A stretch of DNA of 64,000 nucleotides, taken from Steinernema hermaphroditum (Eukaryota > Nematoda > Chromadorea > Rhabditida > Steinernematidae). The notes below the pieces were generated by a model, which was not told the DNA's origin, ran no database searches, and worked only from the letters and a program-made list of their open reading frames with translations. Every line of letters starts with the position of its first letter. Within the stretch, counting starts at the first letter, position 1. The position numbers were made by a program, and so were the translations under genes. The stretch is from the NCBI GenBank assembly GCA_030435675.1, contig CM059625.1:9920001-9984000 (forward strand), given 5' to 3'. Positions 1 to 64,000 of the stretch are shown here, piece by piece.

Positions 1-547
1 AATCAATATTTATTCATTACGGTTTGCCACAAAACTCAAGAGACCTAAGTGCCGCGAAATGCATCGGAAGTGAATTGGGAGTAGACGACTGTAAAAAAAT
101 TTGCTTTGATATGGAGGAGGACGAGCTGCCCAAGCAGCAAAAGGAAAGGAAACATATCACATGAGAAGCCCCGACCGACGTGCACCGACAGACGATGATC
201 ATGATGCAAAAGTCTGTGATGCAGAATGAGACGTCTTTCAAAGGGCTGCCGGCGGAAGCAAAGAAACATGGCGTTTACAACAAATATTCGCAACTATATA
301 AAACAAGAAGACAGCGGACATATTTGCATAGTTTAGTTACAGATAGACAACGATAAAGTACCCTGAAGACACTAACAAAGGCATATGGGAGGAAGTGTGT
401 GATTTAGTTAAGATCCACAATGCAGCCGTATTAAAACAACTTTGAAGCGATTAAACAGAACAGATTAGTGCTATTTTAACATGGAGCCATGCTATTTTAA
501 CATAGGCTCGAACTGCGTTGTGTTTGGTGATACCCGTGATTTAAGTG
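1..547. other. 3' flank of the calcium channel gene
   Basis: No supportable coding exon lies here. Small open frames on the minus strand (17-293) show no homology or splice support and lie downstream of the channel stop codon, so this is probably 3' UTR and intergenic sequence. A plus-strand tttatt at about 9-14, which reads AATAAA on the minus strand, could be a poly(A) signal for the channel transcript. Confidence 0.4.
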
Positions 548-3500
548 TTATTTATCAAGTTCTGTTTCTTCCAATGGTTCCTCTGGCAGTGTGTTTGGAA
601 GATCAATTATGTCGCTATAGGGACCGTCGGAACTTCGTGACGCCAGGCGTGATCGGGGATGCGTTAGAGGAATCGTTTCGTCGATCGACAAGCACTTGTT
701 TGATCCGGGTGCGGAGTGCTTCATGGCCGTGCGTAGGAGGGATCTGCTACGTGCCATCATTTCGTCTTCGACATACGTAAGCGAAGGCGATCGTGGTGAT
801 GCACTTCGCAGATGGAAACTGCCGCCTCTGTTTGTGTTTCTCTGAAGCGACGATCTTCGGTCGCGAGCTATTCTCATGCTCGAGGACGAAAGATAGCGTC
901 GTGGTGAAAGTGCACACGGCCTTGCCACATTGATATCCGGCAAGCTGCGTTTGTGAGGGCTGACTTGACCGGAGTCAGAGTGCTGATAGTCTTAAGCACT
1001 TTGTTGTTTACTATTTCTGTATTTGCTTTAAACTAACCTTCTATCACAGAAGCGTCAAGTTTTCCCTCTTCCACCATCTTTTGTTCAACATCGATTAGCT
1101 CCTTTTCCAGATATTCGAGGGTCTGAATAAGGTGGGTAATGCTTGGTACTCGGGAAAGGTCAATACCAAATCTCTTCTATCAGAGTCGACGTTATCCTCG
1201 ATTTCAGTATCAGTTTTATATATTTCTGCATCAGTTGTGTATGCTGCGTTTGCCTCGCTGGAGGCTTCTTCTCGCTTGTTGCTTTCCTCCAAGTGCTTCA
1301 TAAGAACAGCGACGACAACGTTGACCAGGACGAACTGCGAAATGAGGACGAAAATAACGAAAAAACAAGGGGCTAATATGGGGTCGACACAGCAGTTGAA
1401 CTGACAATTGTCAAAATGATCGCAGTCATCGCGCAAGGCGTCCTAATAAAAAGAAACATTCAGTTGATCTGGACGATTATCCTCGCAAACCTTCATAATG
1501 CCGTTCCAGTTATCACCCGTAGCTATGCGAAACAGGGTCAAGAACGCCATACCAAAGTTCTTGAAGTGAGCATGTTCACCTAGTCCATCGCAAGGGTGTT
1601 CCTCTGAGCATTCTTAAAAGCCATAGTTGAGAGTCTCAAAAAAATCTTTTTGGCTTACCTAGCTTGCCAAAAAGCTCAACTCCGAGAGCTGCGAAAATGA
1701 AGAATAGCAGGAAAAAGAGAGAGCCCAAGTTTCCGACCTGTGGGAGAGCCTCGCCCACAGTGTCCAGAAGTGATCGGATTCCTTTCGCCATTTTTAACAG
1801 TTTCAATACGGAAAATATAATTATGCAGATTATCCAAATGAAGACAATTTACCTCTTGCAATTCTAAGTACCCTCATGACTCGAATGATTGTTGGATTGA
1901 TGGGAAGTTCGAGTGCTTCGAACTCTTCGAAGATGATACCTGCGATAGATAAAAAGACAATGAAGATGTCGAGCTGGTTCCACCTAGAATGGGCAATCTT
2001 GTCTTTTTGCGCGCATTTACAATGTTTACCTCTCCTTGAGGAATCGGCGGATTCCCAAAGCCATCAACTTCATTCCTGCTTCGAGGGTGAAAACAGCTGT
2101 GAAGAAGTAGTTGAGTGCTTTGAGGATGTATTTCAGTCCAGCAGGCATCATGTAGAATTCCATTGCCATTGAGATGACATTGATTCCGATGACGAGAGCT
2201 ATGGCCAAATCGAAATATTTAGAGGTGACAATGTTATGTATGAAGAGTCTGGTCGGTCCGTAGTGGTACCAGTATGGATGAGGCTTCTCCCGCTTCTTTT
2301 TCTTAATGCACTGATCTTCGTACTGTTGGCGGCGCAATTTTCGTTCTAGTCGCTTCTGACGTGCCTTCTCTTTCATTTCTGCTTCGAGCGCTTCCTTGCA
2401 TTTGTGAAAGTTTTCGACGACCACTCCGACGAACATGTTGAGCACAAAGAATCCAACGAGTAACAGAAATGAAATGAAATAAATCATTCGCCATTCATTG
2501 TAGTTTTCGATCGGCTGCATATCCACCCCAACAGCGTCGATACCTTGGTACATGATGGAAACCCAACCGTCCTTGCTGGATAGAACGAACAGCGACATTA
2601 ACGCCTAAAGATAGTGTCCGACAGGTTTAATGCAGTGCAGATACCTGTCCTAGATTGTCGAAATTGTAGCGATGGTTTACCCACTTGTTCCGTTCGTCCA
2701 TAAGACATTCAGCTTTCGTTGTTACGTTTGCGATCTCCGGACCAATACAGTGAAACATCATGCCCTACATAAAGTTTACGAAACGTTCATGAGTGATCCT
2801 CACCTTGAATAGCTGGACGCCTAAAATTCCAAATATGATGAAGAAGGTACAGCAGATAAGAACGATGTTCCCGATAGGTTTCAGGCTGCTGATTAGCGTC
2901 ATGACAACAAGTTTCACACCAGGAGCGCGATTGATGACTCGTAAGGGACGGAGCGCTCGGAGAAGACGCAAAACACGGATGACACCAAAGATCTTAGGCG
3001 AATCTGATGAGCACTTGTTTCATTTTACTGCAGATATCCACAAACCTCCCGTGGCGAAAAGCTCAAAAATGACGTTGATCAAACTTATGATTACTAACGT
3101 TCCGTCAAGAATATTCCAACCGTCCTTGAAATAAGAACCAGGGCCAAGTAGGCATCCGTTAGCAATGACCTAAAAACAATAATAACATTGTTTTGCGTTG
3201 ACATGCAAGGGTTGTACCTTTAAACTCATCTCAATAGTAAAGATTACAGTGAAGACGTAACTGCTGAATGTGAGGAACACGCGCTCTGCACTATGCGGTG
3301 GAATTGAGGGTCGCTCCATAGCTAGGGTTATGCAGTTGATGCCGATGAACATGAGAATAGTGTAGTCGAACCACTTTCTTTGCGTCAATTTCAAACACCT
3401 TAACAGCCTTGTGAATTACTCAACAGGACTAGCATTATTACCTTAAACGAAGTTGGTTGTTTGGACTGAAGAGAAACAAAGAATAGTCGGATCTTGTGTG

Positions 3501-6500
3501 TATCCAGGTTTTTCGTAGAAGTCTGTGCCACTTTGTGTTCAACCTCTCCTCGGCCCTTCGTTCTTCTTCTGCAAGCACTTGCTGGAGTTCTTGACTCGCC
3601 TGAAACCGCGTCAATAAACTCCACAACGGTCGCTGTCGTATCTCACTTCTATGAATTTGTCTCGCGCGTACGCTTCGATTAAAGCTCTTCTTCCATGTAT
3701 AGCGCAGTGAGGATTGAAGAAGGTGTGCAATCCGCACCAGCTATTCATCCGTTGTCGCTGTTGAACTCTGTGTTCAGTTCCATGTGCGTCAACAAGTTTG
3801 GTTGTTGGGAGTACGAGCGATGTATGTCGATTCAAGCGATTTGCGTATTTCTCTCTGATAATGACGTCGTCGAAGTCGGAATCTGAGTCACCATGATCAC
3901 TTTTTGATCGATGCTCTTGGATTTGGGGGGCTAGAGTAGCTGATGGTTCACAAATTCGCGGTTTGTGTCTGAAAATCGTATGACTATGTCGTATAATGGG
4001 AGAAGGGCACGGTACAAGGTGTCCAATCGACCCGTTTCGTAAATCTGCTGACTGGTCCTTCGGCTTCCTTCACCACGTTCCACATACCATGGATGAGCAG
4101 TGGGAAAGTCAACCTAGAAGATATACGGAACTGTAGGTTGTTCACCTAGAGATCAATGTTTTACATCAGAGATGAGATTTGTCGGAGATCTTGTGAACGA
4201 AGACACTGCTCGTGGGTATCCTTCCATTTGCGCTCTTACGCTGTTGAGATTACCTGAACCACAGGTGCATACCGTTCTTCGATCTTCGCGTTGTTTCATG
4301 ATAAAAGATGGGGACGATGTTTTAGCTATTAGCATTTCGAGTTCCCTTTTCCTTTCGTGTTCTTCTTCATCTGCTCTTCGTCGAGCTTCTTCCTCCTACA
4401 GTAGTCCCGTTCCAAAACTGTCCCTTTACAATAACAAACCAATTGTCTTTTTTCTTCCTCTTTACTTTCTTGAAATCCTTCGACCAAAATGGCGACCAGT
4501 AGATTGAAGAGAACGTAGTTACCAAACGTCATCAGGGCAACAAAATAAAGCGCTGCCCATGGAGTTGTCTGCGCCATGCCGTTGAAAAGTACCATGTTCC
4601 AATCTTCTTGTGTCAAAATCTACAATTCAACGGTCAAGAGAATCCCTCCCTCACGAATGCAGCCATGCAGTTTCTAAAAGCAATGACAACACCTGGAACA
4701 CGGTTAAGAGCGAGTGCGATATTGAATCAAAGTTCATTCTGTCGCATTCGCACTCCTTTGCTTTGATCTGAGCACAGGTGCACTGTTCGCCGGTTTCGTG
4801 ATGATTGCAGAACTTGCATCCAAAAAGGACCATGCCCAAAATGCTAAAAAACGCATAACAACCACAGTGACAAAAACTACAATAATGTGTTTATTAACGC
4901 ATGCAAAACGGAAAAGGACGACAGAAGGACATCGCAAGTAACCAACCTGGAACACTGTTATCAGGGCCCAAAGTAACGTGTCGAAATTTTTTCGCTCGCA
5001 CTTTTTGACCAAAGCTCCCATCGCGTTCTCTTCGACTTTACAGAATTTGCAACCAAAGAGGTTCATGCCAAGGATACTAGAAAGAAAATGTTGATCGGCA
5101 TGCATAGGTATGGGGAATGTTAATTGGGGATTCATTTCGGAGGAAGTGACAGATATTTGGTGTACCTGAAGATGAAGATGAACAGTACGAGAAGACCGAA
5201 GAATACGGTAACATTATCCATGGTCCGTAGCATAACAACAAGCTGATAGCGAAGGGCCGGCATGAAGCGTACCAGTTTTAGAATTCTCAGCAAACGAAAT
5301 GTTCTGAGGACAGAAAGTCCTCCTTTGCCTTCTTGAAACAGCTCGAGCACACTAAATGTCGACGTCAGAAACATTGCTTTAGCATTCGGACTCTCCGACC
5401 TCAGGGCAACAATCCCACCGTCGAACAAATTAAACCCGTCGGAAAGATACCCAAATAATCCATCGGCGAACACTTTTAAAATCATTTCAAACGCAAAGAG
5501 TCCGGTGAAAAAATAATTGCTGTACTCGAGGACCGTTGTTAGCCATTCGGGCTGAAACAAACCTCGATTTAACCTTACGATTGCAGACTGTTACCTGCAG
5601 GTGATATTCAACTCCCATACTCAGAGTGTTGACGAGAATAGCAACAAGAATGCCGCGAGTGAAGTGGTCGCATGTGACAAACGCTCTAACTTTCTGGCGA
5701 ACCCACCCAAAGGTGGACAACTTTTGCTGCTTCTTCGCTTTTGTCATTCGTTCTTCCGCCTACAAATTGAATTGGAGGAACGTTGTACGGGCACACACAC
5801 CTTTCTCCTTTCATAAGAGCGCACTTCTGGTCGGGAAGCCGGGAGAGAGTCTGACGACCATTGTCCGTCCTCTTCCCAATCCGATTCTTCTCCTGAGGAG
5901 TCGCTCACCGGCAATATCGAGTTCAGATATTCGGAATCGTGTAGGCTCTCGACGTGCGGCTTTCCTAATTGGAACGGGGTAAAGGAGTTCAGAGAAACAA
6001 ACGAACTTCTAACGCTACCGTTGAGTTTTCTCTCTTCGGTGGGCTGTCTACTTCGCCGCCTACGTCTATGCACCTTTCTTAGCGCTACGCTGGTACCTCC
6101 ATGATCCACCGCTGGGTGCACATCAGAATTGACAACTGTTTTGTTTGCGTCCTTAGCCATCGCTCGACGTGCGCACCGCTCACGGTACTCGCGCCATTTC
6201 TAAAGAAGTGGGCTTCATTGGACTCCCGGAATAGCACTCTTACATTTCGCAGATACCTCTGCGTTCTTCGTGAAGTATGGCCTACAAATCGTACAAATGC
6301 TGCATAAACAGTGTCTCCACCTCCGTCTCTCGAGGAAGTGGCAGCACCTTGCTCGCTTCCCGCTATAATTAAGACATTGTAATCCTCATATCAACATAAA
6401 ACTTACAAAGAGACCCGTAAGATCTCATTCTTCTCCTTTCTTGAAGCATTCTCTCCGTTTCTCTTCTTTTGGTCTCTGCGAATTGAGTGGCAATAACAAC

Positions 6501-8402
6501 AAGGCACAAGTTGATCATGAAGAAAGCACCAATCTAGACGAGATTATCACTCTGTGTTGAGCAAAACTATAATCCTACCACAATAAGTAAAACAAAATAG
6601 ATCCAGTTCCAGAACGAGTGTGCGTCCTGCACGTAGTACATGATATCAGTCCAGCCCTCAAGACTGATAACCTGCGAGAAAAAGAGGTAAGATACTAGGT
6701 ACATAAGATTACCAGGAATATTGCGACCCAAGCAAAACCAATGTTGTCGAACGATACAGATCCCTGGAAAGGGTTTCGATGCATCACTCTGCATTCGTTG
6801 TAGTAGATGTTCCAATTGATGCACGATTTGTTCGATACTTGATCATACTGTTCAATCGTCAGGTTGCAACTGAATATAAATGAAAAAATAAGCTACAAAA
6901 ATTGCAGCAATCGCGTACACTCTCCCACTTGAGGTGTATGCGGGTAAGTCGTCACAAGTGTGGATGCCTGCTGCGTCACTCTGACTACATATGTAGTCGA
7001 GTGAAGTGTCGTCTGGAATGTAGTACCTAAATGATAGTTGTGAAGAAAAGAGTCGTTCGACATTTTTTTGGAACCTTGTTAACGATACGTCAGAAAATAT
7101 CGACTCCGTTAAATTTGCTGTGAGATTGGTCATAGGCATGTTTATTACGCACCGATTCCTGAAAAGAGATCTTCTGCTTTGCTATGTTTTTAAGGACATA
7201 CCGCAGTAGGCCGGCCCATAACTGAACGCCGACAATTCCAAATATGAAGAAGACGAAGAAGCATAACAATAACACGTTTCCAAGCATAGGTAACGTATCC
7301 AACAAAAGATTTACTGAAATACGTATGGTGGTTGAACTCTTTTTAGACATTCGCAACCTAGAATTCTCATTGAAGGTATTCGATTGACCGCCCGAAGCGG
7401 TCTCAACACCCGAATTGTTCGAATTGCTGTCAGGTTGATATTACCCAGATATTCTTGAAGCAGATATTCAGCACACCTAAAGCACAAAACTATTTGACCT
7501 CAGTGAGGAATTTTGCGCTACCCGGCAATAACGATAAAAAAGTCAAGTCGATTCCACGTGTCGGAAAGATACGCAGCTGGACCGGTGAATCCAAGAGCGA
7601 CTACTTTTATTACCTGAAAACGTTGTCATTGGTGGCTTGAACTCGAGAGTTACCATTTCCAATGCAAAGTAACTAAAGATTGTGTGGTCGATGAGTGAGA
7701 GTACTTGGCATCGGTAAGTGTTGCAGTGGGGACCATCTTCACATGGCCTGTACATCCCCAGGGTGATGCAATTGAGCAGGATAACTCCCATGGTAAGACG
7801 GTCGAACCAAGGGTTCGTGACCATTTTCAACGCCCAGGACCTTGGAGGCCTTGATTGTTTGAAGCATCTTAATGATGTTTCCACAAACCTAACCAAACAA
7901 CAGTGAAATCGATTTTCATAATATTTCCGTACCCGGGATAAGGAAGGTCTGGATCGTCCTCTTCGTCTTCGAAATAGTCCGGATTCTCGTCCCACTCAAC
8001 CTGTGGCTGTCGCTGCATTTCAGCAGCGGATCCATGAGCAGCAGATTCCGACCATGGGTGCATGGGACTTGCCTCATGCGAGATTGATGGTCTGTAATCG
8101 ACTGCTTGGCGCAAAGCCGTCGACTGAACTCCGTAAAATGTGCTAATAGTTATTTCATCAGGAACTTACGGATTCATCATATGCGTCGGGGGCTTTCCTT
8201 CTCGAGTGAGATGGACGTCGACCGGAGGCGTTCACTGACGACTGCCGCCTACAGGAGGTGGATCTGAGACAGATAAAGCAACAGTAACCACGACCACAAG
8301 ACGATATCGATTGTATCAAACGAACCGTTTTTGTGCAGGACCAGCGAATTTGGAAAGCGACTGGAAGGAGCGCAGTTCCTTGGCTACAGGTTGCTGAAGC
8401 AT
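548..8402 (-). CDS. cca-1: T-type (Cav3) voltage-gated calcium channel alpha1 subunit, many exons
   Basis: Pore-forming subunit of a low-voltage-activated calcium channel in the plasma membrane of neurons and muscle. The ATG at 8402 opens a cytoplasmic N-terminus leading to the Cav3 motifs RPRSW and NPWFDR before domain I S1 (near 7870-7800). All four six-helix domains are readable: I about 7900-6450, II 5750-4330, III 3390-2430, IV 2270-1240. The S4 helices are rich in arginine (e.g. [14 protein letters not shown] in [15 protein letters not shown] in III). The pore motifs are SLEGW (I), TQEDW (II), SKDGW (III) and TGDNW (IV), which give the E-E-D-D filter of T-type channels rather than the E-E-E-E of L-type. 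Domain IV S6 ends [11 protein letters not shown], a Cav3 hallmark. The I-II linker keeps an amphipathic segment (about 6300-6200) at the place of the Cav3 gating brake. Introns are mostly 40-60 nt. Exon boundaries in the II-III linker (about 3400-4150) and the last intron (about 970-1030) are uncertain. The stop codon is at 548-550. NALCN and Cav1/Cav2 are excluded by the domain III and IV pore residues. Confidence 0.96.
4693..4843 (-). other. Cav3 domain II turret alternative exon B (six-cysteine version)
   Basis: This 151-nt exon is bounded by GTTTTTTAG and CAG|GTGTTG, with the same entry phase (AG|C) and exit phase (0) as exon A. It encodes [12 protein letters not shown], then a longer turret with CTC and CEC pairs (six cysteines in all), then [13 protein letters not shown]. 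The next exon, starting at 4619, supplies ILTQEDWN. Using both A and B shifts the frame and reaches TGA inside B. Skipping both gives an immediate TGA after one codon. Only one of the two can be used. Confidence 0.87.
4947..5076 (-). other. Cav3 domain II turret alternative exon A (three-cysteine version)
   Basis: This 130-nt exon is bounded by a TTTCTTTCTAG acceptor and a CAG|GTTGGT donor. It completes a split serine codon (AG|T) from the S5 exon and ends in phase 0 after TVFQ. It encodes [12 protein letters not shown], a short turret with a third cysteine, and the [13 protein letters not shown] pore helix. It is followed about 100 nt downstream by a second exon of the same design (4693-4843). 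The short, cysteine-poor turret resembles the vertebrate Cav3 sequence most closely, as judged from memory of the family. Confidence 0.88.
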
Positions 8403-11400
8403 TTTGTCCGCTGATCCTCTAGCAAATTACGCTTCTTGGAAACCGGGTTCCAAGCACTTTCGGCAGTTTTTCATTACCGGGAAGGGCGACTGTCTGGGGA
8501 ACAGTCGTAGAGACAAAGGATGACTTCACAACAACAATATTGAGTGGAATTTACGGCTCCACTCTCCCTCGCATATTAATGCATTGCAAAGGGCCAATAA
8601 AGTCTGAAATTGGTGAAATACCTATGCATAGCCGTTGTTTAAATTGAGAAAATCGTACTCATTTTTCACGACCCGTGTTAGTTGTGAGGAGTTGAAGTAG
8701 ATTAAACCGATAAACACTCACTCAACCGGCATCTCGAAAGAAGTGCGTTTTATCTCATTTCCGATCTTGAAAAGGCTTTCGCTGGCTCGTAGCATTTGCA
8801 CGCCAAAATTAAGCGAAAAGCGCATGTCCGATTGAAGCTTTACTTGTCTCCATGAAATTGCTTACGATCGCGACCAGCACACCCAACGCAAACAATACGA
8901 CAGTAAGTATCAGTCTATTCAGAGGGACAAATGAAGTACAGAAATCTTCAGACACTATCAAAGCTCATCAAGAATGTTCTGCTATGACTTACAGTTCGTA
9001 TAATTTGCGAGTCTATGCGGTACTCCCGCTAAAAGCGACATGCATTACGAATCGGTCGGCGCTTTTAAGTTCCCAAAATGCTATTTGAAGAATTAGGCTA
9101 AAACTACCTATAACCTGACACGACCGATGGGCATCCGATTACAATGCACTTGGCCGCTGTCGGGTCACTGGAAGCAACTGCTTAACGACTGTTATTTCCA
9201 TATGGCGAGCGCATTTTCAAGTTTACTCAGAAGCTGTGCTACGCGAACTTTGACTGCACGGATGGACTACCAGATTGGGAACAGTTGCGCACTGATTGTC
9301 ACAGTTGTCGACAGCTTGTAACGACATTTGCGAGACGCATGCCTCGGGCGTTGAGCATATTACTAAGGAGGCCCAGTCCCATTCTCCCAAAACAATTGCG
9401 AATCGATCGTTTGCGGTGTGGGTATCTATCCCGATAACGCCTGGATTCCAATTCGTCCTCGCGGAGAGCATCTGAGGGCATGTCTGACATACTTAATCTT
9501 TAAGTTTTTTGTTTTGATCTGATCCTTCTTTTCTACCCGAAGGATACGCTCTACTACATGAATCATATGATAGGACAAATAGAAGTCGTCCGCTTTTTAC
9601 AATCATTTACGACCTCACAGTTACGAATTGTAAATTCTATCAGGAGCAGGTTGTCCTAATGCAGATAGGTTGCCCTTCAATGGTGCAAAATAACCCTTAA
9701 AGTATGCTCAAACTTGTGGTATGACATTGAAATAAAAAAGCGCGTCAAAAACAACCCAAAGAGTCATATCGGCCGTGCCGAAATTCTACTTATCAAATGA
9801 GATATATAATTCAACGATCGATTGACTGCCAACGGGCGCCGTTCGTCGGAGCGGCGTCCTCACGCGTGTCCCGCTTCCTGTAATTTAGAGAACAACCGCA
9901 GTTGTTATTCCAATAAAATAATCAACAACATAATTATTATTATTGCGCCCACAGAACTTTCTTTGGCACATCTATTCATGGGATAAATTGTTTGGTCAAT
10001 GACGGCGCACTCGCGCGCCCTTGGCAACAAGTAGAAAAACTGTGACAACGTTCAATATTCCAAAAATTAAGCCTTTCTAGGCAACCTATGAAGAGATGTG
10101 AAATTAGGGTTTTTCACCCTCTAAACGTCATTTCTGCTTTTATAAGCAGTGTGAATATGAGAGGCGACGTCGTAGAACCGCATAAGCTGTGGCCGCAGGC
10201 AAATGGCAGCGAATGGCGTGCCAAAATTTTCGCACAAACACACACATGAACACTCTAAGCGAGAGATAACAGACCAGAACGGCAAGAAAATGAGGAAGAA
10301 AAAGACACGTTTTGACACCATATGTCAACGAAGTTGTTAACGCGTGTTTGTTAGCGATTGGCGTTTGTAAAGCTCTGGAGCCGAAGAATAACTCTGGCAT
10401 GGAACGAGAGGGACTACCCGAAGAGATGAAAAAAGGCCTGGGCTTGTAAGGGAGTGGTGATTGCATGACAGCCCAGATTTAAAGCTTCCGCGTAAACATA
10501 CATTCAGTGAAATGGATGCTTCGAATGCAAGAAGGGGGTTGTGTGGAAAGGCCGTCAAAAAAATAACGTGCGATGATGGTGTTCGAGGGCTAGAATAAAA
10601 ACAATTAGCGGCACTTATATACCGTACTCAAGAAGGCGTTAGTGTTTTGCGTCTTTTGCATGAAAGCGCCGTAGAATTTGAAGAAATATTGGAACTGTGG
10701 GTCACTTTTTAGTTTAAAGCACGAAAGCGGCTGCCCCTTTAATATAATTAAATTTTAAAGACGTCTTCTTTCACTAACGGCACAATTTTTTCGTTTCCAA
10801 AAGAGTTGATCAGGTGGACAAGCGAAGACGGCCTTCATTTGAAATGCATGAAAATCGGCGGAACCCTTCGTTGAACGACGCTAAGAAGTCGGACATGTGG
10901 GAATGCATTGGTGCGCTTTAGGGAACTTCTCTGGACGGCACCGCGTTGCCTTGTGCAAGGAAATAAACCGTTGAAAAAGAAAGACACTCCGAATAGCGCT
11001 TGGAAGGGCCTTTGGGCAAAAAATTTGAGCATAAATATTGTCTCTAAAAGCCACTTAATCGCAGCATTTTGGCGCTTTATATCTCACTTTATATCGGTTT
11101 CCAGTTTAATCCGCCAATGTGAATAGTCCTTCTAGACAATGCGGAGAGACAGAAATCCAGAGACATCTGAAACATCGTTTACTGCCGGTTACCATTATTC
11201 GCCATTGAAATATGACGATGATTAAGTAAAACAAGTGACATAGACAGCAATAAAGTTCCTAGGTTGGCACGGTACACATAAAATGGGGACCTACTTTGGT
11301 AAGGCCTCAGTTTCAAACGGATTTGCCATGGTTTAGTAGATTCCGGAGCAAATCACGTTACGTGTTTACAGATGAGGTTTATTTGAAAGAAAACAGGAAC

Positions 11401-13930
11401 AGCCACAATTCATATCCTCGGGGTGTGCGGTATTTAAGAAGAAGAAAGTGTGAGAAGGAGCTCAGCATTGCGAAAGTTTCAGTTTTGAGCAAACGGTGCT
11501 TAGTGCAGTTACGAATGGGTAAACGAAGGGGTGAACACTGCTCCTAGGTAAGAGCTAAATGAGAATGAAACGGCTTCTGGGGAAGACGGGGCGCGTCGGG
11601 CACAAGTGCGAAGCGGGATATTAATGAACGCGCCAAGTGAAAGGCAAATAGTAGAAACCACTCGAGTCGCAATGATACACTTACTGTGCGCCAAATAAAA
11701 CGGCAAAAGGAGGTCTGGAAAGCGGACACTCAAAACGCGTGCTTGTGAATCCACATACGTTTCCCGCAATACAGCTGAGCGACCGCAGCCCAATAATGGG
11801 TTCATCCACTCATTTGGGTGTCACTGAGAGTTCGAAGCACAATCCGAAGATCCAGCGCACAGACAAGTGCTTCGTTTTCACCTCTTCAATCTAATTGCCG
11901 CACTGATTAAGCAAACCGCCTCCTCTCGTCGAATGAACGAACGGTAAGAACGGAGGCCCGCGGAAGTAGAAACGATAATGCATGGAACAACGCACGGCGT
12001 CCATAAACAAAATGAACGAGCGCGAACAACAAAGTGTTTCGAAGGAGGAATGATATAAGAACAAAGCCCCGAGGGAAGTCTCACGGGGTCAGATGTTGCA
12101 AGACCGATTCGTCGGCAAATGCTATTATCGACGGCTGAGTGCATGTGCACCAAAAAATCTTCCCAACTCGATTGCCCGCAGTTCCAATCTGTCCACTCAT
12201 GCACGAAGAGCAAGGCGGCTCCGGTCCAACGTGACCACTCGCGCAACCGGCCAGAGGCTTCGAACACACGATTATTCCTCTTTCAAACCCGCTGGCCCTC
12301 CCGCTCACTTCTATGGAAATGTCAAATTGAATATTATCGGCGTCGAGCGCGGCCCGGGCAGCGGCCGGAATCGATCCTGGACGAAGTGGATAAAGCAGCG
12401 CTCGAGTGTCTGTCTGCCTATATGTGGCCACTACAAACAATCGAGCTGATGACGGACTGCCGTTCACTCGTGTCGTACCAACGCTATAACGATGTGCTAA
12501 TTCAGCCCTATGATGAATATTTCGAGATTGCGCAAACGCTTAGGACACAAAATGAGCGTCACAATCGCGAAGATGCATTCGCGGCGGTGGTAATGGATGT
12601 CCTAAATTGAAAGGCGGGATAATAAACGGGGTCGATGCGTGTTCTAGCTTGCAGGCACACGAAAACGACGTGCACTGCATAGATAACTCTTGGTGAATAG
12701 AATACTATTCAGATTAAGAATACTAGGGAATCAGACGTTTCGCCTTTACTGTCAGAATACGTGCTTTATTTCCATTTTGCAGATAAGGTATTACGCATTA
12801 ATGTTCCAAAAATACAGTAATATTGTGGATAGAATATAAAGAGTGTTCGGTCAGCGACTCATTCATATCCGCTACGGCAAGAACTTCGGCGAGGATCTTC
12901 TTGGAATTTTTAACTTGGCTTCTTTTGAGATTAGAAGGTCGAGTTTTTAATTCGACAATGGGTACCCTTGCCTAGCCGCAGCTCAAACGCGCACGAATGA
13001 CATTTTCGCCATTGAGTGCTTTGAAAGATAAAGCAGTTTTGGTCACAGTAATATTTCCCGCTATGAAAAATACCGTTTCTTTGTAAAAGCGACAGTATTT
13101 AATATTATACACAACAGTAGTTCAAAGTCAACGACGAAAATACCGAAAATCAGCTGAAAGAACGATCGTTTTCGAATGGATCAATAGTTTTCTGCTACCA
13201 AACGCTTTGAGACTATGCCGAGCCGCGCTAAGCACTTTCATCCATCCTCAATCGATCACTTCGACGCTCTAAATGTTTTGCAGGCGGTCCACAGGCACTT
13301 TTGGTGACGAAGCAGGACATTTTCTGTCTCCAACCGTATGAGATTTTCTAGCCTACAAGAGATAGGTACGTAATCCGTTTAAGGAAGAGACCGCACACAG
13401 CTTTGTTGTTAGATGATTTATATATGAACAGCGATATTTAAATATTTCCGATTTCAGCAATACTTGTTCGTCTAAAAGCTGAATATTTAATGAGCGGCAG
13501 AAACGAATGTTATTTAGGAACCAATAGCCAAAAAGCCAATGTAAACCGAAAACACGAGGCTGCACATTCTTCTCAGGTCCCGTTCAATTGCAACAATCTT
13601 AAGCGATTAGGTGAAGTCTGTCCCATTGAAAGTTGACCGGTCATAGAGCACATTGCTTCCAGACTCTGCTTGGTTGAATGGAGATATAACCAATATAATA
13701 TAGCGATATCCAACCTCAAATGGCGCATTGATTTGATCTTCAAGCCGAATATATATGAAAGGACTTTCTACAGAGGACTATTCAAATTGTGCAATCAAAT
13801 ATGTGTTAGGTGTTGATAGGGTGATCATCTGCAAGAGCGACAGTGGTAGTTAAGTGTAAGTAATTCGCTTCAAAATGGTAATTTTTTGGTTCTTGCGGAG
13901 GCGAACTGCGCGCTCAGTTCAATCGCAAAC
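8403..13930. other. Intergenic, no supported gene; upstream region of the calcium channel
   Basis: About 5.5 kb upstream of the channel start. It contains only scattered open frames; the longest, 12119-12610 on plus, is 163 codons and has no recognisable domain. I see no tRNA B-box, transposase or long inverted repeat. The channel promoter presumably lies here, but no specific site can be defended. Confidence 0.4.
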
Positions 13931-14235
13931 ATGATATTTGACAATAAAATAAAACGGCTGTCAGAGACAATTGTTTACATAGCTGGAGGGCCGGACTCAG
14001 GCAAGGCCCTCGATAGCGCAGCCACAGTCAGCGAATTGCCCGAAATTACCCACTTTCCAACTCAGTACCTGGAACAAAGCCTTCGATCAAAGAGAGCGGG
14101 ACTTGGTCTCACATACTTCCTCAAGAAGTTTACTCAGAGTGTTCAGATAGAAGTCAGGTCATGCTGACAATAATTCATTGTGTTTTTGTTTTCAGCGAAA
14201 AAAAAAATAAAAAATTAGAAGATGTGATCGTCTAA
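13931..14235 (+). CDS. Short adenylate-kinase-like protein or fragment, two exons
   Basis: The first in-frame ATG is at 13931, though the frame is open further back to about 13850 and an upstream exon may exist. Exon 1 ends at 14157 (AG|GTCATG, a weak donor). After a TTTTGTTTTCAG acceptor, exon 2 (14196-14235) continues in phase and ends KKLEDVIV-stop, giving about 88 residues. Exon 1 carries IVYIAGGPDSGK followed by ITHFPTQYL, which matches the adenylate/UMP-CMP kinase layout (GGPGSGKGTQ, then FTHLSTGELL). The fourth P-loop residue is D instead of G. A complete kinase needs about 190 residues, and the lid and nucleotide-binding core are missing. This could be a decayed copy or part of a longer gene with unseen exons. 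The family call is moderate and function is doubtful. Confidence 0.33.
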
Positions 14236-14497
14236 AGATTTGAACGCTTTTTTCAGTTCGACGATGCTGACTTCTCCAAGAAATTAACCTTAAAAGTTAG
14301 TATGAATTATTCATTTCCCACATGCTACACCACACCACACCATGCATGTCTGACAAATATGCATTAGAGAGTTGTTTGACGTATTTGTTAACACGCATGA
14401 CTACGCTCTGAACCCGCTCTGTCTCTGTGTGGACCCCTGTAAGTTTTTTGCGAGGGTCTGATATATAATCTAAAGGGAGATCTCGTTAAAACTCTGT

Positions 14498-15724
14498 TTA
14501 TTCTCTACCATTTGGATGGACGAAATGATAAACGGCTTGAGGGCTCTGATGCATTCCCAAAACAAAAAGGTTTTTCGGTTGCGACAATTCGCGTGGTGGA
14601 TTGTCGATGTTTGCGAGAAACGTTGATCGAGACCGGGAATGTCTTGACAGGTCACTGCAAAGGTGCGACTTTTCACAAGTGATTAATGCTTGCCACTTAC
14701 TCTCTCGATTTTCTTCTTGAAGTTATCATAGTGCCGTTGGAAGACGCGTTCGCTCCTTCGTTTGACACGTAGAGACTCCTGACGAGGGCTCGGATCTTAT
14801 AGCGATTGTATGTTTCTTCGTCTCTTTTTGCCATATACACAATAACAATAAAAAAGGCAGCGGTTTCTGTGCACAGAAAGGAAATCTGAAATAAGCAGCC
14901 GTGTGTAATAAACTGATTGCTGAATTCGGACTTTTAATAAGATGAAGGAAAATCCATAGGAGTAGTGGAAGAGAGGGTCGTCCATTTCCGTTGCCGGGTA
15001 AATCTTGTTGCCCACTTCCTTGGATACAGCCGACATGTACACGATGATGCATGCGAAATTGGCCATCCCTATAGGTGCCATCGAGAGTTAATGTGTCCCA
15101 AAAGGGTACTCTACCAGCGAATATATGAAGTAGACTTGTGACGAAAAGTGAGCGGTAGGGAGTGTTATGCATGCAGCAGTACAGTATGCTGAAGATTCCA
15201 AAAATGTCGAGGATTAGCCCAATGGCGATAAAAATAAATGCCCGTCTCACAGATTCTGAAAAGCGGTATGCTACTAACATTAGCATAGGCTCTTCGCCTA
15301 CGTTCCACTGATGTCGTTACGTCGGAAGGTTCTTCCACGGAGAAATAATCGAGCTTGTTGCAGTGAAACTCGGTAATGGCTGAATACAGAAATGCTTTGC
15401 ACATTGAAAGCTCACATACGGTCAAGCCAGCAGAAGAACCACGGCCCTAGGGTAGCATTTTTGAAGTAGACTGGTTGATTTATCAAGTCATCGGTATTGT
15501 CACTTCTATTTGGGAATACATAGTACTTAAGAACTTCCGAAGTGTAGAGCCAGTTGTTTGTGGACGAAGCTGTTAAAATCGGGTATTATATTGCGGGCCA
15601 TTCACTCACTGATGACATTTGAAGCGCACGCAGCAAAGGAACAGCAAACGCCGTATTGAATTAACTTCTTTCGGTTATGTTCACTTATCTTGATGAGTTT
15701 GTGTTGAGAGGCTGGAATGACCAT
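14498..15724 (-). CDS. Stargazin/TARP-like (calcium-channel gamma family) four-pass membrane protein
   Basis: Auxiliary subunit of the stargazin type. Relatives traffic and gate AMPA-type glutamate receptors or associate with voltage-gated calcium channels. Seven exons (15724-15610, 15569-15420, 15379-15302, 15255-15115, 15068-14932, 14885-14701, 14654-14498) join in perfect phase to 320 residues, with six introns of 40 or 46 nt. The ATG follows a TTTCTTTTCTTTCAG acceptor directly, consistent with trans-splicing or a 5' UTR intron. Visible marks are TM1 ending in NNWLY; the claudin-superfamily first-loop motif LGPWFFCW plus a second cysteine; KLDYFSVEEPSDVTTSVEQ leading into TM2 (AFIFIAIGLILDIFGIF); TM3 ANFACIIVYMSA; the HYSYGFSF motif; and TM4 AAFFIVIVYMAKRDEE. 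The cytoplasmic tail is basic and serine-rich. It ends PNGRE, which is not a clear PDZ ligand. The nematode Clc-like claudin family is the main alternative. Confidence 0.85.
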
Positions 15725-16529
15725 CTGAAAGAAAAGAAACGCAGCTCGAAGGAAACAACTTTTTGACAATGCATTCCCGTAGCGTCCCTAGCCCTCTGAC
15801 GTCTACTTGAGGAACAAGGAACGTTACTTCCGCGTCGAGTATCAAGCGTGGTTGGTCAAAAATTAATTTAAGTCGAACGTTAGTGGATGGTACGAAGTTA
15901 GGAAGTACTTAGATGGCCACCTCAAAGCTGTTAGCGGCGTGAGACGCGCCTTGGGCACGAAAACTTTTCTCTCCACCCAACTTTCGCTCTCGCAAATTCA
16001 ATTAGGAATGTCTTTGAAAATCTGAACGTCAAATTGATTCTCCGCCCACTTATGCAAAATGTATTTCCTCCTTATTAGAATTAAGAGTTTAAGATTTTTT
16101 CAGTTGGCCTCTGCGCGTATGGAGAGCGTTTCTTTGAGCGTGGATGTAGTGCATTATCGAAGCGTTGTTCAGAGATTATGCAGCGCGCGTCCCTACCCTG
16201 AAAGTGGGAGTTCCCGGATGAACGCTTTTCACACTTCTTGACGGCATTCTAACACTCTTAGGAGGGAGGGATCAACTCACTCGCCACTGCTTTTTAGGTC
16301 AGAAGAAACAAGGCTAACAGTAGTTGTGCTTCATCGACTAATGAAGATTGCGTTGTCGTTTCGGCATTGATCTGTAGCAAAGTTTGTTTTGCATACCACT
16401 TTGCGACCGATCCAGGCTGGAATGATAGTGCAATCCTACTGGAAATGCTCGTGAGTTTCAAAGTGTTTATTTGTTTTGATTCATATGATTCAGTAGTTTC
16501 TCATCGTTTAGAATTTTCGACGTGGCCGC
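15725..16529. other. Intergenic, nothing recognised
   Basis: Between the 5' end of the TARP-like gene and the 3' end of the lipase gene, both on minus. Short open frames only, with no homology. The promoter of the TARP-like gene is expected here. Confidence 0.4.
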
Positions 16530-17989
16530 CTAGTTGGATGCCGCTGGAGTCATGTAGGCAGCGCAGTTAGCACTGTTCTTCGTGGTACGTACGAAGGGAC
16601 ACTTCTAAATTTTTTGGTGGTTCGTTACAAAGTCGAAAGCTATCGAGCTTACAGGATCGGGGCAGGCGAGAGGGAAAGCGGGATTCGAAAGATCGCCTTT
16701 AGTCGTTTTTGCACCGACTGGCTCCAAGATATTTTTCCACACCCAAGTAGATACCATTGCGTGTCCGTATTGAGCGAAGTGGAAACAGTCGGGGGCAAAG
16801 AATCGCAAATCGGGCTTTCCGTCCTAGACAAAATGCTACTAATTCCTACTGACTTTTCTAAAGTACCTTCATAGGTGGAGTCGTAATGTCGTTAAAGAAA
16901 GGCTGGACCACAAGAGTGAAGTCGTCGGCCTCGAATTCACCTGAATCCTGCAGAAGCTGTTCGGCTTTCTGGTACTTCGTACAGACTTCGCTCATTTCCG
17001 CGTCTGTCAGATTTTTGTCCGCTTCGCATCGGCATTCGGCGAGGTGCAAATAATCACAGAATCCTTCGCCTTTATCGATGCTTCGGACCATCTCGAGGTG
17101 CAGCATCGTGGTCAGACTGACGATGACGCGCGGTACATTCTGCTTGATAATTCTGATGGCATCAGCAATGTAGCCAGCAAACTTGTCAGGGGCGCGTCCC
17201 ACCGGATCTCTGCAGTAACCGCACACATCGTTTCCTCCAATAAATATATTCAGCAACTTCCAGTCTTCTTCCATGTTGATCTGATATGAATAAGTAGCTA
17301 TGAATAAATATTCTAGTACCTCTTTGTGTGTTGTAAGCTTGTTGATCAAATCGTGCGCCTGACTTGGAAGGTGAGGAGCCCGGGCACCTGGTACAGCGGC
17401 GTTCAGGTGTGTGACTTCCCATACGTTAACCGAACCGATTCCGTTTGACTGACCGAAGAGGTTAGGATTGTACTTCTGAAGGATATCTAAACATTAATTG
17501 GATATTGGCTTTCTTCAGCACTGATAAAGCGTACTGGGAATTGTAACGTGCTTTTCAAGTCCTTTATCGCCTCCCGATTGGAAGGAAAGTCCTCTGTACT
17601 GGAGAACGATCGCCAACGGATCTTCAGCTCCCGCTCCGTTGCCGGCCTAAACATTGTTGAAGGTTTTCGCCGCTGATAGTTTGATCTTACGGTAAGAGAA
17701 TCTCCAAGGGACATAACAAGCTTGATATCTGCAGGGCGCACAGAGTTCACATTGGTTGGAATCGAAAGACTTGGTGCCATGAGGACTTTGTCGCACGTGT
17801 AGTTCTCGTAGCCCATGTCGACAAGGTGATCTCCCCATGATCTGGTATCTTACGCATTAGTGCTCACGGATTTCGATGGAACTTACGGGTTTTGAGCTTG
17901 TACGCAACTGATGGCAAGAAGCCCAAGCAAAAAGGCTACAACAAAGAAAAGTGTATTTTTGCAATTCCCGACTAACCTTCGGCGATCAT
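16530..17989 (-). CDS. Secreted phospholipase B1-like GDSL lipase
   Basis: Predicted secreted serine esterase of the phospholipase B1/GDSL family, which removes acyl chains from phospholipids or lysophospholipids. Eight coding exons (17989-17977, 17935-17887, 17841-17691, 17646-17535, 17486-17320, 17280-16867, 16823-16653, 16604-16530) join in phase to 383 residues. Residues 1-20 form a signal peptide (MIAEAFLLGLLAISCVQA then QNP). The catalytic serine lies in VMSLGDSLT, the oxyanion asparagine in FIGGNDVCGYC, and the Asp-His pair in FFAPDCFHFAQYGH. GPDSL-like block order and length match a single PLB1 catalytic unit; vertebrate PLB1 carries four tandem units and a membrane anchor. The C-terminal CPFVRTTKNS segment is typical of the family. 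No transmembrane anchor is present, so the product is probably soluble. All catalytic residues are intact. Confidence 0.93.
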
Positions 17990-19110
17990 GGCAGGGTGAT
18001 CAAGAAACACTGAACGCTGTGGGGTGACTTTATTTGCATGTGTATGCTGATAAAAGTTAATACGCCATGTGCACGGCACTGATAAGAGCTGATTGTTGTG
18101 TCCCGACACAGTGTAGTCGATAAGTGGTTCCGTTTGGACGTTAATCCCGTTATCGCTCAAGCAAGACTAACAATATAGTCGATGCCAAATTAGACCGATT
18201 TCTTGCTGGATTGTGTGACAGGTCTATAGATCGTTGCTCCAGGAGTGATAGTACAAATAATGGCAAGTCCTGCTTGCAACAAACACAAGTCAATGAATAT
18301 GTAGGAGCCATTTTAATAACACAATAGGTGGCTGTTTCACTTCCTTTCAAACTACTGCCAGTTTTTTTCTGTTGTAAGCTAACTGAAAATCGCCAAATGA
18401 CCACTTCTCCCCGCTTCGTGACTTCATTCAATTGGATTACTACGTAGAGAAACATTTAATCTTAGGCGCTCAGTCGCGCGTACAGTAAGTGCTCTCTAAA
18501 CAAACAAGTGGTAAGCATCAGTTTACTTAGTTATGCGCGGTGCCCACCGACATTGCGCTTCTTCATTCTGAGTGCTAACTGCTGACAAATTACAAGTGTG
18601 AGTTGGAGATATGCTATTCAAGCTTTTTGTTTCCTTTCTTACGTAGATGGAGATGTTGAAGAAATTATTGCAAGCCATGTGTTGTAAAACTACTCTTCGA
18701 TATTGCGTACAAGTAGTAATGTCGTGTAAATAAAATAAGAGTGAAATTTTCATTAACGTGTGTCAAAGTACTGAACAACACATTTTATTAGTTGTCATGC
18801 TCACAACATTTTTTGCTACTGGTCTAAGTGCACTTTTAGTAGTTTTTCCCATCATATCTAAGAGGAAAGATCTTTGTGTATGTATATGCTCAAGATAGGT
18901 TTACTCTGATTCGAATTTTTCTTCTGGACTACGTTCGCATTTAACTTCGTCTGTTGCTCAGTACTCTTTCTTATAAATACTCAAGATTATCCGATTTTCG
19001 TTGAAAATGATAAAAACCTATGTTCTTTCCTCACGAATGAATACACTAGGTCCCATATTACAGGATATTGGCGAGATCGGAAAACATGAAGCAGTGCCAT
19101 CGGGTTTGAA
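17990..19110. other. Intergenic between divergent genes
   Basis: Lies between the lipase start (minus) and the small plus-strand gene at 19111. I see no coding exon with convincing splice sites. An open frame at 19001-19198 overlaps the next gene in another frame and is probably a shadow. Promoters of both genes may share this segment. Confidence 0.35.
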
Positions 19111-19722
19111 ATGTGCGAAACTGAAGACGCTGCTGAGTATCAATTACTGCGCCGACCGAAAAGTTTACCCGATTTCAGCAATCTCGAGCCCGGCCTGAAC
19201 GCTTGGTGGACCTGTAGGGTGAGTCACTCAGAAGTGCGATATCTCATGGGTTTTAGTACTTCGCTTACAAGCATGACCACCATATCTTGCCCAAAGGCAA
19301 CGTCAATGTGAACGCTCAAGTACGATTCTCGCAGCTCATTCTGAGTGGTCTTGTTCCCAAACAGAAATTGAAAATCCCATTGGTCTCCATAGGGTATATT
19401 GAGTCCATAACAACGCGAGAAGCGCTGGACGTCCGCGGATTGAACTTTCGGCTTTTCATGTCTGGCATTACAAATCTTGAAGAAACACGTGATCGTTTAC
19501 GGTTTCTTGTGTTGCGTCAGCGGGTGCCCCACTGCATTCTCAATCTGCCACTCGTGTGGAAGAAGGGCGACGACTTTCCAACCGAAGAGGATGGTGATTG
19601 TGTGAACTTTCGATGTTTTCCGTCCTTATGTTGCTTTCATGTACAAACACAAGAGTAAATGTTTGAAAACGCGTATTGCAAAAGGCTTCTGCGACATTTG
19701 CGGCATTCAATTTAACATATGA
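19111..19722 (+). CDS. Unrecognised 160-residue protein, three exons
   Basis: I do not recognise the family. Exons 19111-19218, 19257-19593 and 19685-19722 join in phase (AGG|GTGAGT to TTTTAG|TAC; GATG|GTGATT to CAAAAG|GC) and end FCDICGIQFNI-stop. The start is the first in-frame ATG, but the frame continues upstream to about 19093, so an earlier exon is possible. The protein is soluble-looking and compositionally coding-like: an acidic N-terminus, an aromatic NAWWTCRYFAYKHDHHILP stretch across the first splice, then a beta-rich central part (KLKIPLVSIGYIESITTREA). A C-terminal CxxC follows. The alternation of hydrophobic and polar residues in the centre could be a PH/GRAM-like beta barrel, but that is only an impression. 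The third exon is the least certain. Confidence 0.5.
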
Positions 19723-20367
19723 CGGTAGGCTGTTAGTCAAACAGAGCCTGCGGAAGTGATCGAATTGACATGATTATTTTAAATTTCGTGGGCTTTGGCC
19801 CGACTGAATATTTTGTATCTAGGTAAGTTACGGTAAGTTATGAAAACATCGCTCTCGTCCGTACAGCGCTATGACCCAGATTTTGACTGTTGTGCGAAGG
19901 TGTCTCACAATTAAACAATAGAAGAAAAGGCGAACAAGGTCAGTAAACAATAAGAATTGCTGCAAGATTATGTCTCTGTGCAATGTCATAGTAAATAATC
20001 TGATATATATCGACTCAATGCACATGCAAAGAAACAACATAATTTGCTATCATAGTTATACCGCTGTATTTCAGAATAACAACTTTATTCAGTCGTGTAT
20101 GTTGCAGAAGTATTATTGATAAAATCAGTATATAGTTGTGTGAGGGGGAGTTTCAAACGATAGTGCGATTTGTACTCGGTGCGGAGACGAGAATTGAGCA
20201 TGAAATCAGGGGACACGAGGAGAGGAACACGTACAAATCATGATATTAATGTCAGTGACGACGGTTAGAAAGAGAAGATAGGGGAGATCAAATAAGCAGT
20301 CGCGAAGTGACTGCCATGATTAATTTGGGACAATAGAAATTCAGTTAAATTTATACCGTGTATTTAG
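19723..20367. other. Intergenic between convergent genes
   Basis: Holds the 3' ends of the 160-residue gene (plus) and the TIF1-like gene (minus). Low-complexity AT-rich stretches and no coding signal. A minus-strand open frame at 19828-20040 is hydrophobic but has no start context or splice support. Confidence 0.35.
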
Positions 20368-23300
20368 CTATTTTGATGAGGCAGGGTTGGTACTATAAAG
20401 TTGAATGTATACCCAAACGAAGCGGGTAGCCGATGGGATCCACTTCTTCACAGCTTTGACGTAAAGCTCGTACAGCTCCTTTCCGCATTTCAGCACCGGT
20501 GTGTCTGGCTGAAAGCAGATGTAAAATTCTAGTCGAATGCGGAATAAACATACGGCATTAAATTGAGAACAGTTTTGAAATAGTAGATTAACGTCTTCGA
20601 TGAACATTCGGACGCTTGTATAGTAGTTGTTTTCGACGCGGTTCATAATTTCCAAAAGGCAAATAGGATTGCTAATGACCGACTTATACTCGGCTTGCTT
20701 GACAGGCTCGAAGAAAGCTGTTGTCATGTCGCGTTCGGCAAAAAGTTCCAAGATTACACGGCCACACAGCTAAAATACATTTGTTTTGTTTTCTCATAGC
20801 CGAAGAAACATACCATTTTAGCACGTCGGTTCATCTTTCCGTTATGGGAGAATTTGTACTCCTTTACTTTTTGGCAGAAATTACATCTCCAATCGTCTCT
20901 AAGATTGATTTTGTTTCAATGATTACGTTAAGCAGACGTACGGTAGTTCCGTGAACTTTTGTGTTATGCGCGGCAGATGGCAGTATCCGTGAAAAACGCG
21001 AGGGCATGAATCGCAGCACCCGAGCTGGTCGTAGTCGTTTCCTTCTTCTGTGCCTTCTCCACAAACGTAGCAGTAGTCCTCCCACTCCTCCGGGGGTCGA
21101 TCGTTTTCCTTTTCCTTGTTCTCACGTGCTGGACTGAGACTGCCAAGCTCGTCCGAGCTGTCGTCGAGCAGCTCCTCTTTTGGCGTTACAAAGGCATCAG
21201 ACTCAGCATTACTCTCGTTGCGGCGTAGACGAACAACGAGGCCACTTCCGCTAGGAGCGCTTGTGTTCACTGGCCTCTTGATGCTCCATTCAACAACACT
21301 TTGTCGTTTGTTCCTCCTTCGTGACGAAATGTGCGCTGGATTCTCAGAAGCTGCGGATTCCACTGATCCAGGATTCGAAATGTCCATCGAAGATCCAGGA
21401 TTCGAAATGTCCATTCGCAGCGTTCTACTGCATTCGGGCTGCTCCTTGTCGATTTGTTTTGCCACTGCTGTGGATGCATCAAACTTTGACGCCCTGCTTG
21501 CCCTACTTGCAACCGATTGTGCCTGGGCTGTCTTAGATTCTTTGGAAACTTTGGGCGTTGAAGATGAATCTGATTTAGAGGTGCTGGGAGTTGTTAGCCT
21601 CGTGCGCCTTGGGCTTTCAGCATGCTTCGCAATTCTTAGTGGCCTGATGGTTCGGGTGACAGAGTCTTGCGCATTCGTCTTCACCGCACTCTGCGTGCCG
21701 TTTTTGGCGGCCTTTGACGTTCTTTCCATTTTGTTTGCACAGTTGTTTAGCACTTGTCCATTGTCCGCTTCACTTGCAGAAGAGACGTCGGAAGCAGGTA
21801 GTGGAGTAGTCAGGTTTCTATTCGACTGTTCTGTAACGGTAAATGCTTGGTGATGGTGTGCTGAAGGGTGGTTGTTTGCGGGAGATGGACTTTGGTTTGG
21901 CGTAGGTGCTTGCATTTGCGAGGGCGATCGTAAAGATTTCTTGCTACGAGACGGCGCCGACATAGCTGAAGACAGTTTCCTCGGAGCGACGATTCGTACG
22001 ACGAGAGATGCAGGTTCGCCAGTAATAATATGCGGAATTGTTGCCGTTTCTGACTCGTCGGGCTTCAGGAAGTGAACTCGACTTGTCACTTGAACTGGAG
22101 TGAAGAGGTCGTTGTCGACAACTTCCACTGGTCCGTCTATATTGATTTGTTCCACATTGACTACTTGACGTGCTTCCTGATCTTGGGATGCTTCATCAAC
22201 AGACTGGACTACAGGCTGAGCTGCGGGTGAAGCTTGATCTGGTGCGTCAGTCTGGTCTTCCTGCTGTACGTCGTCCTGGATTTCTGGTTCAACTTCTAAT
22301 TGCACTTCTCGCTGAGCTTCAGTCGGTGCAACGCTATCAGGACTTTCGACAAGCCCACTTTCAGCTAAGGCTCCATCGCCTCGCGAAGCCATAATTGCTG
22401 CGATGTCGATCACCTGGTTGCTTTCAACAATTTCGGCAGTAATACCAGAAGTATTAAGGTCTTCTACGGCGACCATAGCAACAGTGCCAGTGCCATCTGA
22501 GCGTGCGATCGATACAGGGCTGTTCTGAGGGAAAGCAATCACTGAAGCTCTGTTTTCAAGCTGAGAATTTGCAATGCCAAGATTTGGCAAATGATGCTCG
22601 ACTCTGCTTGTTGAGCAAATAGTGTCAGCTCTACTTTGAGGACGATTGTGACACGTTCGACTTTGAGGACGGCTGTTACCATCTCCAGACGGAACTGTAG
22701 GATTGCAAGATCGTGCCTTTTTGGCAACTGGTTCGTTTGGGCTAGACGGCATTCCAAGGTTATTTTGAGCCGCTCTGAATGTGATCATTGTTGAAAGTTG
22801 AGCACAGATGGTTTTAACTTACAGTAAACGACTCAAGTCATTTATTGAAGACATGTCTATGTTTCCATTGTTGGGGTGCGGCCGCCGAACGCCTCTGTTG
22901 TTGTTGGATAGATTGTTCTGCTTGAATAGAGCGGCAGCTAAAAATTATGGTTGGACTACATAACGAAAGAGTGGAAAACGAACCAGCTTCACAGTTCAGA
23001 AAGTCGGCTAAGCTGAATGCAGATCGTGGTTCAGTTGGAGTCTATAAAGGACATATATAATGACTTGAACTGAATGGTTTACAAACCCTCGGAGATTGCT
23101 GAGCCTGTGCCAATCTGGCTAGTTGTTGCATCATTTCATTGTTCATATTGGGGAGACGTGCAACCGGGGCTGCAGGGTGCGGGAGGCGCTGTTGTCTAAG
23201 AGCCATGATTTGAGAGTTAAGCAAGTTGAAGTTGGCAAATATGTTGTTATGAATGTTCGATGGGCCAGGGGCATTTGAGGGACCAGGCAAATTGGACGGG

Positions 23301-25107
23301 CCAGGAAGGTTGGCGTGGCCGTGAAGGCCGTTGGATGAACCCGGTCGCATCATGTGGGGAGTAGGCGGTCGTACAGGAGTCGGCACTGCATTCCGGATCA
23401 TCATGCCTGGTGGGCCAGCCGGTCGAGGGCATCCGGGCAACAACATGCTGGGATGCATGGGCCTCATAAGCGGAGAACGAATATCGTTGACTCCAAACTG
23501 AGAAGTTCCAGGCATTGACTGCGGCATCGCTTGTCGAGGCAATGGAGCACAATTCAAAGTACGGGGATGATTGCGTCCATTTTGCTGAAGTTGCTGCTGC
23601 TGCTGATGTTGCTGCTGTTGGGCAGCAAGCAACTGCTGGAGCTGACCCACTCGGGGTTGACTAAGCGCTCGATGGAAGTCGGGCTACAAGACACTCATCT
23701 TATAAACGTAGAAACATGCAAACAATACCGGTGCTGTCATTTCCACCTTCGCAAAGTCCTCGATCGCCTTTTTCATCGCAGGAAGGTTGTAGAGAATTTT
23801 CACATTATTTGGATGTTGTCTCAGTTTCTCTTGAGCCTGAAAAGTATGTGATGTAAAGCAAAGTAAAAGAGAGAGTGCTTACATCCATCACTCGAAATTC
23901 GGCATCCGCCAATTGATAGGAGTGCTCACAGAATTGAATGGCGTTGATCTGCATAACAGGGTCAGCCATCGATGTGTCCCTTAGTATATGATCCGTCTGA
24001 AGAAGCAAGTTGTACATTTGTAAAATGTTTCTGGGAAATTACCGATTCGAATCGACTTCTGTTCATACGGAGTTCACTTCTGAGCTTGAGAAGCATTTCG
24101 CACGATATTTTGCATGATCCGTTAACAGCATCAAGGATCTGATAAGCTTTGCTGCTAATCTAAATAACACTGGTTCTAAAATAGAAGCTCAAGCATGCAA
24201 TACCAGTTTGACGTGTTCCTCAACGATGCGTCCTAGCTCCAGAATAGTGTTGTTTCGTTCCTTGTCCAAATTCATCCCGGCTTCGTTTATCATTTTCTCA
24301 CTAAACATGCTGTAATAGGAGAAAAACGCAATTAGCACTTACAGCCTTTCGAACTCCTGTAGTTTGAGTGCAGAATTTTGGCGAATCTGTTGGCCTTTCG
24401 CCTTACTTGCCATAAAGATCGCTTCAATCCCTTCCTTATGCCTGTGCAGAGGTCCAGAATGAGTTTCACTTGCCTCGCATGTAGAACATATAAACTAAAG
24501 TAATAATTAAACACGGCGATCTCGAAAAAGTAGTTCGTACCGCACCACAGGAGCATCTCTTTTCGAAAACCTGGCCATTGTGGAGGGGACACAAGTTCCG
24601 AAAATGTTCAGGAATCTTAAATGGGTGAGTCTAATTGAACAGAAATGACTAGGTACCTTCACAATCTCATGTTGCTCTCTTATGAGTTTGAAGTGAATGT
24701 CATTGCACAAGTTGCAGAGAAGCTTGTTGCATGTTTTGCACTGGTATGTGGCGCGCGGGCGAAAACCTAACTGGTTCATGGAAGGGCACGGATCACTTTC
24801 GCATTGCCTAGAACGGAATAGTGATCGAGTTATGAGACTCTGGCTACCTTGCACACAGAAGCTCTTGATCAGAAGGCACTTCGAACATTGCGTGAGGCTC
24901 CGTGATTTGTAGATCGCAGAATTTGCAAACAAGACTTGCACCTTGCGCTAAATACTCTACCTCATCCACACATACTCACTGATACGACTTACAAATGCCG
25001 GCGATGCAGTCGTTACACAGTCGGTGCATACATTTCAGAAGAAATGGCAAGTCTTTCCCTTCTGTAAAAGCCGCCTGACAGACAGCACATTGCTGCTGCA
25101 GTGGCAT
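20368..25107 (-). CDS. TIF1/bonus-like (TRIM24/28/33 family) RING-B-box-PHD-bromodomain protein
   Basis: Nuclear chromatin reader and probable ubiquitin/SUMO ligase of the TIF1 class. From the ATG at 25107 (just after a GTTTGCAG acceptor), domains run in order. RING: QQQCAVCQAAF to CMHRLCNDC, about 25090-25000. A cysteine-rich segment KFCDLQITEP. First B-box: CKTCNKLLCNLCNDIHF, about 24800-24680. Second B-box: CPLHNGQVFEKRCSCGA plus CSTCEASETHSGPLHRH, about 24590-24470. Coiled coil: about 24400-23820. Glutamine- and proline-rich linker: 23650-23090. One very long low-complexity exon (about 22788-20940) follows. PHD finger: YCYVCGEG to GCCDSCPRVFHGYCHLP and WRCNFC, 21090-20850. Bromodomain: LELFAERDMTTAFFEPV to LLFQNCSQFN, 20770-20560. 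The stop codon is at 20368-20370. The RBCC-PHD-bromodomain order is diagnostic of TIF1. The linker carries tandem peptide repeats and a polyglutamine tract. Several linker introns between 22800 and 23090 are placed only roughly; the length is about 1,200 residues by rough addition. Confidence 0.9.
21365..21415. repeat. 27-nt tandem duplication within the TIF1-like coding exon
   Basis: A near-identical 24-nt unit occurs at 21365-21388 and 21392-21415, spaced 27 nt. It keeps the frame and duplicates the peptide MDISNPGSS in the low-complexity linker. Similar small repeats occur nearby: NRPQSR twice around 22630-22680 and PGPSN several times around 23255-23310. Confidence 0.85.
23584..23635. repeat. 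Polyglutamine-coding CAG-type repeat in the TIF1-like gene
   Basis: On the minus strand this stretch encodes glutamine runs interrupted by His, Leu and Asn. It sits in the linker between coiled coil and PHD finger, as often seen in transcription cofactors, and could vary in length between isolates. Confidence 0.8.
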
Positions 25108-27689
25108 CAATGGCGATCTGCAAACTAGACGTCGCTTCAGGTTGCGTAAAAATAAAAAGGGCAGACGGAACAAGGAAAGTGCAAGTGGGCCATAAAAATA
25201 TAGCACAGAAGTGGCGCGCAATTTTCGAGTTGCGAATAATTCAAACGCGATGATGTATTTTCACACCCAAGCCGAGGCGACAAAATCATCACATCAAGGA
25301 GGTTTGAAAAGGCTATGTAGCTAGTGATGAAGTTTCGATTATTTTTGAGACGGTCGATCTCTGTATCTCTCTATTGTAGTCCGCCTCATACGAACAACGA
25401 CAAACGGACGATGGACTGCGGACGAGCCGCGCGGCGACATAGTCGTCCGCCGCTGCTCCGCACAAACAATGGTACCGTATAGGTTGCCGTGAAAGTCAGG
25501 CGAACACTAGGGCGATACGCTCGCCTTTGCTCTAACAGCAGCACCCTTCCTCATCCCATGCGCCGAAAGCGAGTGAATTTATCCACCAGCAAATGAATTT
25601 AAACGCATATTAACAGAGAGGAAGCAATTTAAACGAAAAATTCACAAAAAAAAAACGACAACCTCACTTAGCGCAAGCGACATAGCGAGGCACTTACTAC
25701 CGCTTGCCGTCCTCAGGCACCGGTACCATGGCAACGCAGATGCAGAAGACCAAAGCTGGAATTGTAAACAAGGCTCTACACTAGAGCCGGAAAGGTCACT
25801 AGGTGATATCCATACTTTCCCCGATTCTTATCTTAAAACACTTATGTGCAGGGCACCAGGTTTCGTCCAGCGCATATCAAATTCCTCGCCGTAGGTCGCT
25901 GTACTACGGTCGATAAGCATCCAGAAAAATAGACCTAAGCAGATCTGGACTTACCCAGTCAGTGCTCACAAATGAGACGAATATGAGAAAATGCAGAACG
26001 TGTGTACCCCTTTGCGCCATGAATGCTGAGTTATTGCTTATGTCATTGCAACTTCAAAGCATATGATTCTTAGGTTAGGTGGTGTGACTCTCCTAAGGGT
26101 GACATACATACATCTCTTTGCGGTTGAATGTTACATCTTGAAATAAGTATTCCTTGGGCCTAGTTACATATTCATTTTTTGGGTACAAGTGCAGAAAAGA
26201 TTGCGGTGGTCGCCGATCCTCGGCGTCGTCACTCGCTTCCCTTCTCTGTGTATACACACTCTATCGATTTTTGGGCCTCCGACCTTGTCGCGTGACCGAT
26301 AGTGCCACGCATCGGCCCCTTTGCCCATCCTGCACATATCTTCGCATGGTGTCGAAATGCTTTGATCCCGAAAGACCAAAGATCAAAAACGAATCGATAA
26401 TCGATAATCAATACCAGGCTACATAAGTGCGAATGTTCAGTCACGAAGCCTGATGGTCACAAACAACTTTTTTACGATCGATAGATTAAGGGCTCTCGAG
26501 CGGTGTGTGCAGAGAATTTCCGAGGGACCAGCAGTTATGCAACCGTCAATAGTAATAAACTGCAGGAACATACTGAGGCTGTGGATAAGCCTGCAAAGCT
26601 GCTGAAGAAGGATTGCGGTTGGTGGTGTTCAAGTAAAAAGGGAACAAAAATCAGGGTTGTGCGACACAAATATGATTTCACAAGGAGACCAAGGAGAAAA
26701 GGTCAGATGAATTTTTATAAAAAACCAAAAGCTTCAACAGCGCTAGTCACAACAGCAGAAAAGGTTGTGAAACCATGGTATCGCCGTATTATAAATATGT
26801 AGTTTGTCATAACATCGGCATTAACTGAACCACTGACGAGAGACGAATCCGAACCGTGATGCTGAGCATGTTCACGCGATTCGTACGATTATCACATTGA
26901 AGATGGTCTATCAAGCAATCATCGCGTTCAGTGGTTTAAAATCACTTCGTAATCTAATATCATGCGAGAAACAAAATCATAAAGAGATTGTTTGTCAAGT
27001 AAACAACTGTATGTCTACTCACAATCGTTGTTTACCGTTTGAAACCTGTGAACTGTTGCAAAATATCACACAAATTACATAAAGCACATCAAGCAATAAG
27101 TTTGTTTTGAGCTTTGTGTCAAGTGTTTGTTGTGATAATTTCATAAACAGCGAACTTCTGAATTAGTGCAGACAATGAGCTGCTTGTCTTACACTGTGCA
27201 ATCTTGAAGCGCCCCACATGGAGGTGATTATGTTTGTCGAGCAAAAATCAATGCATATAGTATTGTCACGAGCACTTAGAGCGCCAGTCGTCGAACTATT
27301 TATGGAGGAACTCTCGAGACGGTCGTTCGACAGTCGTTCCAGCGACGCTAGCAATCAGAATGTCCATCCATATGGAAACGTCCGCTTGCGATAGACTTCG
27401 TCTTACGATGTGCACTTAAACTGAAAACGTAAATAAACTCGCACAGTGAGCGATCCACAGAAGAACAGGATTGGAATGTAATTAGTGTTTCGTTTGCGTT
27501 GTATGTAGCCGACACTGTTCGATTTTTTTGTCGATTGCATTCTGATCTCAGTTGCGTTTCTTTACAGCATTCATTGTCATTAGCGCTCATGTTCGACTGT
27601 TTGCAATTTCAAATGTACTTGCATGCACTTTTGTAACTTTTTTTACATCGTGGAAATCTTTTTGCAGACGCGTTAATCAAAACCCAGGA
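25108..27689. other. Intergenic between divergent genes
   Basis: Upstream of the TIF1-like gene (minus) and of the small membrane protein gene (plus). A relatively CpG-rich stretch at about 25380-25560 and 25670-25740 could be the TIF1-like promoter and first exon. Open frames at 26503-26802 and 26897-27082 lack a proper ATG near their 5' ends and show no family resemblance, so they are not called. Confidence 0.35.
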
Positions 27690-28287
27690 ATGACAAATGT
27701 CGCTTGGGGTCCGTGCGATTCGTCTCTGGACACCTCTCGTCGGCTACCGACACCTTTGTCCGTGGATACTTCCTTTGGATCGATGTGAGTGGTTTAGCGA
27801 GTTTACCTGACAATTTGTGAGTAAACACGTTTGCTATCACTTGGTTTGTGATTCAAAGATCACCTAGGGTAAAGCCTTCCCTTTCCGATAAACGCAGGGT
27901 TGACAGTAGACCGAACTTCATGAGAACCGGTTGCTTTAGTCTTCTGCATGACAATTTTCGGTCATTCCTTTAACCAAGGCGCGCCGTGCTCTGTCAGCCT
28001 CCATGTTTGTAGTTCAACCGTTGGCTAGTGATCACGTTGTTATTTTACTAATTTAGACGACGTCCATCAATGGCTAAACTTCAGATGATCGATGAAAACG
28101 AACAAACGGTAAGCTTATGCCCTATGTTGTAGAAAATTGAGGATGATCATAGATCGTTTTTAACGAAAATGGCGAAAACGAAGTCGTAATGGAGCAGCCC
28201 TCTTTACTTGTTAAAATCACTGTGTGTATATTAGCTACGATTGCTATTGTTATTTGTTTGGGAATGCTGTTCATCAAATTTGATTAA
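27690..28287 (+). CDS. Small single-pass membrane protein (93 residues), three exons
   Basis: I do not recognise the family. Exons 27690-27784, 28057-28108 and 28153-28287 join in phase (AT|GTGAGT to ATTTAG|A; ACG|GTAAGC to CATAG|ATC) to 93 residues. A TTTTTGCAG acceptor about 23 nt before the ATG suggests a trans-splice or 5' UTR splice site. The N-terminal 70 residues are hydrophilic with Ser/Pro/Arg patches, then VKITVCILATIAIVICLGML forms one strong transmembrane helix near the C-terminus, ending FIKFD before TAA. As written this is a tail-anchored or type II protein with almost nothing beyond the membrane. The same frame continues open for 102 more codons after this stop (to 28593), so the true protein may be longer. 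Confidence 0.6.
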
Positions 28288-28593
28288 CTTCACAACGAAT
28301 TCCTTCCTGAAGACCAAGATCTCGACGCCTCCTCGTCGTTAAGTGACAAAAGCGGCTGTCAAGCGCTTGTGAAAACGCTGCCGAACGTGTCATGCAGTAA
28401 AGTCAAGGTGGCTTACTTTACATCAGCTCTACATGTGTATGTACGTAAATTCACGAAGCGGTTTTTATTGGAAACTTTGCTCATATGTCCCCGTGAAGAT
28501 TTCTTTCTCATTTCTGAAGTTTATTCCGACATCATCAAAACAGACACAAATGAAGCGGAATCGGTACATCATCGTCTCCCGCGCTGTAATTGA
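28288..28593 (+). other. In-frame open extension downstream of the small membrane protein stop
   Basis: After TAA at 28285-28287 the same frame runs 101 codons to TGA. It encodes a hydrophilic then mixed segment with cysteines and one N-glycosylation sequon (NVS), as expected for an extracellular domain behind the preceding helix. A further lysine-rich open stretch (KAKVFLENKLDAAF, about 28605-28650) follows in another frame. It may be coding after readthrough, a sequence error, a recent nonsense mutation, or chance. Confidence 0.3.
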
Positions 28594-28719
28594 CTAACGC
28601 TCGGGACAAAGCTAAAGTCTTCCTAGAAAACAAGCTGGATGCGGCCTTTGGTATGTGAAAACAGGTTTTAAAGGCGACATAGAGATCATGTTCAACAAAA
28701 GTTCAGAGATCGTGAATTG

Positions 28720-30761
28720 TCAGTCGACGATAGTTGATAGAGAGCCAGGATGATTTTGATCCCAGAACTGAGTAATCGACACCAGTTGAGCAAATACAAG
28801 ACTTAGCGGCGTTTTGATAGCTTTCTTAGTGGGTCTCTCTCGTTGACATGTCAGTATCTGTTTGAAAGCTCTTCTGAAATCGCGGCTGAATCTCGAGTAG
28901 ATCAACGGGTTCAACATGGAGTTCAGATGACCCGCCCATGTGATTATTGAGAAAACCGCCTCCTGATTCCCTATGCACTAAAATTAGTCTTTAATGCTTT
29001 GTACATTTAACTGCTAGCTCACCGAGTGGCATAGAGCCATAATTGGCGAAAAAATGAAAAACGGCATCCAGCAGAGAATAAACGCGCCGACAACAATGGA
29101 CAAAGTCCTAGCCGCTCGTTGCTCGTGAACGTACTTCATCATTTGACGTGACTTTTCACGCACTCCAAGGCGCCGGCGTGAAGGTGGGACCGGCTGAAGC
29201 GAGGACGAGAGGTTACTGTTGGCCGATTCCCTTCCGTATTCCTGAAATTCACTTTTTGTGTTGCGCTTTCCCCATTGTCAACAATTCATTACCGATGGAA
29301 ACACTGTGACCATGCTGGCTGTTCGGTCGATTGAGGGTCGCGTGCTACCAGGCAGACGGCTACGTGTGGAGTGTCTGAACACGCCGAATGTGTTGAAGGA
29401 CGTGAATCCGGTCTCGGATTCAGGACGGAGAAGAGGCGAGTTCGCTGTACAATTGCGCCGGTCTTCGCGGTGGCGTTCTAGCATTAATGAACGACAGGAC
29501 TCCTACAAATGTCCTGTTTTTATAAATCTAGAGGTCTAATATCAATAAATGTTCGTATGAAATAGTCGTGCTGTTGTGCGTCCGCTTTCGTGAATTTTGC
29601 CACACTTTTTGGAATATTCGTCTCTTTCAATTAATCAAGGGAACTGGAACCCCTTCATTACCTGTTTTTTCCAGAGTCTCCGACTTAGGGTGATATTTGG
29701 TGTGGAGAACTGTCCGATGGGAGTTCTCATACTGCTGGTTAGAATCGATCTCGGCGAAGTACCGTTCGACTGTGGGGCATTCGTGCGCCCGCAGTGTATT
29801 CTCAATGTCGGAAGTTGTTCTTCCGACAGAGTGCTGTCACATTCCGCCTTCTTCCGCTTGCATTTCACCTATGACGAGATTCGGAGTTCATGTACCAAAA
29901 TGAATACGAATTACTTTTTTAATTCCACTTTTTAGCGACTGCGAATGACGTGTAGCAATTAGGAAGACTCGCCCGTAGGCGAATAAAATCAAAATTAAAG
30001 GTATGTAGAATGAGACCAGTGATGAGAAGACCACGTAAACCCAACTGTCCGTAAAAAGGCACTGATACTAAAAAGGCAACAATTAAATCAACGGATTCCA
30101 GAAGATCAGTACCTGATCAGTATAAAGATGAGGCGAATATGTGCGCCAGAAAAGAATCGCAGGAAATGAAAGACCTGAACAACGTCTACCTACTTTTCAG
30201 CACGTTAACTTACATGCCGACATAATCCAAACAAAACAAATAGCTACCGTAATCCTGACGTTGGAAACCTTGTCGCGATACCCGATTGGATCTTGACCTG
30301 CTAGGTAGCGGTCGAGACTGATGACGCACAGGTTCCAGATGGAGCTCGTGGAAGCCAAAATATCGAGAGCGTGAAACAAATCACACATGGTGAGCCCTTA
30401 ACGCGCACAAATTGTGACGTCGATGATGTGTAAGGAAAGACCCACCAAGGATCCAGACTTGCCGCGTCATCTCGAAGAGGCTGTTGAGGGGCATTACCAC
30501 GAGTCCGACTATCAGATCTGCGAAAGCCAGAGAGACGATCAAATATCCAGTCGGATTCCGTAGGTACTTCTTTGTACAAACGGCCACAACAACAAGACAG
30601 TTGCCAGCGACAGTTAAAATACATAATGAGGCGAAGAGGAGTGCCAAAGCGGGATGTCGCCATTGTGGTCTTACGGTAGCATCCTCCGACTGCCAGGTGA
30701 CAGAGCCAAATTGCTGCGCCAACGAGTCGTTTAGCCCGGAGTCCTCATTATCAAAGCTCAT
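28720..30761 (-). CDS. D1-like biogenic amine G-protein-coupled receptor
   Basis: Class A receptor for a catecholamine-type ligand at the neuronal plasma membrane. Eight exons (30761-30446, 30396-30214, 30174-30113, 30067-29915, 29868-29662, 29502-29293, 29241-29023, 28977-28720) join in exact phase to 535 residues; an upstream in-frame start at 30905 would add 48. Landmarks: TM1 AGNCLVVVAV; TM2 LAFADLIVGL; TM3 with the amine-binding aspartate in ALDILASTSS and DRY in SLDRYLAG; extracellular loop 2 cysteine in YQCLF; TM5 FSSLVSFYIP, which keeps the three catechol-contacting serine positions; a long intracellular loop 3; TM6 AFILCWMPFF; TM7 NSMLNPLIY. The TM3 and TM5 patterns are nearest to D1-type dopamine receptors, including the invertebrate-specific branch (C. 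elegans dop-4 is a candidate), but the exact orthologue and ligand cannot be fixed from reading alone. Confidence 0.9.
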
Positions 30762-33700
30762 TAGCGCAGATCGTTCTGTTAATAGAGGAGTAATTGCTAT
30801 GAAGACGCATAAAAATATTGCGGCAAAACTGTTACGTCTCAGTTTTGACAACAACCAAACGGCGCTCGCGAAAAAAATAGTCGAAACCGAGGGAACAGAA
30901 AACAAGCTGACGATGATAGGTTTCCAAAACGAGAAAAACTAATTTCCGTCTCAAAAATTATGGAAGACATACACATGAATCTCGGAAAGTGGCTAAGAGA
31001 GCAGTGGCTACAGTCGATGCGTTGAGAATCAGCCGTGGGCGGCGACATCTCTCATTTGAGAGTAAAAGCTCTGATAATTGGTGGTTGAGGCAGTCCCGGT
31101 TAGCCGCTCAAATCACATTAACAATATTGATTTAAAAAGCAAAAAACTTTGCTTTCGTTGAAATATGGACATTGTCGCCATAACGGGAAAGCATAATTCT
31201 CGTTTTAATGGCGAAAACATAGCACAATACCAGTGTTTTATTACAGTTTTGGGAAGAGCTTAGCCACCATCCAACTATTGCAGTGAATAGTAGTAGCATT
31301 AGAAGCCTTTCACTCTGCTGTCGGCCAACGATTATATCAAACAATTTGTGTTTAACAAGATAAGTGAATAAGGAATTGGTAGGTCTTTCGTCGATAATAG
31401 ACGCTTAAACACCTGGAAACCAGTTTAACGATTTTTTTCTGAAAGCTTATTCTTCCACTTTTTTCAAATTCAAGAGCGCGAACTATGGAAAGCGAGCGGT
31501 ATTCAGGGGCATTGAGGAAGTAAATTAAGTCAGGTGCAGTTCTTGCTCCAAAAGCAGATATGTCACTTTCAGATGAGTTACAAGGGAGGAGTCGTTCCGT
31601 AAGAGGGCCTTTGGTTGTGTTCAGTCGCGCACACAATCCGGTGAAAGAGAAGAAAGTTTTAGTTTGAGTATGTTAAGGGGTTGAGGGAGAACTTGAAGCT
31701 AGGGGCCAGTTGACTGCGGGATAAAAGTAATTACTTCCATGATTCCCGCACTCTAATCTCGTGCCGTTCAGAAAGGTTGCAAGATGATCAGATATCCATT
31801 TCCGCGACGCGATGTCTAGGGAACACATGTGCAGAAGCACTGATGCTGTTCTAGAAGTGATTAGTCATAGAAGTACATATTTAAATAGACCACAATTAAA
31901 ACATGTTGTCTGTAAGTTTAGTGACGTGCACGCTTCTCTTCGGGAGAAGGATAATTGATGTGGACGGCCAGAATGGGATTGAGCATTTTTCTTATGAATT
32001 GTCGATGAATTGTGCCTCAGCTTCACGGAACACTTGCTCTGTAGTGCGTTAGACTCTTTATTGGCTCCTTTAAAAGGCTCCACATAGTGAGTGCACCACC
32101 GGCAAAGGGAACTAGGACTAGAGCTGCGTATGGGAACTGACCAATCGAGAAGTCAGAAAGTAGTTAATTTCTTGCTCATATTAGAAAACACTTTCTACGT
32201 CGACCGCCAGAACTCTCCATTATGCGCTTCCACTCAGGCACATAAAATAAATCGTCGAAAACAATCGCTCTCTGCTACATTATGAACGCTACTTGGCCTG
32301 ACACCAGACACAAATTTTTACCGAAATGATGAATGCGGTCCAGATGACGCACGTGTGCAGGCAATGAATCTCAAGCAGAATAATGGTGCTTTCGACTGAT
32401 CTATGTATCATATACGCAGGTGAAATAAAGTCATACAGAAACAAAAGACGACGAAATGCTTTTTCGAAATTAAGCACTTGAGATATTGCTGCGAAATGCG
32501 ATACGGAAGTTCCGAAAGATGAACAGAAAGTGCGAATCCTAACGTACTGAACGGATACACAGAGCAAATGATATCAGAGAACGAATTTCGTTCTCATTTT
32601 CCTTTAGTCCATCTAATTACGGATTGCGATATACAAGAACCACATTTTAGGCACTAGAAAAGAAATTGAGGGTTGTCAGCTGAATGAACTACACACGTTG
32701 TCGCAAGAACAAAGTGGCACAACTAATGGCATCGATGAGCAGCTGTGTGCCAGAAATAGAAAAATCTTTGCCTTTTTGCCTTGAGCAGTTATCAGTGAGT
32801 AAGCGTGTTCGTCACAAGGAACTGATACATCTGCCGTGGCCCTGTGAACCGAGGGCAGAAATGTACTTACACAGTAAAGGAAACGATTGAGTGAATCCGC
32901 TGAAACACGTGTGTTTCGTTTGTTTGGAAGAATGTCCGAAAACATAGGGTGGCCAGCGATCCGAGCAAGTACAATGGACCAGGAGATCGAGGTCCTTTCA
33001 CACTTTTTAAAACCGAGGGCGCAAAAAGAAATGAGGGGTGGTGAGGGTGCGAAAGGAGGAGACGGCGTCGTATTTGGAGGCAGGGATTCATATACGCTCA
33101 TTTGTGAGTCTTGGCTAAAAGGCGCTTGCACGGATCCACAGGTCGTAGGCGTGCGAATGAATTCAAAAGGGAGAAAAAAGCGCGACAGCGAATTGGTAGA
33201 GCGGTGGTGTGTCTAATGAATGAGGAAAGAAGTCAAGAAAGGCACCATCGACGGACCGTCGCCGAGAGGGGGAATGTCTAATTCGTCTTCTGAATTCGCC
33301 GTTTGTGAGAATATCAGCAAGGCACACTTACGTTCAACTCAATTAAAGTAACAAAGACTTTTCGAGTAAATGTGTCCTGCTTGCACCAAGTATTGGAGGA
33401 TTACTCGTCATTGTTGGTGTACGAGCCTGTACTGGAAAGGACATCTTTGACTACCCATTTTTTGAGTGCAGCTGTTGCGGTGAGCCACGAAAAGCGAAAT
33501 GGGAAAGAGGGGATGAGTCGGTAGGCAGACGGCATGCAGGCATGGGAGCAGAACCTCAAGTATGCCTCAGCGCGAATCCTTGATGAGATTCATACGTCAC
33601 TCCGGTAGTCAGACAACTTTGTTAGATTTAGAAGCAACAAGGAAAAATTCGCAAGTTTGCTCCGTATTGAGTTTTATAATCGCAGGTCGTGCGTAGTGCG

Positions 33701-33844
33701 ACGGAAATTGGCATTGTAACCAAAGTATGTTGGGCATGTGCACGAAATCGCAGCTAATTTTCAAGTACCGCATTGTATCACTTCACAACAAAGTGCAAAT
33801 AAATAGAAAAAAAAAATTAAATCCGACGCACTTTCAGGAAAACG

Positions 33845-34018
33845 ATGAATGCCCCGGCGGACAGTAATTCATTTACGTCAAGGACGACACCATCGAACAT
33901 TTGTGTTGACATAAGGAACCGAGCGGAATTGAAACTGCCTGTAATCGTCCCAGTAGACCGTATAAAAGAAGTTCGACAAATTAAGCGCAAATCGTTGCGA
34001 AAAAAAAGCCAATCATGA
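33845..34018 (+). CDS. Hypothetical small basic protein (57 residues)
   Basis: The ATG lies 7 nt after a clean ACTTTCAG acceptor, the context of a trans-spliced or second-exon start. The 57-residue product has a polar N-terminus and a strongly basic C-terminus (RQIKRKSLRKKSQS). No family resemblance, and codon evidence is thin. An antisense open frame (34013-34210) abuts it. Listed because of the splice-site context only. Confidence 0.2.
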   Translation: MNAPADSNSFTSRTTPSNICVDIRNRAELKLPVIVPVDRIKEVRQIKRKSLRKKSQS

Positions 34019-34952
34019 AAATTTGTTAACGAACTCTTCTGGAAAATAGCGATACAACTTATCGTTCACGTAATTGGCTGCGTACGGCAACAACTCGAAC
34101 GGGACGTGGCTCTGTTTGGGGATTTGTGGTGCCCTTCGCTTTCGTTCTGGCGACGATGACGACGGGTTTGGCAAAAACAATTGACTGCTTAAGGCATCGA
34201 TAAAGGTCACAGTTTATAAGCGAGCGAAAGTGGGCGAAATTATTCAAAGCAGTCATTTTGGTGCTCTGTTAAATGTAAGAGTTCACACAAAGCAGCCCTA
34301 AATGAATGGTGCAAATGCCTGCGTTGCACTTTGGCAGTCGTCCTAGGAAAACGACTGAATTTATGCAAATGTGGCGTAGCCGGTGGGAAGTCCCTGGTCA
34401 ACTTCGTTATTTCTCTCTGAGGTGCCCATAGGGACCTAGACACACGTTATACCAGGGTTTCCAGCACGCCCCACCTCTGCTTCGCAATCAGTTCCAGTTC
34501 CGCGGCAACTGGGACTCGCTGCGGGGATAGCAAAAGGCAAATCGTGAGCATATTTTGGAGACAATAATCACAACACGATGTTGTGGAACCAGCTTCCAGC
34601 CTCTTTAAATCAGCGTTGGAGGACGAGCGCGGTGAGAGAGTCTTGCAGGGCGAGGAGGAAACATCAATAATGGCAAAAGTCACAAACCCTTGACGCGACA
34701 CTCATACATATTCGGGCACAAAGGCACAGAAGCCGCCCTGTCAGCTATAAACATTTCGAAGCTTCAGTTTATTGCACACTGCTTTATTTCGGCCCATTTG
34801 ATTGTGGAATTCCAACAACGTAGGTTGCGGAAAAGCAACAAATGCGAAAACACGGCGTGTAATCACATCGCGATGGGATTAAAAAGCGATAAGATGAAAG
34901 CTTTAGGCTGTCCATTCTCGTGTTAATGGGAACACCTTAAGTGTCTGACCGG

Positions 34953-35669
34953 ATGAAATCACGACGAGGCTGTACAATTGTGCCCCGGACGTCGAGTCGT
35001 CGTTGAAGTGTCGTGACGAATCAGCTAACCGCCCGCAAAACAGCCCTCTGGATTTCAACGATGGAGAGACTAATCACAAGTACAAGGAAGATGTACTCTT
35101 CATTGAACGGTAAAAACATTTGTCCACGTTTCGACAACAACCTGCATAAAAAGTCCTTTCTACTCGCTACTCATTGTTTATGACTGATTCCTTATAAATA
35201 ATTTTCTAATTACGGCTCATTCTGTTTCTCATAGAACGTCCGCAAAGTGGGTGACTCGTTCTAGGCATTTGGAAAGACAGACAAGTGTTGATGTCTCGAA
35301 GATGTCTCATGTGGACACTTATACCAACCATGGGTACACATTAAGGTTTTGGAATCACATGTTTGTTCCGTCAACGGCACGAAACGCGTTTGATGTTGGT
35401 GGATTTATGTGTTGTACCACATTTCCGGGCACAATAATTGGATGCGTTATTTCTGAATCCATAACCGTAAGTGTTTCGTCTTGTTTTCACGGCTTTCTGT
35501 CCAAAATTGGACAAATTGGAAACACGATTGTCGTCTGTGCTGGTAAAGGGACAAACGAAACCTTATATTCGTATACATAATTCAGATGAATCCTTCGTGT
35601 TTCACCCTTGCCGTGAATAGACGACGATGGTGTCTTGGAGTTTACCTGTTGAAGCGTTCTCTTCTCTGA
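34953..35669 (+). CDS. Candidate three-exon gene of unknown function (5' end not found)
   Basis: Open segments 34953-35109, 35235-35466 and 35586-35669 join in phase across GT-AG introns (CG|GTAAAA to TCTCATAG|A; ACC|GTAAGT to ATAATTCAG|ATG) and end in TGA, giving about 157 codons. No ATG is visible in the first segment, so a start exon would be missing. No recognised motif. The agreement of three exons is suggestive but could arise by chance in a region this long. Confidence 0.22.
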
Positions 35670-38600
35670 ATTTCGGAAGCAGGCCGCAGCTCGGTGCCAA
35701 GCGAGTGCGACTGCCACACGTTCTTTAGTCCTGAAAATGGTCGCCCGGACCCTTAGTACATTGCATTAGGTTGTGAACTAAACGTTTCAGTCGTGATCAC
35801 TTATTTGATTAAACGGTTTGCGCTTCGATGGCAGCTACGCGCGAGCAATTCGCGGTCCAAAACAACAACGCCTTCTATAAAGACTTCTCACTTGATAGCA
35901 CATCTGATGAATTGCACGTTGATCTGTGTCCTTCTGGTACTATAACTCTGTTCCTCACGCGCGTCATTTCCCGGCACTGAAGCTTGTTTGCTTTCGTCAT
36001 GTCAACCATCCACAAACAACAGAGACCGGTAGTTGGCAGACCTACTCTCGGCTTCATCTTTACTACGTACCTGTTTTACGCTGCCACCCAAACCGAATCC
36101 TTAATTGATCGGAACATGCGTTTGCGCGCGGCAAAAAAGTGTGCGTACGGATCAATTAGTGGAGAGTCGAATGCGCGAAATTTCGAAACAAATCTAGTGT
36201 TAGCCCTTAATTTGCAAATTAAGACGGAAGTGTGCAGATCGTGAGGCGAACATCCACGAGAAAATGTTTCCCTGGACTAACTGGAGGCCAGCTTGACGTC
36301 CCCTAGTGCCGTTTGGAGACAAAAGAACACAATCCTAAGAAGTACTCTTCGTCGCTAATGGGAGAGCGAGACTTTTGGTGCCTTTGTTTATATATGTTTG
36401 CTAATGCGTCTCTAACTGAGGGGTGTTATGGGCCATCCGGCAGTTTGCTCGTCTTCAGCCGACTCGTTCTATGTCGAAGTAGTCGAGTCGAAGCATCATT
36501 TATGGTATAGGCAGCCTCCAGCAGTGATTATGTCGTGCCCTTGCTTCCCGGAGCTGTTATTCAATCGTCCTTTCTACCCGTCCACTCGTGGAGTGCTGTA
36601 GGCTATGGTCCACTTATGATGCCCGTCTAATCCAAACGCCGGCCCCGGTTCATGTGGTGCTTCCCTAAATGATGTCCGTAGGCCGCTTTTGTTTTCCGTC
36701 AAGAGCTTATACCGCTCTTTTCCCTTCTAACAGTGCCGACGTTCCATGAAAACAATCCCATAAGTAAAGTCAACATTTCATTCCAGACCTACTTAGATAT
36801 TTTTTTGAATGCACGACACGAGGACAAAAAGGTGTTTATGAAACAGAAATAACACCAACCACTTCTCAAAGGTACTCTTTCTTTGTGAGGTGAGCGTTTT
36901 GAAGTTTCGTTTGAACGCGCTTTTAGTATATATTGCCCGATATACTCAATTTCTGCTCGCGACATAAGGAGGAAATCTTAGTGGGGGTGATGTCAAGCTA
37001 GAAAAGTCCTGTCAGATATCATTAATCCACTGCTGAGTGAAACTCGCGACTGATCAAAACTTGCGTTATCGAAAGGACGAAGTCTTGTGTTTAGCGTTAA
37101 ATACGGAACCTTTCCTGAACATTATGCGCTCGTTTATTACGCAACGATTTTGCGACGGAGTGTGACAAAGTGGTACTTGGCATCATTTTCTCCCATTATT
37201 TTCTCAGTCTCTGCCCTATTTCATTTATCAAAGCCTTAGCAGTAGACTATGAGACTGCTAAACGCTAGGCGAAATGCCGCATGCTGGCAACCGTCAGATG
37301 AGGTTCCAAGTATATAATCGTAAACAGCTAATTTGTCTCTAGGCATTTTGAGTGTCCTTAAGTGGATAGATTACCACAGCTCCGAGCTCTGCTTTCATCG
37401 CATACGCACGTCCTTATTTCCTTATTTCTCAATTGATCGCTGCTCATCTCAGTAATTTGCCCAAGTAGATTCCGCTGTTTGACAATGGTTCTGAACGAAC
37501 TTTGTGCTCACTTTAACCTAGTAACAGTAAGCGTTGTTTTCCGTTAAACGTTTTTTGTTTTCGTTTCTTCTGTGAGAACTTCCTTTTGAAAGGTGTTTTC
37601 GTACGTGGCTTCTGAACTCAATAGAAAGGTGCGCGTAATGTTCGACTGATGTAGAAGTGGGTAATTTAGTTGTTTGCGGCTAATTGTAGTGCTTACATTA
37701 GTCAGCCGTCTGGTCATTCAGAGGTGTGGCACTAATCTAGTGAGTTATCCGTTGTTAGCTGTAAAACCTCCGTTTAGAAGACGCCGTGAATGAGTGAGCT
37801 GTAAAAGATTGTGAGGTTTATCCCATACTTTCTGGAGGCCTTGTGTAGCTTCAGATCGTCATCACTCCTTCCTTTACTTAGTGCCAATGAAACCAGAGCG
37901 CGCAAGTGTATTTATGCCCATCTACCACTTACTAGTAAGCGGTTTTTGCCAAAATCTCTTCAAAGCAGAAGATTATTTGTTCATAAGCCATCTACGGGAG
38001 CTGGGGATTCTGAACGCAGAGAGCAGTCCGGCACCCTGACATCCCGTCGAAAGTAAGCAATCAAGACATTCTAAACCCGCATAATAAGCGCTCGACGTCG
38101 CTATGTGAAGAATAATTCAAATAATTGAAATATTGTCCACAGATTTATTAATCTCGGATATTATTTGCGTTCTCGACGCTCTGCTTTTGTGCCATGGGCG
38201 ATTCGCAGTGTTCTCTGTTTGTTTTTGTCAGCAATTAGCCGATGTGCCCCGGACGGCGCACCCTTCTTGCTTGGTCCATCAGTCCACCTAGCAATCATCT
38301 AAATCCCTAAAATGATCGCTTTGTTTGGCATAATGGTTATCATCAAGCTGACTTATTAGTTCCGTTTCTGCTTAACTCCCGTTTACTATCGTTAGGCAGT
38401 GATTTTGATCGAAAGCGGACGTCCAATTTCAGTATCAGCAAAAAGGGTGTGCCTTTAAAAGAGAGAATTCAGAAATGAAAAGGAGGCAGTCAGCTCAAAC
38501 AATAGCTCTGCGGAAAAAAGCATTAGGATTTTTACGAAGCTGCGTGATTAATGGACCTGCTCGGATTTTAGGATTTATTCGTGCAGTTCTTTTTTAGACG

Positions 38601-40937
38601 CAAATTTTTTCGTTCCATCTCCTACCATTGGAGTGCGAAGTTTGTCAGAATTATTCAGCATGGTTTCCACTTAAAGTTCTTGATGTTTTGGAGTTTGCGC
38701 TTTTCGAGAATGTCTTGTAAAAGACCTCTGTGCTTCGATTCAAGCAGTGGCTTCAGCCACTTTGAGATGAAATCGGATACGGTGTCCATCGGACGAAAGA
38801 AGCGCGAGAACGTGGACGCGAATGTGAATTCCGTTAAGGTTCGGCGTTGCCCAACTGGAATTATAGTATTGGCTTATAATTTGTGTAATTTCCTCTCTTC
38901 AGTAAGACATACTTAAGGTCTGCCATCATTTTCACACTGATGTGAAACGTATTCCGAGAAAGCGCCCGAATAAAACTGTTGCTTTGGTTCCCATGAACTC
39001 AACTGTTCTGATAATTCACGATCTCCCAACCGACAGTGAACACAGGTAGGTACTCTTCAACACGCAAACTCTTCAACATACGGCTAATCTAAACGTGGTC
39101 ATAGTGTAGGTAGTCATGGGATCCAATTGATGATGACAACTGAAGACTAGAGCTGTCAACTTTTGTATGTTTTTTGTTATAAGACATTCGTGAATAGAGA
39201 ATGCAAAATGATCTTTGTGTCCACAGCTGACACTTGGCACTCCTTTCAAACATTATTGAAACTACTTCCTAAGTGTTTCACTATCCGTTTCCGTCTCTGA
39301 ATTATCGATACCCGAGGTTCCTTGGGAAACAAGAGTTCTAAGTATATTGCGCGGTCTGAAGGTTCCCTTTCCCACCAAAGCCAACGCCCTCATTCCGGCA
39401 TAGGTTGCTATCGCCGTTGCTCTAAGGCGGAGCACCGCTCAAGTTTTGTTCGTTCCAAACCGGGCAAATCGAGTTCTCCCTCATGTTCCCACGTCCTTAG
39501 ACACCTTTCAATCATATCTTCTCGTAAGCAGTAACTGGCGAAGGAGCTACTGCCCCTGAGAGTTGCATGAAATTGGGTGAAGAAGTATCTCGGCGCCACG
39601 CCCATAAGTAATCTCCTCTCTTCAATGGGGAAATGCTGTCTGAAGACTCGCCAACAGTATGATAGTTAATTTACTCTCCCACCCATTCACATGTTTCACC
39701 GCAGTCTGAGGGAATTCTATTGTCAGCGAGTTTGCTTCCTGATTGTATTACGATGAAGGTCCACGGTGTGCCAAATGGCGCTGTGACTGCAGTTGATGGA
39801 AGGTATGTTCCATACAGCATTGTATATCACATCGGCGCAAACGTAACTGCCCCGTTTGAAACTGAACGACAGTAGTCTTTTGTTCAAGCGAACAAGCGCA
39901 TGTCATTTACTAGCGTGACCTAATAAGTTTGAAATTCCACGAATGGTTGGACTCGTTTAAAAAATGTTTTCTTCGCTTTGTTATTGGACCCTCGAAACTT
40001 CATTTCTTTTGCCAATCCCCACACTTTCCCACACAGTAATGTTCGCTAATTAATTAGGGAGCATAGAATTGAGGAGCGTTAGGCGTTATGCAAGAATTAT
40101 CATGCGCGACATTATGGACGAGCTCGGAAGGATCCCACAAAACTTAATCGATTCATGCGTTTCCCTGAACGTTTACCACGCTCGTTGACCGACACCATGC
40201 AAAAGACTATCAGCTCATCTAGAGTAATTAAATCGAGAGGTTTAATTCCTTTTCCTGAGTGTCGTCAAGTCGAAATCCGGCCATACATCGATAATTACCA
40301 ATGAGCCAACAGAACGAGGTCGCACTTTGATAGGAGAGATTATTTCTTGGAGAGCCTTACCCTTCCGCGTGCCACTTGAGCGCACACCTTATCACCAATG
40401 CGAGAAACAGACGTTGCCTGGCTGGCGTAACCTTTAAAATTAGCAACACAACGGGCAACATTCCCAGGAAGGACGATCCATTATTTATTGCCTCTTTATC
40501 ATTCAAGAAAGGAGTTCGTTCTTCCTGTAGCGACCGCCGGCGGCAACGGGCTTCCATCAGGAGACGGCTGTTGCCAGGAGTGAACCACCCATTTTAAAGG
40601 AATTTGTGCTATGTTCCGTTTTCAAAGCCTCGGTTCTGATGCGGAAATTGGCAACATTTTATCACAGACGAATATAATGCCATTGGCGCTTCTTGAAAAC
40701 ATGTAGCGTAAAGCAAATGTCTCCTTTTTCGCTTATTTTGTCTTTTGATTCATCCCAACACAACAACAGCAGCATCTCTATCACGATCTTCTCGGAATCC
40801 AACATGACCACCCGCTCGGAGCGCTGTGAAATGATGCCCCACGAAGAAGATTAGAAATTAGCTCCCCAGACATTAGCTCCCCATGTCTCTTTCATTAAGA
40901 GATCAAAATGTTGAGGGACTCTTAGAAAATCTTTCAG

Positions 40938-42401
40938 AACATGGGAACAACGGCGCGACGACCTCATAGTGGTGAGCGTTTGGCTCCTGATGCTCAGCTA
41001 CGCGTTGGTGTCCAACATTCTCATCCTCATCGGAATTGTCCGAAGCAACACTATGCGCACGGCTACAAGGTGAGTTGTAGGCCGTACTGTCACACTGAAC
41101 ACCTTTACAGCTACTGGTTCATCATTTCTCTGGCTCTCTGCGACATCGTCATGACCATAATCAGTCTTGTGCACCTGGTTCCTGCCACTGCCTTCCACAA
41201 CGCCTACGTAAAATTTCATTCAGCCCGTAACGTGCTCATGATCTTTTTCTACGACTTGTTTTGGTACACCGCTGTCCTTCAACTTGGACTAATGGCTTGT
41301 AATAGGCAAGTTATTTTGGGACTCTTTTCCAATTTCCAATCCAATTTCTTAGCGTAAATGAGAAGGTAATTGTTTTTTAGATTTGTGAGCATAGTATATC
41401 CGATGGAGTACAAGTGGCTGTTTTCAAAAAAGAGATCAGTGCTCATTATTCTGTTCGGATACATTCTTGGCTTCCTGGTCTCACTCCCAACATTGTTTCC
41501 TTGCTGTCACACGCTTTGGAATTCCGATTATTATATTACTGTCTATGAGCCTATGGACACATGGTAATGAGGTCACTTGCTGTGCGCAATAACAACAAAT
41601 TAAGGTACAAATACGTTGACATGAGCGTGAACAGCTTATCTTTGGTGCTCATGATCATGTCGTATGCTGTCATCATATACAAAGTGCGCGAAAGTGGTAA
41701 GGCGATGGCAAAGTACCAATTGACCATTCGAACGAGAGTGAGTTCCCATTGGCCAAGCACTGGGAGAGAACTTATTTTAGCTTCTTTTCCAGCAGCAAGC
41801 GCAGGCTATGAACGGAAGTGGCTCCTGCAGCCGGTCATGTTCCGTGCGACCGCCACGTTCTCAAGTGAGCAAAAAAGAAATGAGACTCTTCATTCAGGTA
41901 ATTGATTTATCCATCTGTGCAGACACAAGCAGCAATTTCTAGTTTTTCGTTGTATCGCTTGTCTTCTTGCTGACATGGACGACGTGGCAGTGGCTTCCAC
42001 ACATGTCTGAATCCAAATGGGCCTACTTTGTGATGACCTCTCTGTTCTTCATCAATAACTCGGTGAATCCGACTGTCTATCTTCTCTTCAACACTCAACT
42101 TCGACGCGAGCTGCACTACCTACTGTGCCGACAGTCTACAGTAACTAACACGGCCAATCGTAGAAAGCACACACAAATGAATCGGGATGGCATAACGAAC
42201 AACAACGACCCGACAACCACAGCCAATGGAGGAAGCTGTGGGCTAGCTGTCGCCGCACATGACATCTCTCTCGGTCATAATCAACCGTCTTCACACAGTT
42301 CGGGCAGCGTGGATTACAACTGGGAACGCTTTCACAAACGGTTTCTCATCAAGAATGGACATGCTAGCTTGCTGAGTCCCGTTGACATCAGTGAGGTCTA
42401 G
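40938..42401 (+). CDS. Srx-like nematode serpentine receptor (GPCR), 5' end unresolved
   Basis: Seven-helix receptor with the features of the nematode Srx chemoreceptor-like group. Exons 40938-41069, 41111-41305, 41381-41563, 41605-41737, 41793-41897 and 41943-42401 join in phase. Visible: TM1 LVSNILILIGIVRSNTMR; TM2 FIISLALCDIVMTIISLVHL; TM3 end ACNRFVSIVYPMEY, where the usual DRY is NRF as in Srx proteins; TM4 LFGYILGFLVSLPTLFPCC; TM5 SLSLVLMIMSYAVIIYKV; TM6 FFVVSLVFLLTWTTWQWLP; TM7 FINNSVNPTVYLLF; and a long Ser/Asn-rich tail to the stop at 42401. The intron after 41305 has a GC donor (AG|GCAAGT). The exon at 40938 begins after CTTTCAG with phase-1 sequence and no suitable ATG, so the first exon lies upstream and was not found. 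The ligand is unknown; a peptide or environmental cue is possible. Confidence 0.82.
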
Positions 42402-42844
42402 GTCTTGCACGGGTACATTGGAAATGTTTTGATCGTTAGGCTTTGTTTTAAATGTAATGTACTCAAGTGCTTGTGCCAATATAATTAAAAGTATTTATTA
42501 TGGAGATTAAAGACGTACGAGCTCTTTTTGGGACACACGTTTGAAAATGTAGAGTAAATCACCATTGCAGGAAGTACTCTACAACAACAGTTTGATAATT
42601 TGGCCGATCGATCCCAGAGTACAAACGACCATAAACAAATTACACAGACAGGAGTACTGTGTATGGCCATTGGTTCAATGACCAGGTATCCTTGAGGACT
42701 ATGTCTTTGCTCCTTTGGATTCTGAAAGATTTTCATTCAGGCAATATTGCCTGGCTAACATGTGATGTTCTCTTAGTAGAATAATTTATTATATTGCTGA
42801 ACCCGCACTGTGGAGATGAGATAGAATTACAGATCGACATATGT
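42402..42844. other. Shared 3' region of two convergent GPCR genes
   Basis: Contains the 3' UTRs of the Srx-like gene (plus) and the amine receptor (minus). A plus-strand tttatt near 42785 reads as AATAAA on minus and could end the amine receptor transcript. No other gene is seen. Confidence 0.45.
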
Positions 42845-44661
42845 TTAGAGGAAGTGCTCGCGCAATGAGATGACGTAGCGCTGCTGCTTGCGAAGCTGCC
42901 GGCACAGAGCACGTTTGAACTCGCGGTTGAATACAGTGTAGATCACAGGGTTAATTCCCGAGTTACCTGAACCACATTTCATGAACTGGTTGCATTAACG
43001 AGTGAACTTACAGTATCCCAGCCAAAAGAAAAACTTGAATACTAGCTCGGGTGCTTCGTAACCAAAAGCTCCGAGAACGTACATAACCTAAATATAAGAT
43101 AAGTGTTGCATTCCTGAACATAGTTGCTTACAAAGAAGGGAAGCCAACTTGCGATGAAGGCAGTGAGAATCAAACCAAGAAGCATTGTGGCTTGTCTCTC
43201 TTTCGCCTTCAGAAGTCTCCTCCTCTTGTCGGTAGATTTCTTTCCATCGGTACTGTCTTCGCTTCTATCAATCTGCGATAGCCAGTTGGAACGTTTCTTG
43301 CCACACTGGTTGGACGTCTGCAAGTGACGACATCTCAGGAGTGCTTACGAGAATAAATAAAGCGAGCAAGTTTACCATCACTACGTGACCCTCATGTGAA
43401 AACGTTCCATCATGCTAATTTAGTTTAAGTGCATATGTCATCCTTTATCTTAGGAAATCGATCTCAAGTCCTTACATTAGAGAGACGATGCCTGAACGTG
43501 CGAACAAAACGGAAACGTACATCTATGCACTTTTTGGGTATGAGTGGATTTCTGTTGGATTCGGCTTCCTTCGTGTCAACACCCCCTCCGTTACTGAGAG
43601 ATGTCGGCGACTCATTTTCGGTGTTTCCGCCGTTCATGGCGCGGAAATCATTGCCTTCCCAACCGGAACCCGTTCTCGTCTAAACATAGAAGTCACGTGA
43701 GGGATCGGCATTAACCATTACTAAGGGCATCGAATTCTCCTTGAGGGATGTCGTCTGGCGAACGCTGCCCGGGGAACACAGCAAGCTTGTCACTGAATAG
43801 TGTTAACATCAACTACGTTCCTCTTATAAACGGCAGCGTACCGGCCGCTTTGTTGTGCACCTGGCTGTTAGCTGTGGCAGCGGCGGCAGCTAACTGGCAC
43901 AGTGTCTTGTCGGTTCGTTCGGTTTCCTTCAGTCTTTGTCTGCTGTGCTGCTTTGTGATGCTGAAGATGCGCGCGTACACTATGACCAGGATGATGACTG
44001 GGATATAAAATGATCCAAGGGCCGAATAGAGAACATATCCGACGTCGGTACTCACTGCGCACTCTCCAGGAGCACGCTGTGGTCGCCAACCGAGGATCGG
44101 AGGAAGGCATATCAGAAGTGATACAAGCCACGACACTCCTGAATTGCGGTTGAAGTGTTTACATTGACCAAAGAATTACCGATCATGACTGACATCCTCA
44201 GTGGTGTTCGCTTGTTAGGGTAACTGAGAGGTTGTGTAACGGACCAGTAGCGATCCAGAGATATGATACAAATGTGGAGTATTGAGGCAGTGACAAAGAG
44301 AACGTCGAGCGCTAGCCACAGCTCGCAGAGAAGGTTGCCTAGAAAGTTCTACCAGTATTACCAAGGAGAAGGTGATTTTACCTAGTCTCCATTCACCGAT
44401 GATCTCGTAAGCCATGGTCAACGGCATTACCAGTAGACCTACGAGCAGGTCGGCGATAGCTAGTGAAACAATTAGCCAGTTCTGTCTCTGACTTCGCAGT
44501 TTGTGGTCGTTGTTAACTGTGAGCACAACAAGAAGATTTCCGAGGACGATGACAAGCATCACTACGAGCATGCAGGCGATGGTGACCAGAGCAGTCCCCA
44601 ATGAAAGACAAGAGGGCCAGGGCGAATCGCACGTCTGGTTGAATCTGTCGAGCATTTCCAT
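42845..44661 (-). CDS. Octopamine/tyramine-type biogenic amine G-protein-coupled receptor
   Basis: Class A aminergic receptor. Seven coding exons (44661-44382, 44338-44180, 44138-43861, 43679-43521, 43317-43132, 43087-43012, 42966-42845) close in phase to 419 residues. The ATG lies within an exon that starts after a TTTGTTTCAG acceptor at about 44718, so the 5' UTR is spliced. Landmarks: TM1 [12 protein letters not shown]2 [16 protein letters not shown]3 [15 protein letters not shown] with the amine-binding Asp; [16 protein letters not shown]4 PPILGW; TM5 [11 protein letters not shown] with the Ser-Ala-x-x-Ser pattern common in octopamine, tyramine and serotonin receptors; loop 3 with an alanine run; TM6 [26 protein letters not shown]7 [20 protein letters not shown]. 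Candidate nematode relatives are OCTR-1, TYRA-3 or SER-type receptors. The subtype is not decided. Confidence 0.92.
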
Positions 44662-47600
44662 ATTTCCCGATAGCCTTTCTATCACCAGCTCGTAGTCATG
44701 AGTACATGGTCGCACTGACTGAAACAAAACAAAAACACTTAACTTTACGTATAATCTTACGAAACGACCGAAAATAAATTCGCGAACTCCAGCATTAAAG
44801 ACTTTGTGCGCTAAATTTTCAACACTTAAGTGTCGAATTACAAGTAATAGAGACCTCACTCCAGAGCAACTGCTCAACAAAAGTAAGTAATGCGCCTAGT
44901 CACGGCCGAAATGTACACAAAACATTCTGAGGTCAATTGAATGGAGGCGGTCGCGTCTTAAAAACTTCGAAAACAAATTAGCTTCAAAATTATGGCACTC
45001 TTTGAAAACCTTCTTAGATTTGGACAGTAGACCAGAAACTAAAACATCTCAGCTGCCGGAATCGGAGACCAGGAACACTCCACGTTATGGATACTGAGCG
45101 GCGATTTTCCAGTCGCGTGAAGATGCCGGGGAAGTGGAGTCGCTGTAGCGTTACTTGCAACTTCCGGCCGCTGTGAGATAACTGTTAGCCGTATGGTGGA
45201 GCTACGCCACGCTGCCATTTATAGGGAGCTGAATAAGTTAAGACATGAAGAAAAGAAACAGAAAAGAAAAAGATGGTCTCCTTTCGAGGAGGGACAAGTC
45301 TTAGGTTTTCCAGGGAATGTGTAGCTGTGAAGGACAGGTAATTAAAAGACAACGTTAGGACAATGCACGCTTAATTGCACTGTACTAGGAAGAGGACGAC
45401 CTGCGTTTTGTTTTCAACACACCGGCTGATTTCATATCCTAGACCACTTCTAGAAACTGAGAGCCGAAAAAAGGTAAAATTCCGGAATAATGCATGCGAT
45501 TGCGTGCTCACGCAATGAGTCCTCGCAAAGGGTGAATCCAAAATGACTGTTGTTTGGAAATAACTTCTTTTGCCAAACAACTCATTTGACAACAGCTATG
45601 CATAAGAATAAGCTTCGCTAAAGCTACACACAACCGGAAATGCAAGGACAGTCCGTGGCACTGTTCAATAGTCAATTAAACCAGGAAATCCTGCCGATCC
45701 AAGAACTACACAAAGCTAGATGCACGGCGCAGATAATTTACGAAGTGGATTGTTAAGAGTTCAGGTGTTCGCTCGATGAACTACGTGTACGATGATGACC
45801 AATAAGAAGGATTTTCACGGATAATATCAACGTGCTCAAGAAACATTAAGATGCGGAAACATAGAAATCAATTTCTGTAACTTTTGTTTTTTGTTGTCTG
45901 TTCCAAGGAATACTATGTGAAAACCACTAGATCCTACTGGATCCATTTGTGTAAATGTTCTTTTTAACACCCTCGCCAATTGAATTTTGCGTCCAAAAAA
46001 CGAAAATACGCAGACGTCGGCGTCGAAGTAACTGCTAATCGCCTAAAAAGAACGGAAGTCAAAGTGGTCTTGATTATCCATTCCTGCCGACTTCAAAAGG
46101 AGTTCGTCCAAGTGAGCAAAATGGGAAAGTGTTCGCTGTTGGGAAGTTTTTGAGCGTTTTCGCAGGCACACGGAAAGCAATAACCTGTCGATTGTCGGGA
46201 CAAACAACTTAAGCGATTGTTGACCAGGGCCAGAAAGTTGGCGTGCTTGTTGAACGTTTTTGAAAATCTCTTTATCATACGTTGGCTTCGTCTCTTTTAT
46301 ATCTTTTGGGTGGGGGCGCTCAACTCAAAGAATACAAAACATGCCACTGGCACCCCCTGGGGAGGTCCAGCGGTCAACCCTAGAGAGTTGTTCTTATGCG
46401 AAGCATCACCTAGGCAAGCTGTGCGAAGAAGACCACAAAAGAGCAGACAGAAATGCCCTGCAAAAAAAAGAAATAAACTCACTAAGAGAACTTCAACGAT
46501 CTTTGTCGCTATGATCAACAGAGAATACGTCAACGTTATGCTTCTAAACGCTCCTGCAGCGCAGCCACATGGGGTCATCTAACTGTGAGAGGCACTCGTC
46601 AAAACATTTTCAATAATTCATACAGACCCCAGGGCAAATCGTATGAATGTGACGACCCCATATTTTATCGATGTCAAAAACTGAAATGAGAGTAAATGGG
46701 ACGAGAGCAAAGCTGTCACCTATCCAAAACAACACCGAAACGATAAAAAGGAGAGCGTCAAACATGAAATAACGCATGTGGGTCACCTTCGCAATTGTAT
46801 TAGAAGAGATGTTAAGCGACATGAAAACATGCTTGAAAGGGGGAAATTTTTGCCGTGGTTCTCCGATTTCAGATGAGCTCTGCTTTACAGCGTTCACTCG
46901 TGCTTATGCCGATGGCATCAAATGGATTTTTTTGTATGGTAAATCCTCCGGTTGTTTTGTAACCCTATACGAACCGTAGCGAAGCGCGATTGATTCTCAT
47001 TAGTATCAAAACACCGAAAGTCATTCGTCTGCTGGGACAAGACGTGAGAGCAGCCGGGCATCCAGCAAACACTACGTCTCGGAGTTCTAATCCGCTGTGT
47101 GAATGTTACATAAAATAATGGCTGTTTGGGATTCAAGCCGCGCTCCACTGAGTAAGCGTAAAGGATCATCAATTTCAAATAACAGCAAGCTTGACGTAAA
47201 CTTTCTGCTATATGTCACCATGTAAAATAGCCAGTATAAACAAGCAGGCTGGCGGTTTGAAGGGAAAAAATAAAAATTTGAAACGAACAGAGAGGTTAAA
47301 AGCAATTTGACTCTGTATGGCTGAAACTAGTTCGCATGCCAAGCATCCATTTAGCCGATATTTCGTTTTTTTTTTTTGTGGTCAAGACCAACGAACACAA
47401 GGCACACTATAATTGCAGCGAGGATGAAAAGAGCGCGTTGTAAAAGGATACCATTAACGCTTGCCGAGAAGAGTCACTAAGAGGAAAACTTATGTGCCAG
47501 TTCGTTAAAAGGCTGCCTTTCTTCCGAAGTAAACAGATTCGTTGCGCAGTCAATCGGTTTGACCTCACATCTAATGGAGAAACAAACATTTTAAGTAGTC

Positions 47601-50600
47601 ATCGAGACTTCAAAATAAGAAAAATTACTTGACACTTTTTAAATCTGCGAACAGATCGTCGTTTGGACTCTGCGGACACGTAACGACCAACTAAAATAAT
47701 TACACGTTTCCCTTGCGTACGGGGCTACTTTTCGAAAGGTCAAGCACCGAACACGCTACTCCTACAATTTCTCTAAAAAAGCTCACAGTGACCAAGTGAC
47801 GGTGAGTTCACGCGTAAGCGTTCTAAATACTCATGTCAACACTGCGCAGGGTGTATTTAGAAAGAATTGATGTTATTCGTTTTCAGGGGGTGTTCATCCA
47901 AAATAATGATCGACGACTCAGAAATGTAATTAAAACGGATTCTGCGAAGAACTGAGAACTCGAGGCGACAGCACAGGCTTCTCACGAATGTCACTTACTA
48001 CAGATTAAACGGCCGAATCGTCTTGACAGCATGCCGACGACGGTCAGAATACGGTCAAAATTTATTCTAAAATTCTATTCAGACACAGCAAGACGAAAAG
48101 AAGAAAGGCGCACGACTATGAAAGCATCGATGGAAATGAAAAAGTTTCATTCTTCAGTGATTAATTCTCGGAAAACACCATTGCAGAATAACATAGTAGC
48201 CACTAGTCCACTCATGGAATTATTAAATGTATTCAAAACGCATTTGCCACGATCGGGGCCGACTGCAAGACCGAAGCGATCGCCTTTGAGAGAGGAAAGC
48301 CGTGGATAATATACATAGATGCGTTTATCTAATAAACGCGCAAATAAACTGTAGTTCAATGGAATAACCCAAATCGCGTTTCGTTCTCGTTTTTTCCATA
48401 ATGCATTCTTAAATTAAATATATGGCAACCAGACATACATTTGCTATTGGGAGCTCCATTTCGATATGATCACTGATAAACACGTACTATAGTTTTACGC
48501 TATCTTTCGAGAACTTCTGGTTATGTTGCCAGTTGATAACAAGAGACTAAAAATTATATTCAAGGAGAGCTAGTACGGGTACAGGACACTAGAACACCAT
48601 GGGACAACGTCACCCCTCAGACTACGTTGACATAAACATTTGGTACACCATGCGGGTGGGCCATGCGAAAAAACGCTCAGAAATGATGAAGATCTATTGG
48701 ACAAGGCGGTGAGAGTTGTCAAGTGTGATGGAAGCTTTGTGGTCGAGATTGTTACCGTTCGTGACAAACGGCGACTTATGAACTTGATTATAAATGATCA
48801 AAGAACATTGTGACTATTATAGTGTATTGGAATCGATTTAATTAATGGACATGAACTGCAAACGAGTTGACCTTGATGAGACTTTCACCTGACCACACTC
48901 GGTAAGTGCAAACAAAGACATTATGAATTCTAATTCGATTGAACGAACTTTTTTCAGTAAACAAGCGATAGGAGTTCGCGAGTCGCACATCGAGACATCT
49001 CCTCACTTGAAGGAATGTACTACTGCTCGTGCACCGCACAATAAATATAAATAATAAAAGTATTACGACCGCTGACGACTGATCACCTAGCGGATGTGGT
49101 TGCCTTTGGCAATAACAAGTTTCGCGAATTATGCGGATTACTGCCTTAGAAAGGGTCTGAATTCGAAATGAGTTATTTTGACTTATCCTTTGTCAAAATG
49201 ACGAATTGCAAATGATGCTGCGTACGAGTTTGAGAAACATTGGAAAGCATGTTGGCAAGGCTGCGGAGGAAAAAATCTCATTGTCATGCCAATGACGGAA
49301 AAAGTACGATCTTCATTCACTGCGATCCTCCCACTTTCCTTTCCATCGCACCTTATCTTTGTTTGTGAGAAAAACGACCCTGTAAATGAAAGATCTTCTT
49401 GAAAACAATTGACAAGCGGTCAACGCCTTGCTCACGAACAGCGCTTAAAGTAAATGAGCGAAGAGGAAGAAGCGAAGACAGAAAAACGGACTGCGAAAAG
49501 GACGTTGTTTGTGCCACAACCAAACTGAATGACACCTTATAAAGATTAATTTAGAGCGAATCAATCAAAAATACTTAATGAATTTCTGATTAACGGCTCG
49601 TTCAAAACAGCTCTGAAACGGGACGGAAAACCGAATGAAAGGCTTAGCATGAAATGGGTTGCTTCATCTTAACCGTACAAAATGAAGAAACATCTGACGA
49701 AATGTGAGTTTAAGGTGAGTTTGACGCCCACACGTTCCGATGCACAAAGGCTAGAGGCAGTCGTGGGGATGATATTGTCAACCAAACGGCGCCCACACAA
49801 CGGAACTTATTTCTTCTAATTAAGGCGTCGATCCTGAGTTTTTCTTCATAAAATGAAAGTCTCTCTGTTTCTCGCGAAACCGAGCGCACAGGGGATTTTG
49901 GCTGACGAAAACAGAAGATTAGAATGTATTAGAATGTATATTTTAGAACATAATCTTCTTCCCGGTGAAGAAGCAGCTGTTCGTATGCGTGTACATCAAC
50001 ATACATATGGAATTACATCAATAGTTTTGATCGAGACGCAGTTGAAAGTTAAAGGGACACTGAACGCGAAAAGGTGTGTGCACACGAAAACATTCCGCGC
50101 AGGAGTCGATTCCCTCGGCGCTCATGCAACAAGGAACGAGCTGAAAGAAACTAATTAGGTAAAGTGAAAATGGGGCGATAGAATATCCAGTCGCGAGTTG
50201 CGTCTTCTCGAAACACTAGAGTTCAAGCTATTATAAGGATCGAACAGGATAACGTGGATGACACAACAGCGCGACTCATGGGAGAGTCACCGATGATCTC
50301 AAAGAAGGCAATGTTTGCATTCGAAAGCCTTCACGGGAAAGACGAAAAGATATGGCAGATACGTGTTTTTGCGCGTGGGAATGCGCATGTCTCTACGCAA
50401 GGGGTGAGTGAGGGTGGGCTCATCTCCGGATATCTCACAAATTCGTCATTATCCCGACACTTCCTACTGGTCGAGCGCATTTTGACTTTCGCTTCTCAAC
50501 GTCAATCACAAAATGGCACTTTTCACCGCGCACTGTGTGGCCGCTGACTGGAGGACGTCGACAAATGAACTTTGTAGTAGTTTCAGTGGAAAACAGAAAA

Positions 50601-53600
50601 GTGGAAACCGATGATGGCTCAGTAGACGCGTTAGCAATGGAAATTAGAACGTGAACGTGGATTATTCTTCACAGTGGAAAAGTGTTCCCACAAAACAGAG
50701 GCGTTTGTACAAAGCGATTAGTGGTGGCAGCGTTCGCTCGGCCTGGACGCGGACAAGAGGCCGTTTCACGAGAAGCTTCGGCTGACCTCGAGGCTATCCC
50801 GAAGTGCACTTCTGTCCTTATCCTCTTGGCGCAAAAGCAAACAATTTCGACCTTTTGGTCAGATCTCTTCGTTCCATAAAACTCCAAGATTTTGTGTACT
50901 TTATCAAGCCCTCAACGCATACGCAAGTATAATCGCTATCTGAGCAATAAATCTTCAACAGTTGATCCTATTCATTCGAAGATTTCTGCTTGTAAGAAAA
51001 TAAAGTTCTACTTGAACAATCCTCGGTTAAATTATCGAAGAAACATCACAAGTAATTTTTAAGGAGAGTCTGTGTTACGCGAGTGAAAGGCTTAATTGGA
51101 GATAATCATGAGTTCAGCCCTGCGATGAGTTTTCGAAATTGACTCGCTGTGTGAGGGCAGCAGCGGGGACGTTAAATGTGGTGTTTGTCGAAAACGGCGC
51201 CAGGCCCTCATCGGGTTAACAATTCCAAGATGGCGGTGGCAAGGAACGTTGCCACCGTCGAGAAGTCAACGACGCCCACTTGTCGCATAAAGGAGGCGAC
51301 CGGATGTGAGAATAAACGCGGCACAACTATTTGCCAGAAATCAGAAAGCGGTCTCGAAACGTGGGAACACTTTTTCGAATATGGGACCGATGACCGAAAA
51401 AACAGAAACTTAAATTTGGACCGACAAATGAAGGGCTTCTCGAATGAATAGCGTTTTTTTGTGAAAATTCGCAAATTAACGACGTCAGCACAACGGCTGA
51501 AAAGAAACAACAAACGAACATGCAGGCGATAATGCCGGTCGGTTAGCCCTCTGCTGGGAAACGACGATCGTGAAGGAGCTGCTCGACAGATCGTGAAGGG
51601 ATCTCTTTATCCTTCAGACGCTCTGATTTCTATCGAGAGTCTGGAGAAAGTGCTTTTACATTCTCTCAGGAAAACATATTCGGCCGGAGACGGCCCACAC
51701 GACAAGGACCGGGCGTCAAATAGCGCAATTCGATAAACTATTTTAATGTCCGTTGCAAATCGGGAGTTTGATTTCTGCATTTTCAGGACGCCTGGGGCCT
51801 GACAGCATATCGAGATCTAGATAAACATTTGGAAATAGGCGAGTCCACTGCTTCACCGAGAGTTAATTGTTTATTTTCCACAGCGCGCATCGCCCAATTA
51901 AAAACACAAATATTACGTCAGCAAATAGCGGAAAACTCAAATTAAAGATTTGCCTAGAGCAAGAATCAGGTTTTTCAAATCGAAGACGTAAACATCAAAC
52001 GAGGAACGTAACTTTTAAAACTCGACTTCCAGAAGAAAACAATGCAGCCTTCTACTAATTTTTGGAGAAGTGGTCGCCCAAGAAGACTAATATTGGCGTA
52101 CCTTCATAATCGCGTTCAGCACAAAAACTACCGAAGATTCTGAAGGGATTCACTGATCTCCGGATTTTCACTTATGCCATCAACGCTAAAGACTTCCGTT
52201 TTCTTCATATAGAAAGGTGAAAAAGAAATTGTGGATTCAATATGCCGACCTTTCTGAACACCGTTATGAGCTATGACTAACTTGATCTTGTAGCTGCTAA
52301 GAACATCAAGAGCAAAGGGGTCCTCCATTAGTACTTTTGCTTATGACGACAATGAGCGGCAACAAAACAATATTATATTGGTGAAGAAAAGCATATTATA
52401 AATGACATCAGCTCCGACGCAGCTTTCCTTAAATGGATATAATGGTCGAGAGCCACATGCAAATGTGTTAGTGGCAAAAACCCACAGCTAATCCAAGAAG
52501 CTTGTTGTCTTGGTGAGACTAATGAATAAGAGGATTGCTTTTTACCACGATGAATGGGAAGAGGCTAACGGTCACGTAGGACGGATAACGAGAAACGTGT
52601 TGGAGAGTTTTCTCCTTTGGTAATTGGGCCGAAGAGGCCGACATTTTCTGTCTCTTTCCTCGCCTCATATAGCCAGAAAAGATCCTACACAGACGAAAAT
52701 CGATTATGTCACCCGACGGATACAACGCAGTGGATCGTTTCACGTTAATATTGGGCACTGAGAGAATTCCCACCTATTCGTTTGTCTCGTTAATGAGTTT
52801 TCTCACATCTCTCATAAATAATTAAAAGCTCCAGCGTATTATGTAGTAGTACACAGCAGAGCAACAAAGATTTATGAGATAGTAAGGAGGTACCCGGTTC
52901 CATGTTCTTTAGCTATCGTCATCGCCTCAAACCATAGGCGCTAACGAGCTACTTGGGGCAGTGCGACGGTCAGTGCTGTCGTCATTCTAAGTACAAGTCG
53001 CTATCTATTGGGTTGAAACATTGAAAACGCACATTTCATGAGATGTATTCACCATTCCATTGAGCAACTTCAACCCACTTTTCGGGCACGAGCCGGACTT
53101 TGGGTTCATAGAAAAAAATGTGTTTGAGGTCGAAAATGGTTTGGTCCACAGGTTGCCCACCTTGTTTCATTCTGACCGATTTCTTCTAATCTGTCATTTG
53201 TGGTCAAGTGCGGATGGCAGTAAGATAGAGAGTACAATATGAACAGCAAAGAAGAATCTCTAAGCTGAAAGTGGAGAGACAATCTGGTAGTCGAAATGGA
53301 AACATTTCGAGCAATCGTTCTTGTTTGTTGATCCAAGCGTTATTTTTTCAACATTTGGTCTGTATGTTCCTATAATTGAAATGAGCTCGTGGAGTCATTG
53401 TGTGGGCATAGTAGCTGTCACCCTCATACCGCATGTCGCCATGGTCTGTTATAATACTGATTTATTTGGAAACGTTGTTGATAACAGACCGTGGTGATCG
53501 GCCGGATCTATGTTTTTGAGATTTGCTAATGTAATGACGGATGTTGAGTTTTTAACCGCCATGTCATATGAATGACAAAAGACATATATTTGACACAAGA

Positions 53601-56600
53601 ATAAGAGGTGACCACGCTCGACCGACAAGCAAGGATGAGTGACGAACACAACCCGCACACCGGTTTTGCGTCCAGATCAAACAGTCTGAAAATAAGTGCA
53701 ATCAAAGAAGCATATTTTCAATGTTTCAAACACATAAATCGTGCACTTCCTCACTTCCTCACATAGCTTGTGTTTGAATATCGTTAGTTAGGTACAATGA
53801 GAGATGAACTTTAATCTCAGCTTCCAAAAAACGCAAAGAGAAAGTGCGAAGAAAACTGCTACTCGAATCTGCCTTTATGTTGTTAAAGCCGTAATGTGGA
53901 TTGAATTGAGCCCAAAACCGGATGAGTGTGTGAGGCATTTCCGTCTAGCCGCTTTGTTAAATGATCTACGTCTTGACGGCAGGATGGCGTGGATACGCGA
54001 AAATATAAATGGCTGTTGGAGCAAGAAAATGTCACGTCTGCCACGTGTTCCACTATATAGCCATATACTTCGTTGCTATGTTCTTATCCTGGCCTAGCTT
54101 AGAAACAGATTTTATTCCACTAAACCATCCCTGGCACATGACATTTGATCCATGTAGGTGGGTGCGCTGCTGGAGCGAAATATTCAGCTGCCATTCATAT
54201 CTGTTCTAACTGCCAAGGTTGCCGCTGTATCAACTCGATTAATATGAAATTAGCTGGTGATATTCGGTCGGCAGTCTAGTGCTGCCAAATTTAATTCACA
54301 GTGGATAGAGAATATCATTTCTACTGGGAATAGATTAATCTACTGACCTTTTTAGTATGAGGACATAGCGTCCCAGCAGCAAACACAAATACTACCAGAC
54401 TGACGGTTTATGTTTCCCTTACCTATGAGTCAGATTTGATCCGACAACCTCATATGACTACCGTATTCTCTATAAAGCGGATGATCTGGTCTGTTGACGA
54501 CTGTGTGACACAAATTACGCCATGCCGTGGATGCAGGTTTCTAGCACGATATATAATGTCATTTGCATTTCGACTACTTGTTTAAAGCCAAAGTTCTAAT
54601 GATGAATATGCTGGCAATAGGCCTGCTTTCGTATAAAACGTAGCCTGGGTCTCATTTCGTTGTTCATGTTCGTTTCCTTTAACTAACGTGTTCTAGGAAC
54701 AGATCTGTCACGAAGTTCCTCCGATTTGCGTTACTTCAGCTTGTGTTAAATACTGATGTAATGCTTTCACTTGGCTGAGCCAATGTGAGAAATTGGCCGC
54801 AATGCTTTCGTCACAGCAGTAGAAATGTTCTTTCTATTTTCTAGCATCTTCAATTAAGGGAAATCAAAATCTTCGCATTTATGCTGGTGACGCTGTAGTA
54901 GGATTATATGTACATTTAGTATAATTAATTTCACAAAGAAAAACTGCTCGTTGCCTTCAGTTTTTCTCCTAATGACTGCAGTGGTTGTCATGCGTAACTT
55001 GTTCTTTGCCGCGTATTTGTTGGTAATTACATCTTGAAAAATACTCTAAAATGGGCGTCTACGCCATTACACCTGGAGGCAGCCGATTAAATTCACCGGA
55101 CAACTACTAATTCCGCTCAGTTTCGTAGACGTCACCGTTCGCTTTCAGCCAGCGGCCGACCCGCGTGTCCTACAACTTCTTTTTTTAGCATGATGCTTAG
55201 AGGAACTTTGTCAGACTCAAAGTGAACACTGGCTACACAGGCTCCATGATGTCATTGAATTTTTCTAGATCAGTGACATTTTGTCGCGGAGCTAACTCCG
55301 CGGTTATGGTCAAAGTGTAAGACGCAATTCACCCTTTGGCCGCGTATGACGGAAAAAAAACTCTTGTGCGCTGTCCGCTCATTACCATTTTCCTTGACTC
55401 GCCTTCCGCACTTTCGTTACACCTCTTGCGCGTTTCGTTTCGTGTAACGCTCCGCCCCCATCCCACACCTATTTCTCTCTTCTACAGTGCGAACAGGAGA
55501 ACGTCGTTTCCCGCGTCAGGAAACAACTTTCAACATCTGCCCTATTATCTCCAGGCAGAACGTTCGTGTTTACACCATTTACCGAATATGTTTCATGGCT
55601 ATGAAACGAGTTGCCCATGTGACTCGAAAAAACCTATTATTACGTAACTCATTCAGCTGGTCTTTGAGACGTTAGCAGCTTGAACGCACAGGACGCCAAC
55701 GCGCCAAATGGCAATAAACAAACACCACTATCTACGGTATTTGAATGCAAATTAGTTAATTAAAATCTCACTACTGCGCACACCGGCGCTCGTTCAGACC
55801 CCAAAACTCTGCTTCCGCCTCTCGCCAGTCCCAAACGCTAGCGGCGATGTTCCCAAAGTTCATTTGAAATGTCCTTTTGCCAAAAGTAATTTGCTTAATC
55901 ACTGATGCAATCGCGTTACTCTTCGTCTATTTCCCAAGTTTTGCGCTTGTCAACGTTTAGTGATTACACTGCCAGGAATCGTTTAATATGCACGTACTGA
56001 TTACTGCAGCCATATCAAAATAGCACGCAAACGGGAGGATCCTAAGAAAAGAAGTTTTCCTTATGGATGTCATACTTTCGATCGAACATTTCAAACTGTT
56101 GTCGCACCGTACACGTTTTCTGATTCATACGTTAAAATAACTTAACCCAATTTTGCCAGCGGCTCCTTCGTTATCGCTCTTGTATCAGTCCCATTTCAAG
56201 TTTCTTTAACTAGAAGTGTATGCCTCCGTTGACCTTGCAGGCAGCCGTCGTTTTCAGTTGTGCATTGAGACCTCTACTTGTGCTCCGCTCCACGCTACTC
56301 ATTTGATGTTACTTTGTTTTGTTTTCCGGCTTTCCTCCTGCGCCTCTTTCACTTATTTACGACGTTATTGTTCTCGATGGAAGCTTCCCGGCTGAACCCC
56401 GCATTGCGAATGTTAGCTTTGCTATACGTGGCATCCCTTTGTTTCATTACTGGCGATAGCGAAGGATGTCTTCGGTGAATGAGCTAACTGTATCGTTTAA
56501 TCTGTTTAATCAGGTGTCTCAGCTGAAATGACGCGCATTCTCTCCCCCACAACTGTTTGTTTCTCAAATGTCGACGCAAACACAGAATGCAAAAATCAGT

Positions 56601-57544
56601 GATCATCGCTCGCGATCACGTGCTCGTAAACGCCAGTGACGGGAATGTTTCTTCTCTGGCGCTGTTCAACTGTGCGATATTTGCGATTGTCATTCGCACT
56701 TTGTTGGAAAGTGCAATGTGCTGATGTCGAGCTCCACTTGACTCCCCCGCAAGAGCTGTTAGAACGGCTTCGAAAACCATCCGCAAAACCGTCTGCCAAA
56801 TTTCGAATCCATTCACATAGTTCTAATTCATTTATTGGGCGCGCAAAAATAGAAAAACGGTGGCGAGCGTGAAAGAACTGATCGACGCCGCGTCGAACGC
56901 CATCGCGAGAAACAGCGCGAGCGCTGCCTATGTGACCCCTTCGGAAGATCTTTTGGGAAGATATTGCACAGATGCACAGTACGGCGACTCTTCAAATTAA
57001 CTCTGGCTCGCGGGCCTGATTCGTCATTTATCAAACGACATGCTTCGCGATACACAGGGCAAAGAATAAACTGGCGCCCCTGAAGTAGAGCCCGCCTCGT
57101 TGGACAGCCTAAGAACAATAGGAAAATGTCTTTTCCGTCGGCGCTTGCACTACGCTTGTGGATCGCGGCGGTGGTCGATGGTTACTCAGGCCGATTGCAC
57201 TTGGCGGCAACGCAACGTTGTCTTTGCCGGTGGTGTCTTAGCTACTTGGTCGTTGATGCTCTCCCAAGCTGAGTTGTTACCAGTCGCCGCGCCGACGTCG
57301 TTGTCGTCGTCATCACATCAACCGCATCAGCCGTAGAGCGCTGTAGGGCGTTTTCGTGATATTATTGATCGATCGAAGAGAAAAGTGGTGGGGATAGAGA
57401 AGTGAGCTCGAGGCGGAGACCCAGACAAGCGCGAGTCGTTGAGCAGACATCCAGAGGGCCTGCATTCTATATTTCGGACGGATTCGTGAGTTGTCGTCAC
57501 ACACACACACGCCGTTGTTACTCCTCTGTGTTTGAGTAGTTTTG
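44662..57544. other. Long region without a supported gene
   Basis: Nearly 13 kb. It holds only short open frames at chance density, with no recognisable family, no tRNA-like B-box and no transposase. Its position suggests regulatory DNA upstream of the amine receptor (left part) and of the nuclear receptor (right part). A more GC-rich stretch at about 56880-57500, followed by a short CA run and a start-plus-donor sequence, may be a promoter. Confidence 0.4.
57499..57510. repeat. Short CA dinucleotide run
   Basis: Six CA units within the putative 5' leader upstream of the candidate distal first exon at 57545. Minor microsatellite. Confidence 0.8.
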
Positions 57545-57554
57545 ATGGCCCAAA
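57545..57554 (+). CDS. Candidate distal first coding exon of the nuclear receptor gene
   Basis: ATG GCC CAA A is followed immediately by the strong donor GTAAGT. It ends in phase 1, so joining it to the receptor exon at 60230 (GA CGA AAA) would give MAQRRKVPEGELC and then the zinc fingers. The GC-rich stretch just upstream would suit a promoter. The intron would be 2,675 nt. This is an inference from phase and context; the proximal start at 60155 gives an equally valid frame. Confidence 0.35.
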
Positions 57555-60154
57555 GTAAGTTGGCTTAATTAAAATCTCCGATTGCTGTTGTTAATGCAGA
57601 CAGTAATTGAAAATGGAATCTAATTCTAAACAAGCCAGCATTTCTCATGAGCGCATGCGACCTAAGGTAGAACACCCGACCAACCACGTTCGTCCCTCAT
57701 TTGCCGACGGCCATTTCCCCTCACGCACTCAGAACGCTGTTCTTGTTCGCAAAGGTCAACGCATCCTTTTTTCACCTATAGCGTCATCGTCGTGCCTGCG
57801 CCAGAATTTTGTGCTAGAACGATTGTTCATCTTTTATCTTCTTCCAATCTTTAAAAGAATATGTCCGATCCTCGTCAACAACACCTTAATGTAACAGCGC
57901 CCCCGCCACATGCACTTCTTAATTATGCGCGCTCGTAATCACTACGTAGGGACTGAAAGAAAATGAAATTAGTAATTACCTCTCACACAGCTTGCTTTGA
58001 ACGTCACCGGCATTCAATGCCGAGAAATGTTTTTTTTGTCAAACCAGAAAACAATTAAGCCGATCAGACATCCGCATCTTTGTTCACTAATCTCCATCAT
58101 TTCCACCTGCGCTAAGCTGACGTTACAAAGCAACCGACCGCTTGTAACAGTTTTTTGCTAAGATTCTTTATGCGTGCTTACTCTAATTCGTTTTTAAAAC
58201 GCTCACCGGTCGCTGAAGTTGTGATTCTGCAATTTAAGGACTTCTGGGTCTGTTGCTTCTTTGACACTTATCAAAAACAAGGTTCTGATATGACTTTGAG
58301 CGTGTGGCGAACACATTTGAACGGACAGCGATAGACGGTGCTGTCCTGTACAGTAGGAGATAATGCGCTGCGACCACCTTTGCTGTTTGCTGTCTTATTG
58401 CGATCCCTCTAGAATTCGCATCGAATCGCAGACTTTTTTGCGGAAGCCGTGTCCGTCGAGATTATCGCAACATCGCCTAAATCGTCACCGTCGCTCACGT
58501 GTTTGTGGACTACCCCACCTGGCGGGTTTTCCTATTTTATTTATGCCTTCATCGGTCGACTGGAGAACTGGCTGGTGATCGCTGGTTGTTTTGTCACTGA
58601 TCGAGATGTGACTCTCTTACTCTGCTGGTACTTGCTTATCGTTTCGTTCTCTTTTCTCTCTACGCTCTCTGTTCTTCGCTATTTCATTTCCACTCTTTTT
58701 CGCGCACTTTTACTCTTTGGTGTTTATGCGATTTCTCATCGCCCTCGCGTTCGCACGTACAGCATCTTACGATAACTGCTCGGAGGCGACCTCTCAATTC
58801 AACCATGGATGCGGTCACTCGCGCTTTTGACATATATCATTTTCCGGCGATCGATGAGAAAATAAGGAACGATTAGTATTATCGGATAGGCGAGTAATAG
58901 GAATGCAGCTGTTCCATTATGCGGGTGTAGCATTGGAAACGGCTTAAGTGCACATACGGAATAGATAGGTGCCATGTTGTAGTCGTGCCTTGTACCAAGA
59001 GTTCTCTAAGTGCGAAAGGTAGACTACTTCATTTTGAGTAGCTGCCGAGATTGACGTACATGAGGTCCTAGTTCTGGGAAGGAAATTATCTTAGCACTTC
59101 GATGCCGGTAGCTCGTTTTACCCGTAAGTCACACAGAAAGACATCGAACAGCAAAGAATACTTGGCATGAGTCGTTTGACGTTATCTGTTTGTTTAGTGG
59201 TGCTTAAGCGATCAATATTGTTTGAACATATTTCGTGACGTCTCTTGCGTTAGTGATGCTATAGATCAGCATTCTGACACTTTAATTGCATCTTGGTTTC
59301 GTGAAATTAGCCCTGTTGTGCGCATCGGTCTGGCTTCGTTATGGTCCTATAGAATCGAGAGCGAACGAAGCGGCGAGGACCAGGCGACGGGACCAATATC
59401 GCTTAATTTTCTTTCACCCTTACGCATATCCCGTAGAGAACTTCCGAGCCGAGGGCCATCTGGTTTCGCTTTTTGCTCGCTTTTTGTGCGAGCACTGTTA
59501 CGGCATCGTTTAGCTTAGTCACTGCTCGGCCACCGTCGGATGTTCTCAATCTCAGCGCAATCGATTGGATCGACGACGACGTCTCCGACACAATAGAGTT
59601 GACCTTTCTTCCCTGCTGCTCAAACGTAGCTTATGCTCGTTCACTCTTTCCATGCTACCAAAAACTTTCGATTTCGTCGTCTTTACGTTTTTAACATAAA
59701 TATAATTAGTAGTCGGTTTTATTTAGCTCTTTCATTGTTTGGGCTCACTGTTTTTCGTGCTTTTTCTGTTTTAATGTTATTGAATCTGAAGCAGCCGAAG
59801 AATGCTGCAATGCGCGATCACTATTTCTAGCCCCATTGGCACTGGGCGATCGCGCTGCGGAAGCGTCTGCCAATTAGAAGTGCACGTCGTTTGACGGGAT
59901 ACTCAAAGAATTTGCTTATTTCGTGTGGATTTGATGTTTGGATCAGTGTTTATTCCGTAATTCTGTGTTCGTCAAATGTTATTTGTCTGTCGAAATGAGT
60001 CGCTCCGTTCGTTTCCTTTGTTTGTTTGTTTGGTAGAACATCGTTAATGACGACGCGCCTCGTTTTAGAACCTTTCCCAGTACTGCCCCTACTGATCGCT
60101 GGTGGTTAACTATTTACCCCTTAATCCCCATACACTTGATCACTTAAAAGCGCA

Positions 60155-61838
60155 ATGAAAGAGAAAATAAGTAAGTAAATGGCATCACGAGCATTTCAGC
60201 TAAACTGACATCATTCTGTGGTTGTTTAGGACGAAAAGTGCCAGAAGGTGAGCTCTGTGCAGTGTGTTCCGATCTTGCAACCGGATATCATTACGGTGTT
60301 GCCAGCTGCAATGGATGGTGAGTTGAATTATGAAGACTTATTTTTCTCTTCACTCTCCTCACGTTAAAACCTTCTAAAATCCTGCAATATTAATCACTTC
60401 CTCTGGCTAATTCGTCCACATTATACCCTCGAGTTGTAAAGATATTTGTTCACGAATTTATAATCTCAAAATCAGCATCAAACGATTACAATGATGAATA
60501 CATAATGATGATTACTTTTAGCAAAACATTCTTTCGAAGGACAATCGTCTCCGAACACTCCTTTGTCTGCCAGTATCAAGGGAACTGCGATGTAAACAAG
60601 AGTAATGGAAACAACTAATTGCAGCAAGCTAACTTCGATTATTTAGATATCCGATGTGCATGTCGGCACTGTCGATTCAACAAGTGCGTCGCTGTCGGAA
60701 TGGACGCCAAAGGTTGTTCACGCGAGATCAGTTCGATGATCAGCTGACTTTTCAGCCATTCAGAACGACCGAGATCGGATTGGCCCGACCAAAAAAATGA
60801 AAGTTCAGAAACGGCCGAGTTCGGATGAAGATTGGGTTTCGATGTCGCCACAGAGGCCGTTTGACGATAAGATAATCGAGCACCTAAGAGGCACCGAAAA
60901 CCTTTGTAATCAGCTGCGTTCCCGACTGTTGCCACCGGTCGATTCCGTTCGACAAGTGATCACCACTCCCAGTCTAATCTACAGTGTCAATGAATTGCAA
61001 ATTGACGTAAGCATCGTAGATAAGCCAGGCGAAGAAGTAAACACAATGCTGTTTAGCAGCAAACAATTTGCAAAGACCACTACCCTGCATCCATGATCGA
61101 CATTCAGATGTGGAACAAAAGAGAACTAAGGTTATGTCTGGAGTGGGTGAAGACATTCGAGGAATTCCAGAAGCTTACCCTAGAGGATCAGGTACAGCCG
61201 TCCTATTCTACCCTTATTACGATGTGTTTTCTTCAGATGGCACTTGTGCATAACTTCGCCTTTACGTTCAACATTCTGAATAGAGTATATTACTCTCAGA
61301 ACGCAGGCCCAGACAAAATAGTGTATCAGAACGGTGCGTACATCCTCAGACAGCCCCAGGAACAAGTCCGTATTCCCGGATGCCGTTCGATCTATCACCG
61401 TCAGATGGACGAAATTATGATCCCCTTCCGACAGCTTGAAATCGATATGGTAGAATTCGCTGCGTTCAAAGCAGCGATATTCTTTAACCCAGGTGCAGCA
61501 TTTCAACTCCGCGCTAACTCTTCCCTTCACGTTTTAGATGCGATGGATCTGTCGCCAGAGGCGAAGCTTTCGGTGACGAACGAAAGGTTAAAATATTTGG
61601 CAGCCTTGTTCCACTTGATTACTTCAAAAATTGGGGTCTCTGCCGGTGCTCAACGTTACGGAACGTTGCTCATGATGACTGCGTCTATTCAAGTGAGCCT
61701 TCAGGATGTTGCTCTCGTAATCCTGTTTTTTAGAATATCATTGCTCAAAATGACGAAAACATGCAAGTGATGGAAGTGTTTCAAAGCAGTTGGAGAATCG
61801 ACAGATTCGTAAAGGAATTGTGCATGAAAGTGCCATAA
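60155..61838 (+). CDS. Nuclear hormone receptor, HNF4-related nematode type
   Basis: Ligand-regulated transcription factor. Nine exons (60155-60170, 60230-60317, 60522-60601, 60647-60712, 60756-61006, 61057-61191, 61237-61492, 61538-61692, 61734-61838) join in exact phase to 383 residues. The DNA-binding domain starts near residue 14: CAVCSDLATGYHYGVASC, recognition helix CNGCKTFFRR, second finger CQYQGNC to CRHCRFNKC, all eight zinc cysteines present. The C-terminal extension AIQNDRDRIGPTKK closely matches the HNF4 signature (AVQNERDRIS). A ligand-binding domain follows with the helix 3-5 signature WVKTFEEFQKLTLEDQ, and the protein ends WRIDRFVKELCMKVP in the place of the activation helix. 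CNGCKT in the P-box is typical of the expanded nematode HNF4-derived receptors, whereas HNF4 itself has CDGCKG. The introns are 41-59 nt except the second (204 nt). Target genes and ligand are unknown; relatives often regulate lipid metabolism. Confidence 0.93.
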
Positions 61839-64000
61839 AAGTCGGCAGTCTCCCTTCCTTCCGCCATCTCCTCCCAATCACACTTCATTTCCTTCCTTCC
61901 GTCCACCATCTCCTCTTCCTATCTATTTGTGACACACTTTTCGCGAGTGTGCGAAATGGTCTCCATCGCATTTGTCGTTCGCAATTCAAAAAGTTCTTGT
62001 CTTCTACGGTAGCATTTACACACGAACAGCCCAATTGCTCGGACAAGATTTCTTTGCGAATTGATCAAATCTCTTCCTTCTTCTTCATATGCTCCACCTC
62101 CTGGTGATTTGCCAACCCTTCTTACCTGGTGTTCCTTGAGTTCTCTTACGGGCTTGTCTATCTCTCTTGTCTGACGCATATGCTTATCTCTACATCTCCA
62201 ACTTACACTTCTCTTTTTTTCTTGTACCTTTCTTTGAACAATATTCTCTCGTTCCTATGTAGTTCTGTCAATTAGCGTAAACAGCTAGAATTTGGTGGAA
62301 AATCGGGGACCGTTCCTTTACATAGTCTTGACTTCTATTTCGAGATGCCATTATTTTTTACGCGCCTTGTAAATTCTCCCAATCCAGTTGATGTACATTT
62401 CGTTGTTCTGTTCTCCTCATCACCATGTTACGATGGGAACCAGTGCGGAGCGATGTGCCTGGACGAAGCCGACTGTGCAACGCGAATCTGACCAATGCTA
62501 CTGCACTGCCGTCGCTGCCTGAAGATGAACTTCGCCTAGCCATTTTCTGCGCAGAACACTTCGGTCCAGCTCATTATCGTTTCCCAGCTCAGTTCCCTCT
62601 CCTACCACTGAGTTCTTTCCATCCACGGTTGCCTGACTGGTTCTCTTTTCTTCTCATATTGTTGTTCTGTTATTGCTGATGAGTAGAAAACCATTCTAGA
62701 CATAGCTCGTTTCCCTCTGCACACTTCTGTATCATATTCGTTAACTTACAACAATTCAGGTAGCAACAAACATTCGAAACGTCAGACAGATTTTTATTCG
62801 ACATGTTTTTGCAAACTTTGTTCTAGATGTTTTCATTTTGAGTTCTTCCTGTGAACAATATGTATATAATAAAAGCTTTATTAATCTTTCAGCTGACGAG
62901 AAATGCACGAGAAGTAACATGATTCTTCACCAATTCCGGGCATTTCAAGAAGAAAGCATACAATACAAAAGAAGAAAATATACACTTGCGCGCAGGAGAA
63001 ATTTCGAACTTTGCAATGATCTGTGCGTTGCTATTACAAATCAAGGCACAAGCACATGACCTTTATCAGTCGCTACAAAAAAAAGTCATTTGATGAAATA
63101 TTGAAGTCGCGTTTTGCGTGTTCTGCAATTTTTTGACAAGATGGCCTTCCTACTTAAACGTTGTTTGAACGTTTCTTTTTCAATCCAGCGACGAGGTGAG
63201 CGGAAATGAGCACACAGATTACATGAGAACATTTCGAAGTGTTAGAGGCCGATCGAGCTCAAACTTTGGGAATTGGCAGGCTATAGGTAACTCGCTAAAA
63301 TATCAACTACCCATGACGGATCATGTACGAGAAATGATTAGAGCAAACACTGTTTTATAGCAATATACAGACGATTAATCAATGACAACGAACCTCACAT
63401 ACGTTTAGTCACTCAAGAGACTTCAGATCTGCTTCCATTAACATCGTTCAGTGTAGTAAAAATGCTTTGAATAAAAAGAAAACTATGCACGCCAGTACCC
63501 CACGTTCTGTGGTGAAAGAGTTAGTCGGGCAGACTGAGTGTACCCATCTGAAGCAGAAAATGAGAAGCATAACGCTTAACATTGTCAATAACAATTTGCT
63601 GAGCAAATTATTTAACTGAACTTACTTTCCACAAAAAAAAGAAAAGGCACTTATCCCACTGTCCTTATAGCTTTGCTCCTTGTAATTCGATATCCCTAAA
63701 ATCGAAAAACGCAAATAGTGTGAATTCCTCATTATCTTATCGTTATTTTCGGACCCGTAATCTGATGAGTTGAAAGGTAGAGAATGTTTTGGATATCAAT
63801 GTGTTATCGCAAAGACAAGATAAGTACTTGGATCTTTTTGTATGACCGGAATGCTGGGTAATCCATTTATATTTTCGCTAAAATAGCACGACCGATTCTA
63901 GTGTCATCGGTTTAAATTGTTTTGTCAGACTAAGTAAACATCATTGGAATTTCCTAGACGAACTAATGTAAAAAAACATTATACTAGCGAATTTTACCGA
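61839..64000 (+). other. 3' flank of the nuclear receptor gene, no further gene
   Basis: Downstream of the receptor stop. It begins with a pyrimidine-rich tract, then AT-rich sequence with short open frames only. The frame at 62838-63059 is lysine/arginine-rich and near an AATAAA-like signal (about 62865) but shows no family resemblance. Confidence 0.4.
61850..61920. repeat. Imperfect duplicated polypyrimidine tract
   Basis: Two copies of a CCTTCCTTCCG...CCATCTCCTC unit lie about 35 nt apart, immediately 3' of the nuclear receptor stop codon. The plus strand is nearly all C and T, so it is probably a simple repeat in the 3' UTR. Confidence 0.7.

Follow-up and report, generated by a model that had tools for sequence, protein, structure and literature searches.

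Introduction

In the snail channel LCav3, exon 12a gives a sodium-permeable channel and exon 12b a calcium-selective one (PMC9694082). The proposed switch is a lysine of 12a that neutralises the aspartate beside the domain II glutamate; in snail mutants altered at the switch position the ion preference is swapped, and the C. elegans exons carry Lys (12a) and Met (12b) there (PMC9694082). Chimeras need the invertebrate D4L6 loop for full sodium permeability (PMC7382465). The turrets encoded by the two exons are distinguished by length and by their cysteines: 12a is described as 38–46 residues long with a CxxC...C arrangement, and 12b as following one of two five-cysteine patterns, C...CxC...CxC or, in some nematodes, CxxC...C...CxC (PMC7382465). 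Two generalisations have been published for nematode 12b, namely that the tether cysteine always lies outside the turret bridges (PMC10120453) and that a neutral residue always occupies the lysine position (PMC9694082). Both exons have already been described in nematodes, including C. elegans (PMC4436565, PMC7382465, PMC9694082). Pharyngeal action potentials of C. elegans need a sodium current, yet Nav genes are reportedly missing from nematodes; a sodium-permeable Cav3 made by splicing has been proposed as the sodium source (PMC9694082).

Two further systems offer parallels. In NALCN, the exclusive exons 15a/15b and 31 likewise convert a four-domain channel between a calcium-like and a sodium-like pore (PMC4436565). 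However, the NALCN exons alter the filter residue itself, whereas the Cav3 exons change the turret and leave the filter as it is. In the C. elegans genes egl-15 (exons 5A/5B) and unc-32 (exons 7a/7b), UGCAUG and the proteins ASD-1/FOX-1 steer the choice between exclusive exons, with UGCAUG located in the intron preceding egl-15 exon 5B and in unc-32 intron 7b (PMC3585155). FOX-1 uses GCACG too (PMC7787662).

Here we describe a pair of turret exons, A and B, in the Cav3 (cca-1) gene of the nematode Steinernema hermaphroditum. The gene lies in a 64,000-nucleotide stretch of contig CM059625.1 (positions 9,920,001 to 9,984,000, assembly GCA_030435675.1), referred to below as the window. As judged from the published accounts compared (PMC4436565, PMC7382465, PMC9694082, PMC10120453), the locus resembles Lymnaea LCav3 and C. 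elegans cca-1 in having tandem domain II S5–P1 turret exons of the same phases, a short 12a with CxxC...C and Lys, a longer 12b with a neutral residue, an EE(D)DD filter and extra D4L6 cysteines. Unlike the published 12b patterns, which have five cysteines, Steinernema exon B has six; its UGCAUG arrangement is absent from the same accounts of Cav3 12a/12b. In contrast to the descriptions of egl-15 and unc-32, the Steinernema sites are found in all three introns around the exons, the target is an ion-selectivity turret, and the control is putative. The exon pair itself is already known in snails and C. elegans, and the Steinernema copy adds another member; new here are the UGCAUG arrangement, the six-cysteine exon B and a set of exceptions to the published nematode 12b rules.

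Results

Gene structure

The best database protein, P0001 (Steinernema hermaphroditum QR680_001935), maps base for base onto the window with 34 introns and delineates a four-domain channel gene on the minus strand (Table 1). The top solved-structure matches for the domain II piece are Cav3.2, Cav3.3 and Cav3.1. The four filters (SLEGW, TQEDW, SKDGW and TGDNW) supply E, E(D), D and D, the EE(D)DD arrangement of Cav3 (T-type) channels, and the gene has the extra D4L6 cysteines, like C. elegans. P0001 includes exon A, and exon B falls inside a 327-nt intron of this model. When exon A was used as a query against the whole 90.6 Mb genome, the matches were exon A itself and exon B only.

Table 1. 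Features of the Cav3 gene around the alternative turret exons (window coordinates)
Feature	Coordinates	Strand	Remarks
Whole Cav3 (cca-1) gene, as P0001	550..8402	minus	start codon 8402, stop codon from 550
Shared exon upstream of the pair, end of domain II S5	5166..5351	minus	last two bases belong to a split Ser codon
Intron before exon A, 89 nt	5077..5165	minus	TGCATG starts 5104
Exon A, 12a type, 130 nt	4947..5076	minus	turret, three Cys, switch Lys (CERKNFD)
Intron A–B, 103 nt	4844..4946	minus	TGCATG starts 4905
Exon B, 12b type, 151 nt	4693..4843	minus	turret, six Cys, switch Met (CECDRMNFD)
Intron after exon B, 73 nt	4620..4692	minus	TGCATG starts 4669
Downstream shared exon	4440..4619	minus	domain II filter TQEDW and S6

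Two further introns of the gene deserve mention. P0001 intron 1871–1738 (minus strand, 134 nt) omits the domain IV S4–S5 region, for which relatives have an exon. An alternative, shorter intron at approximately 1852–1800 would retain S4–S5 but is without an AG acceptor in the assembly; an assembly error or a non-canonical splice site is possible. The 48-nt intron 5399–5352 (minus strand) is a multiple of three with no in-frame stop; retaining it would insert 16 residues into the voltage sensor of domain II.

Reading frame and splice sites

The upstream shared exon ends in ATC TTC AG, followed by GTACAC, with the boundary at 5166. The split serine codon is completed as AGT by exon A (T, then ATC CTT) or as AGC by exon B (C, then ATT TTG), and both exons continue the reading as SILGM. 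Both also close on a codon boundary, with GTG TTC CAG (Val-Phe-Gln), and continue into ILTQEDW at 4619; their lengths, 130 and 151 nt, are each 1 modulo 3. A sequence-only reading of this DNA had placed two exons with the same entry and exit phases at 5076–4947 and 4843–4693, and translation bears out these coordinates and phases. Tandem exons that share their entry and exit phases and encode the S5–P1 turret of domain II are the layout of 12a and 12b.

Splice forms containing A alone or B alone are open. The form containing both meets TGA at 4729–4727 within B, and the form with neither runs through IFRF to TGA at 4615, soon after the join to 4619, both as had been anticipated from the sequence. 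Forms with a retained intron contain a stop in all three cases tried. It had also been claimed that the frame forces the choice of exactly one exon. This holds insofar as RNAs with both exons in or both out would be unproductive, but the frame does not force exclusive splicing: frame logic would account for the faulty RNAs being unproductive, not for the cell's choice of exon.

Every junction around A and B is GT–AG. In a scoring matrix built from 31 other introns of the same Cav3 gene, donor A outscores 27 of the 31 and acceptor A 17, while acceptor B outscores 29 and donor B seven. Donor B is rather weak.

Since the A–B intron, at 103 nt, has sufficient length for splicing, any exclusivity must come from regulation together with RNA surveillance. 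It is very unlikely that exclusivity is instead imposed by an A–B intron that is too short, or by intron–intron RNA pairing, without protein factors: the 31 other introns of the gene are only 39–62 nt long, and although the duplex energies of intron pairs 1–3 and 2–3 rank within the lowest 10% and 6% of shuffled values, no pair passes 5% and pair 1–2 is weaker than the shuffles.

Relationship to exons 12a and 12b

Cav3 relatives came from two sets of 4921 and 4127 matches, of each of which the best 120 were listed (184 different proteins), and the turret was excised. They are protein-database rows, many of them gene predictions, for which an RNA check is advisable. In pairwise comparison among the matches listed, exon A is nearest to S. 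glaseri 12a (score 223, with 124 for the best 12b) and exon B to Necator 12b (score 192, with 120 for the best 12a); B is up to 68% identical to the 12b of other nematodes in the same set. These scores, and the recovery of A and B alone from the genome by exon A, argue against a resemblance by chance. Exon A encodes 43 residues with the pattern CKFC...C (CxxC...C), within the range and arrangement published for 12a.

In a turret tree, which comprises 57 sequences in 50 columns and has many open forks, A falls with the 12a rows and B with those of nematode 12b. Left out of this tree were rows from Acrobeloides, Aphelenchoides and Ditylenchus destructor labelled 12b, and an S. hermaphroditum 12a row that duplicates A. 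The 12a/12b label changes twice on this tree, compared with approximately 19 times when shuffled. Mollusc, flatworm and annelid 12b are separate from ecdysozoan 12b, and just 10% of bootstrap trees hold each label together as one piece; the turret tree therefore does not demonstrate a single duplication. The order of the exons is constant, 12a preceding 12b in all 17 of the predicted proteins containing both among the matches listed (nematodes, molluscs and arthropods), in keeping with one old duplication.

On the basis of these comparisons, A and B are assigned as orthologues of invertebrate Cav3 exons 12a and 12b. The sequence-only reading had correctly named Lymnaea exons 12a/12b at this position; its proposal that the nematode gene uses the same switch is supported, and was already in print (PMC4436565, PMC7382465, PMC9694082).

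Cysteine patterns of exon 12b

Exon B encodes 50 residues with six cysteines, CKFC...CTC...CEC (CxxC...CxC...CxC), occupying every position of both published patterns. Among the matches listed, 21 nematode 12b rows were tabulated, with P0006, P0007, P0024, P0026, P0040 and P0054 omitted as chimeric, partial or odd models and P0049, P0101 and P0112 as species repeats. The first Cys and the middle CxC occur together in three rows (this window, Necator and Pristionchus fissidentatus). Eight rows have the first Cys with a single middle Cys, as in C. elegans, and ten keep the CxC with the first Cys replaced by Tyr, Arg or Gly; none of the 21 is without both the first Cys and the CxC. This complementary pattern suggests that one cysteine can stand in for the other. 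Judged from these rows, many of them gene predictions, the rule of an outside tether fails in part of the phylum, that Cys being missing from 10 of the 21 rows among the matches listed. The six-cysteine form is likely to be the intermediate that links the older pattern of protostomes with that of C. elegans.

We consider it very unlikely that B is a relic of recent disuse in a gene that now uses A alone. P0001 takes A and skips B, donor B is rather weak (above seven of 31), and nematodes with only 12a exist (Brugia; PMC4436565), but B has an open frame, intact GT–AG junctions, all cysteine positions of both 12b patterns and the identity to other nematodes' 12b given above. In addition, the protein collection was clustered at 90%, and the nine-member cluster of P0001 may hide a 12b isoform.

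The switch residue

Counted from the last Cys, exon A reads C-E-R-K and exon B C-D-R-M. The Lys of A is thus three residues past the last Cys, and the Lys/Met arrangement is that of C. elegans. Among the matches listed, Lys occupies the switch position in 17 of 17 nematode 12a rows; the switch residue is neutral in 19 of 21 nematode 12b rows and Arg in those of Trichinella and Trichuris. These two rows, P0047 (Trichinella pseudospiralis, CPRRNFD) and P0133 (Trichuris trichiura, CSRRNFD), are also without the outside Cys.

Vertebrate Cav3 rows among the matches listed have the same Lys (DRKNFD), yet vertebrate Cav3 channels prefer calcium. Lys alone is therefore insufficient, and would work only in the right loop. 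Lys is also found at the switch position in the 12b of Capitella (P0123) and Vespula (P0164), and so is not a marker of 12a in every phylum.

UGCAUG sites and RBFOX

The three introns around A and B, of 89, 103 and 73 nt, are longer than the 39–62 nt of the 31 others (those of 120 nt or less, with the 134-nt model intron 1871–1738 set aside). Each contains TGCATG exactly once, and this is the sole hexamer common to all three. As UGCAUG, it is the RBFOX site. An RBFOX RRM is encoded over two exons on the same contig, approximately 114 kb from the Cav3 gene (G000:C5:10038916-10039185); the exon pair therefore has both hallmarks of RBFOX-regulated exons, a genomic RBFOX gene and UGCAUG in the introns on either side.

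Other motifs gave no such pattern. GCACG does not occur in 5165–4620, and GTGTG, TTGTTG and TGTTGTG, among other strings sought, are absent from the three introns. Among the papers listed in the literature searches, none shows a link of RBFOX to cca-1 or to Cav3 exon 12.

That the sites are coincidental, with both exons truly used in exclusive fashion and other factors choosing between them, is a serious possibility, if somewhat short of probable. Against coincidence, the rate of the window (40 sites, two strands, 64 kb) gives a joint probability of approximately 1.6e-5 that all three introns hold a site, and in 2000 dinucleotide shuffles TGCATG was shared in none, while any hexamer was shared in 2.55%. 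In favour of coincidence, the motif was noticed first and tested afterwards, a site is found in one of the 31 other introns of the gene, and the window contains one further group of three TGCATG (within 450 nt; plus strand, approximately 10461–10844), outside the Cav3 gene.

Search for Nav genes

PF06512, used as a proxy for Nav, had no match in the genome and none in control genomes either, and is therefore uninformative. A vertebrate Nav domain III P-loop query gave four weak matches in the genome (32–43% identical). Two of these have the domain III filter Glu as in Cav1/Cav2 (STFEGW and TTGEGW), the third is the Cav3 gene described here, with filter SKDGW, and the fourth covers only query residues 45–79, past the filter. 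These matches fit an absence of Nav but are no proof of it.

Discussion

It is highly probable that S. hermaphroditum has an orthologous 12a/12b pair, one exon of which enters each productive mRNA, and that the pair acts as a sodium/calcium switch, with the choice probably made by RBFOX. The parts of this model that can be read from sequence are the exon pair, its phases and stops, the kinship with 12a and 12b, the diagnostic residues, the UGCAUG sites and the RBFOX gene. Exclusive use, ion preference (measured in the snail), RNA decay and RBFOX control are what we infer from them.

Each productive mRNA would take one of A and B. With A, the short turret clamped by cysteines would bring Lys next to the filter aspartate of domain II (TQEDW), allowing sodium to pass; with B, Met would leave the filter aspartate charged, and the channel would prefer calcium. 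RNAs with both exons or with neither would carry an early stop and would probably be destroyed. Choosing the exon probably falls to an RBFOX protein of the FOX-1/ASD-1 type that acts on the UGCAUG of the three introns, together with a tissue-specific partner.

It is tempting to combine the two new features of the locus. In such a reading, RBFOX would toggle 12a and 12b through the three bracketing UGCAUG sites, and the six-cysteine exon B would be a surviving intermediate in a shift of the tether to the voltage sensor from within the turret bridges to a place outside them. We offer this combination tentatively and regard it as somewhat doubtful.

The switch itself has already been described for nematodes, and the interest of the Steinernema locus centres on the RBFOX arrangement and on the comparative exceptions. 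The locus offers an intact 12a/12b pair together with a concrete, testable candidate regulator. The exceptions to both nematode 12b generalisations, the neutral switch residue and the outside tether, bear on the lysine-switch model. If the combined reading is true, the position of the tether would vary within nematodes instead of being fixed as published, and Steinernema would have a sodium-channel switch that operates at the level of RNA in an animal in which no Nav was found.
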